This document shows, piece by piece, positions 1 through 64,000 of a stretch of DNA of 64,000 nt. How positions within the stretch are numbered: position 1 is the stretch's first letter; each line of letters starts with the position of its first letter. The stretch covers positions 308,501-372,500 of the forward strand of contig DLUH01000001.1 of assembly GCA_002742845.1 (NCBI GenBank), in the 5' to 3' direction. The translations under genes were made by a program, and so were the position numbers. The notes under the pieces were generated by a model, which did no database searches, was not told where the DNA came from, and worked only from the letters and a program-made list of their open reading frames with translations. Source of the stretch: Sulfurovum sp. UBA12169. Its GTDB lineage: Bacteria; Campylobacterota; Campylobacteria; Campylobacterales; Sulfurovaceae.

Positions 1-32
1 CTGCCATCAGCCAAGATAAGTATATTCTTCAT
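1..32 (-). CDS. 5' end of a gene running off the window (10 codons)
   Basis: An ATG on the minus strand at position 32 opens a frame reading MKNILILADG to the edge of the window, divergent from tgt. Ten codons are too few to identify a family. The hydrophobic strand followed by a Gly would suit a nucleotide-binding (Rossmann or TrkA-N-like) start, and my recollection is that some Campylobacterota carry a TrkA-like gene of the COG3400 type beside tgt. That is context, not evidence from the sequence. The upstream ribosome site is weak (GAAAG about 8 bases before the ATG). Confidence 0.4.
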   Translation of the reverse strand, partial: MKNILILADG

Positions 33-71
33 ACAATTTCTTTCGTAGCGCGATTGTAACCAAAAAAGCGG

Positions 72-77
72 TACAAT
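72..77 (+). promoter_or_regulatory. candidate -10 box for tgt
   Basis: TACAAT lies 33 bases upstream of the tgt start codon. No good -35 box is seen, which is common for vegetative promoters in Campylobacterota. A GGGGGAT stretch follows it, spaced rather far from the ATG to be an ideal ribosome site. Confidence 0.35.
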
Positions 78-88
78 AGCGTCATTAA

Positions 89-1254
<1,166 letters not shown>

Positions 1255-1302
1255 CTCAATAGTCATTTTTTTAAAAAATATATCATTTTAGTTTTATTTT
1301 TG

Positions 1303-1308
1303 TATAAT
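1303..1308 (+). promoter_or_regulatory. candidate -10 box for lemA
   Basis: A perfect TATAAT sits 27 bases before the lemA ATG, in an AT-rich stretch with periodic T runs upstream. The ribosome site AAAGGAT follows. This fits a vegetative promoter of this phylum, where -35 boxes are usually poor. Confidence 0.5.
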
Positions 1309-1335
1309 CAACTATAGACACCTAAAGGATATCTC

Positions 1336-1899
1336 ATGAGTTTTTTAAACATTGCACTTCTGATCAGCGCGGGGATAGCTGTTTACATAGTTATAATTTA
1401 CAATACATTCGTCTCTCTGAGGGCAGGCATAGAAGCATCATGGTCAGACATTGATGTGCAATTAAAACGCCGTTATGATCTTATTCCTGCTCTGGTAGAT
1501 ACGGTCAAAGGCTACAAAGAGTATGAAGCCGATACACTTGAAAAAATAATCAAAGCACGGCAGCAAGGGCTTAATGCAAATACTCTTGACGAGAAAGCTG
1601 TTGCAGCAGATATGCTCTCTGGAGTGTTGGGGAAATTGTTTGCGCTGGCCGAAGCATATCCTGATCTTAAAGCCAATACTAACTTTTTACACCTCCAAGA
1701 AGAACTGGGCTCTCTTGAAGATGCTATTCAAAATGCAAGACGCTATTATAATGCCATTGTCAGAGACTACAATGCCAAAATCGAATCTTTTCCGGATCTT
1801 TTTGTTGCCCGTAAATTTCAATTTACACCTCGTGAATATTTTGAACTGAATGAAAGTGAGGTCAAAGAGGCTACAAAAATGCCAAAGATAAATTTTTAA
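1336..1899 (+). CDS. lemA: LemA family protein
   Basis: A 187-residue membrane-tethered helical protein of the LemA family. An N-terminal transmembrane helix (about residues 4-24) is followed by the family signature: a WSDIDVQLKRRYDLIPALV stretch and VKGYKEYE. The remainder is predicted helical bundle, ending with the FPDLFVARKFQF region typical of the family. The biochemical role of LemA is unknown. The next gene (DUF2207) starts 5-8 bases after the stop, and this pairing recurs in many bacteria, so the two probably act together at the membrane. The start is supported by AAAGGAT upstream. Confidence 0.93.
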   Translation: MSFLNIALLISAGIAVYIVIIYNTFVSLRAGIEASWSDIDVQLKRRYDLIPALVDTVKGYKEYEADTLEKIIKARQQGLNANTLDEKAVAADMLSGVLGKLFALAEAYPDLKANTNFLHLQEELGSLEDAIQNARRYYNAIVRDYNAKIESFPDLFVARKFQFTPREYFELNESEVKEATKMPKINF

Positions 1900-1907
1900 C
1901 CATCGTG

Positions 1908-3785
1908 ATGAAAAAACTATTCTTGATCATCCTTTTTTTAGGTGGATTGAGCAATACGGCATGGGCAGAGAAAATTATTGCCTATGAGGTCAATGTTACC
2001 GTAGAACAAAGCGGTGAACTTGCCGTTATAGAGTCAATTACCTATGATTTTGAACAACAGCGAAAACATGGGATATTTCGAGATATTCCTTTTACGGTCG
2101 AAGGTAAAATCCGCCCCAAAGAAATAGGGCTTTATGATTTTTCAATACTGTTTGACGGCGCGGCCGAAGCATGGGAAAAATCAACTATGGCCTCTACCTA
2201 TGCAGGCGATGTCGTACGTCTCAAAATCGGCTCTCCCTCTTTGTATCGCAGCGGCAAACATGTTTATACGATCGCCTACCGTGTCAAAAAAGGTGTACTG
2301 CCGGCCGCAAAAAACAAAAACCAAGATGCGATACGCTGGAACATTATCGGCACAGGATGGCAGATTCCCATCTATGGCATAAAAGCACATATCTTTTTGC
2401 CCTCCTCACTCTCTTGGGAAATTATAACTCCCGCCACTTTTACCGGTTCTTACGGCACCAAAACTTCTGAAGCAACAGCACATTGGGCAACACCGCAAAT
2501 CTTGCAAATCTCACTTGCCTCACTTCGTCCGCACGAAGGATTAACCGTAGAGCTTGCATATCCCGCTTATCGTCTTGATCAGCATGGACTTGACAACAGT
2601 AAGGCTGCATGGTGGGAGTGGATACTAGAGTATTGGCAATGGGGCGCATTGGCAGCATTTTTGCTTTATTTTAAAAAAAGTCTTGAAAAATATACAGGTT
2701 TTATCGACAAACGTTCTATCGCAGTACAATATGCAGTCCCCAAAGGACTCAGTCTTTTGCAGTCCGGTCTTATTTTGGATCACTTTGCGGATGATAAAGA
2801 TTTTGCAGCAGCCATACTTGAGCTTGCCGCACTTGGATATTTGACTATTGAGCAACCGGGCTCAAACGATGATCCGGTCTTGATGCAAACCGGCATTCCC
2901 CTTGATGACAAATTAACCATGGACCAAAAATATCTGCTTAATCATATTTTTTTTAAGTCTGGCAAGCAGTTTATACTCTCTTCGGGTTCACAAACAAAAG
3001 CCAAATCTCTTCTGGAAGGTTTTAGGCACATCAATGATCAGCTTTACATCTGGGTAGTGGGAGCCGGCTATATGAGTGAAAATCCGCAAAGACTGCGAAA
3101 AAATTTTTTAATTAAAAGCATTCTTTATCTGCTGCCCGTACTGGGATTTACGCTTTATGGTCTTGTGCAAAAATCCGGAAGCGAAATTCTTGCTGTCTTA
3201 TTGTTTCCCTTGATATTCGGCGTGGCGGGAATGGGCACCATCCTTGGGAGCAAAACGTGGGCATCCAGGCTGTTTGGTGTTCTTTTTATGGCGGGAGGCA
3301 TGATACCTCTGATTGCAATTATTCAAAATACGCCGCTCACAGCTCGTGAAATATTCGCAGGACCGCTCGGTGTGCTTTTGCTTTTGATTTTAGCACTGGC
3401 ATATACATATAAAAAGATAGGAAAATTTACGCAACAAGGCGCTCAAGCCCGCACCCATCTTTTGGGCCTGCAAATGTTTATCAAGCGGGCAAAGCAAGAT
3501 GAGATCAAAAGACGTCTGCAGCTAGACCCGCTTTACCTTGAAAAGATGTTGCCTTATGCAATTTTATTTGGTGAAATCGATCACTGGCTTTCTCTTTTTT
3601 CAAATTTGAACATTGCCGCACCCCATTGGTATGCCGGCGATATCAAGAATCTAAAACGCTTTGCTTCTTCTGTGCACAGCGCATCTCTTCCTCCCTCCAG
3701 CGGTACAAGCGGGGGAAGAGGTTTTTCCGGAGGCGGCGGTTTTTCCGGAGGCGGTGGGGGCGGAGGCGGTGGGGGCTCATGGTAA
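1908..3785 (+). CDS. DUF2207 membrane protein with Gly-rich tail
   Basis: About 625 residues, co-transcribed with lemA. A signal peptide (about residues 1-21, ending AWA) precedes a beta-rich extracytoplasmic DUF2207 domain to about residue 220. Transmembrane segments follow near residue 240, at about 405-475 and near 490, with cytoplasmic parts between. The C terminus is a low-complexity tail of FSGGGG-type repeats ending in SW, which is typical of this family (YciQ-like). A GTG at 1905 lies directly before the ATG at 1908 and is an alternative start. No ribosome site is obvious, so translation may be coupled to lemA. Function unknown; a role in envelope homeostasis is inference. Confidence 0.9.
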   Translation: MKKLFLIILFLGGLSNTAWAEKIIAYEVNVTVEQSGELAVIESITYDFEQQRKHGIFRDIPFTVEGKIRPKEIGLYDFSILFDGAAEAWEKSTMASTYAGDVVRLKIGSPSLYRSGKHVYTIAYRVKKGVLPAAKNKNQDAIRWNIIGTGWQIPIYGIKAHIFLPSSLSWEIITPATFTGSYGTKTSEATAHWATPQILQISLASLRPHEGLTVELAYPAYRLDQHGLDNSKAAWWEWILEYWQWGALAAFLLYFKKSLEKYTGFIDKRSIAVQYAVPKGLSLLQSGLILDHFADDKDFAAAILELAALGYLTIEQPGSNDDPVLMQTGIPLDDKLTMDQKYLLNHIFFKSGKQFILSSGSQTKAKSLLEGFRHINDQLYIWVVGAGYMSENPQRLRKNFLIKSILYLLPVLGFTLYGLVQKSGSEILAVLLFPLIFGVAGMGTILGSKTWASRLFGVLFMAGGMIPLIAIIQNTPLTAREIFAGPLGVLLLLILALAYTYKKIGKFTQQGAQARTHLLGLQMFIKRAKQDEIKRRLQLDPLYLEKMLPYAILFGEIDHWLSLFSNLNIAAPHWYAGDIKNLKRFASSVHSASLPPSSGTSGGRGFSGGGGFSGGGGGGGGGGSW

Positions 3786-3849
3786 AAAGTACACAATAAC
3801 TATGAATTGCTTTGTGTTTTTTCTCGTTTTTGCAGAAAAAAAGAAAAAG

Positions 3850-3875
3850 ATGCTTAGCTCTTTAAAGCATTTTCT
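3850..3875 (+). terminator. possible terminator after the lemA/DUF2207 pair
   Basis: ATGCTT (3850-3855) pairs with AAGCAT (3865-3870), flanked by A-rich sequence on the left and TTTCT on the right. A second weak stem, ACACAA with TTGTGT followed by T residues, lies just upstream at about 3791-3820. Either could end the transcript; neither is strong. Confidence 0.35.
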
Positions 3876-3917
3876 ATGATTTCAATACATCAACGAGAAC
3901 ATATCTATCTCATTAAA

Positions 3918-3932
3918 ATGTCAATTTGACAT
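3918..3932. promoter_or_regulatory. perfect palindrome upstream of a small orphan gene
   Basis: ATGTCAATTTGACAT is a perfect 7-1-7 palindrome, 79 bases before the ATG of the gene at 4011, and TATACT-like boxes lie between the two. It could be an operator, or the final stem of a terminator, since T residues follow. I cannot assign a regulator. Confidence 0.3.
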
Positions 3933-4010
3933 CTTTTTCGTACCTTCTTCTCGCCAAACGCTATACTTTTTTATACTTTTAATCATCAAATTCTTACAGT
4001 AAGGTTAACC

Positions 4011-4352
4011 ATGTATCTGCCAAAAAAAGAAAAACTTTATATCAGCGATCTTATACAAGATCCTGCTGTCGCCTATCCGGCTTATTATACGCTAAGCGTA
4101 TCTCTGCATCAAAACGAAATGCTTCGCGCCGCACTTACTGCATTACACAGTTTTGATTTTTTACATTATAAAAAAGCAAAAAACCATGAAGAGATCTTTG
4201 CTCTGCTTCACTCGGGCGGATTTGTCATCTATAAAGAAAAATATATCGTAGGATATTTTGCAAACAAAATGATGTATCTAGAGAGCGGCGGCTGGAAAGG
4301 AATGCCTGCGACACAGGAAATCTTTATGCTTGAAAATTGGCTAATACAGTAA
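4011..4352 (+). CDS. hypothetical protein, 113 residues
   Basis: Not recognised. The protein is soluble-looking, with no signal peptide or membrane segment. It has a Tyr-rich composition and a mixed helix/strand pattern. It contains a HYKKAKNHEEIFALLHSGGF stretch and ends in LENWLIQ. The start is supported by AAGG upstream (GTAAGGTTAACC ATG). It stands alone between the lemA pair and a structured RNA-like element, with its own upstream palindrome and AT-rich promoter region. Codon use matches its neighbours, so it is probably a real gene of a lineage-restricted family. Confidence 0.7.
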   Translation: MYLPKKEKLYISDLIQDPAVAYPAYYTLSVSLHQNEMLRAALTALHSFDFLHYKKAKNHEEIFALLHSGGFVIYKEKYIVGYFANKMMYLESGGWKGMPATQEIFMLENWLIQ

Positions 4353-4387
4353 GCTCGCCAAACTATTTCTCTCTTTCTTTTTAAATT

Positions 4388-4417
4388 AAGACAAATTTTA
4401 TCTTATTTGGCTATACT
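4388..4417 (+). promoter_or_regulatory. candidate promoter of the structured RNA
   Basis: AAGACA (4388-4393) and TATACT (4412-4417) are 18 bases apart and would start transcription near 4424, exactly at the 5' side of the long closing stem at 4427. The match between predicted start and stem is the main argument. Confidence 0.5.
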
Positions 4418-4423
4418 TACATT

Positions 4424-4545
4424 ATGTCTTAGGTGTCGAAGAAAATTTTTATTCTTCCTCCTTTTAAAAATTTTTATTGTCGGCGTCATTTACCAATGCA
4501 GACAATACCCCCGCCCTTCTTGGCACCTAAGATATATTTTCTTCC
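4424..4545 (+). ncRNA. candidate structured small RNA of unknown family
   Basis: The segment folds back on itself. TCTTAGGTG (4427-4435) is perfectly complementary to CACCTAAGA (4524-4532), and the stem extends through AAGAA (4439-4443) with TTCTT (4517-4521). Inside lie two arms: an A/T arm (about 4442-4450 with 4466-4475) around a CTTCCTCC-containing loop, and TATTGTC (4475-4481) with GACAATA (4501-4507) holding a smaller CATT/AATG hairpin. A T-rich stretch (TTTTCTTCCTTTTT) follows the closing stem. It lies between two convergent genes and has its own promoter-like boxes. It lacks the GGAA-tetraloop core of SRP RNA and is short for 6S RNA. Strand is inferred from the promoter and T tract. 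Confidence 0.5.
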
Positions 4546-4588
4546 TTTTTAATTTTAAAAAATAATGAAAAACAATCAAAAGATGGCA

Positions 4589-5464
4589 TCACAGCTTAAA
4601 TAAACGTTTGACTTTTCCAAATATACCCACAAAAACCAAGGCGATCGCACCCACCAGCATTCCCACAACAAGCTCTCCTAAGATAGCCGGCACATTATGC
4701 AAAAGATCGTGAAGCCAATGCACATGATGCGCATAGATCCCCCCTGCAACCAAAAGCATAGCAATGGTTCCGATGACGGTTAAAGATTTGATCACCTTAG
4801 GCAGCGCATTAACCAAAAACTCGCCTGTGCTCATAAGTATTTTATTTTTATCATTCCCCGCAACAATAAGCTTATATCCGAAATCGTCCATTCTGACAAT
4901 CATTGCAACAATTCCGTATACGCCGATGGTTGCAAGCACGGCGATCAAAGAAACCACCATAACTTGAACAGGCAATGCCTGCTTTACCACGGTACTAAGA
5001 GCAATAATTACAATTTCGATCGACAAGATAAAATCTGTTACGATTGCTGATTTTATCTTATTTTGTTCTTCTTTTAGCACTTCTTCCTCGGACACAATTT
5101 CAAGCACCACATGTTTTTTTTCATGTTCATGAGGCACAAAATATGCATAAATCTTTTCAATTCCCTCATATGCCAGATAGAGCCCTCCCGCCATTAAAAT
5201 AGGAATGATACTCCATGGTGCAAAAGCGCTCAAAAGAAATGCCAAAGGCAAAATAATCAATTTATTGACAAAAGAACCTTTGGTTATAGCCCACAATACA
5301 GGAAGCTCTCTTGACGAGGCAAACCCCGACGCCTTGTCTGCATTGACAGCCAAGTCATCTCCCAATATTCCTGCTGTTTTTTTAGTAGCCACTTTGCTCA
5401 TCGATGCCACATCGTCCATCAATAGCGCAATATCATCAAACAGTGCAAAAAAACCTGCTGCCAA
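4589..5464 (-). CDS. DUF808 (YedI-like) inner membrane protein
   Basis: A 291-residue polytopic membrane protein. The N terminus AAGFFALFDDIALLMDDVA is the DUF808 hallmark. Hydrophobic segments lie at about residues 65-95, 150-190, 220-245 and 260-285, separated by a charged loop (HEHEKKHVVLEIVSEEEVL). The family has no established function. The start codon is TTG at 5464, chosen because the conserved N terminus begins there and AAAAGGA lies upstream at good spacing. It is downstream of clpB on the same strand, but over 200 bases separate them, so co-transcription is uncertain. Confidence 0.9.
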   Translation of the reverse strand: MAAGFFALFDDIALLMDDVASMSKVATKKTAGILGDDLAVNADKASGFASSRELPVLWAITKGSFVNKLIILPLAFLLSAFAPWSIIPILMAGGLYLAYEGIEKIYAYFVPHEHEKKHVVLEIVSEEEVLKEEQNKIKSAIVTDFILSIEIVIIALSTVVKQALPVQVMVVSLIAVLATIGVYGIVAMIVRMDDFGYKLIVAGNDKNKILMSTGEFLVNALPKVIKSLTVIGTIAMLLVAGGIYAHHVHWLHDLLHNVPAILGELVVGMLVGAIALVFVGIFGKVKRLFKL

Positions 5465-5611
5465 CTTTTATCCTTTTAAGTACTTATCGTTTCTGGAGAT
5501 ATTTTTAAGATCAAATTATTTTTTAGTATTTTAGCACTATGTATCCGTTTCAATGCTTTAAAAAATTATTTTATGCAGTCACTGCAATGAGAAGAAAAAA
5601 AATAATTTACA

Positions 5612-5658
5612 AAAAAAGAGCAGCAGCCTGCATTCCCAAGCCCACAGACTCGGGAATG
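5612..5658 (-). terminator. possible clpB terminator
   Basis: Immediately after the clpB stop, CATTCCC and GGGAATG (5631-5657) form a stem. The T run is about 15 bases further on (complement of 5612-5618) rather than adjacent, so this is only a weak intrinsic terminator. Confidence 0.35.
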
Positions 5659-5667
5659 ATAAAGAGA

Positions 5668-8244
5668 TTAGTTAATTTGCGTAATAATTTCGCCTTGCTC
5701 TACGTCAAAAATAATACTTGAGCCTTCGGCAACTTTATCCGCAAGAATGAGTTCAGCCAGCGTGTCTTCCACGACTTCATAAAGAGCTCTTTTGAGTGGT
5801 CTTGCCCCGTATACAGGATCAAATCCGGCTTCAGCAATATATGCTTTTGCTGAAGGCTTAAGTATGACGGTAATATTTCGTTCTTGCAATTTTTTCTGAA
5901 TACCCTTGAAAAGTATATCCACAATGCTGGCAATGGCTTCTTTGTTGAGAGGATTAAAAATTACAATATCATCCAACCGATTAAGAAATTCGGGTTTAAA
6001 ATGAAGCTTCAACTCATTATTAACCGCTTTTCTTCTCTCTTGGGCATCACTAAATTCCATAATTTTGCTTGAAGCGATATTGGAGGTCATAATGATAATG
6101 GTATTTTTAAAATCCACCGTGACCCCTTTGTTATCAGTCAAACGTCCGTCATCAAGCACCTGCAGCAACGTATTAAATACATCAGGATGCGCCTTTTCAA
6201 TCTCATCAAAAAGTACAACCGAATAAGGTTTTCTTCTTACGGCCTCAGTAAGCTGCCCGCCCTCTTCATACCCGACATATCCGGGAGGTGCACCGACAAG
6301 CCGGCTGGCTGCATGTTTTTCCATATACTCGCTCATATCGATACGAATGAGTGATTTTTCTGTATCAAACAAAAATTTCGCCAAAGTTTTTGCCACTTGT
6401 GTTTTACCTACGCCTGTTGGTCCCAGAAACATGAAACTGCCGATAGGGCGATTGGTGTCGCTTAATCCTGCCTTATTGCGCTTGATAGCTCTGGCAACGG
6501 CTTTTAGGGCCTCTTCTTGACCTACTACTTCTTCTTGTAGCACATTTTCTATGTGCAAGATCTTCTCTTTTTCGCTTTGAAGCATTTTGGTTACCGGGAT
6601 GCCCGTCCATCGGCTGACGATACTTGCGATCATCTCTTCATCGACCGAATTTTTAAGCAGTGTCCCTTCACTCATCATTTGATGCCATTTGGCCTCAAGT
6701 GCTTTGAGTTCCCCATTTTTTGCGGGAATCAGTCCGTATTCAATCTCAGCAGCCTTATTGAAATCACCTTCACGCTTCACCTGCTCTGCTTGGGTCTTCA
6801 AAGATTCGATACTGGACTTGACTTCAGCAATTTGGCTAAACACCGATTTTTCATTTTCAAATTGGCTTTGCAATGATCTCTTTTTCTCTTCAAAATCGGC
6901 TAATTCTTTTTCTATCTCGCCAAGACGTACAGCATTTTTCTCACCCTCTTCCATCTTGAGCGCTTCTTTTTCCACTTGAAGTGTCGAAATTTCACGTTTT
7001 GTTTTTGCCAAATCAGTGGGTTCGCTTTCGATTTGCATTTTAAGCTCAGCAGCTGCCTCATCAATAAGATCTATGGCTTTATCCGGCAAAAATCTATCGG
7101 TAATATAGCGATCTGAAAGTTTTGCTGCGGCCACAAGTGCACCGTCTGTAATAATAACGTTATGGTGTGTTTCAAGTCTCTCTTTGATGCCTCTGAGAAT
7201 TTGCAATGCCTCATTGATACTCGGTTCATCTACCTTGATTGGCTGAAAACGTCTTTGAAGCGCAGCATCTTTTTCAAAATATTTGCGATACTCTTTGAGC
7301 GTAGTAGCTCCGATAGTATGGAGCTCGCCGCGCGCAAGAGCAGGCTTGAGAATATTTGCCGCATCCATACTTCCCTCGCTTGCTCCGGCACCCACGATGG
7401 TATGTATCTCATCGATAAAAAGAATAACATTGGCTGCTTTTTTAACTTCATCAACCACGGCTTTAAGCCTGTCCTCAAATTCACCCCGATATTTAGCTCC
7501 GGCGATCAGTCTGCTCATATCCAATGAGATTACCCGCATATTTTGTAAGCTTAGCGGCACTTCTTTGTTTACGATACGCTGCGCTAAACCTTCAACGATA
7601 GCCGTCTTGCCTGTTCCGGGTTCACCTATAAGAATAGGATTATTCTTAGTTTTACGGATCAAAATCTGCATGGCGCGCTGAATCTCTTCATCTCTTCCGA
7701 TGACAGGATCGAGCGAACCCTCTCTTGCTTTCTGATTGAGGTCGATGCCGTATTGGGCCAGTGCTTCAAGTGTTTCATCTGCGCTTTGAGAATCAATCTG
7801 CTTGCCTCCCCGGATCGACTCAAGTGTTTTTTTAAATTCGGAGATATCAATATATTTTCCAAAAACACCTTTCATGAAACTTTCTTGAATATTGGCAATC
7901 AGCCAAGAATCAACTGCCAGATACTGATCCCCGTTGGCTGCCATTACCCCTTCGGCTGCCTGTAAAGACCGTACAAGATTTTGAGAGAGCTTAATATTTT
8001 CTTTGGTAACAGTCGATACGGCGGGCAACTTATTGGCGATGCTTTTAGCTTCAAGCTCTATGGCGGCTTTATCTGCATTCATTTTATTGAGTGTTTGGTG
8101 CAGCACAGAACCGCTATTGGTCAACTGCGCCCAAATAAGATGTACGGGCTCCACTTCAGGATTTTTATTATGCAACGCAAGCGACAAACCTGATTCGATA
8201 GCGCTTGTCATTTGGTGTGTAAGTTTTTCTAATATATTTTTCAT
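5668..8244 (-). CDS. clpB: ATP-dependent disaggregase ClpB
   Basis: An Hsp100 chaperone that threads aggregated proteins through a hexameric ring together with DnaK. The 858 residues are the usual ClpB length. The order is a Clp N-domain (about 1-145), NBD1 with Walker A GEPGTGKT at 207-214 and [11 protein letters not shown], the ClpB-specific coiled-coil middle domain (about 400-520, rich in Lys/Glu), and NBD2 with Walker A GPTGVGKT at 608-615, then the pore segment GYVGYEEGG and the C-terminal small domain (GARPLKRAL). Both ATPase sites look intact. The promoter upstream is a near-ideal sigma-70 type with an inverted repeat over the -10, suggesting repressor control of a heat-shock gene. 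Confidence 0.98.
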
Positions 8245-8269
8245 ACCTTTCCTTCTAGTACTTGTAATA

Positions 8270-8314
8270 GTATAATTCTGAATAAATTATACATCTTTAG
8301 TCAATGTGTGTCAA
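8270..8314 (-). promoter_or_regulatory. clpB promoter with overlapping inverted repeat
   Basis: On the minus strand TTGACA (8309-8314) and TATAAT (8286-8291) are exactly 17 bases apart, a consensus housekeeping promoter. An 8-base inverted repeat, GTATAATT at 8270-8277 and AATTATAC at 8285-8292 with a 7-base spacer, covers the -10 box and the start site. It is not the CIRCE element and does not match the CTTGAGT-N7-ACTCAAG HspR site, though it shares the N7 spacing. Confidence 0.65.
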
Positions 8315-8483
8315 GTTTCTTTCGTATTTTTGTTAAATGATATTTTTATGTATCTAAAACCATACAAATCATTCCTTGATTCAAAAGCCTACTCTTAGAT
8401 ATTTTTAAATAAAATTATGAATCTGTATACCATATCTTAAAAAGTATGAACAAATACGCTTAATACACAGTAAAAGAGTATAA

Positions 8484-9839
8484 ATGATTAAAAAAAGCAA
8501 AAGAGTGATTGCGTTAGGATTATTTTCCACCATAACTGCTGCCTACCTTTTTGGCAGTTTTGCAGAAGCAAAGAGCACTGCTGAAAAATCTACCGCCAAA
8601 GAAAAACTCGAAGCCTATATTAAATTCACACAGATACTAAACATTATCGAAAATCAATATGTCGACGATGTTAATACTTCTGCCCTGGTAGACAAAGCGC
8701 TCAAAGGACTCATGACCAACCTGGATGCCCACTCAACCTATATGGACGCAAAAGATTATAAAGATTTGACCGTCCAAACCAAAGGAGAATTTGGAGGACT
8801 GGGCATCTCTGTAGGAATGAAAGACGGCGCACTGACCGTAATTGCACCGCTTGACGGCACACCGGCTTTTACTGCCGGTGTTAAAGCCGGGGATATCATT
8901 CTCAAAATCGACAACAAAGCAACGATAGGTATGAATATTGATGATGCCGTTAAACTTATGAGGGGTAAACCAAAAACAGATATTGTTTTAACGCTTATCC
9001 GAAAAAATGAACCTAAACCGCTAGTCATAAAAATCACAAGAGATATCATCAAAATACAATCAGTCTATGCAAAAACAATTCAGACTGATGAGCAAATTCT
9101 CTACCTGGGTATCACTTCTTTTGATCAAAAAGTGGTTGAGGATGTCCAAAAAGCCCTTAAGGAGCATTCTAAAACCAAAGGGATTATACTTGATCTAAGA
9201 AACAACCCCGGCGGTTTGCTTGACCAAGCGGTCGGACTGGTCGATTTGTTTATCGACCAAGGAGTTATCGTTTCCCAAAAAGGTAAAACCAAAGAAGAAA
9301 ATATCACTTTTGAAGCGCACAAAGAAAATACTGACACAACAACGCCTATTGTAGTCATCGTTAACGGCGGCAGTGCAAGTGCGAGCGAGATCGTCAGCGG
9401 CGCGCTTCAAGATTTTAACCGCTCTGTCACGGTAGGAGAAAAAACTTTTGGCAAAGGTTCAGTGCAGATAGTCATGCCTATCGGCAAAGAAGAGGCATTA
9501 AAGCTGACCGTAGCAAGATATTATCTGCCAAGCGGACGTACGATTCAAGCTGAAGGCGTTACGCCCGATATCATAGTTCATTTTGGAAAAATAGAACAAA
9601 ACGATGATCCTGTTTTACTTAAAGAAAAGGATCTCAGCAAGCATTTGACCAGCGAACTTGAAAAAATAGAAACGACAAAAAAAATTGAAATCGATGCAAA
9701 TACCACGATAGGCGAAGACAATGCAACCAAAATAGATGAAACAATCATTACTGAAGAGCAACTCTATAATGACGCTCAGCTTAAAAGCAGTATGGATATT
9801 CTCAAAGCACTTATTATTACAAACAAAGGGAAAAAGTAA
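8484..9839 (+). CDS. ctpA: C-terminal processing peptidase (S41 family)
   Basis: A periplasmic serine protease of the CtpA/Prc family, 451 residues. An N-terminal signal or anchor helix (about 8-26) is followed by the N-terminal helical region, a PDZ domain (about 100-180, with GGLGISVG) and the S41 core. The [10 protein letters not shown] motif (Ser297-Ser301) and [11 protein letters not shown] (K324) give the Ser/Lys dyad. The 25-residue spacing known for this family points to S299 as the nucleophile. It is the first gene of a block whose order (ctpA, purC, purS, purQ, periplasmic protein, plsC) is shared with Campylobacter. The stop overlaps the purC start (TAATG). Confidence 0.96.
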
Positions 9840-10567
9840 TGGCAAACAAAGCAATAAAAAAAACACTTGTCTATGAAGGCAAAGCCAAAAAAATATGGTC
9901 GACCGACGATGAAGCACTTTATATCTCAGAGTTTAAAGACGATCTGACAGCATTTAACGGAAAGAAAAAAGCTACAGAAGAAGGCAAAGGCGCCCTCAAT
10001 AATAAAATTTCAACAGAGCTTTTTAAATATCTTAACAATAAAGGTATCTCTACCCATTTTATTGAGATGATTGACGACAACCATATGCTTCACAAAAAAG
10101 CAGATGTCATTTTAATTGAAGTGATTGTAAGAAACATTGCTACGGGGAGTCTAAGCAGAAACTTGGGTATTCAAGACGGAAAAGTGCTTCCTTTCACTCT
10201 GGTCGAATTTGATTATAAAAATGATGCGCTTGGAGATCCAAAACTCAATGACCAGCACTGTCTTATTCTTGAGTTGGTCAAAGATACTTCCGAACTTGAA
10301 TATATCCGCTATGCGGCAAGAAGGGTCAATGAACTTCTTAAAGCATTTTATGCGCAACGCAATCTTACTTTGGTGGACTTCAAGCTGGAGTTTGGCCGAG
10401 ACATTAACGGCAACATCATTCTGATCGATGAGTTAAGTCCGGATAACTTTAGACTCTGGGATAGCACCAGCGGTGAAAAAATGGATAAAGACAGATTCAG
10501 AGAAGGCTTAGGAGGACTAAAGGTTGCCTACGAAGAAGTACTCAATAGAATACTTGGAGTCAAATAG
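9839..10567 (+). CDS. purC: SAICAR synthetase
   Basis: Phosphoribosylaminoimidazole-succinocarboxamide synthase, which joins aspartate to CAIR in purine synthesis. The 242-residue length fits the stand-alone bacterial enzyme. Family stretches are visible: YEGKAKKIW near the N terminus, [18 protein letters not shown] and [14 protein letters not shown] near the C terminus. The start codon shares a base with the ctpA stop, so translation is probably coupled. The purS start lies 88 bases after its stop, so an internal promoter for purSQ is possible there. Confidence 0.97.
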
Positions 10568-10654
10568 CCATTGCAAGCCAAAAGATTGGCCGACTCAAAC
10601 ATACAATTTGGTAAAAATTAGCCATACATTAAACAAAAAAAGCAAGGAGAAAAA

Positions 10655-10894
10655 ATGAAAGCTATCGTAAACGTATTTTTAAAAGAAGGCGTACTTGATC
10701 CGCAGGGAAAAGCTGTACATCATGCACTTACTTCACTTGGTTTTAACGATGTAAAAGATGTGCGGGTCGGAAAGCAGATTATACTTGAGCTTACCGCAAC
10801 GGATAAATCAAAAGCGGAAGCAGAAGTCACAGAGATGTGTGAAACACTGCTTGCAAACACAGTTATTGAAGATTACAATATAGAGATAGCATAA
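10655..10894 (+). CDS. purS: FGAM synthase subunit PurS
   Basis: A 79-residue subunit of the three-part phosphoribosylformylglycinamidine synthase (PurL-PurQ-PurS), thought to help pass ammonia from PurQ to PurL. The sequence has the PurS pattern: a KEGVLDPQGKAVHHAL turn near the N terminus, V(K)DVRVGKQI, and MCETLLANTVIEDYNIE at the C terminus. AAGGAG precedes the ATG. It overlaps purQ by one base (TAATG). purL is not in the window. Confidence 0.95.
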   Translation: MKAIVNVFLKEGVLDPQGKAVHHALTSLGFNDVKDVRVGKQIILELTATDKSKAEAEVTEMCETLLANTVIEDYNIEIA

Positions 10895-11565
10895 TGAAAG
10901 TTGCGATCTTAAGATTTCCGGGAACAAACTGCGAATTTGATACAAAGTATGCATTTGAAAAATTGGGGCACACGACCGAGATTGTATGGCACGAAGAAAA
11001 AACGTTGCCAGAGGGAATAGACTTAGTGGTGGTTCCGGGCGGTTTTTCTTATGGGGATTATCTTCGTTCAGGTTCAATCGCTAGATTTTCGCCTGTAATG
11101 CAAGCAGTGAAAACCTATGCAGATCAGGGAGGCAAAGTGCTTGGTATTTGTAACGGTTTCCAGATCCTTACAGAAGCAGGACTTTTACCCGGTGCGCTCA
11201 AGCGCAATGATAATCTTCATTTTATCTCAAAGTATCAAAATCTTTGTGTCGTCAATAATGACAATACTTTTTTAAATAAATGCAACAAAGGCGAGGTGCT
11301 CAATATACCTATCGCTCACGCTGATGGAAATTACTATATTGATGATGCAGGACTGAAACAACTTGAAGAAAATAAACAAATTTTACTTCGCTATTGTGAC
11401 AAAAAAGGAAATCCTGTTGTTGTTAACGGCTCTGTATCCTCTATTGCGGGTATATGCAACAAGGCTAAAAATGTCTTTGGCCTCATGCCGCATCCCGAAC
11501 GCGCTCTAGAGTCCATCCTCGGTTCAGAAGATGGAATCAAGATGCTAAAAGGCTTTGAAAACTGA
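10894..11565 (+). CDS. purQ: FGAM synthase glutaminase subunit PurQ
   Basis: A class I glutamine amidotransferase, 223 residues, supplying ammonia to PurL. The nucleophile elbow LGICNGFQIL carries the catalytic Cys (about residue 86), and the His/Glu pair is in MPHPERAL near the C terminus. The N terminus ILRFPGTNCEFDT is the family signature. Start and stop overlap both neighbours by one base, so purS, purQ and the following gene are tightly coupled. Confidence 0.96.
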   Translation: MKVAILRFPGTNCEFDTKYAFEKLGHTTEIVWHEEKTLPEGIDLVVVPGGFSYGDYLRSGSIARFSPVMQAVKTYADQGGKVLGICNGFQILTEAGLLPGALKRNDNLHFISKYQNLCVVNNDNTFLNKCNKGEVLNIPIAHADGNYYIDDAGLKQLEENKQILLRYCDKKGNPVVVNGSVSSIAGICNKAKNVFGLMPHPERALESILGSEDGIKMLKGFEN

Positions 11566-12608
11566 TGTCTGTATTTCGTTTTTTTTGGGCAACATGGAGC
11601 TTCATTCTAATTTTTGCTTCTTTGCTAAATGCCCACAGCGAATATAAATACAGCTATATGCCAAAAAAGGTTTATGAAAATCAGATCTTTCCTGTTACTG
11701 TGATGGTTATAAAAAATGAGAATGCACAGACTCCTACATTCTCATTTGATTCAAGCAGTTCAACGCAGCCGCTTTTTAAAACACCGCTTAATGTTAAAAA
11801 CGGGAGTGACAACTTCTATACATTTTACTTTAAAGCTTCGAAAACTGATATACCTATCCCAAGACTCTTTATCTCTTCTGCTGCACAAGATACTTCTCTT
11901 GACGGACAAACAATCCAGCTAGCCAAACTTCAAGGAAGAAAAGATTTTTCCGGTGTGCTTGCAGCTGATATGAAGATCAAAAATAATCAGGTGTCAAACT
12001 ATGACGAATCCCATCATTTGCTCACACTTTCAATTGAAGCCTACGAAGCAAATCTTGAAGATATGCGTCTTAAAAACGTCATAGAGTGTGGCATTGAGGA
12101 TCTTAATCGCGATCAAGCAAAAGTGCAGGCCGAGTTTTATGTGGTTTTGCCTCTTTCACAAAAAATGCTCACTTTTACCTATTTTAACACTATCAAACAA
12201 CAATATATCTCTTTTGAGATACCTATTGAACTTGCCGATGCTTCCGTTTCCGCTCAAACAGATCTTAATCCGCAGGAAGACAGTTTTGAACAGCTCAAAA
12301 AATATGTTTTTATCTTTTTAGTACTCTTTTTTCTTTTAATGTTTATAGTCAAAAGAGATTTTTTCTATCTGGTATTTGGTGCTGTTTCACTCATTACGCT
12401 GCTGACTTTTTATATACCACACCAAAAAATATGTGTAAAACAAGGGGCGTCGCTTTATATTCTGCCGACACAAACCAGCACCGTTAGCACCAAAACTGAT
12501 AAGGAATTTGAGTCGATGCTGCTTGGAGAACGCGGAGAATTTAAAAAAATTGAGTACCAAAAAGGAATCATAGGGTGGATCAAAAATGAAGATCTTTGCG
12601 AAAATTAG
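11565..12608 (+). CDS. exported membrane protein with SH3-like C terminus (Cj0515-type position)
   Basis: A 347-residue protein with a signal peptide (about 1-24), a long periplasmic beta-rich region to about residue 240, two hydrophobic helices (about 246-262 and 266-284), and a C-terminal region of about 60 residues (KICVKQGASLYILP... KGIIGWIKNEDLC) that reads like a bacterial SH3-type repeat. The architecture recalls BatD-like proteins, but that is only a structural impression. It sits where Campylobacter has an unnamed periplasmic protein between purQ and plsC. It overlaps purQ by one base and plsC by 23 bases. Function unknown. Confidence 0.85.
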   Translation: MSVFRFFWATWSFILIFASLLNAHSEYKYSYMPKKVYENQIFPVTVMVIKNENAQTPTFSFDSSSSTQPLFKTPLNVKNGSDNFYTFYFKASKTDIPIPRLFISSAAQDTSLDGQTIQLAKLQGRKDFSGVLAADMKIKNNQVSNYDESHHLLTLSIEAYEANLEDMRLKNVIECGIEDLNRDQAKVQAEFYVVLPLSQKMLTFTYFNTIKQQYISFEIPIELADASVSAQTDLNPQEDSFEQLKKYVFIFLVLFFLLMFIVKRDFFYLVFGAVSLITLLTFYIPHQKICVKQGASLYILPTQTSTVSTKTDKEFESMLLGERGEFKKIEYQKGIIGWIKNEDLCEN

Positions 12609-13296
12609 ATTCTTTTGGGGTGCAATTGTTATTGCATTCGTAGTAGGAATACTCATGATACCCTCTATCGTGTTTTTCAATAAACACAAAGGTATTATCA
12701 TGCACAAACTCAACCGTGTCATTCTCTTCCTTTTGGGCGGCAAGTTAAAACAAGAAGGGGAAATGGATACCGGTGCGGATATGTATATCATGAACCATCA
12801 GGGCATCATTGATATTATTGCCATGGAAGCCTTGCAGACCAATCATCTGCGCTGGGTAGCAAAAAAAGAACTATTTGGGATGCCCTGGTTTGGCAATTTG
12901 TTAAAATTTGGCGACATGATCTCTCTGGATAGGGAAAATAAAGCCGGGCTGGTAAAGCTGCTCAAAGATGTCAAAGAATCCAGAGATACAAAGGATAGAG
13001 CCGTTGTGATCTTTCCCGAAGGCACCAGGGCAAAAGGACAGGCCCTGCTCCCCTTCAAACAAGGAACCAATATGGTTGCCAAAAAATTAGGCCTAAAAGT
13101 CCAACCCGTAGTGATCACAGGAAGCAAGCATCTCATCGATGAACACAATAAAACAGGACACAATTCTACTATTACTTTTCACTTTCTTTCCGTTATTGAC
13201 GTTAAAGAAGCCAAAGACGAGTGGTTTATAACAGTACAAAAAGAGATGCAAAAGGTAATAGACCATGAATATGCCCACAATTATCGCAGCCGTTAG
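12586..13296 (+). CDS. plsC: 1-acyl-sn-glycerol-3-phosphate acyltransferase
   Basis: Transfers a second acyl chain to lysophosphatidic acid at the inner membrane, making phosphatidic acid. The 236-residue protein has one N-terminal membrane helix (about 8-28). The catalytic HX4D motif is in NHQGIIDI (about residues 66-72) and the substrate motif FPEGTRAKG is near residue 145. The start overlaps the previous gene by 23 bases, with GGTGGA as a ribosome site. Last well-known gene of the ctpA-pur-plsC block. Confidence 0.95.
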   Translation: MKIFAKIRFFWGAIVIAFVVGILMIPSIVFFNKHKGIIMHKLNRVILFLLGGKLKQEGEMDTGADMYIMNHQGIIDIIAMEALQTNHLRWVAKKELFGMPWFGNLLKFGDMISLDRENKAGLVKLLKDVKESRDTKDRAVVIFPEGTRAKGQALLPFKQGTNMVAKKLGLKVQPVVITGSKHLIDEHNKTGHNSTITFHFLSVIDVKEAKDEWFITVQKEMQKVIDHEYAHNYRSR

Positions 13297-13363
13297 CACC
13301 GGCGTATGCATACTTCGCCAGTATCTATCAATTAAAAAGGAAACCGATGCCAACCATCACTGA
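13265..13363 (+). CDS. possible 32-residue small protein overlapping plsC
   Basis: An ATG at 13265 opens a frame of 32 codons. AAGGTAA sits 8 bases before it, a usable ribosome site. The peptide starts MNMPTIIAAVSTGVCIL, an apolar helix, followed by a basic then hydrophilic tail. It overlaps the end of plsC and the start of the next gene in different frames. Too short to judge by codon use; conservation of the hydrophobic helix in relatives would be needed. Confidence 0.3.
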   Translation: MNMPTIIAAVSTGVCILRQYLSIKKETDANHH

Positions 13364-13607
13364 AGAAATAGAAAAACATATCAGAATACTCGTAAGACCC
13401 CTAAAGGGAGAAGAAGAGCTTGATGCCGTACTCAAGGTAAGGCTTACAAAAAAAGAGTACAAACTTTTAAAATCTTGGGCAGCCCAAACTCCCACAGAAG
13501 AGGTCTCTGCCAAACTCAATCTCACTGAAGAACAATACGGTGAACTCTCCACAAAACTTATCAAAAAACTGAATCAGGAAAAACTTAAACAAGAGCTGAT
13601 GTTCTAA
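13347..13607 (+). CDS. hypothetical 86-residue protein with a helix-turn-helix-like C terminus
   Basis: Not recognised as a named family. The C-terminal half (LTKKEYKLLKSWAAQTPTEE followed by VSAKLNLTEEQYGELSTKLI) has the spacing of a sigma-70 region 4 or LuxR-type helix-turn-helix, with a turn after the Ala-Gln-Thr. The N-terminal third is a short charged helix. No signal or membrane segment. AAAAGGA lies five bases before the ATG. It ends the plsC operon, followed by a good terminator. DNA binding is inference from pattern only. Confidence 0.75.
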   Translation: MPTITEEIEKHIRILVRPLKGEEELDAVLKVRLTKKEYKLLKSWAAQTPTEEVSAKLNLTEEQYGELSTKLIKKLNQEKLKQELMF

Positions 13608-13612
13608 TGTTT

Positions 13613-13646
13613 TAAACTCCAAACAAAGTCGGAGTTTAGTTTTTTC
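13613..13646 (+). terminator. intrinsic terminator of the ctpA-pur-plsC operon
   Basis: TAAACTCC (13613-13620) pairs perfectly with GGAGTTTA (13631-13638) around a 10-base loop, followed by GTTTTTTC. The 3' arm includes the complement of the ppsA stop codon, so the two convergent genes share this element. Confidence 0.8.
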
Positions 13647-16062
13647 TTTCCTGTCTCAATTCAAATTCACTGACATTCTGAATGGTTTGCAGAACACTGT
13701 CCGGATTGAGACTGATAGAGTCTATCCCCATCTGCACAAGAGCCTCTGCCATTTCAGGATAATCTGAAGGACCCTGCCCGCAGATACCGCTGTGGCGATG
13801 GTTTCTTTTTGCTCCTTCAACGGCCATTTGGATCATTTTCATAACCCCTTCATCGCGCTCATCATAGTCAAAAGCTACGATCTCACTGTCACGATCAACG
13901 CCAAGTGTAAGTTGCGTAAGGTCATTACTTCCGATACTAAAACCGTCAAACAGCTCACTGAAGGCATCAATTTGAATAACATTATTTGGGATTTCACACA
14001 TCACATAGACCTTAAGTCCTTTTTCTCCGCGTTTAAGTTCATACTTTTCCATTGTTTCAAGAACTCTTTTCCCCTCTTCAATGCGTCTGCAAAAAGGGAT
14101 CATCAAAATCACATTATCAAATCCCATCTCTTCTCTGACACGCTTCATCGCACGGCACTCCAAAGCAAATGCCTCCTCGTATGCAGGATGGGTATAGCGG
14201 GCTGCACCTCTAAATCCTATCATGGGATTTGCTTCTTCAAACTCAAAAAAAGTACCGCCAAGCAATGTGGCATATTCATTGGTCTTAAAGTCACTCATTC
14301 TTACTACGCACGGCTTGGGATAAACGGATGCTGCAATAGCGGCAACCCCCTCAGAGAGTGTTTTGATGAAAAAATCATCATTGCTTATGTAGGCCTCCGT
14401 GAGACGCATAAGAGATTTTTGTGTTTTTATGTCTGTTTTTTGAGGGTGCTTGAGCGCCATTGGATGGGCCTTGATAGACGCATTGATGATAAACTCCATC
14501 CTTGCCAAGCCTATACCGTCCACAGGAAGTGAAGCGAGCGAAAAGGACATATCAGGATTGCCGAGATTCATCATGATCTGTGTTTTAGTTTTCGGCAAAG
14601 CATTCAAATCTATCTTTTGAATTTCATAATCCAGCATGCCCTCATAGACATGACCCACTTCGCCTTGGGCACAACTTACCGTGATTTCCTCTCCATCTTC
14701 CAATATTTCCGTTGCATTTTTTGCCCCCACTACCGCAGGAATGCCAAGCTCCCGTGAAACAATAGCTGCATGACAGGTTCTTCCTCCGCTGTTTGTAACA
14801 ATAGCTGATGCGATTTTCATTAAAGGTTCCCAGTCAGGGCTGGTGGTTTGTGCAACAAGCACATCACCGGGCTTAAATCGATCAAGCGCAGCGGTATCGG
14901 TTATCTTACATACTTTTCCGCTTCCAATCTTGGTACCAACGGCATGTCCTGTTATGAGAACTTTGCCATTTTTTTTAAGGCGATAGAGTTCAGCAACATT
15001 CTCTTTTTTTTGAGACTCAACCGTTTCAGGACGAGCCTGCACAATATAAAGCTGTCCGTCTATACCGTCTTTTGCCCACTCTATATCCATAGGCTTGTAT
15101 GCATTGGCTTTTTGAGAATAGTGTTTTTCTATTTTCATTGCATACCCTCCCAAGGTCACAATCTCATCATCACTAAGGCAAAAACGATTTTGATCTTCCT
15201 TGGGCGTTGGAATATTTTTTGTGTATTCTACGGCAGCAACTTTGCTGTTAGATTCATGGGTAAATACCATTTTTAAAGCCTTGCTGCCTATTTTTCTCTT
15301 GAGTACGGTACGAAAACCTTTTTCGAATGTAGGCTTATGAACATAAAAACTATCCGGATCAATACTGCCCTGAACAATATTTTCTCCGAGTCCATAGGCT
15401 GCATTAATAAACACCACATCTCTAAATCCTGTTTCGGGATCCATTGAGAACATGACACCGCTTGTTGCCATATCGCTTCTTACCATTTTCATAACCACTA
15501 CACTGAGATAAACCCTGAAGGTATCAAATCCATGATCGTATTTGTAATGCAAAGACCGATCTGTAAAATTTGAAGCCAGGCATCGCTTGTAAGCATCCAA
15601 AAGCGCATCAAATGTTCCTATGTTGAGATAGGTATCATTTTGTCCTGCAAAGGAAGCTTCAGGGGAATCTTCTGCTGTTGCAGAACTTCTCACGGCCAAA
15701 GTCACCTCTTCGTTGTATTCTGCCTTAAGTTGCCCGAAGGCATCTTTGATTTGTGCCACAAGATCATCCGGCAAAACACAATCAAGAATAATTTCTCTAC
15801 AGATCTTGCCTTTTTCTTGCAATTGTGCAACATTGTCATAATCGAGGGTATCAAGTTGCTCATGGAGTTTTCCCCATACATTATTGGCATCAAGTATGTG
15901 ACGGTATGCTTCTGAAGTAATAGCAAAACCGTTGGGTATGCGTATCCCTTCTGCTGTAAGATTTTGATACATTTCTCCCAAAGAAGCATTTTTGCCCCCT
16001 ACCAGATCCACGTCTTGGATACCTATCTCTTTAAACCATTTGATGTAACCGGACATACTCAT
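13636..16062 (-). CDS. ppsA: phosphoenolpyruvate synthase
   Basis: Makes PEP from pyruvate with ATP giving AMP and phosphate, the entry to gluconeogenesis in a chemolithotroph or organic-acid user. The 808 residues match the family. The N-terminal ATP-grasp domain begins VDLVGGKNASLGEM and includes VRSSATAEDSPEASFAGQ. The swivelling phosphohistidine domain has GGRTCHAAIVSRELG with H431. The C-terminal TIM barrel has GLARMEFI and CGQGPSDYPEMAEALV with C761 as the acid/base. All catalytic residues are in place. Transcribed alone; the promoter region is AT-rich. Confidence 0.97.
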   Translation of the reverse strand: MSMSGYIKWFKEIGIQDVDLVGGKNASLGEMYQNLTAEGIRIPNGFAITSEAYRHILDANNVWGKLHEQLDTLDYDNVAQLQEKGKICREIILDCVLPDDLVAQIKDAFGQLKAEYNEEVTLAVRSSATAEDSPEASFAGQNDTYLNIGTFDALLDAYKRCLASNFTDRSLHYKYDHGFDTFRVYLSVVVMKMVRSDMATSGVMFSMDPETGFRDVVFINAAYGLGENIVQGSIDPDSFYVHKPTFEKGFRTVLKRKIGSKALKMVFTHESNSKVAAVEYTKNIPTPKEDQNRFCLSDDEIVTLGGYAMKIEKHYSQKANAYKPMDIEWAKDGIDGQLYIVQARPETVESQKKENVAELYRLKKNGKVLITGHAVGTKIGSGKVCKITDTAALDRFKPGDVLVAQTTSPDWEPLMKIASAIVTNSGGRTCHAAIVSRELGIPAVVGAKNATEILEDGEEITVSCAQGEVGHVYEGMLDYEIQKIDLNALPKTKTQIMMNLGNPDMSFSLASLPVDGIGLARMEFIINASIKAHPMALKHPQKTDIKTQKSLMRLTEAYISNDDFFIKTLSEGVAAIAASVYPKPCVVRMSDFKTNEYATLLGGTFFEFEEANPMIGFRGAARYTHPAYEEAFALECRAMKRVREEMGFDNVILMIPFCRRIEEGKRVLETMEKYELKRGEKGLKVYVMCEIPNNVIQIDAFSELFDGFSIGSNDLTQLTLGVDRDSEIVAFDYDERDEGVMKMIQMAVEGAKRNHRHSGICGQGPSDYPEMAEALVQMGIDSISLNPDSVLQTIQNVSEFELRQERKN

Positions 16063-16189
16063 CCCTCTTTTATTGTTTTATGTTTATTCTGACTATTTTA
16101 GTGTAAAAAATATTGATAAATTATTGTAGCACAATGAGGGTTCTGTTTTAATTGAAAGCTATTTTTTGCTATCAAATTAAAAAACAGTT

Positions 16190-17158
16190 TTATTTTTTGT
16201 CATAAAAAAGTTTTCTGGCATAATAAATATGCTCATCAAACTTCAATTCAAGCAGTTTTCCTTCGCGGATCAGATCATCGACAATACGCCAAGCGCTATC
16301 TGCTTTTTTCAAAAATGCTTCAACTGCTTCTTTTCGCATAGGATGAACCGCAGTAATGCTTAAAATATCCGATTTGGGATCTTCGGTAAATGCAAAAGCA
16401 TTGCCCTCGTAGCCAATCAGCAATTCCGTATCAAGGCCATGCTCCATAAATATTTGATACGCCATGGCTAAAACCTCTTCTTTTGGTGCTTTTACCCACT
16501 CTTGTGCCGGAGGCCTGGTCGGGATAGAGATATAGCTTTTTGTAGGTTTTATGCTCTGCAGCATGGACGCGATGGCATTGAGCTCCTCTTTAGAGTCGTT
16601 TATCCCAGCGATAAGCATGGTTTCCGTTGCATAAAAGCCTTGAAATTGGAATCCAAAATCGATCATACCTTTTTGAATGGCTCCAAGATCCAAGTTTTTG
16701 TTGGGATGGTTTACCTGATGCCAAACCGACGGGGTTGCCGCATCGATTTTTAACGAAACCCAATCGGCTTTGCATAGCTCTTTTCTTACTTGCTCGTCCC
16801 ATATCAATGAAGCATTCGAAATCACGGCAATTTTGATGCCAAGCGCGTGCAGCAAGCCGATCTCCTCTCCCAAATGTATATCAAGCGTCGGCTCTCCGTC
16901 AGGGACAAATGCAAGATAATCAACCGTTTCATTTTTTTCTATCGATGATTGCAACCGTTTTTCAACCGAAGAGAATACATCCTTCGGGTCATAAAAGGGC
17001 GTTCTTCCGATTTGATTGTGAAGCGTTTTGCCCAGCTGGCAATATACACACGCATAAGAGCAAATTTTCGGCGGGATATTGTTGATCCCTAAACTTTTGC
17101 CGAGCCTTCTAGAGGGTACAGGCCCGAAACTTAATTTTTCCAAATCTTCTTGTTGCAT
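16190..17158 (-). CDS. radical SAM protein of the ORP-like operon
   Basis: A 322-residue radical SAM enzyme with CSYACVYC (C33, C37, C40), the CxxxCxxC site for the 4Fe-4S cluster. The opening FGPVPSRRLGKSLGINNIPP is typical of the COG0731-type group. The DGEPTLD stretch near residue 80 fits the family's GEP motif. A roughly 70-residue C-terminal extension has a winged-helix-like pattern. It is the last gene of the operon, 43 bases after a NifX-like gene. In context it may modify or load a metal cofactor or act on a partner protein. The substrate cannot be read from sequence. Confidence 0.9.
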   Translation of the reverse strand: MQQEDLEKLSFGPVPSRRLGKSLGINNIPPKICSYACVYCQLGKTLHNQIGRTPFYDPKDVFSSVEKRLQSSIEKNETVDYLAFVPDGEPTLDIHLGEEIGLLHALGIKIAVISNASLIWDEQVRKELCKADWVSLKIDAATPSVWHQVNHPNKNLDLGAIQKGMIDFGFQFQGFYATETMLIAGINDSKEELNAIASMLQSIKPTKSYISIPTRPPAQEWVKAPKEEVLAMAYQIFMEHGLDTELLIGYEGNAFAFTEDPKSDILSITAVHPMRKEAVEAFLKKADSAWRIVDDLIREGKLLELKFDEHIYYARKLFYDKK

Positions 17159-17201
17159 ATCAGCCTCTTTCTTTGCAGCATCTCAAATGCTTTTTTTGTT
17201 T

Positions 17202-17552
17202 TTACGCTTTGCTTTCAAATTTCGGCAATCTGCCGGCACGATAGGCATCATAAGCCTCTCTTATCGTCATATCGCCTGCTCCGATATAGATGGCAACTTT
17301 TGATTTTTTCAGTATCTCTAACGCTTTGTTGCCCGGACCATTTCCAGTGATAAGCACATCAGGATTAAGCTCAAGTACCTTTTTTGCTGCCTGAAGTCCC
17401 GCTCCATGATCCATTGTTTCTGCATCCGTATTGGAGACAGCGGAAAATGAATCCTCTTCTTCATTATACATAGCCAAGGTATCTGCTCTTCCAAACCTTG
17501 GATCCATTGCAGAATCCCAACTTTTGCCCTTTGTCGTAAATATAATTTTCAT
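17202..17552 (-). CDS. NifX/NifB-C family metal-cluster binding protein
   Basis: A 116-residue protein of the dinitrogenase iron-molybdenum cofactor family (NifX, NafY, ORP). It starts MKIIFTTKGKSWDSAMDPRFGRAD, the conserved lead, and has HGAGLQAAK and GNGPGNKALEIL in the ribonuclease-H-like fold. In Desulfovibrio the related orange protein binds a Mo/Cu-sulfide cluster. AAGGAGC, overlapping the stop of the upstream ATPase gene, gives the ribosome site; the genes are one base apart. No nitrogenase gene is in the window. Confidence 0.92.
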   Translation of the reverse strand: MKIIFTTKGKSWDSAMDPRFGRADTLAMYNEEEDSFSAVSNTDAETMDHGAGLQAAKKVLELNPDVLITGNGPGNKALEILKKSKVAIYIGAGDMTIREAYDAYRAGRLPKFESKA

Positions 17553-17553
17553 A

Positions 17554-18432
17554 TTAGCTCCTTACTATTTTTTTTATCTTTTCCCAGCTCTTTTCAATTT
17601 GTGTTTTAAGAGCACCATCGTCATATTCTACAATAGTTTTTGCTTGAGAAAGAGCCGCACTAAATGTTTCGTCATAAGAAATTTTTGATACCAACGGTAT
17701 AGTTTCTTCCTCCAAAAAAGATTCTATCTGCTTTGTTACTTCGCTATTTAAATCATACTTATTGATAATACATGCTGCTTTCAAATTGAAGCTTTTTACC
17801 AGCTTATAGACTCTTTTAAGATCATGAAGTCCCGAAACAGTTGCTTCGGTGACCAACAATACCAAATCTGCACCGCTCAAAGAAGATATGACAGGACAAC
17901 CCACCCCCGGGCTTCCATCAACGATCAGAAACTCTTTTTGGTTCGCCAGGGTTATTTTCTTGGCTTCATTTTTTACTTTTGCTACGAGTTTTCCGGAGTT
18001 CTCTGCTGCAAAACCAAGTTTTGCATGCACCATTTCACTTCCTGCTTTTATCTTCGAAAGATAAAAATCTCCGACTTTTTGGGTCTCCATCGCTATTGCC
18101 TCTGTGGGACAAATCCTAAAACAATACCAGCACCCCTCACATGAAAGGGGATTGACATGATGCTGATCATCTACTACATCGATCGCATCAAATCGGCACA
18201 CCTCTTTGCACTTTCCGCAATTGATACAAAACGTTTCGTCTATGACGGCTGTCTCTCCGCTGCAAAAATCTTCCCGATATCCAAAATCAGCATCTAAAAG
18301 CAGATGCATATTGGCAGCATCCACATCACAATCGGCAATCACGGCATTCTCTTTTTCAAGATAGGCGAAAGAGGCGGCAAAAGAGGTTTTGCCTGTTCCG
18401 CCTTTGCCGGAGATAATGACGATCTCTTTCAT
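17554..18432 (-). CDS. MinD/ParA-type ATPase with inserted 2x[4Fe-4S] ferredoxin domain (second copy)
   Basis: 292 residues. The deviant Walker A KGGTGKT begins near residue 10. A ferredoxin domain is inserted at about 60-115 with two CxxCxxCxxxC sets (C69, C72, C75, C79 and C98, C101, C104, C108). The rest is the MinD-like fold, with DGSPGVGCPV as switch region. This is the MinD superfamily with ferredoxin insert seen in ORP complexes. It overlaps the first copy by four bases (ATGA) and uses identical cysteine positions, so the two are paralogues that could form a heterodimer. Confidence 0.94.
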   Translation of the reverse strand: MKEIVIISGKGGTGKTSFAASFAYLEKENAVIADCDVDAANMHLLLDADFGYREDFCSGETAVIDETFCINCGKCKEVCRFDAIDVVDDQHHVNPLSCEGCWYCFRICPTEAIAMETQKVGDFYLSKIKAGSEMVHAKLGFAAENSGKLVAKVKNEAKKITLANQKEFLIVDGSPGVGCPVISSLSGADLVLLVTEATVSGLHDLKRVYKLVKSFNLKAACIINKYDLNSEVTKQIESFLEEETIPLVSKISYDETFSAALSQAKTIVEYDDGALKTQIEKSWEKIKKIVRS

Positions 18433-19280
18433 CTTATGCCTCCGACAAACTGTGCTATCTGTTTCAATGCGGTTTCAAACTCTTGAATTTTTGGATAAAT
18501 CAACTCGCCTTTAGAGTAAAGCTCGGCAATTCTTCTGTCGTTTGGAATTTTGGCAATGATAGAGATACCCTCGGCGCTGCAATACTCTTCTACTCCATTG
18601 TCTCCGATACCGTAGCGGTTGATTACTACACCAAACCTTTGACCTAAAACTCTCATTGTTTCTACTGCAAGCTTGAGATCATTGAGTCCAAAAGGAGTCG
18701 ATTCGGTTACCAATATAACAAAATCGCTTCCGCGGCTCGCCTCAATGACAGGGCAAGAGGTTCCCGGAGGAGCATCAAACAGCTTGAGAGTATCCTGCGG
18801 AAAATTTTCGTCCGCATACTCTATGACTCGCTTAATAAGCGGAACGGCTTGCTCTTCTCCTATATCCAATCTCCCTTCGATAAAATCGAAATCATTAGCT
18901 TTAAAATGTTTCAAGCTCCCGATTTTTTTAGGCATCATAGGCAGAGAATCGGTCGGGCACAATTCAGAACAGGCATAGCAGCTATGGCAAAGTTCCGGAA
19001 AGACCAAAATTTCATCACCTACCTTTATGACTGCGCCAAATCTGCAAACCTCTTCACATTTTTCGCATAACGTACATTCCTCTTTTATCCATTGGGGTAC
19101 CATCTTGTTGCACGCTTTTTCAAAAACCAAATCTCCTTCTATAAAGAGTTTGGAGTTTGGCTCTTCAACATCTAAATCCGCAAGCACAACATTAGTGCTT
19201 TTTGCCAGATAGGAAGAAAGATTGGTTGAGATAGTCGTTTTACCGGTTCCGCCTTTTCCGCTCGCTATGGTTATCTTCAT
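18429..19280 (-). CDS. MinD/ParA-type ATPase with inserted 2x[4Fe-4S] ferredoxin domain (first copy)
   Basis: 283 residues, beginning MKITIASGKGGTGKTTIS with a deviant Walker A (residues 8-15). The inserted ferredoxin domain has C69, C72, C75, C79 and C98, C101, C104, C108, matching the second copy position for position. DAPPGTSCPV is the switch motif and VVINRYGI the late nucleotide-binding strand. The start shares one base with the stop of the upstream gene (TAATG) and the stop overlaps the next start. Coupled translation suggests a fixed ratio. In Desulfovibrio, homologous pairs belong to the ORP complex linked to cell division. Confidence 0.94.
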   Translation of the reverse strand: MKITIASGKGGTGKTTISTNLSSYLAKSTNVVLADLDVEEPNSKLFIEGDLVFEKACNKMVPQWIKEECTLCEKCEEVCRFGAVIKVGDEILVFPELCHSCYACSELCPTDSLPMMPKKIGSLKHFKANDFDFIEGRLDIGEEQAVPLIKRVIEYADENFPQDTLKLFDAPPGTSCPVIEASRGSDFVILVTESTPFGLNDLKLAVETMRVLGQRFGVVINRYGIGDNGVEEYCSAEGISIIAKIPNDRRIAELYSKGELIYPKIQEFETALKQIAQFVGGIR

Positions 19281-19888
19281 TATAGACTTCCGGCACCCCT
19301 GCCGCGTCCCATACCGTGGCCTCTTCTTGTGCCTCTTCCCTGCATGGCTCCCAGTCCTCTTTTTATGCAGGTCTCTTTATCTCTTGGATAATCGGTATTT
19401 ATATCTTCACCTCTTCTTTCATTTCTGCCAAGCCCCATACCGCGACCTCTTCCCACGCCTCTTCCCTGCATGGCACCTAATCCTTTTTTTGCATACATTT
19501 CTTCACCTTTTTCATTATTTTTATTATTATTTGCAAACATACCTTTTTCGCCGAGCATATGCAAGACTGTTTCGATATCTTTTTCCTGCGTTTCATAAGG
19601 CGTAATTGCCAATTGTTCAAGATTTTGTTTTAAGCCCCGTGAGTAAAACTCTATCGCAGCAAACATATCAACACCTTTTTCTGATAAAAATTTCGACAAC
19701 ATTCTGCCTGTACCAAAATGTCTTTCACCTTCTTTTGCAATTGGCAAATTTTCTTCTTTTACCATTTTTAAAATCGGATTTTCGATTACCTCAATCTTTT
19801 CTCCATCTACATAAATAACGATTTTTTTGCAAAGACCGATATGTTTTGCTATGGTTTCTTCATTGTTTGTTGGAAATGCTACTCTCAT
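19280..19888 (-). CDS. NifX-like protein with a repetitive Gly/Arg/Met tail
   Basis: 202 residues. The first 115 form a NifX/ORP-type domain (MRVAFPTNNEETIAKHIG opening, GTGRMLSKFL, and a GVDMFAAIEFYSRGL helix). The C-terminal part carries two imperfect repeats, each GLGAMQGRG followed by a Gly/Arg run, at about residues 136-160 and 177-202, similar to the Gly-rich DUF5320-like tails found with NifX proteins in anaerobes. First gene of the five-gene operon. It lies about 200 bases downstream of a consensus promoter with two operator-like repeats. Confidence 0.88.
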   Translation of the reverse strand: MRVAFPTNNEETIAKHIGLCKKIVIYVDGEKIEVIENPILKMVKEENLPIAKEGERHFGTGRMLSKFLSEKGVDMFAAIEFYSRGLKQNLEQLAITPYETQEKDIETVLHMLGEKGMFANNNKNNEKGEEMYAKKGLGAMQGRGVGRGRGMGLGRNERRGEDINTDYPRDKETCIKRGLGAMQGRGTRRGHGMGRGRGAGSL

Positions 19889-20209
19889 TATAATTCCTTT
19901 TTATATCTTATTTTTTGATCTTTCCCCGGAAGGCGGTTTACATACTGCGCTCATCTCTTTTGCAGATACCATACTAAAAACACCAACCAAACCGCTTTTT
20001 TTTCTTAAAAAACTTGCATACTTAAACATTTTTGTTTTTATCAAATTAATGCGCCGTCTGCTATAATTTTTGGACATATGTGCAAATCTTTTTTTAATTA
20101 TAGTGCACATATGTTCGTTTGTCAAGAAAAATATTTTTTATTTTTATTCAAATAACACAAAATTAACATTTGTTTGTTATTATTTTTTAAATCTTATAAA
20201 GGAGTACAA
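19889..20209. other. intergenic region between the ORP-like operon and the nuclease-like gene
   Basis: Apart from the promoter and operators at 20074-20125, this 320-base stretch holds a roughly 200-base untranslated leader for the minus-strand operon. A minus-strand frame at 19901-20077 (58 codons) has no ribosome site and low-complexity sequence, so I do not call it a gene. For the plus-strand gene, AAGGAG at 20199-20204 is clear and an AT-rich run with periodic T tracts lies upstream. Confidence 0.6.
20074..20125 (-). promoter_or_regulatory. consensus promoter with two operator arms (ORP-like operon)
   Basis: On the minus strand TTGACA (20120-20125) and TATAAT (20097-20102) are exactly 17 bases apart. 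An 11-base inverted repeat brackets the -10: TGCACATATGT at 20104-20114, inside the spacer, and ACATATGTGCA at 20074-20084, downstream of the start site. The centres are 30 bases (nearly three helix turns) apart. Such placement is classic for repression. Each arm contains CATATG, itself a palindrome. The regulator is unknown and not encoded next door. Confidence 0.75.
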
Positions 20210-20794
20210 ATGAAAAAGACGGTTTTACTCATGGCTTTATCGATCTCTTTAACCTTGGCCCAATCAGCAAAAGTAGTTGAGATTATTTCAGAAAACACAC
20301 TAAAAGTAGAGGAAAACGGCGCCGAAAAAAAGTTACACCTAAGCGGCATAGAGCTTTTTTCCAAAGCGAATAACACTAAGGAAAACAACATCACGGTCAA
20401 CCCAAATGAAAGAGAAGCATTAAAAAAAGAGGCGCTTTCTTATATAGAAAAAATGCTTCCAAAAGGGTCTACTCTTCAATACATTACGGTTTCAAAAGAC
20501 AAGTTTGGCATTCAATATGTATGGATAGATAACCATGAGCTCAACTACAAGATAATTAGAGACGGTTTTGCCTTGACTAACCCCGAAGACCCGTCGCTTC
20601 CAAGCGGGTTTAGAAACAGAATGCTGATTGCCCAAAATTATGCAAAAGAAAAAGGAATCGGACTTTGGGGCAAACATAAAGAGATGAGTGCGCTTGAAAA
20701 CCAAAATGTCGTAGCTTGCGGATGCGGGTTTACCCGAAAAAGAGATGTTGCCTCTGACACACTCAAAAGACTGCAAGAAAGCCTTCCAAACTAA
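20210..20794 (+). CDS. exported SNase-like (staphylococcal nuclease fold) protein, active site altered
   Basis: 194 residues from the ATG at 20210, chosen because AAGGAG lies five bases upstream and the signal peptide MKKTVLLMALSISLTLAQS starts here. The mature protein has the SNase fold: VVEIISENTLKVEENG, LHLSGIELF, VWIDNHELNYKIIRDGFAL and GLWGKHKE. Active SNases have Arg in the VRLxGID strand, a Glu shortly after, and Arg in the RxxAYVW strand. Here these read HLSGIEL and KFGIQYVW, so the catalytic set seems lost. A C-terminal CGCGFTRKRD segment has a CxC pair. Possibly a nucleic-acid or ligand-binding periplasmic protein. Confidence 0.85.
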   Translation: MKKTVLLMALSISLTLAQSAKVVEIISENTLKVEENGAEKKLHLSGIELFSKANNTKENNITVNPNEREALKKEALSYIEKMLPKGSTLQYITVSKDKFGIQYVWIDNHELNYKIIRDGFALTNPEDPSLPSGFRNRMLIAQNYAKEKGIGLWGKHKEMSALENQNVVACGCGFTRKRDVASDTLKRLQESLPN

Positions 20795-20821
20795 CCACTA
20801 TTTTTGATTGCTCAACAGTTT

Positions 20822-20860
20822 GTACAAATGCAAAACATCGCATTTGTACTTTTTTGTTTT
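20822..20860 (+). terminator. strong intrinsic terminator
   Basis: GTACAAATGC (20822-20831) pairs perfectly with GCATTTGTAC (20840-20849) around an 8-base loop, then a TTTTTT-rich run. It ends the SNase-like gene and lies directly before the convergent MBL gene's stop. Confidence 0.85.
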
Positions 20861-20866
20861 CATATG

Positions 20867-22264
20867 CTAAAGGTATATCACCTCTTCCGGTTCTACGATA
20901 TGCACTTTTTGATCAAACGTATTCTCAAGCACACTGCGCAATATAACTTGTTTATTTTCTTCGCCATGGATTAAGAAGATGCGGCGAAGATCTTCCATTT
21001 GCGATATCCATTTGACAATTGCAGACTGATCCGCATGCGCAGAAAAACCGTTGATAGTGTGCACACTTGCCCTTACAAGAATATCTTCACGATAGATTCT
21101 AACCCAGCGTGCCCCATCTACCATATGTCGCCCCAAAGTGCCTTCCACCTGGTAGCCTACAAAAATTACAGCATTTTTTCGATTCCAAAGGCGATTTTTA
21201 AAATGGTGAAGGATCCTCCCTCCCGTACACATTCCGCTGCCTGCAATAATGATCGCACGGCGATCAACTTCATTGATTGCTTTAGACGCTTCCACATCCG
21301 GAGTATAGGTAAGCGCCTCAAAATCGAAAATTGTGCCGTCACGCTTTTTAATATCTTGGCATTTGTCATTGAGCATATTCGAGTAGTTGTTGTACACCTG
21401 TGTAGCACGCGTAGCCATAGGACTATCTAAAAATACCTTGCATTGCGGCAATTCTTTTCTGTCGTGCATCTCTTTAAGAATACACAAAATCTCCTGTGTC
21501 CGCTCAACAGCAAAAGAAGGGATCAGCACATTACCCCAATCATTTAATGTATCAATAACAATACGTTTAAATTCTGCAATGGTTGCTTCAGTGCTTTGAT
21601 GATTGCGGTCGCCGTAAGTCGACTCGACATACAAATAATTGGCATGAGCACATGTGGCAAGATCCGGCATTACCATATCATTCCCGTTTCCTATATCGCC
21701 GGAAAAAACAATCGTTTGTTCAACCCCTCGTTCCAAATAAGTAATTTCAATAAAAGCAGATCCTAAAATATGGCCGGCATCGCGATAAGTTACCCTAAGA
21801 CCCTTTGCGGGCTCAAAAGACTGATTGTACTCAGGATAACGCCAAGTCAGACCAAGTGTTTCCTCTACATCCTCTTCGGTATAGAGCGGCTCTCTGACTT
21901 CTTCTTCGGTACCTCGCCGCTGCGCCTTTTTATAATTCGTCTCATAATCTTCCTTCATGATCTTGGCGCTGTCCAGCCAAATAATTTCAGACAAATCCCG
22001 TGTAGCCTGGGTAGCATAGATAACCCCGTTAAATCCTTCTTTTAATAATTTTGGAACACGGCCCGTATGGTCCAGATGCGCATGTGTCAAAAATAAATAG
22101 TCTATTTCGTACGGCTCAAAATGAAACGGTCCAAAATTTCGTTCTTCTTCCGGCCCTTGAAACATACCGCAATCAATGAGTATGCGAGGCCCCCCTTCAA
22201 TAGCTAGCAAATGACACGAACCCGTTACTACTTCTGCGGCTCCGTATGAGGTAACTGTTGCCAT
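20867..22264 (-). CDS. MBL-fold/beta-CASP RNA-processing exonuclease family protein
   Basis: 465 residues. HAHLDHTGR (H61, H63, D65, H66) is the dinuclear zinc site, with GHILGSA and FSGDIGN as further metal ligands. A beta-CASP insert follows (YVESTYGDR, LDSPMATRAT), then GSGMCTGGRILHH and NGFSAHADQ. This is the architecture of CPSF-73/YSH1-like bacterial RNases, so an RNA endonuclease or 5' exonuclease role is likely. The start is the ATG at 22264, with AAGGAG six bases upstream; an in-frame GTG two codons earlier overlaps that site and is less likely. Confidence 0.93.
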   Translation of the reverse strand: MATVTSYGAAEVVTGSCHLLAIEGGPRILIDCGMFQGPEEERNFGPFHFEPYEIDYLFLTHAHLDHTGRVPKLLKEGFNGVIYATQATRDLSEIIWLDSAKIMKEDYETNYKKAQRRGTEEEVREPLYTEEDVEETLGLTWRYPEYNQSFEPAKGLRVTYRDAGHILGSAFIEITYLERGVEQTIVFSGDIGNGNDMVMPDLATCAHANYLYVESTYGDRNHQSTEATIAEFKRIVIDTLNDWGNVLIPSFAVERTQEILCILKEMHDRKELPQCKVFLDSPMATRATQVYNNYSNMLNDKCQDIKKRDGTIFDFEALTYTPDVEASKAINEVDRRAIIIAGSGMCTGGRILHHFKNRLWNRKNAVIFVGYQVEGTLGRHMVDGARWVRIYREDILVRASVHTINGFSAHADQSAIVKWISQMEDLRRIFLIHGEENKQVILRSVLENTFDQKVHIVEPEEVIYL

Positions 22265-22382
22265 GCACACTCCTTTTTGTTTAAGTTGTTATCATTCTAC
22301 TGACTAAACTATAAATGTAGACTTTGTTTTTTGAATTTCATGCGATTTCAAAGATTTCTTGCTGGCCTCATCATCGGATCAT

Positions 22383-23402
22383 TTATCCCATTGGGTATAA
22401 AATCTCATGATGTACCTGATCACATGCCTGGAGTATATCATCACTCAAAGTGACGTCCATTGCTGCCAAACTTGCATCAAGCTGCACAGCATTGGTCGCA
22501 CCGATAATCGTTGAAGCCACAAAATCAAACTGTTTAGGCCATGCGATCGCCATCGTCACAGGATGCAGCCCGAAATCACTTGCTATTTTGAGATACTTTT
22601 GGGTAGATTTGAGTGTTTTATTGTTCATAAATCTTGCAGCCATCACTCTTTGTCTTTGATGAGGCGAATTGATATAATCGCTAAAACGCCCTTTTTCATG
22701 TATGCCTTCATTGTATTTACCGCTCAACACTCCGCCTGCAAGCGGCGAATACGGCAAAAGAGATATCTGTTCTTTTTTCGCTAAAACAGCCAGCTCATCC
22801 AAGAAACGTCTGTTTAGCAAAGAAAAATTATTTTGTATCGACTCAAAGGCTGCATATCCTTTAAACGCGGAGGTCATCAATGCCTTTGTCGTACCATAGG
22901 CTGTATCATTCGATGTGCCTATATAACGCACTTTTCCGCTTTGCACAAGCCGGTCAAACGCTTTAAGACTCTCTTCTATAGGTACCACCGTATCGGGCCA
23001 ATGCATTTGATAAAGATCGATATAATCTGTTCCCAATCTCTTCAAACTCCCCTCTATGGCGCGCTCTATATGAAAACTGTCCATAGCCGTAAGCCCGTGA
23101 CGTATCGGAGGGATAAACCATCCATTTGCTGCACCGGCAACTTTAGAGGCAAGGATGATGCTTTCTCTTGATTTGCCCTTCAGCCATTTTCCCACGATCT
23201 CTTCAGTTACACCTGCATCTTGAGCTGTTGGCGGCACAGGGTAGAGCTCGGCAGTATCATAAAAATTGACTCCTGCATCATAGGCTTTATCTAAGATTTT
23301 AAAAGCCTCTTTTTCACTTTTGCATTGCGTACCAAACGTCATCGTCCCCATGCAAATAGGGCTTACTCTTAAGCCGCTTTTTCCTATATATCTATATTCC
23401 AT
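22383..23402 (-). CDS. aldo/keto reductase
   Basis: 339 residues from MEYRYIGKSG. The TIM-barrel oxidoreductase pattern is clear: MGTMTFG, NFYDTAELYP with the catalytic Tyr, LASKVAG with the Lys, YQMHWPD, and the C-terminal NADPH region IIGATNAVQLDASL. The length and the YPVPPTAQDAG loop put it near the E. coli Tas/YajO group. Substrate unknown. The start at 23402 is preferred over the upstream GTG at 23423 because AAAGGGAAG precedes it. Single gene. Confidence 0.93.
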   Translation of the reverse strand: MEYRYIGKSGLRVSPICMGTMTFGTQCKSEKEAFKILDKAYDAGVNFYDTAELYPVPPTAQDAGVTEEIVGKWLKGKSRESIILASKVAGAANGWFIPPIRHGLTAMDSFHIERAIEGSLKRLGTDYIDLYQMHWPDTVVPIEESLKAFDRLVQSGKVRYIGTSNDTAYGTTKALMTSAFKGYAAFESIQNNFSLLNRRFLDELAVLAKKEQISLLPYSPLAGGVLSGKYNEGIHEKGRFSDYINSPHQRQRVMAARFMNNKTLKSTQKYLKIASDFGLHPVTMAIAWPKQFDFVASTIIGATNAVQLDASLAAMDVTLSDDILQACDQVHHEILYPMG

Positions 23403-23562
23403 AATCTTCCCTTTTTGTGGCACTATAAAGATTTTGTATTATGTCCGCATCACTGTATTATAGCGTATCGATAGTATGCTTAGGAAATCTTATTCAACGA
23501 AATGGAAATGTTGAATTGGTGTGGTGCGTTGCGATGATAGAAAATTGATAAACGCAGAAGAC

Positions 23563-23585
23563 GGAAAACCTTTGAAAGGTTTTCC
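23563..23585 (-). terminator. hairpin after the TonB receptor gene
   Basis: GGAAAACC and GGTTTTCC form a nearly loop-free stem with TTTGAAA or its complement at the tip, 16 bases beyond the receptor stop. T residues follow on the minus strand but not as a clean run. Confidence 0.5.
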
Positions 23586-23600
23586 TATTGTTTGATCGTT

Positions 23601-25805
23601 TTAAAATTTAACCTGCACACCAAAAGTAAATATTCTACCCTCATTGACTACGATAGACATATCTTCTCTATCATAATCTCCATCAGCATCGCTGTCTTGA
23701 TATGCTCTTGCGGTATTATAATACTCTTTATCAAAAAAGTTATCCACTCTTGCATAAATGCTTGTATCAAGCCCATTGATTTTTGTGTCATACGCTATAT
23801 TGAGATTTGCTACGGCATGCCCTGGGATCTGAATCCAGTTAAGTTCATCAACATAATAGGTTGAGATCGCATCAATCTCAGGGGAGATGGTAACATTTTC
23901 GTTGAACTTATAGTTCATGGCAAAATTCAAATGATGTTTGGGTACTCGAGGCACTTCATTGCCTTTAAGGTCATAATGCTCAATCGTGTAAGTACCCCAA
24001 GGATTACCCAAAAGCAGATTGAAATTATCATATTTTGTAAAAACCGCATCCGTGTACGTATAGGCCACATTGCAAGAGAGTGTTTCAGAAATATCACTAT
24101 ACAAAGCCAGCTCTAAACCTTGACTGCGCATACCGCCTATATTTTGAAACTGGCTGTTTATTTCATCTTCTGAAGCATATTGGCCTGAAGAAGACATAAT
24201 GTAATCATCCCTTTCTATCCTGAAAAGACCGGCTTCGTAAGAGAAATTTTTACCCCAAACAGCACTTGTTCCTCTCACGCCGATATCAACACCTTTGGAT
24301 TCTTCAGGTTTTAAATTGGGATTACTGTCAGTTCCGCCTGTCGGGTCTATATCTCCATAAAAAAGCTGCTCTATGGACGGAGCCCTAAATCCTGTAGAGA
24401 AAGAGGTATAAAAGGTAGTATGGTCATTGAGCTGCTTGTTGAGTCCTGCACGGTAAGAGTACTGATTAAAACTTTTATCAAGCGATAATGTATTCAAATA
24501 GTCAAGATAATCCAATTCAATTTTGTCATACCTAAGGTTGGTTGTCAACGTCCATGTGGGAGTGAGGGCATATTTGTATTCGCCGTAAATCGCATAAACG
24601 CTTTCATCGGTGGTGCTGTCTCCCGTTACGGTACCCGCCTCATAATCCGTCCACGTTTTGGTTCTGCGATTGTATGTTGACCAATCCACGGCATAAGAAG
24701 TTTTATTGTCGTATTCGTTTTTCCGAAGATCTACACCGACCATATACGCAGACTTGTCAAAAGAGTCTCTGAATTCACTCTTGATCCCTCGTTGTATCTG
24801 TTCGTATTCATTGTAGTTTGGTTTATAGCTGGGATCGGTCACCGGGTTATGATCACCGTCATAGTTGGCATATGCACTATAAAAATTGGTGTCATCGCCG
24901 TATTGGTAGACGTTCACAAGAAGGTTTTTGTTTTCATCGAAGTTTTTGGCATAAGTTGCAAACATTTTTAACAGTTTCACATCATACATTGCCGAGTAGT
25001 CACGCACCCCGTCGTTGCCTACAGTCCATATACTTTCAGGATTTATCTCAGCTTCGGTTTCTCCCGTTACGGTACCGTGAGAATTTTTTTCTCTGTCCGA
25101 ATATTCAAATCCTGCAGTGATGTCGCTGGTGTCATCTAAATAATATTGAACCTTCCCGTTGATATAGTCTGTTTTGTACTCAGAATCTTCATAAAAGCCC
25201 TCTTTTTCACGCTTGCTTGCTTGGATGTATGCATTATAGTTATCTTTAGAAACGCCGTATTTTGCCAGATATTTATTGTATCCGTAGCTTCCCGATTCTA
25301 TTTCAAATTTTCCCCCGGCATTTTGTGCGCCTTTTTTGGTTGTGATGATCACGGCACCTGAGAGTGCATCATCCCCAAACAAATAACTCGCTCCGCCCTT
25401 GATCACTTTTATACTTTCAATATTGTCCAGATCGATATTCACACGGCCTGTTCTTTCAAATACGGGTACACCGTCAATCACGATAGCAACACCGGGCTTT
25501 TCTCCCATAAAACGCTGGTTCTCCACTCCTCTGATGTGTATCTTAAGAGAGTCGCCGCTCTGTATCTCTGTGGTAACACCGGGAATTGCCTGCAAGATTT
25601 TTTGAATATTTTCTGCCTTGCTCTCCTCTACTTTTTCTCCGCTGACCGTAGCAACGGATGACGGTTCATTTTTTTTTGATTCGATTTTGTCATCTATGGT
25701 TGTAGACTCAACCTGAATCGTTCCCAAATCCGAAGTTTCTGCATGAAGGGCCATTAAACCAAAAATCATACTAGAAACAACAACACTGATCTTTTTGTTA
25801 TACAT
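23601..25805 (-). CDS. TonB-dependent outer membrane receptor
   Basis: 734 residues. Signal peptide 1-22 (ending LHA). The plug domain (about 45-165) has ENIQKILQAIPGV, IHIRGVENQRF, IVIDGVPV and ESIKVIKGGASYLFGDDALSGAV. The rest is a 22-strand barrel with GFRAPSIEQLF, NLKPEESKGVDIG and a C terminus ending VQVKF, with the aromatic final residue needed for insertion. Likely ligand an iron chelate or another metal complex; the best clue is a Fur-like palindrome upstream. AAAAGGAG precedes the ATG. The 5' untranslated region is highly structured (separate entry). Confidence 0.95.
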   Translation of the reverse strand: MYNKKISVVVSSMIFGLMALHAETSDLGTIQVESTTIDDKIESKKNEPSSVATVSGEKVEESKAENIQKILQAIPGVTTEIQSGDSLKIHIRGVENQRFMGEKPGVAIVIDGVPVFERTGRVNIDLDNIESIKVIKGGASYLFGDDALSGAVIITTKKGAQNAGGKFEIESGSYGYNKYLAKYGVSKDNYNAYIQASKREKEGFYEDSEYKTDYINGKVQYYLDDTSDITAGFEYSDREKNSHGTVTGETEAEINPESIWTVGNDGVRDYSAMYDVKLLKMFATYAKNFDENKNLLVNVYQYGDDTNFYSAYANYDGDHNPVTDPSYKPNYNEYEQIQRGIKSEFRDSFDKSAYMVGVDLRKNEYDNKTSYAVDWSTYNRRTKTWTDYEAGTVTGDSTTDESVYAIYGEYKYALTPTWTLTTNLRYDKIELDYLDYLNTLSLDKSFNQYSYRAGLNKQLNDHTTFYTSFSTGFRAPSIEQLFYGDIDPTGGTDSNPNLKPEESKGVDIGVRGTSAVWGKNFSYEAGLFRIERDDYIMSSSGQYASEDEINSQFQNIGGMRSQGLELALYSDISETLSCNVAYTYTDAVFTKYDNFNLLLGNPWGTYTIEHYDLKGNEVPRVPKHHLNFAMNYKFNENVTISPEIDAISTYYVDELNWIQIPGHAVANLNIAYDTKINGLDTSIYARVDNFFDKEYYNTARAYQDSDADGDYDREDMSIVVNEGRIFTFGVQVKF

Positions 25806-25823
25806 ATACTCGCTCCTTTTTAT

Positions 25824-25950
25824 CGCAAAAGAGGAACAAAAGTAATCTTTTTATGGTATACTAAAAATGTTACATTTTGCGATGTAATGGGTGTTTGTTC
25901 GTATCTTTTCTATTGGCGTAGGAATACGAACAAGCCTCTTTTGCGTCAAA
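25824..25950 (-). promoter_or_regulatory. candidate riboswitch-like structured leader of the TonB receptor mRNA
   Basis: Read on the minus strand, the leader from about 25949 folds into a junction. P1: CGCAAAAGAGG (complement of 25935-25945) with CCTCTTTTGCG (complement of 25824-25834), 11 perfect pairs. P2: TTGTTCGTAT with ATACGAACAA (25924-25933 with 25895-25904), 10 perfect pairs around a 19-base loop. P3: TTACAT with ATGTAA (25882-25887 with 25870-25875). P1 and P2 nearly abut. The P1 3' strand ends about five bases before the ribosome site. I see neither the B12-box nor TPP, Moco or other core I know. Confidence 0.6.
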
Positions 25951-25955
25951 TAGTC

Positions 25956-26001
25956 TATATAAACTTTGTTAATTTTTTGTTAATTAATCATTATGATTAA
26001 T
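25956..26001 (-). promoter_or_regulatory. promoter with Fur-box-like palindrome
   Basis: ATTAATCATTATGATTAAT (25983-26001) is a nearly perfect palindrome resembling a Fur box of the GATAATGATAATCATTATC type. A minus-strand -10 candidate TATATA (25956-25961) would start the receptor mRNA near 25949, exactly where the P1 stem of the leader begins; the palindrome then covers the -35 area. It could also influence the plus-strand gene at 26072. Confidence 0.5.
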
Positions 26002-26071
26002 ATTATTTTTACAACATGAATATTTATTCTTTATTTTCAAATAGTATAATGCAAAGAAAAAAGAATTCAGC

Positions 26072-26686
26072 ATGCCAAAATCACATAAGATTATCTACGG
26101 AATCTACATTTTAGTTTGGATCATCATGGCGATCAATCCCAAATATCCCGAAGACTGGCTGGTAGAAAATATATTGGTTTTTCTTATATTTCCTTTCATT
26201 GTATGGATGGACAGCCGCCATCGATTTAGCATGGGTGCACTTGTGATGCTTCTGATATTTGCGAGCTTACACTCTCTTGGATCACATTATACCTATGCAG
26301 AAATGGAACATTTTGATGCGATCACCCGGCTTCTTGGATTTGAGCGAAATCATTTTGACCGTTTAGTGCATTTTCTTTTTGGTCTGCTGCTGTTTCGTAT
26401 TGTTTTTGAGATGGTTATGCCTCATATCTCTTCAGTCAAAACAGCATTACTCTTTACTTTAACGCTCATCATTTCTATTTCAACGGCATACGAAATGCTT
26501 GAATGGCTGGCTGCAGCTATTTTGCATCCTGAGCTAGGTACAGCCTTCCTCGGAACACAAGGAGATGAGTGGGATGCACAAAAAGACACCCTGTGCGCTT
26601 TTGTGGGAGCAATGATCAACATTGCGTTTTATCGCAGTTATGCAAATCTATTTTGCCAAAAAGCTCTCTACAACAAAAATAAATAA
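26072..26686 (+). CDS. DUF2238 (YjdF-like) inner membrane protein
   Basis: 204 residues with six or so transmembrane helices. The family marks are visible: NPKYPEDWLVEN, FASLHSLGSHYTYAEMEHF with conserved His residues, NHFDRLVHFLFG, and AYEMLEWLAA followed by LGTQGDEWDAQKD. The conserved His, Glu and Asp residues in membrane segments suggest a metal or small-molecule role, but none is established. TATAAT at 26045-26050 is a likely -10 box. The next gene starts three bases after its stop, so the two are probably co-transcribed. Confidence 0.9.
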   Translation: MPKSHKIIYGIYILVWIIMAINPKYPEDWLVENILVFLIFPFIVWMDSRHRFSMGALVMLLIFASLHSLGSHYTYAEMEHFDAITRLLGFERNHFDRLVHFLFGLLLFRIVFEMVMPHISSVKTALLFTLTLIISISTAYEMLEWLAAAILHPELGTAFLGTQGDEWDAQKDTLCAFVGAMINIAFYRSYANLFCQKALYNKNK

Positions 26687-26689
26687 ACC

Positions 26690-28294
26690 ATGTCCTACGA
26701 AATACTCATCCCAGCCATCATTAAAGGATTTGGAGGTTTAGGATTGTTTTTGCTGGGTATGGTCATAATGACAGAAGGGCTGCGCTCATTGGCCGGAGAT
26801 ATGATCAAAAATGCGCTCATGCGTTTTACCAAAAGCCCCTACTCAGGCGCTTTAACAGGCACCATTAGCACCATCCTGCTGCAATCCTCCAGCGCAACCA
26901 CTGTTATGGCGGTCGGTTTTGTCGGGGCGGGTTTGATGAGCTTTCCCCAGGCATTGGGCATTATTTTCGGAGCCAATATCGGATCTACGGCAACGGGTTG
27001 GCTGGTGGCGCTGTTTGGATTGAAATTTAGCCTCTCTTCTATTGCAATGCCGCTTATTTTTTTAGGGGTCATCGGCAAGCTTTTCTTTAAAGGCAAAGCT
27101 GCGTCGTTTGGCTACGCCATAGCCGGATTTGGATTGATTTTTGTAGGCATTGCTTCCCTGCAAGAAGGAATGGGCCATTTTGAAGGCATCATCAGTCCCG
27201 AACATTTATCTTCAGGTTCTTGGGCAGGAAGCATAAAACTCGTCCTACTTGGTATTGCCGCAACGCTTATCACGCAAGCTTCCAGTGCGGGTGTTGCTGC
27301 TACGCTTACAGCGCTTTATTTGCACACCATCAATTTCGAGCAAGCAGCAGCTCTTGTTATCGGGATGGATGTCGGGACAACGGTCACAGCTGTACTCGCT
27401 TCGATCGGGGGCTCTGCAAGTGTTCGCCAAACAGGCCTCTCTCATGTGATATACAATTGTCTTACGGCGGTCATGGCGCTTTGTTTGATTGCTCCCTATG
27501 TATTTTTTCTTGAAACAATCAATCCTTCTTTTTTAGAGACGCATGCCGAGATAGCGCTTGTGGCGTTCCATACTTTCTTTAACACATTGGGGGTTTTGCT
27601 TATTCTTCCTTTTGCCAAACAGTTTGCTGCCCTGATGGAAAAGATCATAAAATCCGAAGAACCGCCGTTTACAAGAAGACTGGATAAGCAACTGCTTAAA
27701 GAACCCTCTCTTGCATTGGAGGTTGCACGCATCTCAATCGAAAGAGAGTTTGTAGCGCTTCTTGAGCATATCAATTTTATTTTAGGGGATTTCGCCTGCG
27801 GCAAAAGAACGGATTTGATCTCACTTCAACTCTCTTTGGATGAAACACAAGAGTATGTCGATTCGATCAAAATCCAGCCCAAAGAGGTTCACGAATGGCA
27901 GCGGATGGTTTTTCTTGCGCATCTGCTTGACCATTTGCAGCGTCTTCACGAAAGATGTGACGAAGATGCAAAAAGAGCCCACTATGCCGCTTCTTCGATG
28001 AATTTACAGGAAGAACGTAACGGTTTTTGTGCAAAAAATGAAAAAATTATAGAAGCGATTACTTCAAAAAACTTCTCGCTGGCAACCAAATACGCCAAAG
28101 AAAGCAACGAAACAATCAATAATGCTATCGAGCCTTTTAGGGAATTCATAGCTACCAAAATAGCCGAAGACAAAATCGATATTCCCGAAGGAAACCAACA
28201 GCGAGAGGCCATCAAATGGATCTCCCGCGTCAGTACTCATATTTGGCGCATCGCCTACTATCTGGAGCGCACCGTCATGGAAACGGTAAACTGA
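26690..28294 (+). CDS. Na/Pi cotransporter family protein with PhoU-like tail
   Basis: 534 residues of the NptA/PNaS family. Two inverted repeats of the transport core are seen, with QSSSATT (about residue 65) and TQASSAGV (about 196), the paired Gln-Ser motifs of this family, and GANIGSTATGW and GMDVGTTVTA. The last 200 residues are soluble and helical, rich in charged residues, and resemble PhoU. Likely sodium-driven phosphate uptake or phosphate signalling at the inner membrane. Starts three bases after the DUF2238 gene. Confidence 0.92.
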   Translation: MSYEILIPAIIKGFGGLGLFLLGMVIMTEGLRSLAGDMIKNALMRFTKSPYSGALTGTISTILLQSSSATTVMAVGFVGAGLMSFPQALGIIFGANIGSTATGWLVALFGLKFSLSSIAMPLIFLGVIGKLFFKGKAASFGYAIAGFGLIFVGIASLQEGMGHFEGIISPEHLSSGSWAGSIKLVLLGIAATLITQASSAGVAATLTALYLHTINFEQAAALVIGMDVGTTVTAVLASIGGSASVRQTGLSHVIYNCLTAVMALCLIAPYVFFLETINPSFLETHAEIALVAFHTFFNTLGVLLILPFAKQFAALMEKIIKSEEPPFTRRLDKQLLKEPSLALEVARISIEREFVALLEHINFILGDFACGKRTDLISLQLSLDETQEYVDSIKIQPKEVHEWQRMVFLAHLLDHLQRLHERCDEDAKRAHYAASSMNLQEERNGFCAKNEKIIEAITSKNFSLATKYAKESNETINNAIEPFREFIATKIAEDKIDIPEGNQQREAIKWISRVSTHIWRIAYYLERTVMETVN

Positions 28295-28325
28295 CCCCTT
28301 TTAAAACTATGCTGTTTGAATGGCT

Positions 28326-29009
28326 TTAGCTGCTTGTCATATCTTGGTGCAGCAACTCATCAAAATATTCGCACATCGGATCATCCGGATTATTGCAAAT
28401 GGGCAGCATCGTCGTTGCTTTTAGATGTTCTTTGTCCTCAAAGATCTTGGAAGCATAGTCCCAGTTGATAAGATCCCAGAACGTCTCAACATATTTTGGA
28501 CGTTCATTTCGATAGTCGATATAGTAAGCATGCTCCCATACATCACAGACGAACAACGGTGTCCTGTGGTGTTCAATAGGCGTATGCGCATTGGACGTGG
28601 TCTCGATAAGCAGTCTGTCATGCTGATCAAGCACCAGCCATGCCCATCCTGAACCAAACTGTCCCGTTGCGGCCTGCACAAACGTTTCTTTAAACGCATC
28701 CATCGAACCGAATGTCTCTTCTATAGCCCTGCGAAACGGATCAGAGGGTTCGGTTTTCATCGGACTTAGCGAATGCCAGTAGAAATTGTGATTAAACGTT
28801 TGAGCTGCATTGTTAAAAATCGCACCATCAGACTGATGGATGATTTGCTCTAACGACATCTCTTCGTATTCGGTGCCTTCAATCAGTGCGTTAAGTTTGT
28901 TCACGTATCCGGCATGATGTTTTCCGTGATGGTACCGTAAAGTCTCCTCCGAAATATAAGGAGCCAACGCATCCATCTTGTAAGGCAATTGTGGCAATCT
29001 ATGTTTCAT
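28326..29009 (-). CDS. sodB: Fe/Mn superoxide dismutase with Cys-bearing C-terminal extension
   Basis: 227 residues from the ATG at 29009 (GGAGG five bases upstream). Metal ligands are H27 (RYHHGKHH), a His in FNHNFYWHSL, and the Asp and His of DVWEHAYYIDYRN. AQTFNHNFYW and GSGWAWLV point to the iron type. Common SodB proteins end shortly after the INWDYA region; here about 35 more residues follow (including PICNNPDDPMC with two Cys), which is unusual. No signal peptide, so cytoplasmic. Removes superoxide in an organism probably living at oxic/anoxic interfaces. Confidence 0.94.
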   Translation of the reverse strand: MKHRLPQLPYKMDALAPYISEETLRYHHGKHHAGYVNKLNALIEGTEYEEMSLEQIIHQSDGAIFNNAAQTFNHNFYWHSLSPMKTEPSDPFRRAIEETFGSMDAFKETFVQAATGQFGSGWAWLVLDQHDRLLIETTSNAHTPIEHHRTPLFVCDVWEHAYYIDYRNERPKYVETFWDLINWDYASKIFEDKEHLKATTMLPICNNPDDPMCEYFDELLHQDMTSS

Positions 29010-29075
29010 CGTTTCCTCCCGCATTTTTATTTATAGTACCCTTAGTATGATTAAATAAAAATAAATTATGATGAT

Positions 29076-30047
29076 TTATTTCTGATGGCCGTATTCTCTT
29101 GCGAGCCTTAACAAAAACGGATTTATTTCATACGTTTTAAAAGCGACTTCCTCAATTCTTTTAGCATTGAAACCGCCCTTGTTGTAGCAGATAACACTAC
29201 AATCATCACCCTCAAGAAATCCGTCAATGGCATGTGTCACAAAATCAAAAGCCATCAAACGGTCATATACCGTAGGATTGCCTCCGCGTTGTATATGCCC
29301 CAGCACAGCGACTCTGGATTCAACGCCTATCTCATTTTCAAACCATTTGGAAATTTGCTGCGCATTGTCTAGGGCTTCAGATACTACGGCTATGAAATAT
29401 CCCCTTCCCTCTTGAATTTGCCTGCGAAAAGTCTTTTTATACTCTTCAAGCTTATAGGGAATCTCAGGAATAAGACACATCTCCGCACCGCTGGTGAGTG
29501 CTGATACCAAAGCCAGATAGCCACAATGACGCCCCATGGTCTCAATGACAAATGCGCGGTTAAAAGAAGAGGCTGTATCGCGAATCGCATCTATGGCGTC
29601 CTTGATCACATTGAGCGCTGTATCAACACCTAAACAATACTCCGTACCTGCAATATCGTTGTCTATAGTAGCAGGGATACCGCAAAAACTGATCCTTTCA
29701 CTCTCCTGGCTTAATTTCTGCATCCCTTTAAAAGAGCCATCACCGCCCAAAACAATGAGGCAGCTTATTTGGTGAATGTTGAGATTTTCGATAGCCTGCT
29801 TACGGTACCTCTCTTCCATGAAGCGTTTAGATCTCGAAGAGCGTATCTTGGTACCGCCTCTGGAGATGATGCCTGCAACATCATGATATCCTACACGATG
29901 GATGTCATTATCTATGAGTCCTTCAAATCCGTTGTAGATAAAGTACGGTACAAAATCCTTTGCAAAACTATACTCAACAAAACGCTTTAATGCAGCATTC
30001 ATTCCGGACACATCTCCGCCCGAGCAAAGTATGGCAATATTTTTCAC
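29076..30047 (-). CDS. pfkA: ATP-dependent 6-phosphofructokinase
   Basis: 323 residues, the standard bacterial PfkA length. Key stretches are GGDVSGMNAAL (11-20), GGTKIRSSRS, GGDGSF at 101-106, PATIDNDIAGTEYCLGVDTALN with the catalytic Asp, ETMGRHCGYLAL and GHIQRGGNPTVYDR. The usual PGMNA is SGMNA here. Most host-associated Campylobacterota lack phosphofructokinase, while some free-living genera have it. Start supported by AAGGG upstream. Transcribed away from the LOG-family gene. Confidence 0.95.
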   Translation of the reverse strand: MKNIAILCSGGDVSGMNAALKRFVEYSFAKDFVPYFIYNGFEGLIDNDIHRVGYHDVAGIISRGGTKIRSSRSKRFMEERYRKQAIENLNIHQISCLIVLGGDGSFKGMQKLSQESERISFCGIPATIDNDIAGTEYCLGVDTALNVIKDAIDAIRDTASSFNRAFVIETMGRHCGYLALVSALTSGAEMCLIPEIPYKLEEYKKTFRRQIQEGRGYFIAVVSEALDNAQQISKWFENEIGVESRVAVLGHIQRGGNPTVYDRLMAFDFVTHAIDGFLEGDDCSVICYNKGGFNAKRIEEVAFKTYEINPFLLRLAREYGHQK

Positions 30048-30217
30048 AGACTACCCTTTCTTTTTTTATAGTATACTTTACCACTATTCAGGAAAGATTT
30101 CAATAAAATACGTATGAACAATATCATGAAACTCATAGTCGTTGCGTGGTAGAATGACTCTTGACGATTACAATGCACCCTGTAAAATTCAAAATACAAA
30201 GAGAGACAAAAAAGAAT

Positions 30218-31102
30218 ATGCACAAAGAACCGAAGAAAAATAAAATTTCTCACAAGTCACGCCTCAAACACAATACAAAAATCGAAGAATATCCTGCCTG
30301 CACAATAGCTTATGAAGATACCGATTTTCTACAGTCAGATGAAGCAAGAAGCGTCAGACTTCATCTTGACTATCTCAAGGCTGAAATAGAAATGATGAAA
30401 CAAGGAGTTAAGCACACCATTGTTGTTTTCGGAAGCACTCGTATTGTCCAATCCAATATTGCATTGGACAGGCTTAAAAAAATTGAAAAAAAACTCGAAA
30501 GCGAACCCCACTCCCCAAAATTGCTAGAGGCCTTAAAACATGCCGAGAGCATGGTGCGAAAAAGCATTTATTATGACGAAGCAAGAAGATTCGGTCAGAT
30601 CGCGGGAAAAGAGGGCAACGGATCACGCCATCCTGCGGTCACCATTATGACAGGAGGAGGTCCGGGGATCATGGAAGCGGCCAACCGAGGAGCCATAGAT
30701 GCAGATGCTAAATCCATAGGGCTCAACATTCAGCTCCCTTTTGAGCAGTCCCCCAACCCCTACATCACTCCGGAACTTTGTTTTGTATTTCACTATTTTG
30801 CTATACGTAAACTTCACTTTCTTAATCGCTCAAAAGCTTTTGTTTTTTTCCCGGGAGGATTTGGAACACTTGATGAACTCTTTGAAGTTCTCACACTTAT
30901 TCAGACCAAAAAAAGTAAACCCATGCCTGTGGTGCTCATCGATAAAATATACTGGCAAAAGGCTATCAATCTTGATTTTCTCATAGAAGAAGGAGTAATT
31001 TCGCGTACAGATACAGATATCATTATCTATGCAGACAATGCGCAAGATGCTTGGGATGCGATTGTGGCATGGCACGCCAAAAACAAAACACCGCTTATTT
31101 AA
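30218..31102 (+). CDS. LOG family protein (TIGR00730-like, nucleotide 5'-monophosphate phosphoribohydrolase type)
   Basis: About 294 residues. GGGPGIMEAANRGA and PGGFGTLDELFEVLTLIQT are the two signatures of the LOG/'lysine decarboxylase' fold, now known to release bases from nucleoside monophosphates. An N-terminal extension of about 70 residues, basic at first and then helical, precedes the core. In-frame starts at 30161 (TTG) and 30173 (ATG) are possible; the ATG at 30218 was chosen because GAGAGACAAAAAAG is the best purine-rich leader. Divergent from pfkA. Confidence 0.9.
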   Translation: MHKEPKKNKISHKSRLKHNTKIEEYPACTIAYEDTDFLQSDEARSVRLHLDYLKAEIEMMKQGVKHTIVVFGSTRIVQSNIALDRLKKIEKKLESEPHSPKLLEALKHAESMVRKSIYYDEARRFGQIAGKEGNGSRHPAVTIMTGGGPGIMEAANRGAIDADAKSIGLNIQLPFEQSPNPYITPELCFVFHYFAIRKLHFLNRSKAFVFFPGGFGTLDELFEVLTLIQTKKSKPMPVVLIDKIYWQKAINLDFLIEEGVISRTDTDIIIYADNAQDAWDAIVAWHAKNKTPLI

Positions 31103-31178
31103 AATAGAAAGGTCAGTACATAACTTTTGATTGTGCAGTTGCGTTAAAAAAATTTATAACAAAGAGGTAAAAAGCAAC

Positions 31179-31206
31179 AAAGCCAAGTTATCGTTAACTT
31201 GGCTTT
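31179..31206 (-). terminator. intrinsic terminator (bidirectional) between LOG gene and small secreted gene
   Basis: AAAGCCAAGTTA (31179-31190) and TAACTTGGCTTT (31195-31206) are perfectly complementary around TCGT. On the minus strand GTTGCTTTTT follows; on the plus strand the T content is low. It most likely ends the minus-strand secreted-protein transcript. Confidence 0.65.
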
Positions 31207-31213
31207 AGAGATT

Positions 31214-31498
31214 TTAGCGTCGACCGCCGCCTCTTGAAGTTGCACCCATACTTCCCATACCGCCTACATTACCCATACTTCCCATACTGTTCATGTGAGA
31301 GTTTGTTCCTTTATAGTAGTTGCCGTTATGGTTTTGGTGTTGAAATTGATTTTTCATTTGACTTTCAGCTGCTCTATTTTCTTGTTTAAGCTGATGCTGA
31401 TAAGAATACTTTCCTGATTCTGCGACAACCTCTTCTGCTACTACTGCAGACGAACCTGCGACCAACAATGTCATTGCGATAAATAAAGTTTTTTTCAT
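31214..31498 (-). CDS. small secreted Gly/Met-rich protein ending GGGRR
   Basis: 94 residues. A clear signal peptide (about 1-21, MKKTLFIAMTLLVAG then VVA cut) precedes a hydrophilic Gln/Asn/His region (YQHQLKQENRAAESQ) and a tail of MGSMG/VGGMG repeats ending in GGGRR. The DNA of the tail has short direct repeats. The protein is not a family I know. AAAGGAAAC gives the ribosome site. Its neighbour at 31580 shares the design and exact last residues, and both lie divergent from a two-component system, which may control them. Confidence 0.8.
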   Translation of the reverse strand: MKKTLFIAMTLLVAGSSAVVAEEVVAESGKYSYQHQLKQENRAAESQMKNQFQHQNHNGNYYKGTNSHMNSMGSMGNVGGMGSMGATSRGGGRR

Positions 31499-31579
31499 GG
31501 TGTTTCCTTTGGAGTGATTTTAATTACAAAAGGAGTATAAAAAAAGAGTGTGAAAATAGTGTGAAACGAAAAAAGAAAA

Positions 31580-31936
31580 TTATCGGCGTCCGCCTCCGCC
31601 TCCGCCGCCCGGGCCGCCCATATTCATGCTTCCTATATTTGGATTTGAAAATCCTTTGTTAAATTTAAAATTGAAGTTGGATTTATTTTCATAATTGTAG
31701 CTTTCTGACTTATCTTTATTTTTAGATTTTTCTGTTTCAGGCAATCCTATTCCGTTGAAATTGCCGTTTTTGTTAAAGATAAAATTTGGCTGTTTTTTTG
31801 GTTTATTGTCTGCAGCTCTGATAAGTTTTTTTGATTTGCCCGTTTTTTGAAGAATAGCGCCAAGCGATTTTTCATTTGCGTATAAAGATACTTGCATGAT
31901 AAGTAAATAGCTTAAAAAAAGACTTATCTTTTTCAT
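31580..31936 (-). CDS. second small secreted protein, Asn-rich, ending GGGRR
   Basis: 118 residues. The signal peptide (about 1-20, cut after LYA) is followed by a basic region, then an Asn/Phe-rich stretch (NFIFNKNGNFNG, KSNFNFKFNKGFSN), and a tail IGSMNMGGPGG with a run of Gly ending in RR. No cysteines. Same layout as the next gene downstream (31214-31498), 81 bases away. Not recognised. The shared C terminus may serve localisation or binding to a surface or metal; that is inference. Confidence 0.78.
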   Translation of the reverse strand: MKKISLFLSYLLIMQVSLYANEKSLGAILQKTGKSKKLIRAADNKPKKQPNFIFNKNGNFNGIGLPETEKSKNKDKSESYNYENKSNFNFKFNKGFSNPNIGSMNMGGPGGGGGGGRR

Positions 31937-32042
31937 ACGTGCGCTTCGCCTTGTTTTTTAAAAGCATTATAATAAAAAAAAATGAATAATGTATGAAATC
32001 TGCTTTTGATTTGTGTGCTATAATTTTAATTTAGGAGTTTTG

Positions 32043-32717
32043 ATGAATATTTTGGTACTAGAAGATGATATTGCCTTATCAGATATCATAGCTGAATACC
32101 TGCGGGACAATCATTTTGTTGTGGATGTCGTATATGACGGAGAAGAGGCATTAAGCCGAGCGTATGAATGCTCTTATGATTTGTATGTACTGGATGTAAA
32201 TGTTCCGGCAATCAAAGGTTTTGATCTTTTAAAAATGCTACGCGACAAAGGCGACACCACGCCTGCTATCTTTATTACTTCTCTTAATGATATTGAAGAT
32301 GTATCTGAAGGTTTTAAAAGCGGCGCGGATGACTATCTCAAAAAACCATTTGAACTGGCTGAACTTCTTTTGCGGATTAAGAACATACAAAAACGATCTT
32401 TTGCCCAGCAGCGTTCATCTGTCATCAAAATAGATAAAAATATCACATTTAATATAGATACCGAGTTGCTGATTGTAGACACTCAGAGTATTGCTTTGCC
32501 GCCCAAAGAACTAAAAGCCCTTAAATACTTTTTACAGCACACCAACACGACCGTTTCTTTCGACGATCTCTATAGAATTATGTGGAATTACGATGAAAAC
32601 GCTTCGGCCGAATCATTAAGAGCGCACATGAAGAACCTAAGAAAATATTTTGCCCCCAACACGATTCAAAATCTTAGGGGTGAGGGTTACAGGTTTATTA
32701 TAAAAGCAGATAATTAA
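32043..32717 (+). CDS. OmpR-family response regulator
   Basis: 224 residues from the ATG at 32043 (AGGAG seven bases upstream; a longer frame from 32013 has no ribosome site). The receiver domain has E7/D8/D9, phospho-acceptor D51 (YVLDVNVP), and Lys of YLKKPFE. The winged-helix DNA-binding domain covers about 125-223, ending GEGYRFI. It overlaps the kinase gene by one base, forming a two-component pair. The divergent promoter region faces two secreted-protein genes, the most obvious candidate targets. Confidence 0.95.
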   Translation: MNILVLEDDIALSDIIAEYLRDNHFVVDVVYDGEEALSRAYECSYDLYVLDVNVPAIKGFDLLKMLRDKGDTTPAIFITSLNDIEDVSEGFKSGADDYLKKPFELAELLLRIKNIQKRSFAQQRSSVIKIDKNITFNIDTELLIVDTQSIALPPKELKALKYFLQHTNTTVSFDDLYRIMWNYDENASAESLRAHMKNLRKYFAPNTIQNLRGEGYRFIIKADN

Positions 32718-33886
32718 TGCAAGCCACAACCAAAAGTGTATTGTTTTTTTTGATTGTATACTTAGGATCCATGAGTATTTTCGGAGCAGGTATCGGATAT
32801 CTTTACTATAGTGATCAAAAAAATGCCCTTATTGAAGAGATGCGGTCCGGCATGCGCAACAAAGCCATCAGCATCAACAGCAGACTTGAATATTATCACG
32901 AAACAAAAAGTGAGAACTTTACATTTTATGATGAGGGATACGGTATAGCCCTCTATGACCAAAACAAACAGCTTATCGCTTCGACATTTGACGATCCTAT
33001 AGATTTTTCAAAACTTTTTTATGCCAACGGATTGGAGTATTATCTTGTTGAGTCTATCTTTAAAGAGTATCTTGGCGTAAAATATATTGTCATTAAACAA
33101 CATCTCTCAACAGAAAAACTCAACAGCATTCTCAAGCAGATCGGCATCATAGCTCTGTTTGGGTTTTCTTTTTTGCTCTTTGTGTCGCTTCTTTTATCCA
33201 AAATTATGCTCTATCCTATCAAAAATCTGATAAATACGCTCAAAACATTTATGAAAAACACTACCCATGAGATGAATACCCCCATCAGCACTATTTTAAT
33301 GAGCTACGAGCACATGGACAAAACAAATCTTACCGAAAAACAATTTCGCGCTCTTTCACGCATAGATATTGCCGCTAAAACGCTTTCGGGACTCTACAGT
33401 GATCTCTCTTTTGTTTCTTTTCATAACTATATCAAATACGAGGACTGCCCTATTGACGTCGAAGAGATTGTTTTGGAGCGCATAAGATACATGGACACCT
33501 TAATTCATTTCAAAGAAATAGACATACAGTATGACTTGCAGCACAAAACGATCAATATGGATAAGAGAAAGCTTATTTTAGTGATTGACAACCTGCTTTC
33601 AAATGCTATCAAATTTTCTAAAAAGAACGGAAAAATAAAAATCATATTGACGGAAAAATACTACAGTATAAAAGACGACGGGATCGGGATTTCAAAAGAA
33701 AATCAAAAAAAGATATTTGAACGCTTTGAATCTTCTCGTCTGCAAGATGGATTTGGAGTGGGACTGGATATTGTCAATCAAATCTGCAAAGAATACAATA
33801 TCCGCATCCAGCTTAATTCTGAAGTCTCAAAAGGGAGCGAGTTTAAACTGATATGGCCGGCTCAGGAAATCCTGCGCCCCGCATAA
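32717..33886 (+). CDS. sensor histidine kinase
   Basis: 389 residues. Transmembrane helices at about 7-27 and 140-160 flank a periplasmic sensor of about 110 residues (with YEKE-like charged stretches and many Tyr). The H-box THEMNTPI has H184. The ATPase domain has NLLSNAIKFS (N box), DDGIGIS (G1) and GFGVGLDIV (G2). No HAMP domain is evident. The style, with H-box TTHEMNTPI, resembles the DccS-like kinases of Campylobacterota, but I cannot confirm that by alignment. Its 3' end overlaps the convergent gene by 25 bases. Confidence 0.93.
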   Translation: MQATTKSVLFFLIVYLGSMSIFGAGIGYLYYSDQKNALIEEMRSGMRNKAISINSRLEYYHETKSENFTFYDEGYGIALYDQNKQLIASTFDDPIDFSKLFYANGLEYYLVESIFKEYLGVKYIVIKQHLSTEKLNSILKQIGIIALFGFSFLLFVSLLLSKIMLYPIKNLINTLKTFMKNTTHEMNTPISTILMSYEHMDKTNLTEKQFRALSRIDIAAKTLSGLYSDLSFVSFHNYIKYEDCPIDVEEIVLERIRYMDTLIHFKEIDIQYDLQHKTINMDKRKLILVIDNLLSNAIKFSKKNGKIKIILTEKYYSIKDDGIGISKENQKKIFERFESSRLQDGFGVGLDIVNQICKEYNIRIQLNSEVSKGSEFKLIWPAQEILRPA

Positions 33887-34296
33887 TAATCGATTTTCCA
33901 AACCTCATTTTTTTTAGAAAAATAAAGTTTTTTTTCTTTTTTATTTTCCGTAAAATGTACCGTCATCCTCTCTTCGCCATTCATTTCAACTTCCACAATC
34001 TGAATTTCCGGCGATATTTTTCTGTAGGCAAGCTCTGCACAGAGAAGTTCTTCTACTTTCTTTAAGGTCTTATCATCCTCTTCTATTTTTTCAAGAAGCG
34101 ATTTAAATACCGGATTTTTCAAAGACAAACGCAACCCGAAAGCCTCGAGCGTCATCCGATACGATGAACCTACCATTAACTCTTTGAGCTTTCCAATCGA
34201 ACCGCCATAAAGCAGTTCGTAATAACGGATGACTATTTCTTCAGGCTTCATTAAAATATCCGTGTTTTTTCTGTCACTCTTGTTTTGCATCGGCAT
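33862..34296 (-). CDS. hypothetical protein, NTF2-like pattern
   Basis: 144 residues, no signal peptide. The opening KPEEIVIRYYELLYGGSIGKLKELM (start of it at about residue 17), then beta strands EIQIVEVEMNGEERMTVHF and KKLYFSKKNEVWKIDYY, fits the NTF2-like/DUF4878 fold (helix, then curved sheet). The family cannot be named with confidence. The start could be the ATG at 34251 instead. It overlaps the kinase gene tail to tail, so the two transcripts are antisense over 25 bases. Confidence 0.75.
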   Translation of the reverse strand: MPMQNKSDRKNTDILMKPEEIVIRYYELLYGGSIGKLKELMVGSSYRMTLEAFGLRLSLKNPVFKSLLEKIEEDDKTLKKVEELLCAELAYRKISPEIQIVEVEMNGEERMTVHFTENKKEKKLYFSKKNEVWKIDYYAGRRIS

Positions 34297-34328
34297 TAAA
34301 AATTATTTTTAGCATCTTTGCCGACAAA

Positions 34329-34892
34329 CTATGCTCTTGCAATGGCAGTCTGAAATGCTTCAAGATGGTTCAAGCTTCCTTCTTTTAAATTTTCATAAAC
34401 ACTAACCACATCAGCTGGCATACCTATGCATGCCTCTTCAAGATCTTTGATGTCTTTAATTTCGATAAGTTCCCCAACTTTAAGCGCATCCAGCAAAGAC
34501 TCTTCTCCGCTCATCATAAGTTCATCATATAGCGTTTGCAAAAGCGGCAGAACAAACTCGCCAACTTTTGTTTCATCCACTTCGGAAACATCTACCCCGT
34601 ACTTGACACAAAGCTCTCTGGCTGAATCCATATGTCTTTGCTCGGAAAGCTGGATGGAGGCAAATGTTTGTTCTTCTGTGTAAATATTTCCCAGCGTGAC
34701 ATATGCATCTCTGGCTACTTTTTCTTCTTGATAGATAAAAAAAAGTTCATCTTTCTGCTCAGCGGTAAGTTCCGATATTTCTTTTGGTCCTTTGGCATAA
34801 GCAGAAGCTGACATGAGTGTCATTGCACCCGCCGCTCCCGTCATCGCCATTTTTGATAAAAAACTTCTGCGGCTTTCAATTTTTTTATTCAT
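34329..34892 (-). CDS. Tat-exported DUF2202 ferritin-like protein
   Basis: 187 residues. The N terminus has SRRSFLSKMAMTGAAGA, a twin-arginine signal, and AYAKG as likely cleavage site. The DUF2202 domain is a four-helix ferritin-like bundle with EEKVARDAY (about 55-63) and SEQRHMDSA as carboxylate/His metal ligands, and a final NHLEAFQTAI. Export through Tat suggests a folded, metal-loaded protein in the periplasm. Role unknown; metal or oxidant handling is plausible. AAAGGAT precedes the ATG. Confidence 0.9.
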   Translation of the reverse strand: MNKKIESRRSFLSKMAMTGAAGAMTLMSASAYAKGPKEISELTAEQKDELFFIYQEEKVARDAYVTLGNIYTEEQTFASIQLSEQRHMDSARELCVKYGVDVSEVDETKVGEFVLPLLQTLYDELMMSGEESLLDALKVGELIEIKDIKDLEEACIGMPADVVSVYENLKEGSLNHLEAFQTAIARA

Positions 34893-35034
34893 TTTGTATC
34901 CTTTTTGTTTATTTGGGAAGCCTATTTTAAAAAGATAGTGTGAAACTGGTATGAAATTAATGCCGAGATTGTTTCACCCATCTAATCATTTTTTTTCTTT
35001 TCACAAACTACAAGCCAAATCAAGCCAAAAAACC

Positions 35035-35226
35035 TTAAGAAGAAATTAATCCAAAGCGGCACTCTCCAAGCGTAACAATCTTGCCTTTTTGCAGTTGTGC
35101 AAGGATGTACTTCAGTGTTGATTCTGCATCGGTTTGGGGCATTTCTTCTTGGATAATACGCAGTGCTTGCTCTTTGGTGGTTTTTGACCATTTTTTTTCG
35201 TAGATATATCGGGTATAAAACTCCAC
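35035..35226 (-). CDS. hypothetical small protein (63 residues)
   Basis: A soluble small protein with helices KTTKEQALRIIQEEMP and AESTLKYILAQLQKGKIVTLGE and ending FGLISS. The frame extends to a TTG at 35253 inside the upstream gene, but GTG at 35226 has AGGAA just before it and lies five bases past the neighbour's stop, so it is preferred. Not recognised. Probably co-transcribed with the 71-residue gene. Confidence 0.6.
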   Translation of the reverse strand: MEFYTRYIYEKKWSKTTKEQALRIIQEEMPQTDAESTLKYILAQLQKGKIVTLGECRFGLISS

Positions 35227-35230
35227 GTTC

Positions 35231-35446
35231 CTATACCCATCCCAATTCTGCAAAAATAGGCTCTATTTCCACCCACCACTGCTCCAGTCTGACAGCAACA
35301 TCATTGATGGCATTTTCTTCTTCTTTCCACTCTTTGAGCTTTTCGATAACGGCAGGCTTAATCTCTTGTGAAATTTGATCTGAATGTTCAATATGTTCAA
35401 TGGTTTCTTCTATTTTTTGCTTCACGGCATACTCCTTTTTTGTCAT
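35231..35446 (-). CDS. hypothetical helical protein (71 residues)
   Basis: Highly charged and predicted all helical (KQKIEETIEHIEHSDQIS then VIEKLKEWKEEENAINDVA), ending with an aromatic WWVEIEPIFAELGWV. Reads like a small coiled-coil or helical hairpin. AAAAGGAG sits five bases before the ATG, so translation is well supported. Not recognised as a named family. Divergent from valS. Confidence 0.75.
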   Translation of the reverse strand: MTKKEYAVKQKIEETIEHIEHSDQISQEIKPAVIEKLKEWKEEENAINDVAVRLEQWWVEIEPIFAELGWV

Positions 35447-35521
35447 TGTATTTCATTATGATAGGATTGTCAATAGAAGATAAAGTCTACTTTTCCCAAC
35501 TCCATAAAAGCACCAATACGC

Positions 35522-35527
35522 TATAAT
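35522..35527 (+). promoter_or_regulatory. candidate -10 box for valS
   Basis: TATAAT, 36 bases before the valS ATG, in the divergent region. No clear -35. Confidence 0.5.
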
Positions 35528-35563
35528 CCAGGCAATACTATAACCTACAAATGGAATATACCT

Positions 35564-38218
35564 ATGAGTGAAACAACAAAAAAAGCTGTCTACAACCCAA
35601 AAGAAATAGAGGAACACTACTATAAAATCTGGGAAGAACGCGGTTATTTTGAAATTGACGGAAACCGTAACATACAAGAACCGGATAAACATTTTGCCAT
35701 CATGATGCCCCCGCCAAACATCACCGGAAGCTTGCATATCGGCCATGCCCTAACCTTTACGCTGCAGGATATTATCACACGCTATAAAAGAATGGACGGT
35801 TTCAAGACCCTTTGGCAGCCCGGTACCGATCATGCGGGTATCGCTACACAGAATGTCGTGGAAAAACATCTTTTGGCCGAAGGAACTACCAAAGAGGCGC
35901 TCGGCAGAGAGGCATTTTTGGAGCGTGTCTGGAAATGGAAAGAGTACTCAGGCGGAACCATCGTACATCAGATGAGAAAACTCGGCGTCTCTCCGGCTTG
36001 GTCAAGAGAGAGATTTACGATGGATGAGGGTCTTAAAGAAGCGGTTAAAGAGGCTTTCGTTCACCTCTACAATGAAGGGATGATCGTCCAGAACAACTAT
36101 ATGGTCAACTGGTGTACGCATGACGGCGCCCTTTCAGACATCGAAGTCGAACATGAAGAAGTTAACGGCAAATTCTACCATATGAATTACCATTTTGCCG
36201 ACGGAAGCGGATATGTCACGGTTGCAACCACAAGGCCGGAGACTTACTTTGGCGATACCGCGATCATGGTAAATCCCAACGACGAGAGATACAAAAACAT
36301 CATAGGCAAAGAGGTTGTCTTGCCGCTGACGGATAGAAAGATCAAGGTCATTGCAGATGAGCATGTCGATATGGAATTTGGAACGGGGGTCGTGAAAGTC
36401 ACGCCTGCGCACGACCAGAACGACTACGAAGTCGGAAAAAGACATGATCTTGAGTTCATCACCGTATTTGACGAGAAAGGCATCCTGAATGACTACTGCG
36501 GCGAATTTGCAGGGATGGAGAGGCTAAAAGCCAGAAAGCCGATCGTAGAGAAATTGGAGCGTGAAGGATTTATCGTCAAGATCGAAGAGCATGTCCATCA
36601 GGTCGGCCACTGCTACCGGTGCAAAAACATCGTCGAACCGTATATCTCCAAACAGTGGTTTGTACGCAGCGAAGTGGCAAAAAAAAGTATCGAAAAAACC
36701 TATGCAGGGGAAGCGAAGTTCCACCCGCCGCATTGGCTCAATTCTTACCGTGCATGGATGGACGAACTCAGAGACTGGTGCATCTCCAGACAGCTTTGGT
36801 GGGGACACCGCATCCCTGTATTTTACTGCGACGACTGCGGTCACCAGTGGGCAGACAAGCATGACGCTCCTGAATCCTGCCCGCACTGTGCAAGCAAAAA
36901 TATCCATCAAGACCCCGATGTGCTCGACACATGGTTCTCCTCGGCCCTTTGGGCTTTCTCTCCGCTTGGCTGGGGAAATAACGGAAAAATGGCCGATACT
37001 TACAATGATACAGATCTGAAAGATTTCTACCCCAACTCGCTGCTGATCACGGGGTTTGACATCATGTTCTTCTGGGTGGCAAGGATGATGATGATGGGTG
37101 AACACTTTATGGGAGAATTGCCGTTTAAAGATATCTATATGCACGCGCTTGTGCGCGACGAGTACGGGGCCAAAATGAGCAAGTCCAAAGGAAATGTCAT
37201 CGATCCTCTGGATATGGTCGAAGAGCACAGTGCAGATATCATCCGCTTTACCCTCGCATTCCTTGCAGTTCAGGGACGCGATATCAAACTGGGCGCGAAG
37301 AACCTTGAACAGTTCAGAAACTTCACCAACAAGCTTTACAATGCAAGCAACTTCCTGCAGATGAATGTAGATAAGTTTAATGATCTTGCTGATACGAAAA
37401 TTGAAACACCCCTTGGTCATTATATGCAATATAGATTATCTCTTGCAGTTGAAGAAATGAGAGATGCTTTGGATTCATATCGTTTTAATGATGCTGCTTC
37501 AATCCTCTACAGATTTGTATGGAATGAGTTTTGTGACTGGGGAATAGAATACTCCAAAGCCTCTAAAGAGTCTATTCCTGAACTTGGAGCTATCTTTAAA
37601 GAAACTTTGAAAATGATCTCACCGTTTATGCCATTTATTGCAGATCATTTGTATCATAAATTGAGTGGGACTTCATTGGAAGAAGGTGAATCTTTGATGA
37701 TAAAAAAATTTCCTAATGATATCCATAGAACAATAATTTATGATAATCTCTTTTCACATATTGAAGAGGCGATTACTGCTATTAGAAGAGCAAAAGTTGT
37801 TATCGATATGGGTAACAGCAAAATAGCTAAAGCATATATCAAATCAAATCTTATAAGCAATGACCCAACAAAATTATTTAGTATTCAAACTGTAAAACCA
37901 TTTATCCAAAAGCTTGCAAAAGTTGAAGATGTTGAGTTGGTTGATACGAAAGTAGAAAATGCTGTTACTGATATTGCAGATACTCTTGAAGTCTATATTC
38001 CGACCGAGGATATCGATCTAAGCGCCATCATAAGCAAACTGGCCAAACAAAAAGAAAAATTGGATAAAGAGATCGCCAAACTCAGCGGCATGCTCAACAA
38101 TGAAAGATTTGTAGCCAATGCCCCCGCGCAAGTGATCTCAGAGAACAAACAGGCACTTCAGGACGCTCAGGAAAAGATGGATAAAGTCAAAGCAGAGCTT
38201 CAAGGACTTGGTGCATAA
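35564..38218 (+). CDS. valS: valyl-tRNA synthetase
   Basis: Charges tRNA-Val. 884 residues, normal length. HIGH motif in PPPNITGSLHIGHAL (about 50-64), the editing domain in the middle (TTRPETYFGDTA, GTGVVKVTPAHDQND), GTDHAGIATQ, KMSKS at 537-541, an anticodon-binding domain, and the C-terminal coiled coil (LAKQKEKLDKEIAKL). The ORF is intact. Base use changes inside the gene: about half G+C to about 37,360, near one third from about 37,370 to 37,990, then higher again. This looks like replacement of the anticodon-binding part by homologous recombination with a relative (see finding). Confidence 0.97.
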   Translation: MSETTKKAVYNPKEIEEHYYKIWEERGYFEIDGNRNIQEPDKHFAIMMPPPNITGSLHIGHALTFTLQDIITRYKRMDGFKTLWQPGTDHAGIATQNVVEKHLLAEGTTKEALGREAFLERVWKWKEYSGGTIVHQMRKLGVSPAWSRERFTMDEGLKEAVKEAFVHLYNEGMIVQNNYMVNWCTHDGALSDIEVEHEEVNGKFYHMNYHFADGSGYVTVATTRPETYFGDTAIMVNPNDERYKNIIGKEVVLPLTDRKIKVIADEHVDMEFGTGVVKVTPAHDQNDYEVGKRHDLEFITVFDEKGILNDYCGEFAGMERLKARKPIVEKLEREGFIVKIEEHVHQVGHCYRCKNIVEPYISKQWFVRSEVAKKSIEKTYAGEAKFHPPHWLNSYRAWMDELRDWCISRQLWWGHRIPVFYCDDCGHQWADKHDAPESCPHCASKNIHQDPDVLDTWFSSALWAFSPLGWGNNGKMADTYNDTDLKDFYPNSLLITGFDIMFFWVARMMMMGEHFMGELPFKDIYMHALVRDEYGAKMSKSKGNVIDPLDMVEEHSADIIRFTLAFLAVQGRDIKLGAKNLEQFRNFTNKLYNASNFLQMNVDKFNDLADTKIETPLGHYMQYRLSLAVEEMRDALDSYRFNDAASILYRFVWNEFCDWGIEYSKASKESIPELGAIFKETLKMISPFMPFIADHLYHKLSGTSLEEGESLMIKKFPNDIHRTIIYDNLFSHIEEAITAIRRAKVVIDMGNSKIAKAYIKSNLISNDPTKLFSIQTVKPFIQKLAKVEDVELVDTKVENAVTDIADTLEVYIPTEDIDLSAIISKLAKQKEKLDKEIAKLSGMLNNERFVANAPAQVISENKQALQDAQEKMDKVKAELQGLGA

Positions 38219-38365
38219 ATGCCCGACAAAGCCTGCAATGCTCTTTTTGCAAAAGCGCATAAAAAACCAAAGAGATCATGCTGTACATACAACAGGACGG
38301 AAAAATTGTTTTTTGATCCAAGAACGCATGTAGTCATTTTAAATATTTAAAAAGAGGAGTATATT

Positions 38366-41197
38366 ATTTTTCAAACAATAGGTTTGCCGCTTATAGTGCT
38401 GCTTCCTTTTTTGGGAGCAGCAATCGTAGCCGTTGTTGCGCAAAAAAATAGAATTGCAAGTGCCTGGGGAGCAGGAACTGTCGCCATACTCTCCATGGCC
38501 ATATTGACCAATTTGGCATATTTGCCATTTGAAGGACTAACGCTTGTTCGCTCTTGGAACTGGATACCCTCCATCGGACTTGCGTTTGCCTTTAGGCTTG
38601 ACGGATTAGGGCTTCTTTTTGCTTATTTGATCCTCATCATTGGTTTGCTTGTTATTATATATGCAAGATATTATATCTCCTCACGCGACAGCATGGGAAG
38701 ATTCTATTCTTACCTTTTGCTCTTTATGGGCTCGATGCTTGGGATTGTCCTGTCAGAAAACGTGCTTCAGCTTGCGGTATTTTGGGAGCTCACCTCGCTG
38801 AGTTCATTTTTGCTTATTAGCTATTGGCAGCACAAACCCGAAGGAAGAGACGGCGCAAAAATGGCATTGACCATCACAGGTGGCGGCGGACTTGCGATGC
38901 TTGCGGGCATATTGCTGCTTGGACATGCAGCAGGAAGCTATAATTTAAGCGATATCCTTGCGGCCGGCGATGCGATAAGATCACACTCTTTATACACTCC
39001 CATTATTTTACTTGTACTGCTTGGAGTATTTACCAAATCAGCTCAATTTCCATTTCATTTTTGGCTTCCCCATGCTATGGCAGCCCCCACGCCTGTATCG
39101 GCATACCTTCATTCAGCCACCATGGTCAAAGCGGGTATCTTTTTGCTCGCAAGGCTTTACCCTGCCCTTAGCGGTACGGAAGCATGGATCATACTGGTTT
39201 CAACAGCGGGTATGATTACGCTTTTGCTTGGCGCTTTTACTGCTCTGTTTAAGCATGACCTGAAAGGACTTTTGGCTTATTCTACCATCAGTCATCTTGG
39301 TCTCATCACCTTGCTTTTTGGCTTTTCGACTCCATTGGCTACCGTGGCTGCTCTTTTTCATATCATCAATCACGCCACATTTAAAGCATCACTTTTTATG
39401 GTTGCGGGCATCATTGATCACGAAACAGGAACCAGAGACATGAGGCGGCTAGGAGGCCTGTGGGATTTTATGCCTCATACGGCGACCCTGGCAATGATAG
39501 CAGCCTCGGCTATGGCCGGTGTTCCTTTGCTCAATGGATTTTTAAGCAAAGAGATGTTTTTTGAAAGAACGCTCATCGATGAAACGCTTTTAAATTTTTT
39601 GTCCCCCCTCTTTGCTACGCTGGCGGGGGCTTTCGCAGTGGCATATTCTATCAGGTTTATTCATAATGTATTTTTTAACGGTCAAATAAAAGATTTGCCA
39701 AAAAATCCGCATGAACCCCCCAGGTTTATGAAAATACCTGTTGATTTACTGGTTGTTGCTTGTTTTGCCGTAGGAACACTTCCCATGTTCACTGTGGCTC
39801 CTTTATTGGCTATTGCTGTGACAGGGTCGCTGCAAACTCCGCTTCCTGAGTATTCCCTTGCGCTCTGGCATGGTTTTACTTTGCCGCTCCTGATGAGTTT
39901 TATTGCATTTTTTGGGGGAATTTTTATTTACCGCCAAAGAAAAGCGCTATTTGCATGGTATGAAAAAAACGTATCGCGAATTGACGCAAGAGTGCCCTAC
40001 AATAAAATACTCAATGCTCTATTTGGTTTAGCAGACTATATCACTTCAGGATTCAACAAAGAGTCTCTGCAAACAATGATTGCATGGACGCTGGCAGCAT
40101 CATTTTTAGCAGTATTTGCAGGATTCTCCTATGGAGATTCGCCACTATTTGGCAACAGAGCTTTTTTGAGCATGGATTGGATTGCAATCGCGGTTGCTTC
40201 CATTCTTATCATAGCAATCATTGCAACGGTGCTGATGCATAAAAACAGATTGGCTTCACTTGTTTCGCTTGGGGTCGCAGGACTTATTGTTTCATTGATA
40301 TTTATTAAGTTTTCAGCACCTGATTTGGCTTTAACCCAACTTAGCGTTGAAGTGGTGACGATAATACTCATACTGCTTGCGCTTTATTATCTTCCGCAAT
40401 ATACACCAAAAGAATCATCTAAATTCAAAATAATCCAAGACCTCATTCTCTCTATTGGCGGAGGCGTAGGCGTTTTTGTGCTTACTTTGGCGGTATTAAG
40501 CAGAGAATATACCGCTATTGGAACCTATTTTTTAGAAAATGCGCTCACAGGCGGCGGCGGAACAAATGTCGTCAATGTGATTTTGGTTGATTTTAGAGGA
40601 TTTGATACCCTGGGAGAGATTACTGTTTTAGCGATTGCCGGACTTGGCATACTTGCCATGCTTCAAGGACTCAAACTCTATGCACCGTCAAAAGACATCC
40701 ATGGGTTTGCCTGGTCAACAGATATCTATCCATCAATACTTCAAACACTTGCGAGATTGCTGCTTCCATTGATGCTCATGGTGAGTATCTATATATTTTT
40801 AAGAGGACATAATCTTCCCGGCGGAGGATTTATTGCCGGGCTCATTGCTTCCATAGCGCTTGTTGTTCAGTATCTTGCAAATGGAATAGCATGGACAAGA
40901 AAAAGAATTCCTTTTGGTACCCACAATCTGATTGCTTACGGATTACTGATTGCTGTGGCGACAGGACTTGTATCAATGGCGATCGGGTATCCGTTTTTAA
41001 CTTCTGCCTTTACGCATCTTGATTGGCCCTTGATCGGGGAATTTGAGATTGCCAGCGCTATTGCTTTTGATCTGGGAGTCTTCCTGGTTGTGGTTGGCAC
41101 TACCGTTATGATACTTGTGCAGCTAGGTAAACTAAGTCTCAATTCCCACAAAACTCACAAAAAAAAATCTAAAGAGGGGCAAAACCTATGGAAATAA
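38366..41197 (+). CDS. mrpA: Mrp antiporter subunit A fused to subunit B
   Basis: About 943 residues. The first roughly 530 residues are the NuoL/ND5-like proton channel ([50 protein letters not shown]). Then comes the MrpA C-terminal part ([21 protein letters not shown]) and, from about residue 790, an MrpB/MnhB domain ([19 protein letters not shown]), giving the A/B fusion seen in Pha-type operons. A TTG at 38384 is the first ordinary start, but the ribosome site GAGGAG (38354-38359) is 24 bases away; an in-frame ATT at 38366 is six bases from it and is my preferred start. Confidence 0.93.
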
Positions 41198-41526
41198 TAC
41201 TTGCTTTAATTATTGCTGTTTTAACGGCTGCGGGTATATTTTTAATACTCCGGGCAAGAACCTATCCTGTGGTTTTGGGACTTACCATGCTTGCTTACGG
41301 CGTCAATCTTTTTTTATTTGCCATGGGAAGATTGCATATTGACAAAGCTGCTATTTTAAAAAATAACGCAGAATATGCCGATCCTCTTCCTCAGGCACTT
41401 GTTTTAACAGCCATTGTTATCGGATTTGCCATGACTGCATTTGTCATCGCACTTTCTTTAAAAGCCTACAGTAAATTTGGAAACGATCACGTAAACGGAA
41501 CACCCGCAAAAAGGAAAGACAAATAA
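41188..41526 (+). CDS. mrpC: Mrp antiporter subunit C
   Basis: 112 residues, NuoK-like, three transmembrane helices. Typical stretches are [31 protein letters not shown] and [20 protein letters not shown], the last being the MrpC/MnhC signature. Overlaps mrpA by 10 bases and mrpD by one base (TAATG). Part of the membrane complex that exchanges Na+ for H+. Confidence 0.96.
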
Positions 41527-43043
41527 TGCATCTAGCTATTTTGCCCATTTTAATTCCTTTGATGGCAGGGATTTTATTGCTTCTTGTTAAACATTTTGGA
41601 CTAAAAAATCAAAGAATTTTATCAGTTACCATGATGATAGTTTTGATCATCATCTCTTTTTTGGCATTGTTTCAGGTTTTACAAAACAATCTCGTCATCT
41701 ATGCGGTTGGCGGTTGGCAAGCTCCTTTTGGCATCGTCTTGGTTCTGGATAGGTTATCCATTTTAATGGTTATCGTCACATCACTTTTAGCCCTTGGCGC
41801 ATTGTGGTATGCCATAGCCAGCGATACAGACAAAATGGGTGCGCACTTTCATGTCCTTTTTCAATTACAGCTTTTTGGTCTAAATGGTGCTTTTTTAACG
41901 GGAGATCTCTTTAACTTATTTGTATTTTTTGAGATTTTACTCCTTGCTTCGTACAGTCTGCTGCTTCATGGTGAGGGCAACGGAAGAACAAAAGCCGGGC
42001 TTCATTATGTGGTGATCAACCTTGTAGGATCAACTTTATTTTTATTTGCAGTTGGCACGCTCTATGGGATTGTTGGCACCTTGAACATAGCAGATCTTGC
42101 CAATAAAATATCTATTTTACCAAGCAGCAATGTAGGTATTGTCGCAGCTGCTGGACTTTTGCTTTTGGTTGTATTTGGATTAAAGGCGGCTATGTTTCCG
42201 CTTTATCTGTGGTTGCCCGGTGCATACAGCAAAACGTCGGCTCCTGTTGCGGCGCTTTTTGCCATTATGACCAAAGTCGGAATTTATGCCATCATAAGAG
42301 TACATGGTACTATTTTTAGTGACAATGCCGGTGAACTTGCGAACTACTATGCACCTTGGGTATTGAACGCCGGGCTTATAACACTTGTTATGGCCACTTT
42401 TGGCGCCATGAGCGCAAAAGAACTTAAAAATCAGATAGCTTACTTAGTGCTTGCTTCGGTGTCAACACTTCTCATTTCCATAGGAATGCATAGTGTTGCC
42501 GCCATGAGCGGGGCAATTTATTATATGATTCATTCTACGCTTATAGCCGGCGGCTTTTTTTTGCTTTCAGATATCATTGTGCGTTCAAGAGGCCAAATAA
42601 GAGGAAAGCTTATAAAAGCACCTTTATTTAGCAATAGTGTTTTTATCGGCAGTTTGTTTTTTTTGTATGCGGTCGCGATCGCGTCAATGCCCCCTCTTTC
42701 AGGTTTTTTTGGAAAACTAATGATACTTTTTGCTGCTATCGATCATCAGCACGCAGGAATAATTTTGACTGTTGTTTTGCTAAGCGGTTTGTTTATTGTC
42801 GTCACTTTGGCAAAGACCGGCTCTCAGATATTTTACGATACGGACAATTCGGTTGAGCCGATTCACACAAAGATCACGAACAAATATTTTTCTCCTGTAC
42901 TATTTTTATTTATATTTGCTCCGCTTATGGCAATCTTTGCAAATCCGATCACCGAGTTTACCCATCATACAGCAGAAATGATCTTTAATACAAACGCTTA
43001 CATTGAGGCGGTTTTAAATATCTCCACGGAGACACGCCAATGA
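41526..43043 (+). CDS. mrpD: Mrp antiporter subunit D
   Basis: 505 residues, a NuoM/NuoN-like channel subunit with about 14 helices. The conserved FEILLLASYSLLLHG with the functional Glu, KAAMFPLYLWLPGAYSKTSA with the Lys and LPGAY, and MIHSTLIAGGFFLLS are all visible. Overlaps mrpE by four bases (ATGA). Together with MrpA it supplies the antiport paths. Confidence 0.96.
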   Translation: MHLAILPILIPLMAGILLLLVKHFGLKNQRILSVTMMIVLIIISFLALFQVLQNNLVIYAVGGWQAPFGIVLVLDRLSILMVIVTSLLALGALWYAIASDTDKMGAHFHVLFQLQLFGLNGAFLTGDLFNLFVFFEILLLASYSLLLHGEGNGRTKAGLHYVVINLVGSTLFLFAVGTLYGIVGTLNIADLANKISILPSSNVGIVAAAGLLLLVVFGLKAAMFPLYLWLPGAYSKTSAPVAALFAIMTKVGIYAIIRVHGTIFSDNAGELANYYAPWVLNAGLITLVMATFGAMSAKELKNQIAYLVLASVSTLLISIGMHSVAAMSGAIYYMIHSTLIAGGFFLLSDIIVRSRGQIRGKLIKAPLFSNSVFIGSLFFLYAVAIASMPPLSGFFGKLMILFAAIDHQHAGIILTVVLLSGLFIVVTLAKTGSQIFYDTDNSVEPIHTKITNKYFSPVLFLFIFAPLMAIFANPITEFTHHTAEMIFNTNAYIEAVLNISTETRQ

Positions 43044-43540
43044 AAAAAATAAAAACTTTTTTACCGCATCCCATTCTAAGTATCGCGCTGGTATTTATGT
43101 GGCTCTTGCTCAACAATACATTATCTGCAGGACATGTTATGCTGGGTACCATTCTTGCCGTTTTGATACCCTGGTTTACCTCTGATTTCTGGCCTGAGCA
43201 GATTTGCGTAAAACATCCTTTAACTTTTTTGAAATTCACCGGCATAGTAGCGTACGACATACTTGTAGCAAATATTGCTGTTTCGAGGCTGATACTGGGT
43301 CCGAACAAAAATCTAAAACCAACCTTTTTCAATCTTCCGCTTGATATAAAACATCCTCTTGGGATAAGCCTGTTAGCCAGTACCATTTCACTGACGCCCG
43401 GTACTGTGAGTTGTGATTTGAGCGAGGATAAAACATATCTCATCATTCACGGTCTGAGCATAAACAATATAGATCAAGCTATCGATGAAATAAAAACAAG
43501 ATATGAAAAACCGCTTATGGAGGTATTTAAACTATGCTAG
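43040..43540 (+). CDS. mrpE: Mrp antiporter subunit E
   Basis: 166 residues with two N-terminal membrane helices and a cytoplasmic tail. Typical features are WLLLNNTLSAGHVMLG near residue 21, NIAVSRLILGP, and ISLTPGTVSCDLSEDKTYLI. It overlaps mrpD by four bases and mrpF by seven. Confidence 0.94.
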   Translation: MKKIKTFLPHPILSIALVFMWLLLNNTLSAGHVMLGTILAVLIPWFTSDFWPEQICVKHPLTFLKFTGIVAYDILVANIAVSRLILGPNKNLKPTFFNLPLDIKHPLGISLLASTISLTPGTVSCDLSEDKTYLIIHGLSINNIDQAIDEIKTRYEKPLMEVFKLC

Positions 43541-43803
43541 AATTTGTACTTTCTGTTGCTATTGGTATGATTGTTGTGGCACTTTTTTTAAATGTCTACA
43601 GGCTCATTGCCGGTCCCGGCATACCCGATAGAATTTTAGCCTTAGATACACTTTACATCAATTCCATTGTATTGTTAATCCTTTTTGGTCTGTACCTTGG
43701 AAGCACTTTATACTTTGAAGCTGCTTTGCTTATTGCGGTAATGGGATTTGTAGGCACCGTTGCGCTTAGCAAATATTTGCTTCGCGGCGATATCATAGAA
43801 TAA
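43534..43803 (+). CDS. mrpF: Mrp antiporter subunit F
   Basis: 89 residues, three helices. The family stretch RLIAGPGIPDRILALDTLY contains the conserved Asp. The final helix AALLIAVMGFVGTVALSKYL is typical. It overlaps mrpE and precedes mrpG by 10 bases with AAGGGAGA as ribosome site for the next gene. Confidence 0.95.
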   Translation: MLEFVLSVAIGMIVVALFLNVYRLIAGPGIPDRILALDTLYINSIVLLILFGLYLGSTLYFEAALLIAVMGFVGTVALSKYLLRGDIIE

Positions 43804-43813
43804 GGGAGATAAC

Positions 43814-44113
43814 ATGTTTGAAATTGTACTGGCTATACTTGTTTTTGTGGGTGCTTTTTTTACACTGGTTGGTTCTATCGGCATCGTGAAGCTGCCGGAT
43901 TTTTTTACGAGACTTCATGGTCCCACAAAAGCTACCACTTTGGGTGCGGGAGCTATTTTAATAGCTTCGAGTATTTTCTTTTTTGTCAGTTCGGGCGAAT
44001 TGAGCCTTCATGAAATTCTTATTACGCTTTTTTTATTTATAACTGCTCCGATAAGCGCCCATCTAATGGCAAAATCAGCCTTGCATTTAAAGCAAAAAGA
44101 AAACAATAAATAG
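43814..44113 (+). CDS. mrpG: Mrp antiporter subunit G
   Basis: 99 residues, last gene of the operon. GSIGIVKLPDFFTRLHGPTK and LGAGAILIAS are the MrpG signatures, and ITAPISAHLMAKSAL is the third helix. All seven functions (A to G, with A/B fused) are present without gaps, so the complex should be complete. The convergent GGDEF/EAL gene begins its stop 57 bases downstream. Confidence 0.95.
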   Translation: MFEIVLAILVFVGAFFTLVGSIGIVKLPDFFTRLHGPTKATTLGAGAILIASSIFFFVSSGELSLHEILITLFLFITAPISAHLMAKSALHLKQKENNK

Positions 44114-44170
44114 TGCTGAAAAAAGCAAAACCATAAAAAGAGTATAGGCGTATATGTCTAAAAAATCATT

Positions 44171-46432
44171 TTAAACGCAAAGATATCTTTGCGCAAACTC
44201 ATCTTGAGGCATTGGTTCATTAAAATAAAATCCTTGATAATATAATTGGTCATCAAGTTCCGCAAGCAATGACTTCTGTGCTTCATTCTCGACACCCACT
44301 ACTATTGTTCTATAATTAAACTGTCTGCCTATATCCAGTATTGCTGTCAACAATGCAATCTCTTTTGGGTCATCTACAATATCTTTTATAAATTCTTTGT
44401 CAATTTTTAGTGTATTGCATGACAGCCTCTTCAAGTAAGCAAGAGAAGAATATCCTGCACCAAAATCATTGATAGCACATTTCACTCCATGCTCCTGCAG
44501 AGTATTGATGATACCTTGGGCATATTCAAAATTATCTATCAAAGAACGTTCCGTAATTTCAAGCATAATGGCATCAGATTCTATGTGATACGCTTTAAGT
44601 TTTGCTAAAAAAAGCTGAGCAAAATTTTCCTCAAGCAATTGTCTGGCATTCACATTGAGAGAAATATACGAAATACTCCATTGATTTTCTTTTTTCCAGT
44701 TCGCAATAATTTGACATAAAGCATCCACCATCCACCATGTAATTTCTCCCAGCAAACCTGCTTTTATAGCCAACGGTATAAAGTCTGCGGGTGCAAGCAA
44801 CCCTTTTTCGGGATGATTCCAGCGTATCAGTGTTTCAGCCCTGGCAACTCTATTGTCTTTGATAGAAACAATCGGCTGAAAGAAAACTTCAAATTGGTTG
44901 TTAGCAACAGCTGCGGTAAGCTCATGCTGCAGCATAAAAAGTTCTTTTTGTGCTCTATCCAGGTCTTCATCGTAGTAAGAGAGATGTTTTTTGGCTTTTT
45001 TGGCTTGATACATGGTAAGATCGGCATGACGAATGATCTCTTCTATATTATTCTCTTTTGGATCAACAACAATAATGCCGATACTCGCCTGAAGATGCAA
45101 ATGAAAACCTTTAATAGCAAATACCTCCAAAAAAACATTTTTTATCTTTTCTGCATATGCTTCGGCATACTCTTTTGTTTTCGTTTTTTCCTCAAAAATA
45201 TAGGGACGAACAATAACAAACTCATCACCTCCCAGCCTGAATATTTCACATTTTTCATCTAAAGTTGTCTTTAGTCGGTCAGAAACGGCTATCAAAACAT
45301 GATCGCCCACGCTATGGCCTAAAGAATCATTGATGCCCTTAAATTCATCTAAATCCAAATAATACAAAAGAGAATAAAAACTGGTATGCTTTTCGTCTTG
45401 AATAAGCTCTTGCATATAATTCTTAAGTCCTCTTCGGTTCAAAAGCCCTGTCAATTCATCGTGCTGCGCCATATAGGCCAACTCTTTTAATGCAAAATGT
45501 TCTTTGGTTTTGTCGTCAACAATGACGATGCCTCCCAGCCGCTTACCGCTGCCATTTAAGGGAAAACATTTTGCTTCCAGCCAAAGCACTCTGTCTTTAG
45601 AGATAGGGTATGTGCCGGCATAATTTTGAGAATGCCCCTCCAATGCCTGCTCCATCGCGGCAAACAACTTTCTCTCCGGCAACAGGTTTAAATCAAATCC
45701 CATCATCTCTTCGGCATGCTGGCCGAAAAGCGTATGAAACTGGGGATTAAAATTGGTGATATGCAATTGGGAATCATAGGAAAAAATTGCCATTGGCGCT
45801 TCTTTGAAAATATCATGAAGCATCATTTTGCTTTCCTGAAGCTCTTTATTTTGCAGGCTTTGCTTGTATGATCTTGCTATCATCATCAGCTGCGATAGAT
45901 AATACAAAACAATCAGCGCCACAAGAACACTCTGCATCTGCAGATAGCTGCCGGCCAATGTCGCAGCAATAAGAGGAAACAGAATGATAGTAATATATCC
46001 TATGGCAATACGGGGATCAGCTGACAAAGAGATAGCCGAAGCAGCCGTAATGCCCACCAGCACGGTTACAATAAAAAGCTGATAATACGCTTCTACGTAA
46101 TGGATAAAAGCAAAACCAAGCAAAGAAATCAAAAAAGCTGTTGTAAATGCCATGCAGGCAAACCGCTTATACCAAACTTCCATTGTATAGGTTTGGGGCA
46201 TTTTTTTAAAAATGTATGCTTCTTTCAGTCGATACAGCAACAAAGAGCCCAATACAGCACTCCAAATCACTATGGCATACGAAAGCGAAGAAAAAAGGAA
46301 AACAGCTGTCAACACCACAACACTCATTGCAGCAAGAATGCTTTTTTCAGATAACACATACAATGTACTTATGACCATCTGATCCGTACTTTGTAATTTT
46401 TTTATTTTTTGCAATAAATTAATAAAGTCCAT
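44171..46432 (-). CDS. membrane GGDEF/EAL protein with PAS domain
   Basis: 753 residues. Five or six membrane helices lie in the first 190 residues. A PAS domain (about 205-320) leads to a GGDEF domain with GGDEF at 401-405 (intact diguanylate cyclase motif) and an EAL domain from about 510. The EAL motif reads ETL (E533) and the DDFGTG motif reads NDFGAG (N655, D656), with GVENEAQ later. The N in place of the first Asp of a metal site may lower phosphodiesterase activity. Cyclic di-GMP turnover at the inner membrane. Transcribed alone, next to the LytTR pair. Confidence 0.94.
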   Translation of the reverse strand: MDFINLLQKIKKLQSTDQMVISTLYVLSEKSILAAMSVVVLTAVFLFSSLSYAIVIWSAVLGSLLLYRLKEAYIFKKMPQTYTMEVWYKRFACMAFTTAFLISLLGFAFIHYVEAYYQLFIVTVLVGITAASAISLSADPRIAIGYITIILFPLIAATLAGSYLQMQSVLVALIVLYYLSQLMMIARSYKQSLQNKELQESKMMLHDIFKEAPMAIFSYDSQLHITNFNPQFHTLFGQHAEEMMGFDLNLLPERKLFAAMEQALEGHSQNYAGTYPISKDRVLWLEAKCFPLNGSGKRLGGIVIVDDKTKEHFALKELAYMAQHDELTGLLNRRGLKNYMQELIQDEKHTSFYSLLYYLDLDEFKGINDSLGHSVGDHVLIAVSDRLKTTLDEKCEIFRLGGDEFVIVRPYIFEEKTKTKEYAEAYAEKIKNVFLEVFAIKGFHLHLQASIGIIVVDPKENNIEEIIRHADLTMYQAKKAKKHLSYYDEDLDRAQKELFMLQHELTAAVANNQFEVFFQPIVSIKDNRVARAETLIRWNHPEKGLLAPADFIPLAIKAGLLGEITWWMVDALCQIIANWKKENQWSISYISLNVNARQLLEENFAQLFLAKLKAYHIESDAIMLEITERSLIDNFEYAQGIINTLQEHGVKCAINDFGAGYSSLAYLKRLSCNTLKIDKEFIKDIVDDPKEIALLTAILDIGRQFNYRTIVVGVENEAQKSLLAELDDQLYYQGFYFNEPMPQDEFAQRYLCV

Positions 46433-46523
46433 AAAAGATTATACATTAAAATTGTATTTACACTATTTATTTTTTGTATCTATCTTCAAAAAAATCAATT
46501 TTTTATATACAAGCTACTAATTG

Positions 46524-47219
46524 TTATATAAAAAATAGATTTCTAAAATTTTTTGCTCCGTCTTTGCTTGATTCAACTTTATCGGTTATATCATGAAAGA
46601 AAAAACACAACTTGCTCTGTTCGATAGTTTTTATCTCTTTGATTTTATCAAGATTGATCAAATAAGAACGATGTATCCGTACAAAATTATAGGCTGCAAG
46701 CTTTTTTTCGAGATCAGATATTTTTTGCGTACAATACGAAAACCCTTTCGACGAACGCAAAACAACTTCCGTAAGATCTGCCTTGATATAATAAATCTCT
46801 TTGGGATCAAGAAGATAATAACTCTCTCCTGCTTTGCTCATCAGTCTAAAGGTTGTATCATTTTTTCTTTGCGTATTAATGCGCTCAATATTGTTTTGCA
46901 ACTGCTGGATACTGTAAGGCTTAACCAGATAGCCTGCTGCACCAATATCAAAGGCCTTTAGTGCATGTTCGCTGTAAGCCGTTTGAAAAATAATGGCAAG
47001 ATCTGTTCGGTGATAGCGAAGCTCATATCCAAGTTCAAGGCCGTTTGTTTGCGGTATATTGATATCAAGCAGCACAAGATCAAAATGAAATTGCCTCACA
47101 AGATCAACTGCCGCCTCGGCGGTTTCACACTCTACAATATCCATATAGCCAAGAGTATTAAGCATTCTTTCAAGCCGGGCCAATGCCAACATTTCATCAT
47201 CTACGATGAGTATTTTCAT
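46524..47219 (-). CDS. LytTR-family response regulator
   Basis: 231 residues from the ATG at 47219 (GGAGG five bases upstream). The receiver has D8/D9, phospho-acceptor D52 (LVLLDINIP) and Lys in GYLVKPYS. The C-terminal LytTR domain (about 125-231) has YYIKADLTEVVLRSSKG and FVRIHRSYLINLDKI, the beta-type DNA-binding fold. It overlaps the kinase gene upstream by 23 bases, so the pair is a LytS/LytR-like system. The C terminus EIKTIEQSKLCFFFHD is a little divergent from the usual end of the domain. Confidence 0.94.
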   Translation of the reverse strand: MKILIVDDEMLALARLERMLNTLGYMDIVECETAEAAVDLVRQFHFDLVLLDINIPQTNGLELGYELRYHRTDLAIIFQTAYSEHALKAFDIGAAGYLVKPYSIQQLQNNIERINTQRKNDTTFRLMSKAGESYYLLDPKEIYYIKADLTEVVLRSSKGFSYCTQKISDLEKKLAAYNFVRIHRSYLINLDKIKEIKTIEQSKLCFFFHDITDKVESSKDGAKNFRNLFFI

Positions 47220-48207
47220 AACATCCTCCAAGATGAATAATAAAAATAGGCGGATTCGTCTGTGCAGCCTCCAGATATCCTTCGCATAAAAGCATAAGCC
47301 TTTGGTTTAGATTGTTCAATCCGATTCCAAAAGAGGTTGAACGCATCGGTTCTCCGTCATTTTTGACCATCAATTGTTTTTTTTCTTCATCAAAATAGAG
47401 CGAAATATGCAATGATTTTTGTGTTTTCATGCCGTGCTTGATCGCATTTTCTACTAACAGCTGAATCGAAAATTTAGGCAATCGCAACGCAGGAATATTT
47501 TCTTCCTGCTTCCAATGAATTCTACCCGAAAACCGTATATTTTCCAATGCGATATAATCTTGTACATTTTGCAACTCTTCTTCAAGAAAAACAAGCGCCT
47601 GCTCTTTCATGGTATTACGCAAAAAAGCAGACATTCTCAGCAAAGCTTCTTCTGCTTTAAACGGATCGCAATGAATCAGTTCTGCAACCGAATTAAGCGC
47701 ATTAAACAAAAAATGCGGATTAAGCTGTGTTTCCAGCGAGCGCAAACGGCTTTGCACATAACAATGATCTACTGCCTCTTTTTCATTGCGCATTTTAACA
47801 AAACGATACAGCAGCGCTCCGAAAATATAGGTCAATACGCCTATTGCTACAGCAATATTGGTCAGATTGATATCCAGCGGCGGCACGATCTCTATACTGA
47901 TTTTTTTGGCTGCCAGCGTGCCTGCAATCGTACCAAAAAAGCCTGAAAAAAAAGAGAAAACCATTGCCATAGATAACCAATATCTTTTATGCATCTTGGG
48001 TAAAATGATTTGATTCATAAACGAAACAGACACTAAAGAAAACAATGCAATCATAAAACCAAGGGCAGCCCCATACTGTATGCCCGATACCCAAGAATGC
48101 CCCAAAAGTATGTATCCCAGCATAGAGAGCAACGCAGCAAAAAAAATGCCGATCATCAAAATATACAGCCAGTCAGTCACTTTAATGCGTAAAGCAATAT
48201 CATGCAT
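47197..48207 (-). CDS. LytS/YehU-type sensor histidine kinase
   Basis: 336 residues from the ATG at 48207, with AGAAGG seven bases before and overlapping the stop of the upstream gene. Four membrane helices occupy the first 145 residues. The kinase part has LETQLNPHFLFNALNSVAEL with the phospho-accepting His (about 180), and IQLLVENAIKHGM and FGIGLNNLNQRL in the ATPase domain. No extracytoplasmic sensor of size, so the signal is likely sensed in the membrane. It sits at the 3' end of the photolyase block. Confidence 0.93.
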   Translation of the reverse strand: MHDIALRIKVTDWLYILMIGIFFAALLSMLGYILLGHSWVSGIQYGAALGFMIALFSLVSVSFMNQIILPKMHKRYWLSMAMVFSFFSGFFGTIAGTLAAKKISIEIVPPLDINLTNIAVAIGVLTYIFGALLYRFVKMRNEKEAVDHCYVQSRLRSLETQLNPHFLFNALNSVAELIHCDPFKAEEALLRMSAFLRNTMKEQALVFLEEELQNVQDYIALENIRFSGRIHWKQEENIPALRLPKFSIQLLVENAIKHGMKTQKSLHISLYFDEEKKQLMVKNDGEPMRSTSFGIGLNNLNQRLMLLCEGYLEAAQTNPPIFIIHLGGCYENTHRR

Positions 48208-49621
48208 GCAGCAGCCTTCTAAGATTTTCAACACCCAGCATCACGCCGGGCCATCCTTGTGCGGCATAGACAGTATCTCCCACCTGATAAAGTCCTTTTA
48301 TGGGTGTATCATTACCGGGAAGTGTAGGTAAAAAATTCTCCATTGTAACAGCATTGCCTCCCAATTGCGAACGGTTAATATAACGCTTGAATGTTTTTGG
48401 CGTGGCTGCAAACCGGTGAACGATCTGCTCCTCTTTGATATCGAGCATATCACAGATAGACTTTGTCAGCGCGTCTTTAAGTGCATTTTTTTTAAAACTG
48501 TAGGTTTCTTTTTCTTCCCACCATCTTGTATCGGTATGAACGGATGCCGTGATGCTGCGATAGCCGTCTTTGCATAATAGCGTATCGCTCGGATCAGAGA
48601 AAGAGACAAACACTGCATTCGAAAGCGTATGCACAAAAGGCTCGTTTTGTATCAGCTGATAATGATGCTGAAACTTTTTCTCGCTTTTAATAGTCATGTA
48701 AAGCATAAATGAACTTTGATGATTGTCGAGTTTTTCATATGTTTCATAATATTTTTTTATTCGTCGATCGTCAAAAAGTTTTGCACTATCGTAGACTGTT
48801 GTATTGAGTATCACATTTTTTGCATAAACGGTTTCATTTTTGGTGTGCAGCGCATAATAATCGGCCTCTTTTGTAATTTTTTTTATCTCTGTTTTGCGTC
48901 TAATGTTCTTCATTTTGGATGTCATTTGATCAAACAGCCGGCTAAAGCCCCCCGGCACATAATGGGTTTCGTTAAACGTATACCCCAAAGACAACGCAGC
49001 GGTCAAAAAATTTATCTTACGGGAAGAAGCCTGCGCCACAATAAGAATCTGCGCTTCGAGGAACTGCATATACTCTTGGGAGATGTCTCCGTAAAAATTC
49101 TTGATGAAACGATAGGCATCTGTACGCAAATAGCGCTGAAATCTCACCATTAAAGGCAAATAGCTCATCAGCGAAACGCATTTTTTAAACAATGTCCGAT
49201 TGCTGTAATAGTATCCACTTACAGCATAAAACTGTTCTCCTATCTGTTTTACCAAAGACCAAAATTCGTCATGTTTGGGATGCGGATAGTTTTGTTTTAC
49301 TGCGGACAAAAACGTCTCAAGATTCTTGTGTCTTGGTGTGACTTTGCCGTTTTGCACGACGACAATAGAGGGATCACTGATCATAAGATCAGGCACAAAA
49401 TCAATCGCATCAAACATGGATTTGACATGATGCCCTTCTTGGTATCCTACAAGAGTTGTTGCGCCCGTATTGTATAAAAACCCCCTATGCGAAAATGATG
49501 AACTGCATCCGCCAAGATAGGGTTCTTTTTCAAACAAAACCGTTTCAAATCCTTTAGCATCAAGATAAGCTGCAATCGTACTGCCTCCTATACCCGATCC
49601 CACCACAGCATAATCAATCAT
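48200..49621 (-). CDS. phytoene-desaturase-like FAD-dependent oxidoreductase (CrtI/RetSat family)
   Basis: 473 residues. The N-terminal dinucleotide fold is clear: VVGSGIGGSTIAAYLDAKGF with LFEKEPYLGGCSSSF. The C-terminal FAD part has GLYQVGDTVYAAQGWPGVMLG. Family members desaturate or isomerise carotenoids or saturate retinoids. No phytoene synthase or other carotenoid gene is in the window, so the substrate is open. It overlaps hemH by four bases (ATGA) and the kinase gene by eight. Confidence 0.9.
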   Translation of the reverse strand: MIDYAVVGSGIGGSTIAAYLDAKGFETVLFEKEPYLGGCSSSFSHRGFLYNTGATTLVGYQEGHHVKSMFDAIDFVPDLMISDPSIVVVQNGKVTPRHKNLETFLSAVKQNYPHPKHDEFWSLVKQIGEQFYAVSGYYYSNRTLFKKCVSLMSYLPLMVRFQRYLRTDAYRFIKNFYGDISQEYMQFLEAQILIVAQASSRKINFLTAALSLGYTFNETHYVPGGFSRLFDQMTSKMKNIRRKTEIKKITKEADYYALHTKNETVYAKNVILNTTVYDSAKLFDDRRIKKYYETYEKLDNHQSSFMLYMTIKSEKKFQHHYQLIQNEPFVHTLSNAVFVSFSDPSDTLLCKDGYRSITASVHTDTRWWEEKETYSFKKNALKDALTKSICDMLDIKEEQIVHRFAATPKTFKRYINRSQLGGNAVTMENFLPTLPGNDTPIKGLYQVGDTVYAAQGWPGVMLGVENLRRLLHA

Positions 49622-50559
49622 ACCGGCGTTTTCATGCTTGTATAAAGTTTAGCAATACATTCGACAAAAGCAGGATGATCATTGGGTGCTTTTGCAACAC
49701 GGTACTCTTCAAATCCCATCTCTTGTGCAATATCGCGATATTCGATATTCAGCTCAAATTCGGTTTCGGAGTTATCGATCGTAAATGCGATAGGGTAGAT
49801 AATGACCTTTTTCATTTTTAAACTTTTGAGCTTGTCGCTCAAATAAGGCTTGATCCACTCAAGCGGCCCAAGACGAGACTGATAGGCAAGATGGGTTTTA
49901 TAAAAATAGATTCCTTCTTTGGCCAGCGCTTTACGTGCATAAAAAAGATTGCGTTTGATATGAAGCTGATAGCTATCCCCTTTTTCTATGATCTTTTTGG
50001 GCAATCCGTGTGCAGAAAAGACAAGCTCAAATTCGCCCGCATCGCACCCCTTCAATGCCTCCTTGATACGCTCAGTAATTGCAGTAATATAATCAGGATG
50101 GCTGTAGTAATGATCTACTGTTTTGATTTTTGCCTTAATGCCATGATGTTTTAGCGCACTATACAAATCATCCATAGAAGAAAGCGTTGTCGTTGAAGAG
50201 TAATGCGGATAGAGCGGTATCGCGTAGATCTCATCGGCATCTTTTAGATTTTTGAGTATATCGCTTGCAAACGGCGGCGTATAGCGCATCACCATATGCA
50301 CCGACGCATCAACGACAGATTGCAGTTTTGAAACAAGATTTTCGGTATAGCCAATAATCGGCGATTTGCCTCCGAGTGCCGCATAATTGCTCTTTGCTTC
50401 CTCTTTTCGTTTCCATGTAATAATTTTAGCGATCAGCTTCCTGATTGGTGCAGGAGCGGCAATAATGCGCTTGTCATTAAACATGTTGTTTAAAAAAACT
50501 TCTACCTCATCTAAGTTATTGGGTCCCCCCATATTCATCAGCAAAATAGCACGCTTCAT
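49618..50559 (-). CDS. hemH: ferrochelatase
   Basis: Inserts Fe2+ into protoporphyrin IX, the last step of haem synthesis by the classical route. 313 residues. It starts LLMNMGGPNNLDEVEVFL, has YPHYSSTTTLS with a catalytic-loop pattern, FSAHGLPKKII (metal-site His) and FTIDNSETEFELNIEY (the conserved Glu). GAGGTGAC gives the ribosome site. Its placement with photolyase and a phytoene-desaturase-like gene suits a light-stress set, since protoporphyrin is a photosensitiser. Confidence 0.95.
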   Translation of the reverse strand: MKRAILLMNMGGPNNLDEVEVFLNNMFNDKRIIAAPAPIRKLIAKIITWKRKEEAKSNYAALGGKSPIIGYTENLVSKLQSVVDASVHMVMRYTPPFASDILKNLKDADEIYAIPLYPHYSSTTTLSSMDDLYSALKHHGIKAKIKTVDHYYSHPDYITAITERIKEALKGCDAGEFELVFSAHGLPKKIIEKGDSYQLHIKRNLFYARKALAKEGIYFYKTHLAYQSRLGPLEWIKPYLSDKLKSLKMKKVIIYPIAFTIDNSETEFELNIEYRDIAQEMGFEEYRVAKAPNDHPAFVECIAKLYTSMKTPV

Positions 50560-50648
50560 AATGTCACCTCTTTTTATTTATTTTACAAAACAAAAAGTAT
50601 ATTTTGTAGTCCGATTTTGTTTATTCGTTTAAAAATGCAACGTTTTGC

Positions 50649-51470
50649 CTATGATCCTGCGATATGTTCAAGCGCCTCATCAATATTTGGAAACGTAAAG
50701 GTAAATCCTTGATCCATCAAAGCTTTGGGATAAACCTCTTTTGATCCTGTCAGTACCGAAGCGGCTTCGCCGTACATGATTCTCAATACAAACTTGGGTA
50801 TCGGCAGAATAGTCGGCCTTCGAAGTACTTTTCCTAGCGCTTTGGTAAAAACATAATTGCTTACAGGATGGGGAGAGACCGCGTTATAAATGCCGGTAAG
50901 CCGATGGTCTATTAAAAACCGGTAAATTCCCATCAGATCCTCTATGTCTATCCAGCTTGTCATCATCTTTCCGTCTGCAATGATGCCGCCTACCCCCAAC
51001 CGAAACGGCGTAAGCATTTGTGCCAATGCTCCGCCCTCTTTGCCAAGAACCACTCCAAAACGCAGTATTGCCGTAGGCTTGTTGCATAAAAAGGCCTCTT
51101 CTTCCCAGCGGCGGGCCAAATTCCCCAAAAAATCATCGGCCGTTTGCGTGCACGACTCATCGCATTTTTGGTTATCGGGGTAAATACCTATGGCGGAAGT
51201 TGAGATAAAATGAGATACTTCGCTTTGATTGATTGCCTGCACCAGTGTTTTGGTTGTTTCGATTCTGCTTTTTTGCAATATCTCCTTGTAAGGATCGCTC
51301 CATCGCTTTATGATGGGGGCGCCGGCAAGATTGATCACTATGTCAACACCTCGGAGTTTTTTTAAAATAGCTTCCTGATCGTCATTTCGATGAATTATGA
51401 CACAATCAAAAAATATTTGCTGCAACGCTGTACCTACAAATCCGCTTGCTCCTGTGATTGCTATTTTCAT
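50649..51470 (-). CDS. TIGR01777 family epimerase (SDR39U1-like)
   Basis: 273 residues from the ATG at 51470 (AAAAGGAG seven bases before; an upstream in-frame start has none). GASGFVGTAL is the NAD(P)-binding turn, GVDIVINLAGAPI the family hallmark, ISTSAIGIYP has the YxxxK-like region replaced as in this family, and the C-terminal DUF1731 part ends FPNIDEALEHI. The role is not well known; in other bacteria this family is often next to photolyase genes. Confidence 0.93.
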   Translation of the reverse strand: MKIAITGASGFVGTALQQIFFDCVIIHRNDDQEAILKKLRGVDIVINLAGAPIIKRWSDPYKEILQKSRIETTKTLVQAINQSEVSHFISTSAIGIYPDNQKCDESCTQTADDFLGNLARRWEEEAFLCNKPTAILRFGVVLGKEGGALAQMLTPFRLGVGGIIADGKMMTSWIDIEDLMGIYRFLIDHRLTGIYNAVSPHPVSNYVFTKALGKVLRRPTILPIPKFVLRIMYGEAASVLTGSKEVYPKALMDQGFTFTFPNIDEALEHIAGS

Positions 51471-51550
51471 TGTATACTCCTTTTTAATTATTATATGACA
51501 TTTAGTTGTAAGTTGGTAGTATTTTTTTGACAAACAGCCCCTTTAAGATG

Positions 51551-51571
51551 AAAAAGTATGCCATACTTTTT
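51551..51571. repeat. perfect palindrome in a divergent promoter region
   Basis: AAAAAGTATG, one C, then CATACTTTTT. It lies 100 bases before the Cdd1-like gene and 80 bases behind the epimerase start. It may be an operator for either gene or a terminator stem; I cannot tell. The rest of the 200-base interval shows nothing else. Confidence 0.35.
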
Positions 51572-51670
51572 TATGGAATATACATTTTTATATGAGAGTG
51601 TTATCAACTGTAATGCTAAGTGGCTCTTTGCCTTTCATGTCGATACTGTAGCAATAAAAAAGAGGTGTCA

Positions 51671-51979
51671 ATGAATCCTTCCAAAGTTAGTCGAGAAAAC
51701 GTCTCAAAGATGACCGACCTACCCAATGTCGGCAAGATAGTCGCCCATGATCTTGCATCCATCGGCATTACCTGTCCTGAAGATCTTATCGGCCAAGACC
51801 CTTACGCGCTTTATGTGTTGTTTTGCCGCACCTTCAAAGAAAAACAAGATCCCTGCACACTTGATGTGCTGATGTCTATCACTGATTTTATGAACGGGAA
51901 TGAACCCAGGCCATGGTGGGACTACACTCCTCTAAGAAAAAAACGCTATGGCGAAAACATCATTATTGCCCTAGACTGA
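51671..51979 (+). CDS. helix-hairpin-helix 'pathogenicity locus' (Cdd1-like) protein
   Basis: 102 residues from the ATG at 51671 with GAGGTG upstream. DLPNVGKIVAHDLASIGITCPEDLIG is a helix-hairpin-helix, and PYALYVLFCRTF, DPCTLDVLMSITDFM and PRPWWDYTPLRKKRYG match the Cdd1 family. Small HhH proteins bind DNA non-specifically, but the role of this one is unknown. It is the only plus-strand gene in the 46.5-59.9 kb block and may be an insertion into it. Confidence 0.88.
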   Translation: MNPSKVSRENVSKMTDLPNVGKIVAHDLASIGITCPEDLIGQDPYALYVLFCRTFKEKQDPCTLDVLMSITDFMNGNEPRPWWDYTPLRKKRYGENIIIALD

Positions 51980-52032
51980 TCAGCAAACAGCGCTGCCGAC
52001 CCTCTATCCCTGCTGCAAACATACAAGATATA

Positions 52033-52548
52033 TCATTGCGGCTTTTCGACCATGATCTCTTTACACGCCGCAGCATAATGCCCGCGGCCCAAAAAAAGAA
52101 GCGGCTCTTTGCTTTGGTGTGCATTGACATAAATGCGCACCACATCGGCAATAAAAACCGTATGATCCCCGTTTGTATAGGTATCGCACACATTGCATTC
52201 ATAGATAAAATCAGACGCATCAAGAAGATGATTGCCGCTGATATCAACCTGTTGGCTTTTAAGCTTGCTTGCTGCAAACTTGTCACACTCGTTTCCGTGC
52301 AGCCGCCCCATCAAATCGACCGTTTCATAATATTCATAGGGCAAAAAATTGAGTGTAAAACTGCCGTGCGCATGCAAAAGCGCATGGGTATAGTTCTCTT
52401 CGCGTACCGCAACGGCGTAGCGAAAAGGGGACTTTGAGATCGGCATATGCCAAGATGCCGCCATCAGATTGCCCTTACAGGCCAAAAGTGCGGCGACTCT
52501 CGGTTGGGAATGGCCGCTTTTTTCCGGCGTCTCGTAAACGTTAAACAT
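52033..52548 (-). CDS. flavin reductase family protein (FMN-binding split barrel)
   Basis: 171 residues from the ATG at 52548 (AAAGGAG five bases upstream). The flavin-reductase-like domain shows VAALLACKGNLMAASWHMPISKSPFRYAVAV in the first 50 residues and FTLNFLPYEYYETVDLMG. Members reduce free flavin with NAD(P)H or bind FMN tightly. The sequence lacks the usual final NADH motif seen in some, so cofactor use is unclear. Part of the minus-strand photolyase block. Confidence 0.88.
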   Translation of the reverse strand: MFNVYETPEKSGHSQPRVAALLACKGNLMAASWHMPISKSPFRYAVAVREENYTHALLHAHGSFTLNFLPYEYYETVDLMGRLHGNECDKFAASKLKSQQVDISGNHLLDASDFIYECNVCDTYTNGDHTVFIADVVRIYVNAHQSKEPLLFLGRGHYAAACKEIMVEKPQ

Positions 52549-52581
52549 CAGTACTCCTTTATATGGCATACAACCGCTTTT

Positions 52582-53139
52582 TTATCTGTCCTGTAAGTAT
52601 AACGGCGATGTGTTGTTTGCCGATGTGTGAGTTTTTGCATGTTCTACAAAAATCAATTTATCCGTATCAAACCCTGCCGCCTTGGCTTTTTTTATCAAAT
52701 AACGCTTGGTTTCTTCATCCAAAACCGGCGTTCGAGAGAGTATCCAAAGATAAGAGAGATCAGGCCCGCTGATAAGCGAGTATCGCCCATAGTCAAGATC
52801 GAAGATGATATAAGAGCCGTAAAATGGGCCAAAGAAAGAAACCTTCAAAAAGCCCGTATCGGGAGTTTCAACGAAATACGCTTTCCCTTCGGCTTCTTTC
52901 CAATGTTTAGACTTTGTATCAAACCCTCTGTTGATGACCTTCACTCCTCCGTCTTCCCTCAAACTATACGTTGCGCTTATCTGCTCCAGCCCTCTTTCAA
53001 ATGAATGATCAAGCCTTGCGATCTCATACCATGTGCCAAGGTAGCGCGAAAGCTCAAATTCCTTCACGGGCATCACTTTTTCAGGCCTCTCTACACATCC
53101 TCCCAATAAAAACATTGCTATAAACAGTATCATACGCAT
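52582..53139 (-). CDS. blc: lipocalin family outer membrane lipoprotein (Blc-like)
   Basis: 185 residues. MRMILFIAMFLLGGCVERP is a lipoprotein signal with lipobox LGGC. The lipocalin fold is evident: GTWYEIARLDHSFERG (GxW motif), YSLREDGGVKVINRG, FGPFYGSYIIFDLD and LWILSRTPVLDE. AAAAGGGG is the ribosome site. Blc proteins bind lysophospholipids and occur in photolyase-linked clusters of other bacteria. The gene fits that set. Confidence 0.93.
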   Translation of the reverse strand: MRMILFIAMFLLGGCVERPEKVMPVKEFELSRYLGTWYEIARLDHSFERGLEQISATYSLREDGGVKVINRGFDTKSKHWKEAEGKAYFVETPDTGFLKVSFFGPFYGSYIIFDLDYGRYSLISGPDLSYLWILSRTPVLDEETKRYLIKKAKAAGFDTDKLIFVEHAKTHTSANNTSPLYLQDR

Positions 53140-53183
53140 ACGTTAACCCCTTTTATCTATTTTGGTACTTAATCATATTTTTT

Positions 53184-54722
53184 CTATCGAAATATCAAAC
53201 GTATCAATCCTATTCCAAAAAGAACCGCCGCAAAAGGTTCAAGCGAACAGTCCAAAAGCAAAACAAAAATAGCACTCAAAAGAAATATTATCCCGATTAT
53301 TACAGGAGACAAAGACTCTTTTAATGATTTTTTCAAAGTTTCAAGCTGCGGTTTTGAAAGCTCCACCGAGAGTTCCCCTTCGCTCATGCGATAGAGTGTT
53401 GTTTTAAATGCTCTGATGTCCATGGGCAAACTTTTAAATTCATCGATGATCATTTCAATGATGCTCTCACCCGCGCCAAGCGCTCTTGGAATATTTTGCT
53501 GAAGTATAGGCAGGATATCTTTGATACCGTTAAAATTTTCAATATAGGTGGTGCCCAGTCCTTCAATAATAGCACTTACGCGTAAAATATAGATCGCTTC
53601 TTGAGGGAGCTTGAAGGGAAGATTTCTTGTCTGCTCAAGCACATCAAAAGCCAACTTCTGCATACTTGAACTGTCAAGCGCATCGTTGTTGAAAATATCA
53701 AACATACGCTGTGTAAACTCTGCGAGTTCTGATGTGGGAGCATCATATGCCACCGTACCGAGACGTTTGCATGCACTTATATAGCGTTCATAATCCTCTT
53801 CGTTAGCGGCCTTGATAAGTTCTATAATGGCGATGCGTGTTTCATTGGGTACGCTCTTTACCATGCCAAAATCAAGCAAGATCAGCTGTCCCTCTTTGGA
53901 GACAAGAAGATTTCCCGGATGGGGATCAGCATGGAAAAAACCTTTCACCAGCATCTGTTCGGTATAAAAACCCACCAGCGTTTTTATCAGAGGCTTGATC
54001 GCAATATTGTGTTTTTGCAATGCTTCTTGATCATCAAATCGATACCCCTCTTCAAAACTCATCACCAGCGCATCGTCGCTGGAAATATATCCATATACTT
54101 TAGGGAAGCGAATCTTCATATCTTCATACATTTTAGAAAATTTTATGAGATTTTCACGCTCCTGGTTGAGACTGACTTCCTTTAGAATCATCGAGGCAAA
54201 TTCCGCGATCACCGATTCTATAGAGTGCTTGGTATAATGCGAGAAGAGCGGCCTGAAAAGGCCGTTAAACATTCTCAAAATCAGTATATCCGCTTTAACC
54301 TGTTTGGCTATCCCTTCACGCCTGAGCTTGACGGCCACTCTTGTCTTTTCATCCAGCCATGCTTCATGCACTTGACCTATGGATGCCGAAGCGATAGGTG
54401 TCTTTTCAAAGCGGTAAAAAGGATTCTGTGCAAATGCACGATCAAAAACACCCTGCATTTGCGCTTGGCTCATCGGAGGCAATTCATCATGAAGTGTTTT
54501 CAGCTTTACTAGGTATTCAGGCGTAAAAAAATCATTACGTGTTGCCAGCACCTGGGCAAGCTTGATGAAGCTTGCACCCAAATGGGTAATCCTTCCCACA
54601 AGCTGTTCAGGCGAAAGCGCTCGCACAAAAAGAAAGCTTGAACGCTTTTTGATTAGCAGATAAAGCGTCAGCAAAACAGTAAAAACCCTCCATATCCGAA
54701 GTGGCGAATAGAGTTTTTGCAT
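53184..54722 (-). CDS. ABC1/UbiB family atypical kinase
   Basis: 512 residues. The KxGQ signature reads GASFIKLAQVLATR (Ala in place of Gly), the Ala-rich loop is PIASASIGQVH, VAVKLRREGI has the Lys, HADPHPGNLLV and LLDFGMVKS the catalytic and metal-binding loops. Two membrane helices end the protein (about 470-510). Family members support ubiquinone or menaquinone synthesis or isoprenoid trafficking. The KLAQ change is worth noting because this motif normally reads KxGQ. It starts three bases after the phasin-like gene. Confidence 0.93.
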   Translation of the reverse strand: MQKLYSPLRIWRVFTVLLTLYLLIKKRSSFLFVRALSPEQLVGRITHLGASFIKLAQVLATRNDFFTPEYLVKLKTLHDELPPMSQAQMQGVFDRAFAQNPFYRFEKTPIASASIGQVHEAWLDEKTRVAVKLRREGIAKQVKADILILRMFNGLFRPLFSHYTKHSIESVIAEFASMILKEVSLNQERENLIKFSKMYEDMKIRFPKVYGYISSDDALVMSFEEGYRFDDQEALQKHNIAIKPLIKTLVGFYTEQMLVKGFFHADPHPGNLLVSKEGQLILLDFGMVKSVPNETRIAIIELIKAANEEDYERYISACKRLGTVAYDAPTSELAEFTQRMFDIFNNDALDSSSMQKLAFDVLEQTRNLPFKLPQEAIYILRVSAIIEGLGTTYIENFNGIKDILPILQQNIPRALGAGESIIEMIIDEFKSLPMDIRAFKTTLYRMSEGELSVELSKPQLETLKKSLKESLSPVIIGIIFLLSAIFVLLLDCSLEPFAAVLFGIGLIRLIFR

Positions 54723-54725
54723 CGA

Positions 54726-54983
54726 TTATCTGTCTTTTAGCGCTTCAATATCTTTTTTTGTGGCCAGCTCCATCTCATTGATAACCTCTTTGAGGGCTTC
54801 TTTGATATGCGATTTCAATTTCGCTTCTTCTTCTTCACCCCGCGTTTTTAAGTTTTCGATAAATTTTTGGGCATCTTCTTTACTTACTTTGCCTTTTTCT
54901 TGCAACTTTTCAAGCTCCTCTTCCACTCGCTCTTTTAGCAGCACTGCACCGCCCAGTCCGGTATATAAAATATCTTTTATCAT
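54726..54983 (-). CDS. phasin-like helical protein
   Basis: 85 residues, highly charged with a coiled-coil heptad pattern from residue 18 on (KERVEEELEKLQEKGKVSKE then DAQKFIENLKTRGEEEEAKL). Sequence is of the type annotated as 'phasin family' or PHA granule-associated, with an apolar N-terminal stretch DILYTGLGGAVLLKE. No PHA genes are in the window, and such proteins are often found next to ABC1 kinases, which suggests a helper role. AAAAGGAGTC precedes the ATG. Confidence 0.85.
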   Translation of the reverse strand: MIKDILYTGLGGAVLLKERVEEELEKLQEKGKVSKEDAQKFIENLKTRGEEEEAKLKSHIKEALKEVINEMELATKKDIEALKDR

Positions 54984-55010
54984 TTATGACTCCTTTTTAT
55001 TTATTATATA

Positions 55011-56468
55011 CTATTTGGAATGATTTTGATAGGAAAAATTTGTCTGTTCATACTGTTGTGCCTTCTTTACTATCATTGCAATCATACTGCGAAACACGAA
55101 ATAATGCGCTGGTATCATCATATACCAATACGCCCTTCCCCAAAGCCCCCGCGGATAAAAATAGGCTGTCTGGATCAGTTCGTTATTTTTTATCTTAAAT
55201 TCAAGCCACGCTTTTCCGGGTACTTTCATCTGGGCACGCAGCAAAAGCCGCTCATTCTCCACCAGGTCTTCCACTCTCCAAAAATCAACACTCTCGCCAA
55301 CTCTCAGCTTGTGATGATGGCGTCTTCCGCGTTTAAGTCCTGCGCCGCCGATTATCTTATCGAGCCATCCTCTGATTTCCCAAAGCCAATGATATCCAAG
55401 CCAGCCTTCCTTACCTCCAATGGAGCAAAATGTGCGGTAAACTGCTTCTTTGGATGTTCCACTGATCTCCATACGCTGACGGTCCATCAAGATGGCCGCA
55501 GAAGGATCGTTCTGATGCTGCTCCCATAGATCTGTGCCGCCGCCTGCATCGCTCCAACGGCTGTGTATTTGATTTTGTTCCATTTCTTTGATAGCTTTTT
55601 GTACGGCATTTTTAAAAGGGCATGGATGGATATGGGGAAAAAACTGCTTTGCATGATGATTTTGAATAACCACCTCCGAAGAAAGCCCCTCGATCAAAGA
55701 TTTGGCGATATTGTACGGGACAGGGGTAAAGATATTAAGCCAATGGGAAGAAAACTTGATCGAAAGAACAGGAAGCGGCAGAATGAAACGTTTCAAACCC
55801 AATGCATCGGCACATCCTAGCATCATCTCTTTATAGGTCATCTTTTCGCTGCCGATATCTACTACCAAATTTTTATCATAAGGAAGGTCTTTGGCTTCAT
55901 TTAGATAAGAGATCACATCATCCACTCCTATGGGTTGTGCAAGCGTGTTGACCCATTTGGGCGTTACCATCACGGGAAGTTTTTCCACCAAATGCCGTAT
56001 GATCTCAAAACTCGCACTTCCCGATCCGATGATCACGCCTGCACGGATCCAAACAGTCTGTATCTGATCAGGTCTGCTTGAAAGGATCTCTCCGGTTTCT
56101 ATACGGCTGAGAAGATGCTTGCTGGCATGCTCTTTGATGCCAAGTCCCCCAAGATAAACAATGCGCTTTACACCCTTTTTGATCGCCGCATCCAAAAAGT
56201 TTTGAGCACTTATTTTGTCCAATTCTCTATAATTTTCATGCCCTAACGAGTGTATAAGGTAGTAAGCGACATCTATGCCCTCAAGTGCATTTTCAAGAGA
56301 TTGCATATCAAAAGTATCTCCGCGGAATACTTCGGTACGCACATGAACGTTTAACTCTATACTTTTAGGATTGCGTACAAGTATCCTTAGGGGTACTTTT
56401 TCATTTAAAAGCTTCTGCTTAAGCCGTCTTCCTATATAACCGTTTGCACCTGTAAGTAATACTTTCAT
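55011..56468 (-). CDS. SDR-family oxidoreductase with DUF2867 domain
   Basis: 485 residues. The N-terminal NAD(P)-binding domain starts LLTGANGYIGRRLKQKLL and has AYYLIHSLG and VYLGGLGIKEHASKHL. From about 330 a DUF2867 domain follows: the WSDAGGG turn, GYHWLWEIRGWLDKIIGGAG, and AYFYPRGLWGRAYWYMMIPAH near the C terminus. The fused pair is a common companion of photolyases. The substrate is unknown. AAAGGAATC gives the ribosome site. Confidence 0.93.
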   Translation of the reverse strand: MKVLLTGANGYIGRRLKQKLLNEKVPLRILVRNPKSIELNVHVRTEVFRGDTFDMQSLENALEGIDVAYYLIHSLGHENYRELDKISAQNFLDAAIKKGVKRIVYLGGLGIKEHASKHLLSRIETGEILSSRPDQIQTVWIRAGVIIGSGSASFEIIRHLVEKLPVMVTPKWVNTLAQPIGVDDVISYLNEAKDLPYDKNLVVDIGSEKMTYKEMMLGCADALGLKRFILPLPVLSIKFSSHWLNIFTPVPYNIAKSLIEGLSSEVVIQNHHAKQFFPHIHPCPFKNAVQKAIKEMEQNQIHSRWSDAGGGTDLWEQHQNDPSAAILMDRQRMEISGTSKEAVYRTFCSIGGKEGWLGYHWLWEIRGWLDKIIGGAGLKRGRRHHHKLRVGESVDFWRVEDLVENERLLLRAQMKVPGKAWLEFKIKNNELIQTAYFYPRGLWGRAYWYMMIPAHYFVFRSMIAMIVKKAQQYEQTNFSYQNHSK

Positions 56469-56536
56469 GTGATTCCTTTGATGATGTTTGAATCATTATT
56501 AAGTATACACCAATCCTCCCAAAAGAAACAACCCTA

Positions 56537-57175
56537 CTACGGGGCCAACCGTTCGATGCGCCATCCTTGATCGATCTTGGTATAAAGGATACGGTCATGC
56601 AGACGGCTTTCCCGCCCTTGCCAAAACTCTATTTCCGAAGGGATGATCCGATACCCTCCCCAAAAATCAGGCAGAGGCACATCTCCTTTTGCAAATTTCT
56701 GTTTCATTTTTTCGATTTGCATTTGCAGCATCTTTCTGGAACTTATCACGCTGCTTTGATCGCTTACCCAAGCGCCGATCTGGCTGCCGCGGGAACGTTT
56801 CATAAAATACGCCATCGATTCAGTTGTGCTGATCTTTTCGCATACCCCTTTGATCCTGACTTGACGCTCTAGGTCCAGCCACAAAAATTCTGCAGCAACA
56901 TGTGTATTTTGTGCGATCTCTTTGGCCTTGACACTGTTATAGTTGGTAAAAAAAACAAACCCTTTTTCATCAAATATCTTGAGAAGCACAGCCCTGATAT
57001 TGGGAACATTGTCGCTTCCGCTTGTTGCTAGAATCATCGTATTGGGATCGATGATCTGCGAATCAACCGCCTCTTTAAACCACTGCTCAAACAACACCAG
57101 CGGATCGGAAGGCACGCTGTTTTCATCCAGCGTAGCTTTTTTGTATTCTGTTCTCATATCTTGCAAATCTAACAT
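56537..57175 (-). CDS. pdxH: pyridoxamine 5'-phosphate oxidase
   Basis: 212 residues. Flavin enzyme that makes pyridoxal phosphate. Visible are LQDMRTEYKKATLDE (N-terminal arm), NIRAVLLKIFDEKGFVFFTNYNS, SRGSQIGAWVSDQSS and the C-terminal EFWQGRESRLHDRILY, which contact FMN and PLP. Twelve bases separate its start from the photolyase stop, so they are probably co-transcribed. Complete. Confidence 0.96.
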   Translation of the reverse strand: MLDLQDMRTEYKKATLDENSVPSDPLVLFEQWFKEAVDSQIIDPNTMILATSGSDNVPNIRAVLLKIFDEKGFVFFTNYNSVKAKEIAQNTHVAAEFLWLDLERQVRIKGVCEKISTTESMAYFMKRSRGSQIGAWVSDQSSVISSRKMLQMQIEKMKQKFAKGDVPLPDFWGGYRIIPSEIEFWQGRESRLHDRILYTKIDQGWRIERLAP

Positions 57176-57187
57176 GCATTATCCTTT

Positions 57188-58552
57188 CTATTTCAATCGC
57201 CCTTTAAAATATTCCAAAGCCCTCAAGGCAGCCTCTTTGTGACGTACAACGGGTTTTGGATACCCTTCTGTCTGATGTTCGAACAAAAAGTTTTCATCAT
57301 GCAAATCTTTTGCCTCCACAAAGGCAAGCTCAGGAATCCATTTTTTGATATAACGTGCCTCTTTGTCAAATTTTTTGCTCTGCATATAAGGGTTGAAGAT
57401 GCGAAAATACGGCTGCGGATCGATACCCGTCCCCGCGCTCCATTGCCACGAAAGTATGTTGGACGCCGCATCATAATCGAGCAAATATTTCGCAAAAAAC
57501 GCTTCGCCCCATTGCCACGGCAGCAGAAGATCCTTCGTAAAAAACGACGCGCAGATCATACGCACTCTGTTGTGCATCAACCCTGTGTTTAAAAGCTCCC
57601 TTATGCCCGCGTCGACGAGGGGCACACCTGTCATCCCTTTGCAAAAAAGATCGTATTTTACCTCATTTTCTATACCTTTGAAGCGGTATTTGTAATTTTC
57701 TTTTTCCAGATAAGGGAAATGATACAGCAGATAGGCATAAAAATCACGAAAAACCAGCTGCCTGAAAAACGGCTCCGTTTTCACTCCCTGCTTTTTTTGC
57801 TCTGCTAAAAATCGCAGTACCGCACGCATGGAAATGGTACCAAAACGCAGATCGCAGCTCAGATGCGATGTGGCCTCTTTGTGCATACAATCTCTATCGG
57901 TTTCATAGGTGTGAAGTGTTTCTTTTAAACGGTCAAGTTTTATCTTCGGGCTTTCGACATTGGGTATATTTTCGCTAAAGCCAAGCGATTCTATCGCCAA
58001 CGGAAGGCATGTTTGCTGTTGCCCTTTAAAAACCGTCATCCCCTCATAGGAAGCACCAAAAAGCCGCTGGCCTTTGGCAACCGCATACGCGCTTAGATGC
58101 TGTTTTGAAAAGTGTGCTTTTGCTTTGTTGTAAAACGGTGTAAAGACCAGATAAGGCGTTCCATCCTCTTTGAGTATCTCGTTTGGCTCAAAAATGTACG
58201 TATCGTGAAGATAATGAAAATGAAGGATATGCGATACCCTGATATCTCTTTGCCTGGCGTATGCATCATAATCCCCGCTAGCGGCTACTTCATCAAACCC
58301 CAGCGTTTCTAGATACGCAAAGATCTCGACAGGATCACCGAAAAACACCTTCAGATCCAGATCTTTCTGCCTTAACGCCTCTTTTAGTTTCAGCACAGCC
58401 TGAAAGATAAAAGAAACGCGCCTGTCATTTTTTTCCAAATGTTCCAAAATATTCGTATCAAAGATAAAAACAGGCAACACTTCTCCGTCCAGCGAGAGCA
58501 GAGGATTGTCCTCTCTTCTCAAGTCGCGCCGAAACCACAGTATCCGTTTCAT
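57188..58552 (-). CDS. phrB: deoxyribodipyrimidine photolyase
   Basis: 454 residues. The N-terminal photolyase domain starts LWFRRDLRREDNPLLSL. The FAD-binding helical domain has FGTISMRAVL, FRQLVFRDFYAYLLYHFP, MHNRVRMICASFFTKDLLLPW, and WQWSAGTGIDPQPYFRIFNP, including the Trp residues of the electron path. It is a class I CPD photolyase. It overlaps the DUF523/DUF1722 gene by four bases (ATGA). Light repair of UV damage in Campylobacterota is not common in host-bound species. Confidence 0.97.
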   Translation of the reverse strand: MKRILWFRRDLRREDNPLLSLDGEVLPVFIFDTNILEHLEKNDRRVSFIFQAVLKLKEALRQKDLDLKVFFGDPVEIFAYLETLGFDEVAASGDYDAYARQRDIRVSHILHFHYLHDTYIFEPNEILKEDGTPYLVFTPFYNKAKAHFSKQHLSAYAVAKGQRLFGASYEGMTVFKGQQQTCLPLAIESLGFSENIPNVESPKIKLDRLKETLHTYETDRDCMHKEATSHLSCDLRFGTISMRAVLRFLAEQKKQGVKTEPFFRQLVFRDFYAYLLYHFPYLEKENYKYRFKGIENEVKYDLFCKGMTGVPLVDAGIRELLNTGLMHNRVRMICASFFTKDLLLPWQWGEAFFAKYLLDYDAASNILSWQWSAGTGIDPQPYFRIFNPYMQSKKFDKEARYIKKWIPELAFVEAKDLHDENFLFEHQTEGYPKPVVRHKEAALRALEYFKGRLK

Positions 58553-59496
58553 TTTCCGCTTTTTAGATCCGAGCGCAAAGCAAGCTCTTTGGGATAGGGG
58601 CTTAGAAACTTTTGGCCCAAAAGATATGCGGCTTCATATTTTTTGGCAAGCATATCCAGCGTACTCAAAGGCACAATCAGCGGGATGATCCGATCAGCAT
58701 AATCTTTGATCTGTTCATGCAGGACGGTTTTTTCCACTGCATTGAGTTCTTTTTTTAAAAATCCCGCCATATGCTCAAGCACATTGCGCGTTTTTTTGAT
58801 GCTGCTTTTGATGCCGATCGTCTCTTTGAAGAGCCTCTCGTACGTGCTTAACACTTCATCAAACGCAAGTTTATCCATATTGCCTACGATAGTGCCCAAC
58901 ACTCTGTAAGAAGTCTCGTCTTTGGCATGAAGCAGAAATTTGTACGTTTGATGAAACGCCACCAAATCGCCCATATTCGGCGATGATGTCTTAAACTGCT
59001 CAAAATGGTCATATGCAAACAGCTGCATGATGAAATTTTCCCGCAGCCAGGGATCGCACAGCCTCCCCTCTTCTTCCATGGGCAGCAAAGGAAAACGGGC
59101 TTTGCACATCGCCGCAAACATTCCGTCGGTTTTGCCGATCGAATAGCCATTTGAAAGATAGGCGATCGTACTTCCAAGTCCGCAGCTTGGGGATTTTGCC
59201 TTAAAAATGATGCCACTGATACCCGCTTGATTGACTGCCTCAAAAGCTTCTTCGCTTGTCTTTTTAAGCGCTTCAGTCATGTCGGCACCGTTTTTGTTGG
59301 AGATGATCAAAGGGGTGTTTTGATCCATGACCACTTTTATCGTCGGTCTGGGCGTCCCGAAAGCCACATGTTCGGGACAAAACGGGACAAACTGCGCATA
59401 TTTACCCAGTTCATCAGTGATAAAACGGTCATGCTTATGTCCCCCGTCATAACGGATCGACTCGCCAAGCAGACAGGATGAAACCGCTATTTTCAT
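58549..59496 (-). CDS. DUF523 and DUF1722 fusion protein (YbgA-like)
   Basis: 315 residues. The DUF523 part (1 to about 150) has the conserved SSCLLGESIRYDGGHKHD and KAKSPSCGLGST. The DUF1722 part (about 190-310) has FHQTYKFLLHAKDE and VLEHMAGFLKKELNAVEK. This fusion is nearly always beside phr, as here (4-base overlap). The activity of DUF523 is not established. The Cys residues of SSCLLG and SPSCGLG could bind a metal or Fe-S cluster, which is inference. Confidence 0.93.
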   Translation of the reverse strand: MKIAVSSCLLGESIRYDGGHKHDRFITDELGKYAQFVPFCPEHVAFGTPRPTIKVVMDQNTPLIISNKNGADMTEALKKTSEEAFEAVNQAGISGIIFKAKSPSCGLGSTIAYLSNGYSIGKTDGMFAAMCKARFPLLPMEEEGRLCDPWLRENFIMQLFAYDHFEQFKTSSPNMGDLVAFHQTYKFLLHAKDETSYRVLGTIVGNMDKLAFDEVLSTYERLFKETIGIKSSIKKTRNVLEHMAGFLKKELNAVEKTVLHEQIKDYADRIIPLIVPLSTLDMLAKKYEAAYLLGQKFLSPYPKELALRSDLKSGK

Positions 59497-59861
59497 GCCA
59501 TAACCTCCAAATCATCCAAGATAATCTTTGCAAGCTTCGAAGATGCACCAAAATGAGGAAGTATCCTAAATGCCGTGTCCGGATAAAGTTCTTTCAGAGG
59601 CTGTATGATATGAGGGATATCCGTACTGACGTGTTTTCCGGTATTTAAAAAATAAGGATAGATGTCTATCTGAGTACACCCCGCTTCGATCATCTCTTTG
59701 AGGGCCTGGGGGATATCGGGTTGGGCAAACTCCAAAAATGCGGCCTTGATCGGAACGATACCGGGCGCTTTTTCTTTGTTTAGCAACTCCGCCAAATCCA
59801 ACACTTCACGGTTGGAACTCTCTTTTTTGCTTCCGTGCGCTACAAACACAATCCCTCTCAT
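59493..59861 (-). CDS. CbiX/SirB-type chelatase family protein
   Basis: 122 residues. FVAHGSKKESSNREVLDLAE has the catalytic His (residue 9) of the chelatase fold; AFLEFAQPDIPQALKEMI and IDIYPYFLNTGKHVSTDIP carry the second His. The short (half-size) length matches the archaeal CbiX-S type or SirB. It would insert Co2+ or Fe2+ into sirohydrochlorin. It is the first gene of the minus-strand block, overlapping the next by four bases (ATGA). AACGGAGAAG precedes the ATG. Confidence 0.88.
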   Translation of the reverse strand: MRGIVFVAHGSKKESSNREVLDLAELLNKEKAPGIVPIKAAFLEFAQPDIPQALKEMIEAGCTQIDIYPYFLNTGKHVSTDIPHIIQPLKELYPDTAFRILPHFGASSKLAKIILDDLEVMA

Positions 59862-60014
59862 CTTCTCTTCTCCGTTTAGATTTATGCTATTTTACATCAA
59901 ACATTCTGCATTTGGTACATAAAAAATGTCGATTGACGTTTTTGTTTGTGTGATTCTTTATGGATTTATACTGCAAAGTACTCATTTTTTATTTGCAACA
60001 TCATATAATTCTCT

Positions 60015-60860
60015 ATGGAAGAATTATCACTCAACACTTTATTGCCGGCTTTTTTGCTTACCCTGCTTGCAGGATTGTCCACTTCTGTAGGTGCGATGTT
60101 GGCATTTTTTTCCACAGACAAAAATCATACTTTTTTGTCTGTGGGCATGGGGTTTTCTGCGGGTGTGATGATCTATGTTTCTTTTGTGGAGATTTTAAGC
60201 AAATCCAAACACGCATTTACCGAGCTTTACGGCAGCGATATATGGGGCGAATCCTTAGCGCTTTTTGCATTTTTTGGAGGGATTGCCCTAAGCGCGCTTA
60301 TAGACTACCTCATCCCCGAAGACGTCAATCCCCACGAGATAAGAAGTGACAAAGAACTCTCTGAACTCAAGCCCCAAAACAACGCCCGTCCCCCCATCAA
60401 CTCTTCCCTTAAGAGAACGGGCATTTTCACAGCGCTTGCCATCGCGATCCACAACTTTCCCGAAGGTTTTGCCACGTTTGTTTCAGCGCTGGATGATTTC
60501 TCTATCGGTCTGACGATCGCTTTTGCCATCGCTATCCATAACATACCTGAAGGCATGGCTGTATCGCTGCCCATCTACCATGCCACCGGCAATAAAAAAA
60601 GTGCCTTTTGGTATGCAACGCTCTCGGGACTTGCCGAACCGCTGGGTGCAGTTATCGGATTTTTTCTGCTTTTGCCTTTTTTGGGAGATGCGGCGCTTGG
60701 GATCACCTTCGGTGCGGTGGCCGGGATCATGGTCTACATCTCTTTTGACGAGCTTCTGCCTGCGGCCAGAGTGTACGGCAACGCCCACACCACCATCGCC
60801 GGCATCACGCTTGGTATGCTTGTGATGGCAGTCAGCCTGGTGGCTTTCAAAGCGGTATAA
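60015..60860 (+). CDS. zupT: ZIP family zinc/iron transporter
   Basis: 281 residues, eight transmembrane helices. The metal-path motifs HNFPEGFATF and HNIPEGMAVSLP are intact, and the loop between helices 3 and 4 (DYLIPEDVNPHEIRSDKE) is His/Asp/Glu-rich. It imports divalent metals such as Zn2+ or Fe2+. No good ribosome site precedes the ATG. A TATAAT at 60004-60009 is so close that the mRNA may be leaderless; a TATACT at 59967-59972 gives a normal leader instead. Confidence 0.94.
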   Translation: MEELSLNTLLPAFLLTLLAGLSTSVGAMLAFFSTDKNHTFLSVGMGFSAGVMIYVSFVEILSKSKHAFTELYGSDIWGESLALFAFFGGIALSALIDYLIPEDVNPHEIRSDKELSELKPQNNARPPINSSLKRTGIFTALAIAIHNFPEGFATFVSALDDFSIGLTIAFAIAIHNIPEGMAVSLPIYHATGNKKSAFWYATLSGLAEPLGAVIGFFLLLPFLGDAALGITFGAVAGIMVYISFDELLPAARVYGNAHTTIAGITLGMLVMAVSLVAFKAV

Positions 60861-61398
60861 GTTTTATAAATCGTGCTCTAAAAATGCATCCCAAAACAAG
60901 AGCATTGTCTCCCAAAAAATAAAACTTAGCTATAATACTCCAAATAAATATGATAATGTATTTAAAACTATCTGTTTCTAACCTATAGCAACATTTTGAA
61001 AAATAGCAAAAGGTAAAAAAATGATAAAAGGGTTTGGCAAAAACTACTTTAGACTAGCTGCCATACAAGCATACTCTGCGACTATAAAGCTCAGTGCCAT
61101 AGCCAGTGCATATCTGCTTTTTTTATCAAACCCTCTGCCCTGCAAAACTCGAAAACAAGAAGATGAGCCTCCCGCACTTGAGCCTCTTTTGCTGCTACAA
61201 AATGACAAGCCTTGTCATTGCAACAGATTTTTCAAACTAAAAATAAGACTTATTCTTCTGCTAAATCATTTTATCCCTCGCTGCCCCTACTATACCACCT
61301 GTTTTGCATTTAGGCGTACAGGCGTACACCCTCCTCTTTAATTATATTTTTATCCAATCACCACAAATCAAAATAAAAAAATATTAAAGGATATTGTA
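60861..61398. other. 538-base stretch before metE
   Basis: TATAAT at 60931-60936 is a likely -10 box, giving a metE leader of about 450 bases. A 106-codon frame at 61021-61341 with AAAGG before its ATG starts plausibly, but the C-terminal half has composition unlike the neighbours, so I rate it as doubtful. A perfect hairpin, AATGACAA (61201-61208) with TTGTCATT (61212-61219), and a tandem GGCGTACA repeat near 61313-61328 also occur. I recognise no SAM, cobalamin or SAH riboswitch core. Confidence 0.5.
61021..61341 (+). CDS. doubtful 106-residue frame before metE
   Basis: The N-terminal 45 residues (MIKGFGKNYFRLAAIQAYS then a hydrophobic SAIASAYLLFLSNPL) read like a small membrane peptide. 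The rest is Pro/Leu/Cys-rich with no pattern I know. The short PRCPYYTTC segment recalls YidD, but the flanking regions do not fit that family. It may be a short leader peptide ORF upstream of metE or a chance frame. Confidence 0.25.
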   Translation: MIKGFGKNYFRLAAIQAYSATIKLSAIASAYLLFLSNPLPCKTRKQEDEPPALEPLLLLQNDKPCHCNRFFKLKIRLILLLNHFIPRCPYYTTCFAFRRTGVHPPL

Positions 61399-63669
61399 AT
61401 GTCAAAAAATTATGTAATTGGTTTTCCTAGAATTGGGGAACAAAGAGAGCTTAAGAGGGTTTTAGAGGAGTTTTGGGCAAAAAAATGTTCATTTGACGAT
61501 GTTATAAAAATTGCAAAAGAGCTAAAAAAGAGACATTGGGAGTATCAAAAAGATGCCAAAATGGGTTTCATAAGCTCCAATGACTTTTCACTCTATGACA
61601 ATATGCTTGATGCCTCCATCATGCTTGGAGCGATCCCAAAGAGATTTTGTCATCTAAAGGATGAAGAGCTTTACTTTACAATGGCAAGAGGCAATGCATC
61701 AACAGTTGCGATGGAGATGACCAAGTGGTTCAATACAAACTACCACTACATCGTACCCGAGCTAAGTTCGGATGATAACTACTGCTTAAATGCATCAAAA
61801 ATCATAGAAGAGTATAACGAGGCAAAAACTTTAGGAATTAGGACAAAGATAAACATAATCGGCCCTATCACCTATCTGGGACTAAGCAAAAGAGTCGACG
61901 GCGGCGATACGTATGAGCTTTGGGATAAAATAATGCCTATTTACAAAAAACTCTTAAAAGAGATAGCCAAACTTGATGATGAGATAGTGCTTCAAATAGA
62001 CGAGCCTATCTTTGCGAAAGATATGGATACCAAGGTGCTAAATCTTATAAAGCCCACCTATGATACCCTCTCATGCGCATCATCAAATATAAAAATAGCG
62101 GTTGTATCCTATTTCGAGCATTCAAACGAAGCAACCAAGATACTAGTGCATACTCCAGTATGGGCTTTGGGACTTGACTTTTTATATGGGCAAAGAAATC
62201 AAGAGATGCTGGAGCTTATCGCAAAAAGCGGCAAAAAAATAATAGCGGGCATCATAGACGGCAGAAACGTATGGGTAAACGATATAAACAAAAGTATTGA
62301 ACTTCTAGAGAAAATCGCTAAATCGGTTAAGAAAGACAATATTATTGTCAGCACATCATGCTCACTGCTTCATACGCCTTTTAGTTTAAAGTATGAACAA
62401 AAACTAAATCCGCAGATAAAAGAGTGGCTTAGTTTTGCGCTAGAGAAGCTTCAAGAGATTTCACTTATATCAAAACTTTTTTTTGACGAGAATGGTTTGA
62501 AGGATGAAGAAAAAGAGTTTCTGTCTAAAAACATTAAAGCCAATGAGAGCAGAAAAAATTCATCTCTTATCCATGACAAAAACGTTGGGCAAAGAACACA
62601 AAACCTTATAAAATTTCAAAGGGACGGGAGTTCCGGCAAAAGGCTATCCGTTCAAAGAGAACTTCTTGGGTATAAAGATCTGGTTACAACCACCATAGGC
62701 TCTTTCCCGCAAACCGATGAGCTAAGACGTGCAAGAAGTGATTTGAAAAAATCTCTTATCTCAAAAGAGGAGTATGGCGATGTCATTAAGAAATATATAG
62801 ATGAGTGTATAGCGATCCAAGAGGAGTGTGGATTGGATATACTGGTCCATGGAGAGCCTGAAAGAAACGATATGGTGGAGTATTTCGGCGAACAGCTAAA
62901 CGGTTTTGCTTTCAGCCAAAACGGCTGGGTGCAGAGTTATGGAAGCAGATGCGTAAAACCTCCTCTTATCTACGGTGATGCCAGCCGCCCAAAACCTATG
63001 ACTCTAGAGTGGATAACATATGCACAAAGCAGGACTAAAAAGATAGTAAAAGGGATGCTTACGGGTCCGGTGACTATGTTAAACTGGTCTTTTGTCAGAG
63101 ATGATATGCCAAGAAGCGAAGTTTCAAAACAGATAGCCCTTGCTATTTATGACGAGATAGATGACTTGCAAAATGCGGGTATCAAAATCATACAAGTCGA
63201 TGAAGCGGCATTTAAAGAGGGATACCCACTAAGAAAAGATAAGATAAAAGCGTATGAAGCGTGGGCGACCAGGGATTTTAAAATCGCCGTTAGCAGTGCA
63301 AAAGAATCAACACAGATACATACTCATATGTGCTATAGCGAGTTTAATGACATCATAGATACCATTGAGGATATGGATGCCGATGTTATCTCTATAGAGA
63401 CCGCAAGAAGCGGAAATGAGCTGTTAAAAATCTTTAAAAAAGTAGGCTATAAAAAAGAGGTGGGCCCCGGTGTATACGATATCCACTCACCGAGAATACC
63501 TAGCGTAGATGAGCTGGTAAAACAGATAGAACTCTTACTTGAGGTCTTGCCAAAAGAGCAGCTTTGGATAAACCCCGACTGCGGACTAAAGACTAGAAAA
63601 TGGGATGAAGTGATACCAAGTTTAAAAAATATGGTAGAAGCGGCTAGGATAGTTAAATCAAGGCTATAA
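61399..63669 (+). CDS. metE: cobalamin-independent methionine synthase
   Basis: 756 residues, full length. The enzyme transfers a methyl group from methyltetrahydropteroyl-triglutamate to homocysteine. The N-terminal barrel opens with VIGFPRIGEQRELKRVLEEF. The catalytic barrel has TTIGSFPQTDELRRAR, VHGEPERNDMVEYFGEQ, the zinc ligands in IHTHMCYSEF (His, Cys), and the final Cys in WINPDCGLKTRKW. Codon use is richer in ATA and AGA than in the genes to the left, which hints at transfer from another Campylobacterota lineage. Confidence 0.97.
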   Translation: MSKNYVIGFPRIGEQRELKRVLEEFWAKKCSFDDVIKIAKELKKRHWEYQKDAKMGFISSNDFSLYDNMLDASIMLGAIPKRFCHLKDEELYFTMARGNASTVAMEMTKWFNTNYHYIVPELSSDDNYCLNASKIIEEYNEAKTLGIRTKINIIGPITYLGLSKRVDGGDTYELWDKIMPIYKKLLKEIAKLDDEIVLQIDEPIFAKDMDTKVLNLIKPTYDTLSCASSNIKIAVVSYFEHSNEATKILVHTPVWALGLDFLYGQRNQEMLELIAKSGKKIIAGIIDGRNVWVNDINKSIELLEKIAKSVKKDNIIVSTSCSLLHTPFSLKYEQKLNPQIKEWLSFALEKLQEISLISKLFFDENGLKDEEKEFLSKNIKANESRKNSSLIHDKNVGQRTQNLIKFQRDGSSGKRLSVQRELLGYKDLVTTTIGSFPQTDELRRARSDLKKSLISKEEYGDVIKKYIDECIAIQEECGLDILVHGEPERNDMVEYFGEQLNGFAFSQNGWVQSYGSRCVKPPLIYGDASRPKPMTLEWITYAQSRTKKIVKGMLTGPVTMLNWSFVRDDMPRSEVSKQIALAIYDEIDDLQNAGIKIIQVDEAAFKEGYPLRKDKIKAYEAWATRDFKIAVSSAKESTQIHTHMCYSEFNDIIDTIEDMDADVISIETARSGNELLKIFKKVGYKKEVGPGVYDIHSPRIPSVDELVKQIELLLEVLPKEQLWINPDCGLKTRKWDEVIPSLKNMVEAARIVKSRL

Positions 63670-63871
63670 GCTAATAGCTAAAAACTATTGGCTATAAATA
63701 TAAACTATAAATATTTTGGCAAACAACAAAAAAGTTGAAACTCAATAAAAAATTTCATACTTCAAAACCATGAAGTATGAAATTTGATAAGTTTATTAAA
63801 AAGCATACAAAAGCCAAAAAAAATAAATTTGCAGATAAACTAACAGGGCTAAATTTAAGGTGTATCACATA

Positions 63872-64000
63872 ATGAAAATTTTAATTGTAGAAGATGACAA
63901 AAAGATAGCCTCTCTTATAAAAAAAGGGCTAGAAGAGGAATATTTTAGTATCGACACAACAGACAACGGAGAGGAAGCCATCTATCTTGCCAAGATCATA
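63872..64000 (+). CDS. OmpR-type response regulator, 5' part (43 codons)
   Basis: The frame starts MKILIVEDDKKIASLIKKGL with the Glu-Asp-Asp acidic triad of a receiver domain and runs to the window edge. AAGG lies about 11 bases before the ATG. The family (OmpR/PhoB) is inferred from the opening only; the phospho-acceptor and DNA-binding parts lie outside. Confidence 0.85.
   Translation, partial: MKILIVEDDKKIASLIKKGLEEEYFSIDTTDNGEEAIYLAKII

Follow-up and report, generated by a model that had tools for sequence, protein, structure and literature searches.

A conserved, structured leader of a TonB-dependent receptor mRNA in Sulfurovum: a putative translational, riboswitch-like RNA with a hairpin loop inverted among close relatives

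The mRNA leader of a TonB-dependent receptor gene from the sulfur-oxidising Sulfurovum sp. UBA12169 is a conserved, structured RNA of no known Rfam family. The reading preferred here, to which a probability of about 0.5 is assigned, is that of a cis-regulatory RNA of an undescribed family, translational and riboswitch-like in its design, that would be ON when its closing helix P1 forms and whose ligand-binding role is putative. The leader lies on the minus strand of a 64-kb stretch of DNA (the window); positions are given in plus-strand coordinates (Table 1).

P1 comprises 11 perfect pairs and P2 10 perfect pairs enclosing a 19-nt loop; both helices, as given in the preliminary description, are present in the sequence as well as in the minimum-energy fold. 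The third helix of that description, P3, exists as a helix of six pairs (UUACAU/AUGUAA) that is kept in L007, with a compensatory change, and in the remote copy L109; it is broken by A.C mismatches in L006 and L008 and competes with a longer arm beginning GCAAAA/UUUUGU (P3b), which displaces it in the minimum-energy fold while P1 and P2 are retained. The P3b pairs (GUAAAAG/CUUUUGC) are retained in L007, L008 and L221. P3 and P3b share bases: either they would represent alternating forms, or the downstream UUUUG would pair with the P3 loop as a pseudoknot. The minimum free energy of the 155-nt leader was −37.4 kcal/mol compared with −20.35 ± 3.56 kcal/mol for dinucleotide shuffles (z = −4.79), none of 200 of which was as good. 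A leader peptide was rejected as a candidate: an upstream ORF is conserved in none of the leaders, and by eye the window shows just an ATG with an immediate stop.

Table 1. Positions of the receptor gene, its promoter region and the leader elements in the window (plus-strand coordinates).
Feature	Position	Strand	Remarks and basis
19-bp perfect palindrome ATTAATCATTATGATTAAT, Fur-like	25983-26001		intact in the window only
Direct repeat TTAACAAAAAATTAACA, 11-bp period	25967-25983	-	presumed OmpR/PhoB-type activator site
-10-like TATATAGACT (presumed)	25951-25962	-	after the direct repeat in the window and L004-L008; by eye
P1 5' strand CGCAAAAGAGG	25935-25945	-	Shine-Dalgarno mimic near the presumed transcript start, pairs with 25824-25834; sequence, fold and covariation
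P2 hairpin, UUGUUCGUAU / AUACGAACAA	25895-25933	-	arms 25924-25933 and 25895-25904; covariation
P2 loop UCCUACGCCAAUAGAAAAG	25905-25923	-	exact reverse complement in G037, G034 and G588/L069
Linker between P2 and P3	25888-25894	-	conserved; relatives read ACACACA (alignments)
Local hairpin P3, UUACAU-CGCAAA-AUGUAA	25870-25887	-	25882-25887 with 25870-25875; loop conserved as CGNAAAA
GCAAAA, 5' side of alternative arm P3b	25875-25880	-	overlaps the P3 loop; minimum-energy fold
UUUUGU, 3' side of P3b or pseudoknot partner of the P3 loop	25836-25841	-	minimum-energy fold
P1 3' strand CCUCUUUUGCG	25824-25834	-	doubles as anti-Shine-Dalgarno, can pair with AAAAGGAG; fold and covariation
Shine-Dalgarno AAGGAG	25813-25818	-	6 nt beyond the end of P1; ATG at 25805
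TonB-dependent receptor gene, 734 aa	23601-25805	-	Pfam Plug and TonB_dep_Rec_b-barrel

The earlier statement that the leader matches no known family held up in the cmscan that had been proposed as its check: in the 64-kb window and in seven relatives no Rfam family reached the gathering cut-off, and at permissive settings the leaders of the window, L007 and L109 yielded only sub-threshold, unrelated matches. The known riboswitch classes of Rfam (cobalamin, TPP, Moco and others) were rejected on this ground, since the gathering cut-off was not reached in any scan. The compensatory changes in P1 and P2 that had likewise been proposed as a check are present across the orthologous leaders: among nine distinct sequences 95.2% of the P1 and P2 cells were paired and 17 of the 21 pairs exhibited two-sided changes, whereas none of 500 shuffles matched the observed values on any of five covariation measures and slid registers paired at 40-56%. 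The rows of L065 and L109 were aligned by hand, which raised the pairing counts in their favour; without these two, 139 of 147 cells pair. The leader thus displays the conserved, covarying secondary structure expected of a riboswitch within an mRNA leader, although covariation in short perfect hairpins is by itself insufficient proof of an RNA function. Conservation is not confined to the helices: the P2 stem of L109 departs from that of the window at several pairs, whereas the CUACGCCAAUAG-AA loop, the ACACACAUUACA linker and the AUUAUAACAU segment are largely retained, and within Sulfurovum the inner pairs of P1 are almost invariant, whereas P2 drifts. Conserved unpaired stretches amid drifting stems constitute an aptamer-like pattern.

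Orthologues of the receptor, with identities of 96 to about 40%, were found in Sulfurovum, other Campylobacterota, Zetaproteobacteria and others. The same leader precedes those of G037 (L004/L063), G034 (L005/L064), L069 (identical in sequence to G588), G029 (L006), G051 (L007) and G036 (L008), and a diverged version is present on a further Sulfurovaceae contig (L065); by eye it was not seen upstream of L009-L016, L066 and the zetaproteobacterial orthologues. Covariance searches with a model of seven leaders (R1) in 399 genomes of the order recovered the sampled leaders plus one remote copy in G309 (E = 1.7e-7 per genome); a second model (R2), searched over the 78 genus genomes, added a leader of G036 on a second, paralogous receptor (L221), where the upstream repeat is present as well. 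No further leaders were detected in 175 genomes of the family, nor in 135 genomes of the genus of G309. The distribution of the leader is narrow (seven of the 78 Sulfurovum genomes), and most receptor orthologues are devoid of it; both points weigh against the preferred reading. Low-scoring R1 matches (L110-L134) and L217 were rejected, most of them on scores alone. A mobile element was likewise rejected: there was no plasmid match, the two-part pattern was unmatched in viral contigs and one copy was found per leader; the 15-mer loop alone was too short to be informative in viral contigs.

Upstream of the leader, a -10-like TATAGACT would place the presumed transcript start near the 5' end of P1; a generic sigma-70 scan detected no promoter on the minus strand. 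The receptor orthologues L004-L013 and L016 have the direct repeat TTAACA-N5-TTAACA in their upstream regions, as does the L221 paralogue, and L014/L015 have a near match; the repeat or a near match to it thus accompanies the campylobacterotal orthologues L004-L016 irrespective of the presence of the leader. The genome contains seven exact copies (L085-L091), which precede, among others, this receptor, exbB (ExbB2), tonB, a cytochrome c and a copper-type TonB receptor (best NCBIfam match: TonB-dependent copper receptor, below cut-off). With one mismatch allowed, a reversed control pattern was equally frequent; therefore, the exact copies alone carry weight, and these possibly mark a shared regulon. 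A reading of the repeat as Pho box, prompted by the divergent Na/Pi transporter, was abandoned in view of the copies in front of exbB, tonB and the copper-type receptor. The Fur-like palindrome, proposed earlier as a second layer of control, does exist in the window; it is degraded in close relatives and missing from L006-L008, and a Fur box as a conserved layer of the orthologous promoters was consequently rejected.

The P1 3' strand CCUCUUUU has a double complementarity: it can pair either with the P1 5' strand AAAAGAGG or with the Shine-Dalgarno region AAAAGGAG. The gap between P1 and the Shine-Dalgarno sequence is 6 nt in the window, L004-L008 and L069, 5 nt in L221 and 16 nt in L065. In the predicted ground state (37 °C) the Shine-Dalgarno sequence is mostly free in eight of the nine leaders; L065 hides it by default. 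If the P1 5' strand was blocked in silico, accessibility decreased in all eight of these leaders: the unpaired probability of the Shine-Dalgarno sequence fell from 0.91 to 0.08 in the window and from 0.87 to 0.00 in L006, with a partial effect in L007 (0.90 to 0.66), and L065 was closed either way. According to the models, the leader thus possesses mutually exclusive folds that act on the Shine-Dalgarno sequence, and the earlier suggestion that the fold could gate translation gains in silico support from the triad of P1, anti-Shine-Dalgarno and Shine-Dalgarno.

In the proposed mechanism, P1 would be the closing helix, in which the extreme 5' end pairs with the stretch immediately preceding the Shine-Dalgarno sequence, with the P2 hairpin and its conserved loop inside and a third arm with conserved loops completing the fold. 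With P1 closed, the Shine-Dalgarno sequence would be free and the receptor translated (ON); with P1 open, the anti-Shine-Dalgarno strand would pair with it and translation would stop. As transcription yields the P1 5' strand ahead of the Shine-Dalgarno sequence, the ON state would be favored unless something holds P1 open. The conserved unpaired segments are the candidate binding site, whose most likely ligand would be a small molecule or an ion related to the import function of the receptor. Switching in cells, its ON/OFF direction and a ligand as its driver are all three points that we infer from predicted folds and sequence comparison. If the leader senses a ligand, it would represent a new riboswitch class in Campylobacterota that points to the substrate of the receptor.

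The same folds could also be those of a leader that merely stabilizes the transcript, P1 burying the 5' end and so shielding the mRNA from 5'-end-dependent decay in the absence of any sensing and the anti-Shine-Dalgarno pairing being a by-product of a P1 strand that resembles a Shine-Dalgarno sequence. This explanation, which we regard as rather unlikely, is consistent with P1 beginning close to the presumed transcript start in every leader and with P1 being the ground-state fold that leaves the Shine-Dalgarno sequence free in all leaders except L065. However, the conserved loops and linkers beside drifting stems would be unnecessary for a plain stabilizer, and in L065, where the closed Shine-Dalgarno sequence is the default, the P1 5' strand, the P1 3' strand and the Shine-Dalgarno sequence have changed jointly.

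What a simple cis-riboswitch model chiefly leaves unexplained is the orphan copy in the Sulfurimonas-like genome G309 (L109 1501-1661; G309:C1:50178-50338). It occupies a gap of 155 bp between a gene of the cytochrome type, unmatched in 25 relatives in an empty-site comparison, and a convergent GGDEF gene, and has no gene to regulate; the receptor orthologue of G309 is located on another contig and possesses a short leader that lacks the element. The orphan has retained the conserved loops and exhibits a sequence that is promoter-like by eye (TTTACG-N16-TATAAG) and a U-rich end; it could represent a relic or a small RNA in its own right. The divergence of P1 in this gene-less copy, like the near invariance of the inner P1 pairs in Sulfurovum, is expected if the P1 3' strand has the Shine-Dalgarno sequence as its second partner. 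The orphan also lends some weight to an explanation that appears doubtful overall, namely that the conserved P2 and P3 loops serve protein binding or small-RNA targeting, the module occurring as a free small RNA in G309; against this, a generic promoter and terminator scan of L109 found neither.

The P2 loop has undergone an unusual change: in G037, G034 and G588/L069 its 19 nucleotides are the exact reverse complement (19/19 nt) of the loop in the window. The orientation of the window is also present in L006, L007, L008 and L109 and, less clearly, in L221 (L065 cannot be called); hence the more distant relatives contain orientation A and three of the four close ones orientation B. When the window and its relatives were scanned for collinear matches on opposite strands, one other clear case emerged besides the P2 loop: a hairpin at 46492-46542, with a loop that is inverted in G588. 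This second hairpin is perfect, AT-rich and terminator-like, and matches the opposite strand of G588 with 94% identity over 51 nt. As two of the nine perfect hairpins of the window (arms of at least 10, loops of 8-40) are flipped in at least one relative, a general mutational process is favored, and a template switch during replication is likelier than a dedicated switch. In RNA hairpins, template switching is documented as a source of both compensatory change and loop inversion; the inverted loops described are typically of 4 nt, some of 7-8 nt, and compensatory changes together with an inversion are extremely rare (PMC8794818). With its exact reverse complement between perfect arms, the flip of the P2 loop most probably arose as a mutation, by template switching during the replication of a perfect hairpin. 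The number of inversion events is not claimed, in view of recombination and conflicting topologies: of the eight flanking genes compared, four, like the receptor itself, group the window with G037 and the others place it elsewhere, the receptor tree does not settle the branching, and the topologies conflict among the four close genomes. In the regions 26690-28294 and 35477-38215 the window is closest to G034 instead of G037, at odds with the neighbouring genes, which is a sign of recombination between close Sulfurovum lineages.

A loop that is conserved elsewhere but inverted in three relatives suggests that it is dispensable or altered in the latter; the chance that the flip matters functionally is small. 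It is quite improbable that the P2 loop is an invertible on/off switch (phase variation) of the RNA or, in the form of a new riboswitch-like family, that it is reversibly inverted in the DNA with single cells making two sensor versions. The exact 19-nt inversion between perfect arms, the distribution of the two orientations and those flanking genes that pair the window with G037, which would require two events, are compatible with such a switch. We know of no recombinase for a 19-bp segment. Moreover, the second inverted hairpin loop in the same clade is unlinked to the receptor gene, the tree is blurred by recombination, and template switching accounts for the flip (PMC8794818). Very improbable, too, is a DNA hairpin that is kept perfect by template switching without any RNA function: compensatory changes and inverted loops are what this process generates (PMC8794818), and flips occurred at two hairpins here; however, the P1 arms, about 100 nt apart, covary as well, the Shine-Dalgarno sequence covaries in L065, the placement from promoter to Shine-Dalgarno and the gap of 5-6 nt are retained, and the loops are conserved in distant copies. 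Least probable of all is an RNA thermometer on the Shine-Dalgarno sequence, in spite of the AU-rich helices nearby and of the thermoregulation by RNA described for iron-acquisition genes (PMC3660397), because the predicted ground state, computed at 37 °C, leaves this sequence free in all but one leader, opposite to a Shine-Dalgarno sequence hidden in the cold.

In the preferred reading of a ligand-responsive leader, the ligand would most likely be linked to the substrate of the receptor. The receptor remained below the cut-offs of the NCBIfam siderophore and heme subfamilies, and its nearest solved chains were those of PqqU/YncD, a weak match. Orthologues elsewhere neighbour exbB-exbD-tonB, a DUF4198 protein and a 4Fe-4S membrane protein; together with the genes that share the direct repeat, these neighbours make a metal or metal complex a plausible substrate. 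In L065 (4243-6229), L073 (4230-6201) and L068 (2580-4470) the receptor is followed by the DUF4198 and 4Fe-4S (Fer4_5) membrane protein genes, which in some relatives come after exbB-exbD-tonB and are missing beside the receptor of the window.

Among known systems, the flip of the P2 loop resembles the homoplastic hairpin-loop microinversions of chloroplast genomes, in which close relatives differ in the orientation of a short loop flanked by inverted repeats; here, a loop flip among close relatives affects a bacterial chromosome and a conserved regulatory RNA. With the RNA hairpins ascribed to template switching (PMC8794818) it shares the perfect arms and the exactly inverted loop, and differs by the 19-nt length of the loop, its location in an mRNA leader and the second flipped hairpin in the window. 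Whether or not it senses a ligand, the leader is a clean natural example of a hairpin loop inverted within a conserved regulatory RNA, and it illustrates how template switching could keep stems intact through compensatory changes and yet flip a conserved loop. An anti-Shine-Dalgarno strand shared by P1 is a general design of translational riboswitches, to which the leader corresponds in its mutually exclusive P1 and anti-Shine-Dalgarno/Shine-Dalgarno helices beside an aptamer-like junction; in contrast to these, it is restricted to a few Sulfurovum leaders and one orphan, and its ligand role is putative. A further counterpart is the btuB cobalamin riboswitch of E. coli, likewise a structured leader of a TonB-receptor mRNA, and the Sulfurovum leader would similarly act on translation initiation (compare PMC11162775). 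Unlike btuB, it possesses no cobalamin core and no Rfam match in any scanned member, and in the Sulfurovum leader a closed P1 would mean ON.

Follow-up and report, generated by a model that had tools for sequence, protein, structure and literature searches.

P1 and P2, two small secreted glycine-rich proteins of Sulfurovum sp. UBA12169, and a nearby DUF2202 gene are well supported by sequence evidence as putative targets of the adjacent two-component system, the response regulator RR-A and the histidine kinase HK-A (system A), via a common promoter element termed box A. An earlier note on this DNA had proposed P1 and P2 as likely targets of the pair, which is well borne out by a conserved promoter box together with co-occurrence with the kinase; the predicted regulon is wider than these two proteins, with the DUF2202 gene added. 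By its regulator and kinase type, the layout of its box and the kind of its targets, system A appears to be a DccRS-like two-component regulon with new families of small exported proteins.

Organization of the locus

The locus lies in a window of 64,000 nucleotides, the whole stretch of DNA that was analysed, from a genome of 1.86 Mb in 5 contigs. The P1 and P2 genes are divergent from the RR-A/HK-A pair (Table 1), which Pfam domains identify as an OmpR-family regulator and a membrane histidine kinase. The RR-A reading frame extends upstream to a GTG at 32013; relatives start with MNILxLEDD, and the gene is given here from 32043. The structural model of HK-A predicts a small, mainly β periplasmic domain at about residues 65 to 130, and a fold search with HK-A returned mostly kinase cores, whose matches gave no name to the sensor domain. 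Rfam search of positions 30000 to 36000 yielded no matches. A generic promoter scan gave 14 matches versus 12.1 in shuffled sequences, which is no excess, and a repeat search missed the short boxes in the P1 and P2 promoters. The genome also harbors paralogous regulator-kinase pairs, one beside small c-type cytochromes (locus L140, 4740-6558) and two consecutive pairs elsewhere (L141, 3006-6414).

Table 1. Features of the P1/P2 locus, in coordinates of the window.
Feature	Position	Strand	Basis and remarks
Terminator-like hairpin, 13 pairs and T-run, directly 3' of P1	31178..31207	-	Consensus match only
P1, 94-aa secreted protein	31214..31498	-	Signal peptide, Q/N/H-rich body, Met-Gly repeats, GGGRR end; translation and relatives
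Box A upstream of P1, TTCACACTATTTTCACACTCTTTTTTTATACT	31534..31565	-	0 mismatches
P2, 118-aa secreted protein	31580..31936	-	Signal peptide, Lys-rich body with YxYxNKSxFxFxF, Gly-rich GGGRR end; translation and relatives
Box A upstream of P2, TTCATACATTATTCATTTTTTTTTATTATAAT	31966..31997	-	2 mismatches
RR-A, OmpR-type response regulator	32043..32717	+	Pfam Response_reg, Trans_reg_C
HK-A, sensor histidine kinase	32717..33886	+	Pfam HisKA, HATPase_c; HEMNTP motif at H184
144-aa conserved companion gene	33862..34296	-	Adjoins DUF2202 gene in relatives; no family above cut-off
DUF2202 protein with Tat-like leader, presumed ferritin-like by relation to MJ0754	34329..34892	-	Pfam 104.9 bits
Box A upstream of DUF2202 gene, TTCATACCAGTTTCACACTATCTTTTTAAAAT	34924..34955	-	1 mismatch

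A conserved tandem repeat upstream of P1, P2 and the DUF2202 gene

Box A, which was first seen as the same element upstream of the P1 and of the P2 genes of relatives, reads TTCAYAC-N4-TTCAYAC-N8-TATAMT: two units 11 bp apart, separated by 8 bp from the -10 element and spanning the -35 region. Tandem sites with an 11-bp period over the -35 region are typical of OmpR/PhoB-type activators. The window contains three sites with at most 3 mismatches against 0.07 expected, and none of 100 shuffles reached three. In kinase-positive genomes, box A precedes 16 of 16 P2 genes (15 with at most 2 mismatches and that of genome G056 with 3), all 13 plain DUF2202 genes and, at a distance of at most 250 bp, 12 of 13 P1 genes. 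In 175 control regions upstream of reading frames of at least 150 residues at these loci, the best match most often had 8 mismatches. The P2 box of the source species, with its 2 mismatches, is among the weaker ones. In G101 the box lies 278 bp upstream of P1, judging by the coordinates, and in G037 and G056 P1 is distant from the kinase yet retains its box. Genome-wide, 150 sites were found in 15 kinase-positive versus 44 in 15 kinase-negative genomes (reversed-pattern control, 7 and 3 sites, respectively), with a median of 3 box-A-like sites in the kinase-negative ones; these box counts, like the co-occurrence counts below, are inflated by related sequences. Box A also precedes P1 or HH peptides (see below) in G004, G100 and G030, where HK-A was undetected, and therefore another regulator may use it.

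The repeats could alternatively be DnaA boxes, as the available text of PMC5043019 gives TTCAC as the core of the epsilonproteobacterial DnaA box, in which case P1 and P2 would be tied to replication instead of being controlled by the adjacent regulator. This is extremely improbable, and the DnaA reading was set aside: of 32 sites, TTCAT forms the first half-site in 21 and the second in 16, the 11-bp period is kept in 14 of 14 P2 regions tested, and the repeat keeps a constant spacing of 8 bp from the -10 element.

As a regulator's binding site, box A resembles the DccR box, wTTCAC-N6-TTCACw over the -35 region, in unit, spacing and tandem 11-bp period, but differs in that TTCAT half-sites are as frequent as or commoner than TTCAC. 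The two systems also share an OmpR-type regulator with a kinase, and few targets that are exported or membrane proteins. The DccRS system of C. jejuni (Cj1223c-Cj1222c) is described in PMC9449129 and PMC7118207 as having a small regulon, made up of proteins thought to be periplasmic or membrane-bound, whereas the candidate targets here are P1, P2 and the DUF2202 protein. A scan of genome contigs retrieved loci of the same kind mostly from Sulfurovum, with no Campylobacter among the matches.

P2 co-occurs with the kinase

The HK-A orthologues form a sharp group in 15 of 78 genomes of the genus, scoring 666-726 bits with the next match at 290. Profile searches of the 78 Sulfurovum genomes detected P2 in 18 and P1 in 21. 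P2 is present in all 15 HK-A-positive genomes compared to 3 of the 63 HK-A-negative ones (Fisher p 2e-13, with genomes treated as independent and kinship ignored). The three kinase-negative matches are a P2 broken by a frameshift in G030, one without tail and box in G054, and a weak match in G020 (E 1.5e-5), which is doubtful yet was counted. In the P1 search, the matches in G104:C121, G049 and G115 were weak (E 1.6e-4 to 8.4e-4); G104 and G115 were left out of the P1 count, and G049 was retained because its neighbourhood and tail fit. The P2 remnants lie at L033 215-862 (G030), where the boxes are still present, and at L105 5326-5754 (G054).

P2 is divergent from RR-A in all HK-A loci read, and P1 comes next after P2 in most. 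On the far side of HK-A, most loci have the DUF2202 gene, usually with the 144-aa companion. In G037, P2 and P1 are separated by genes for an outer-membrane barrel protein and a choice-of-anchor O lipoprotein (L026, 5232-9072). The cultured Sulfurovum sp. AR carries the locus as well (L041). A sixteenth HK-A locus, L040 (identical to L255), was found in a metagenome-assembled genome (MAG) assigned to another family. Across the order, 8 of 398 genomes have an HK-A match at E up to 1e-88, four of them high and four lower-scoring kin. The high ones comprise three within the genus and G262, on the same contig as L040; G262 is the MAG of another family and has 7% contamination, so this may be a stray contig. 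The four lower-scoring kin (310-330 bits) have neither box A nor P1 or P2 in the short flanks read.

The constant divergent placement of P2, and a presence and loss that track the kinase, would also suit a feedback or accessory partner of HK-A, induced by the system and binding the sensor domain to set its activity, as CpxP does for CpxA. The arrangement indeed recalls CpxRA-CpxP, in which a gene for a small exported protein is divergent from the regulator and kinase genes. We find such a role rather doubtful: an ordinary target would be just as likely to lie divergently, P1 has the same box A but occurs without HK-A, and Pfam detects no resemblance of P1 or P2 to the CpxP/Spy family. Moreover, CpxP has a helical fold, whereas P2 is predicted to be disordered and glycine-rich (mean pLDDT 58.5, pTM 0.17).

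P1 and P2 carry variable glycine-rich basic tails

Consistent with the earlier description of a secreted pair, P1 and P2 each possess a Sec-type signal sequence, a polar body and a GGGRR end directly before the stop codon. Cysteines, a lipobox and a second hydrophobic helix are all absent from their sequences, which agrees with the remark that the tail comes without a membrane helix. The MG(S/N)MGG repeats ascribed to both are clear in P1 of the source species and its closest relative, whereas P2 has only about one unit; methionine is scarce in most relatives. Neither protein matches a Pfam or NCBIfam family above the cut-off. P1 shares with the Pfam family GRP (PF07172) a signal peptide followed by a glycine-rich body (E 0.0037), but its 18.3 bits against a gathering cut-off of 30 reflect a compositional likeness only. 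An alignment of P1 with P2 by hhalign is confined to the signal peptides, so homology of the two was rejected. Nothing above chance level was retrieved from the PDB with the profile of P2 (best E 0.02). Mature P2 is strongly basic (net charge +6 to +16, n=14), and mature P1 mildly so (+2 to +8, n=13).

The Gly-Gly-Gly-Arg-Arg-stop pattern occurs at three places in the 1.86-Mb genome, namely P1, P2 and a site inside a long reading frame; by its coordinates the third is out of frame, which leaves P1 and P2 as the only proteins found with that end. Among orthologues, GGGRR terminates 9 of 16 P2 proteins (14 plus G107 and L040) and 2 of 14 P1 proteins (13 plus G105), while GGGRH terminates 8 of 14 P1 proteins; GRGNR, GGKGR, GEKGR and GRGGR also occur, and the length of the tail varies too. 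The final residue is R or H in 30 of 30 orthologues, with glycine before or near it, so that glycine-richness and a terminal R or H are the only constant features. The claim that the last five residues are a sorting signal is not upheld by tails that vary in this way, and a fixed GGGRR signal was rejected. Free variation of the tails had been named as evidence against that claim, and what was found comes near to it, exact GGGRR being retained in part of the orthologues only.

Another reading, in which a dedicated protein recognises the GGGRR tail as a genuine signal for sorting or anchoring, appears unlikely. It would account for a tail common to two non-homologous adjacent secreted proteins and for the R or H that ends every orthologue; in addition, 31 of 2,488 distinct reading frames, a biased sample consisting of the window and the fetched loci, have both a tail of this kind and a crude signal peptide, and nearly all of these are P1 or P2. 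GlyGly-CTERM and JDVT-CTERM proteins are likewise secreted and have a conserved-looking end with glycines and basic residues. By contrast, P1 and P2 lack a transmembrane helix before the basic end, their tails differ in length and residues, and neither matches the GlyGly-CTERM or JDVT-CTERM models of NCBIfam. No dedicated sorting protease was found in the window, and the JDVT-CTERM/MrtJ system near several relatives' loci uses a quite different signal. Instead, the tail may be a disordered cationic end that is loosely kept rather than a sorting signal or address tag, a guess from its composition, and the retained glycine-richness and terminal R or H would fit a role in binding or electrostatic contacts. 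Because the bodies of P1 and P2 cannot be aligned, the likeness of their tails would be convergent or of low-complexity origin. A five-residue tail common to two proteins of one genome should thus not be equated with a sorting signal.

The JDVT-CTERM choice-of-anchor F proteins near the HK-A loci of relatives are located at L028 753-3085, L030 1667-3882 and L032 12177-13940, outside the window, and the protease MrtJ was identified in L028 and L030. Glycine-rich or basic ends (RKGQGK and GRGQGK) were also observed in c-type-cytochrome-like proteins at L139 3614-4054 and L075 390-833, with two-component genes on the same loci.

Further genes behind box A

The DUF2202 protein scores above its 22-bit Pfam cut-off and is related to MJ0754 (E 4e-24), which we take to have a ferritin-like fold and on that basis call the DUF2202 protein ferritin-like. 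In several relatives, box A also precedes members of an unannotated family of secreted peptides of 44-48 residues, termed HH peptides; in their mature form they are predicted to be about 25 residues long and to start with His-His. These occur in five kinase-positive (G003, G105, G107, G027 and G116) and five kinase-negative genomes (G004, G100, G029, G047 and G038), and a family search found none in the source genome; eight matches with E >1e-3, mostly to the signal peptide, were dismissed as chance. They have no Pfam or NCBIfam match. HH peptides lie behind box A or box B (the repeat of a second system, see below), often in tandem, at L178 3079-3225, L180 2789-3082, L183 2620-2908, L186 2631-2777, L187 2685-2822, L190 1851-1985, L193 and L199-L201.

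A second DUF2202 lipoprotein of G003 also has box A upstream, as does, with a perfect match in one genome only, a CueO-like multicopper oxidase (L192 1864-3380, G057). A second oxidase-like gene nearby in G057 has TGCACAC repeats instead, perhaps the box of another regulator. The source genome has five further box A sites with 1-2 mismatches, weaker than the main ones, upstream of a small lipoprotein, a gene that we presume from its sequence to be LpxC-like, a large lipoprotein, a 193-aa exported protein and a 129-aa protein; one of them is also present in the kinase-negative G034. The genes behind box A thus encode mostly exported proteins (P1, P2 and DUF2202 in the window; HH peptides, lipoproteins and the oxidase in relatives), although some of the weaker sites in the source genome precede non-exported genes. 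If these assignments are correct, two orphan protein families, tiny uncalled peptides and DUF2202 would gain a common regulatory context.

Several of these genes suggest a defence of the envelope against metal or oxidative stress, with P1, P2 and HH peptides binding copper or iron, and the DUF2202 protein and the oxidase detoxifying. A DUF2202 gene with a ferritin-like relative under box A, the CueO-like oxidase behind a perfect site, the His-His start of the predicted mature HH peptides, and the 4 His and 6 Met of the window's P1 are consistent with it. Yet the His and Met of P1 and P2 are unconserved among relatives, for which reason metal binding by these proteins was rejected as the sole explanation, and the oxidase site is confined to a single genome. 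In C. jejuni, according to a review (PMC7118207), copper does not activate DccRS. Such a defence regulon is possible but not favoured, and metal or oxidative stress remains a fair rival as the signal for system A.

We consider it probable that the kinase senses, that the regulator activates P1, P2 and the DUF2202 gene via box A, and that P1 and P2 loosely bind polymers of the envelope or matrix. Conserved genes that co-occur and share a promoter box are what is observed, and around them the following steps are proposed. HK-A would sense an envelope or extracellular condition and phosphorylate RR-A, which would bind TTCAYAC-N4-TTCAYAC with its 11-bp period over the -35 region and activate the DUF2202 operon together with P1 and P2; in relatives its targets would include other exported proteins. 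P1 and P2, being short, cationic, disordered and of low complexity, would be exported by the Sec route and remain soluble. Their Gly/Arg-rich ends may then act as flexible basic tails that bind loosely to acidic polymers of the envelope or matrix, and the presumably ferritin-like DUF2202 protein would act alongside them.

A second two-component system beside similar genes

In other Sulfurovum genomes, a different repeat, box B (GTAACA-N5-GTAACA), is located at the same distance from the -10 element as box A. It replaces box A at the P1-like genes of G103, G049, G058, G056, G014, G029 and G016 (the last with 1 mismatch), and the HH peptides of G047 and G029 have box B and no box A. Sites of the form GTAACAAAATTGTAATAC, which resemble phosphate boxes, were left uncounted in the box B search. 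A second kinase, HK-B (about 328 aa), is paired with the regulator RR-B (about 209 aa), and in 16 of 16 genomes read the repeat is found where the HK-B gene ends or immediately behind it; a DUF2202 gene comes next in 13 of these (G016, G014, G001, G047, G106, G103, G056, G058, G049, G002, G053, G059 and G029). HK-B exceeds 400 bits in 21 of the 78 genomes of the genus; the source genome has neither an HK-B match nor box B. The recognition regions of the two regulators differ, SLRAHIKNLRK in relatives of RR-A versus ALRVNITKLKK in RR-B.

The same kinds of genes thus occur with a different repeat beside a second two-component system, so the target set has apparently changed its regulator. The exceptions to a one-to-one rule of box and system are G004, G100 and G030, which have box A with HK-A undetected. 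We lean slightly towards a portable exported set of P1-type, DUF2202 and HH-peptide genes that is conserved together as one envelope unit while the regulator is exchanged, under system A and box A in some Sulfurovum lineages, under the non-orthologous system B and box B in others, and with both in a few. In the literature searched, no description of such a set was found, nor any report on a Sulfurovum two-component system with glycine-rich proteins. If true, such a swap of regulators, in which a new binding site takes the promoter position of the old one, would offer a clean case for studying regulon rewiring. At L036, L134, L135, L137 and L243-L254, a 264-aa predicted outer-membrane protein precedes RR-B/HK-B and a DUF2202 lipoprotein follows, with box B between.
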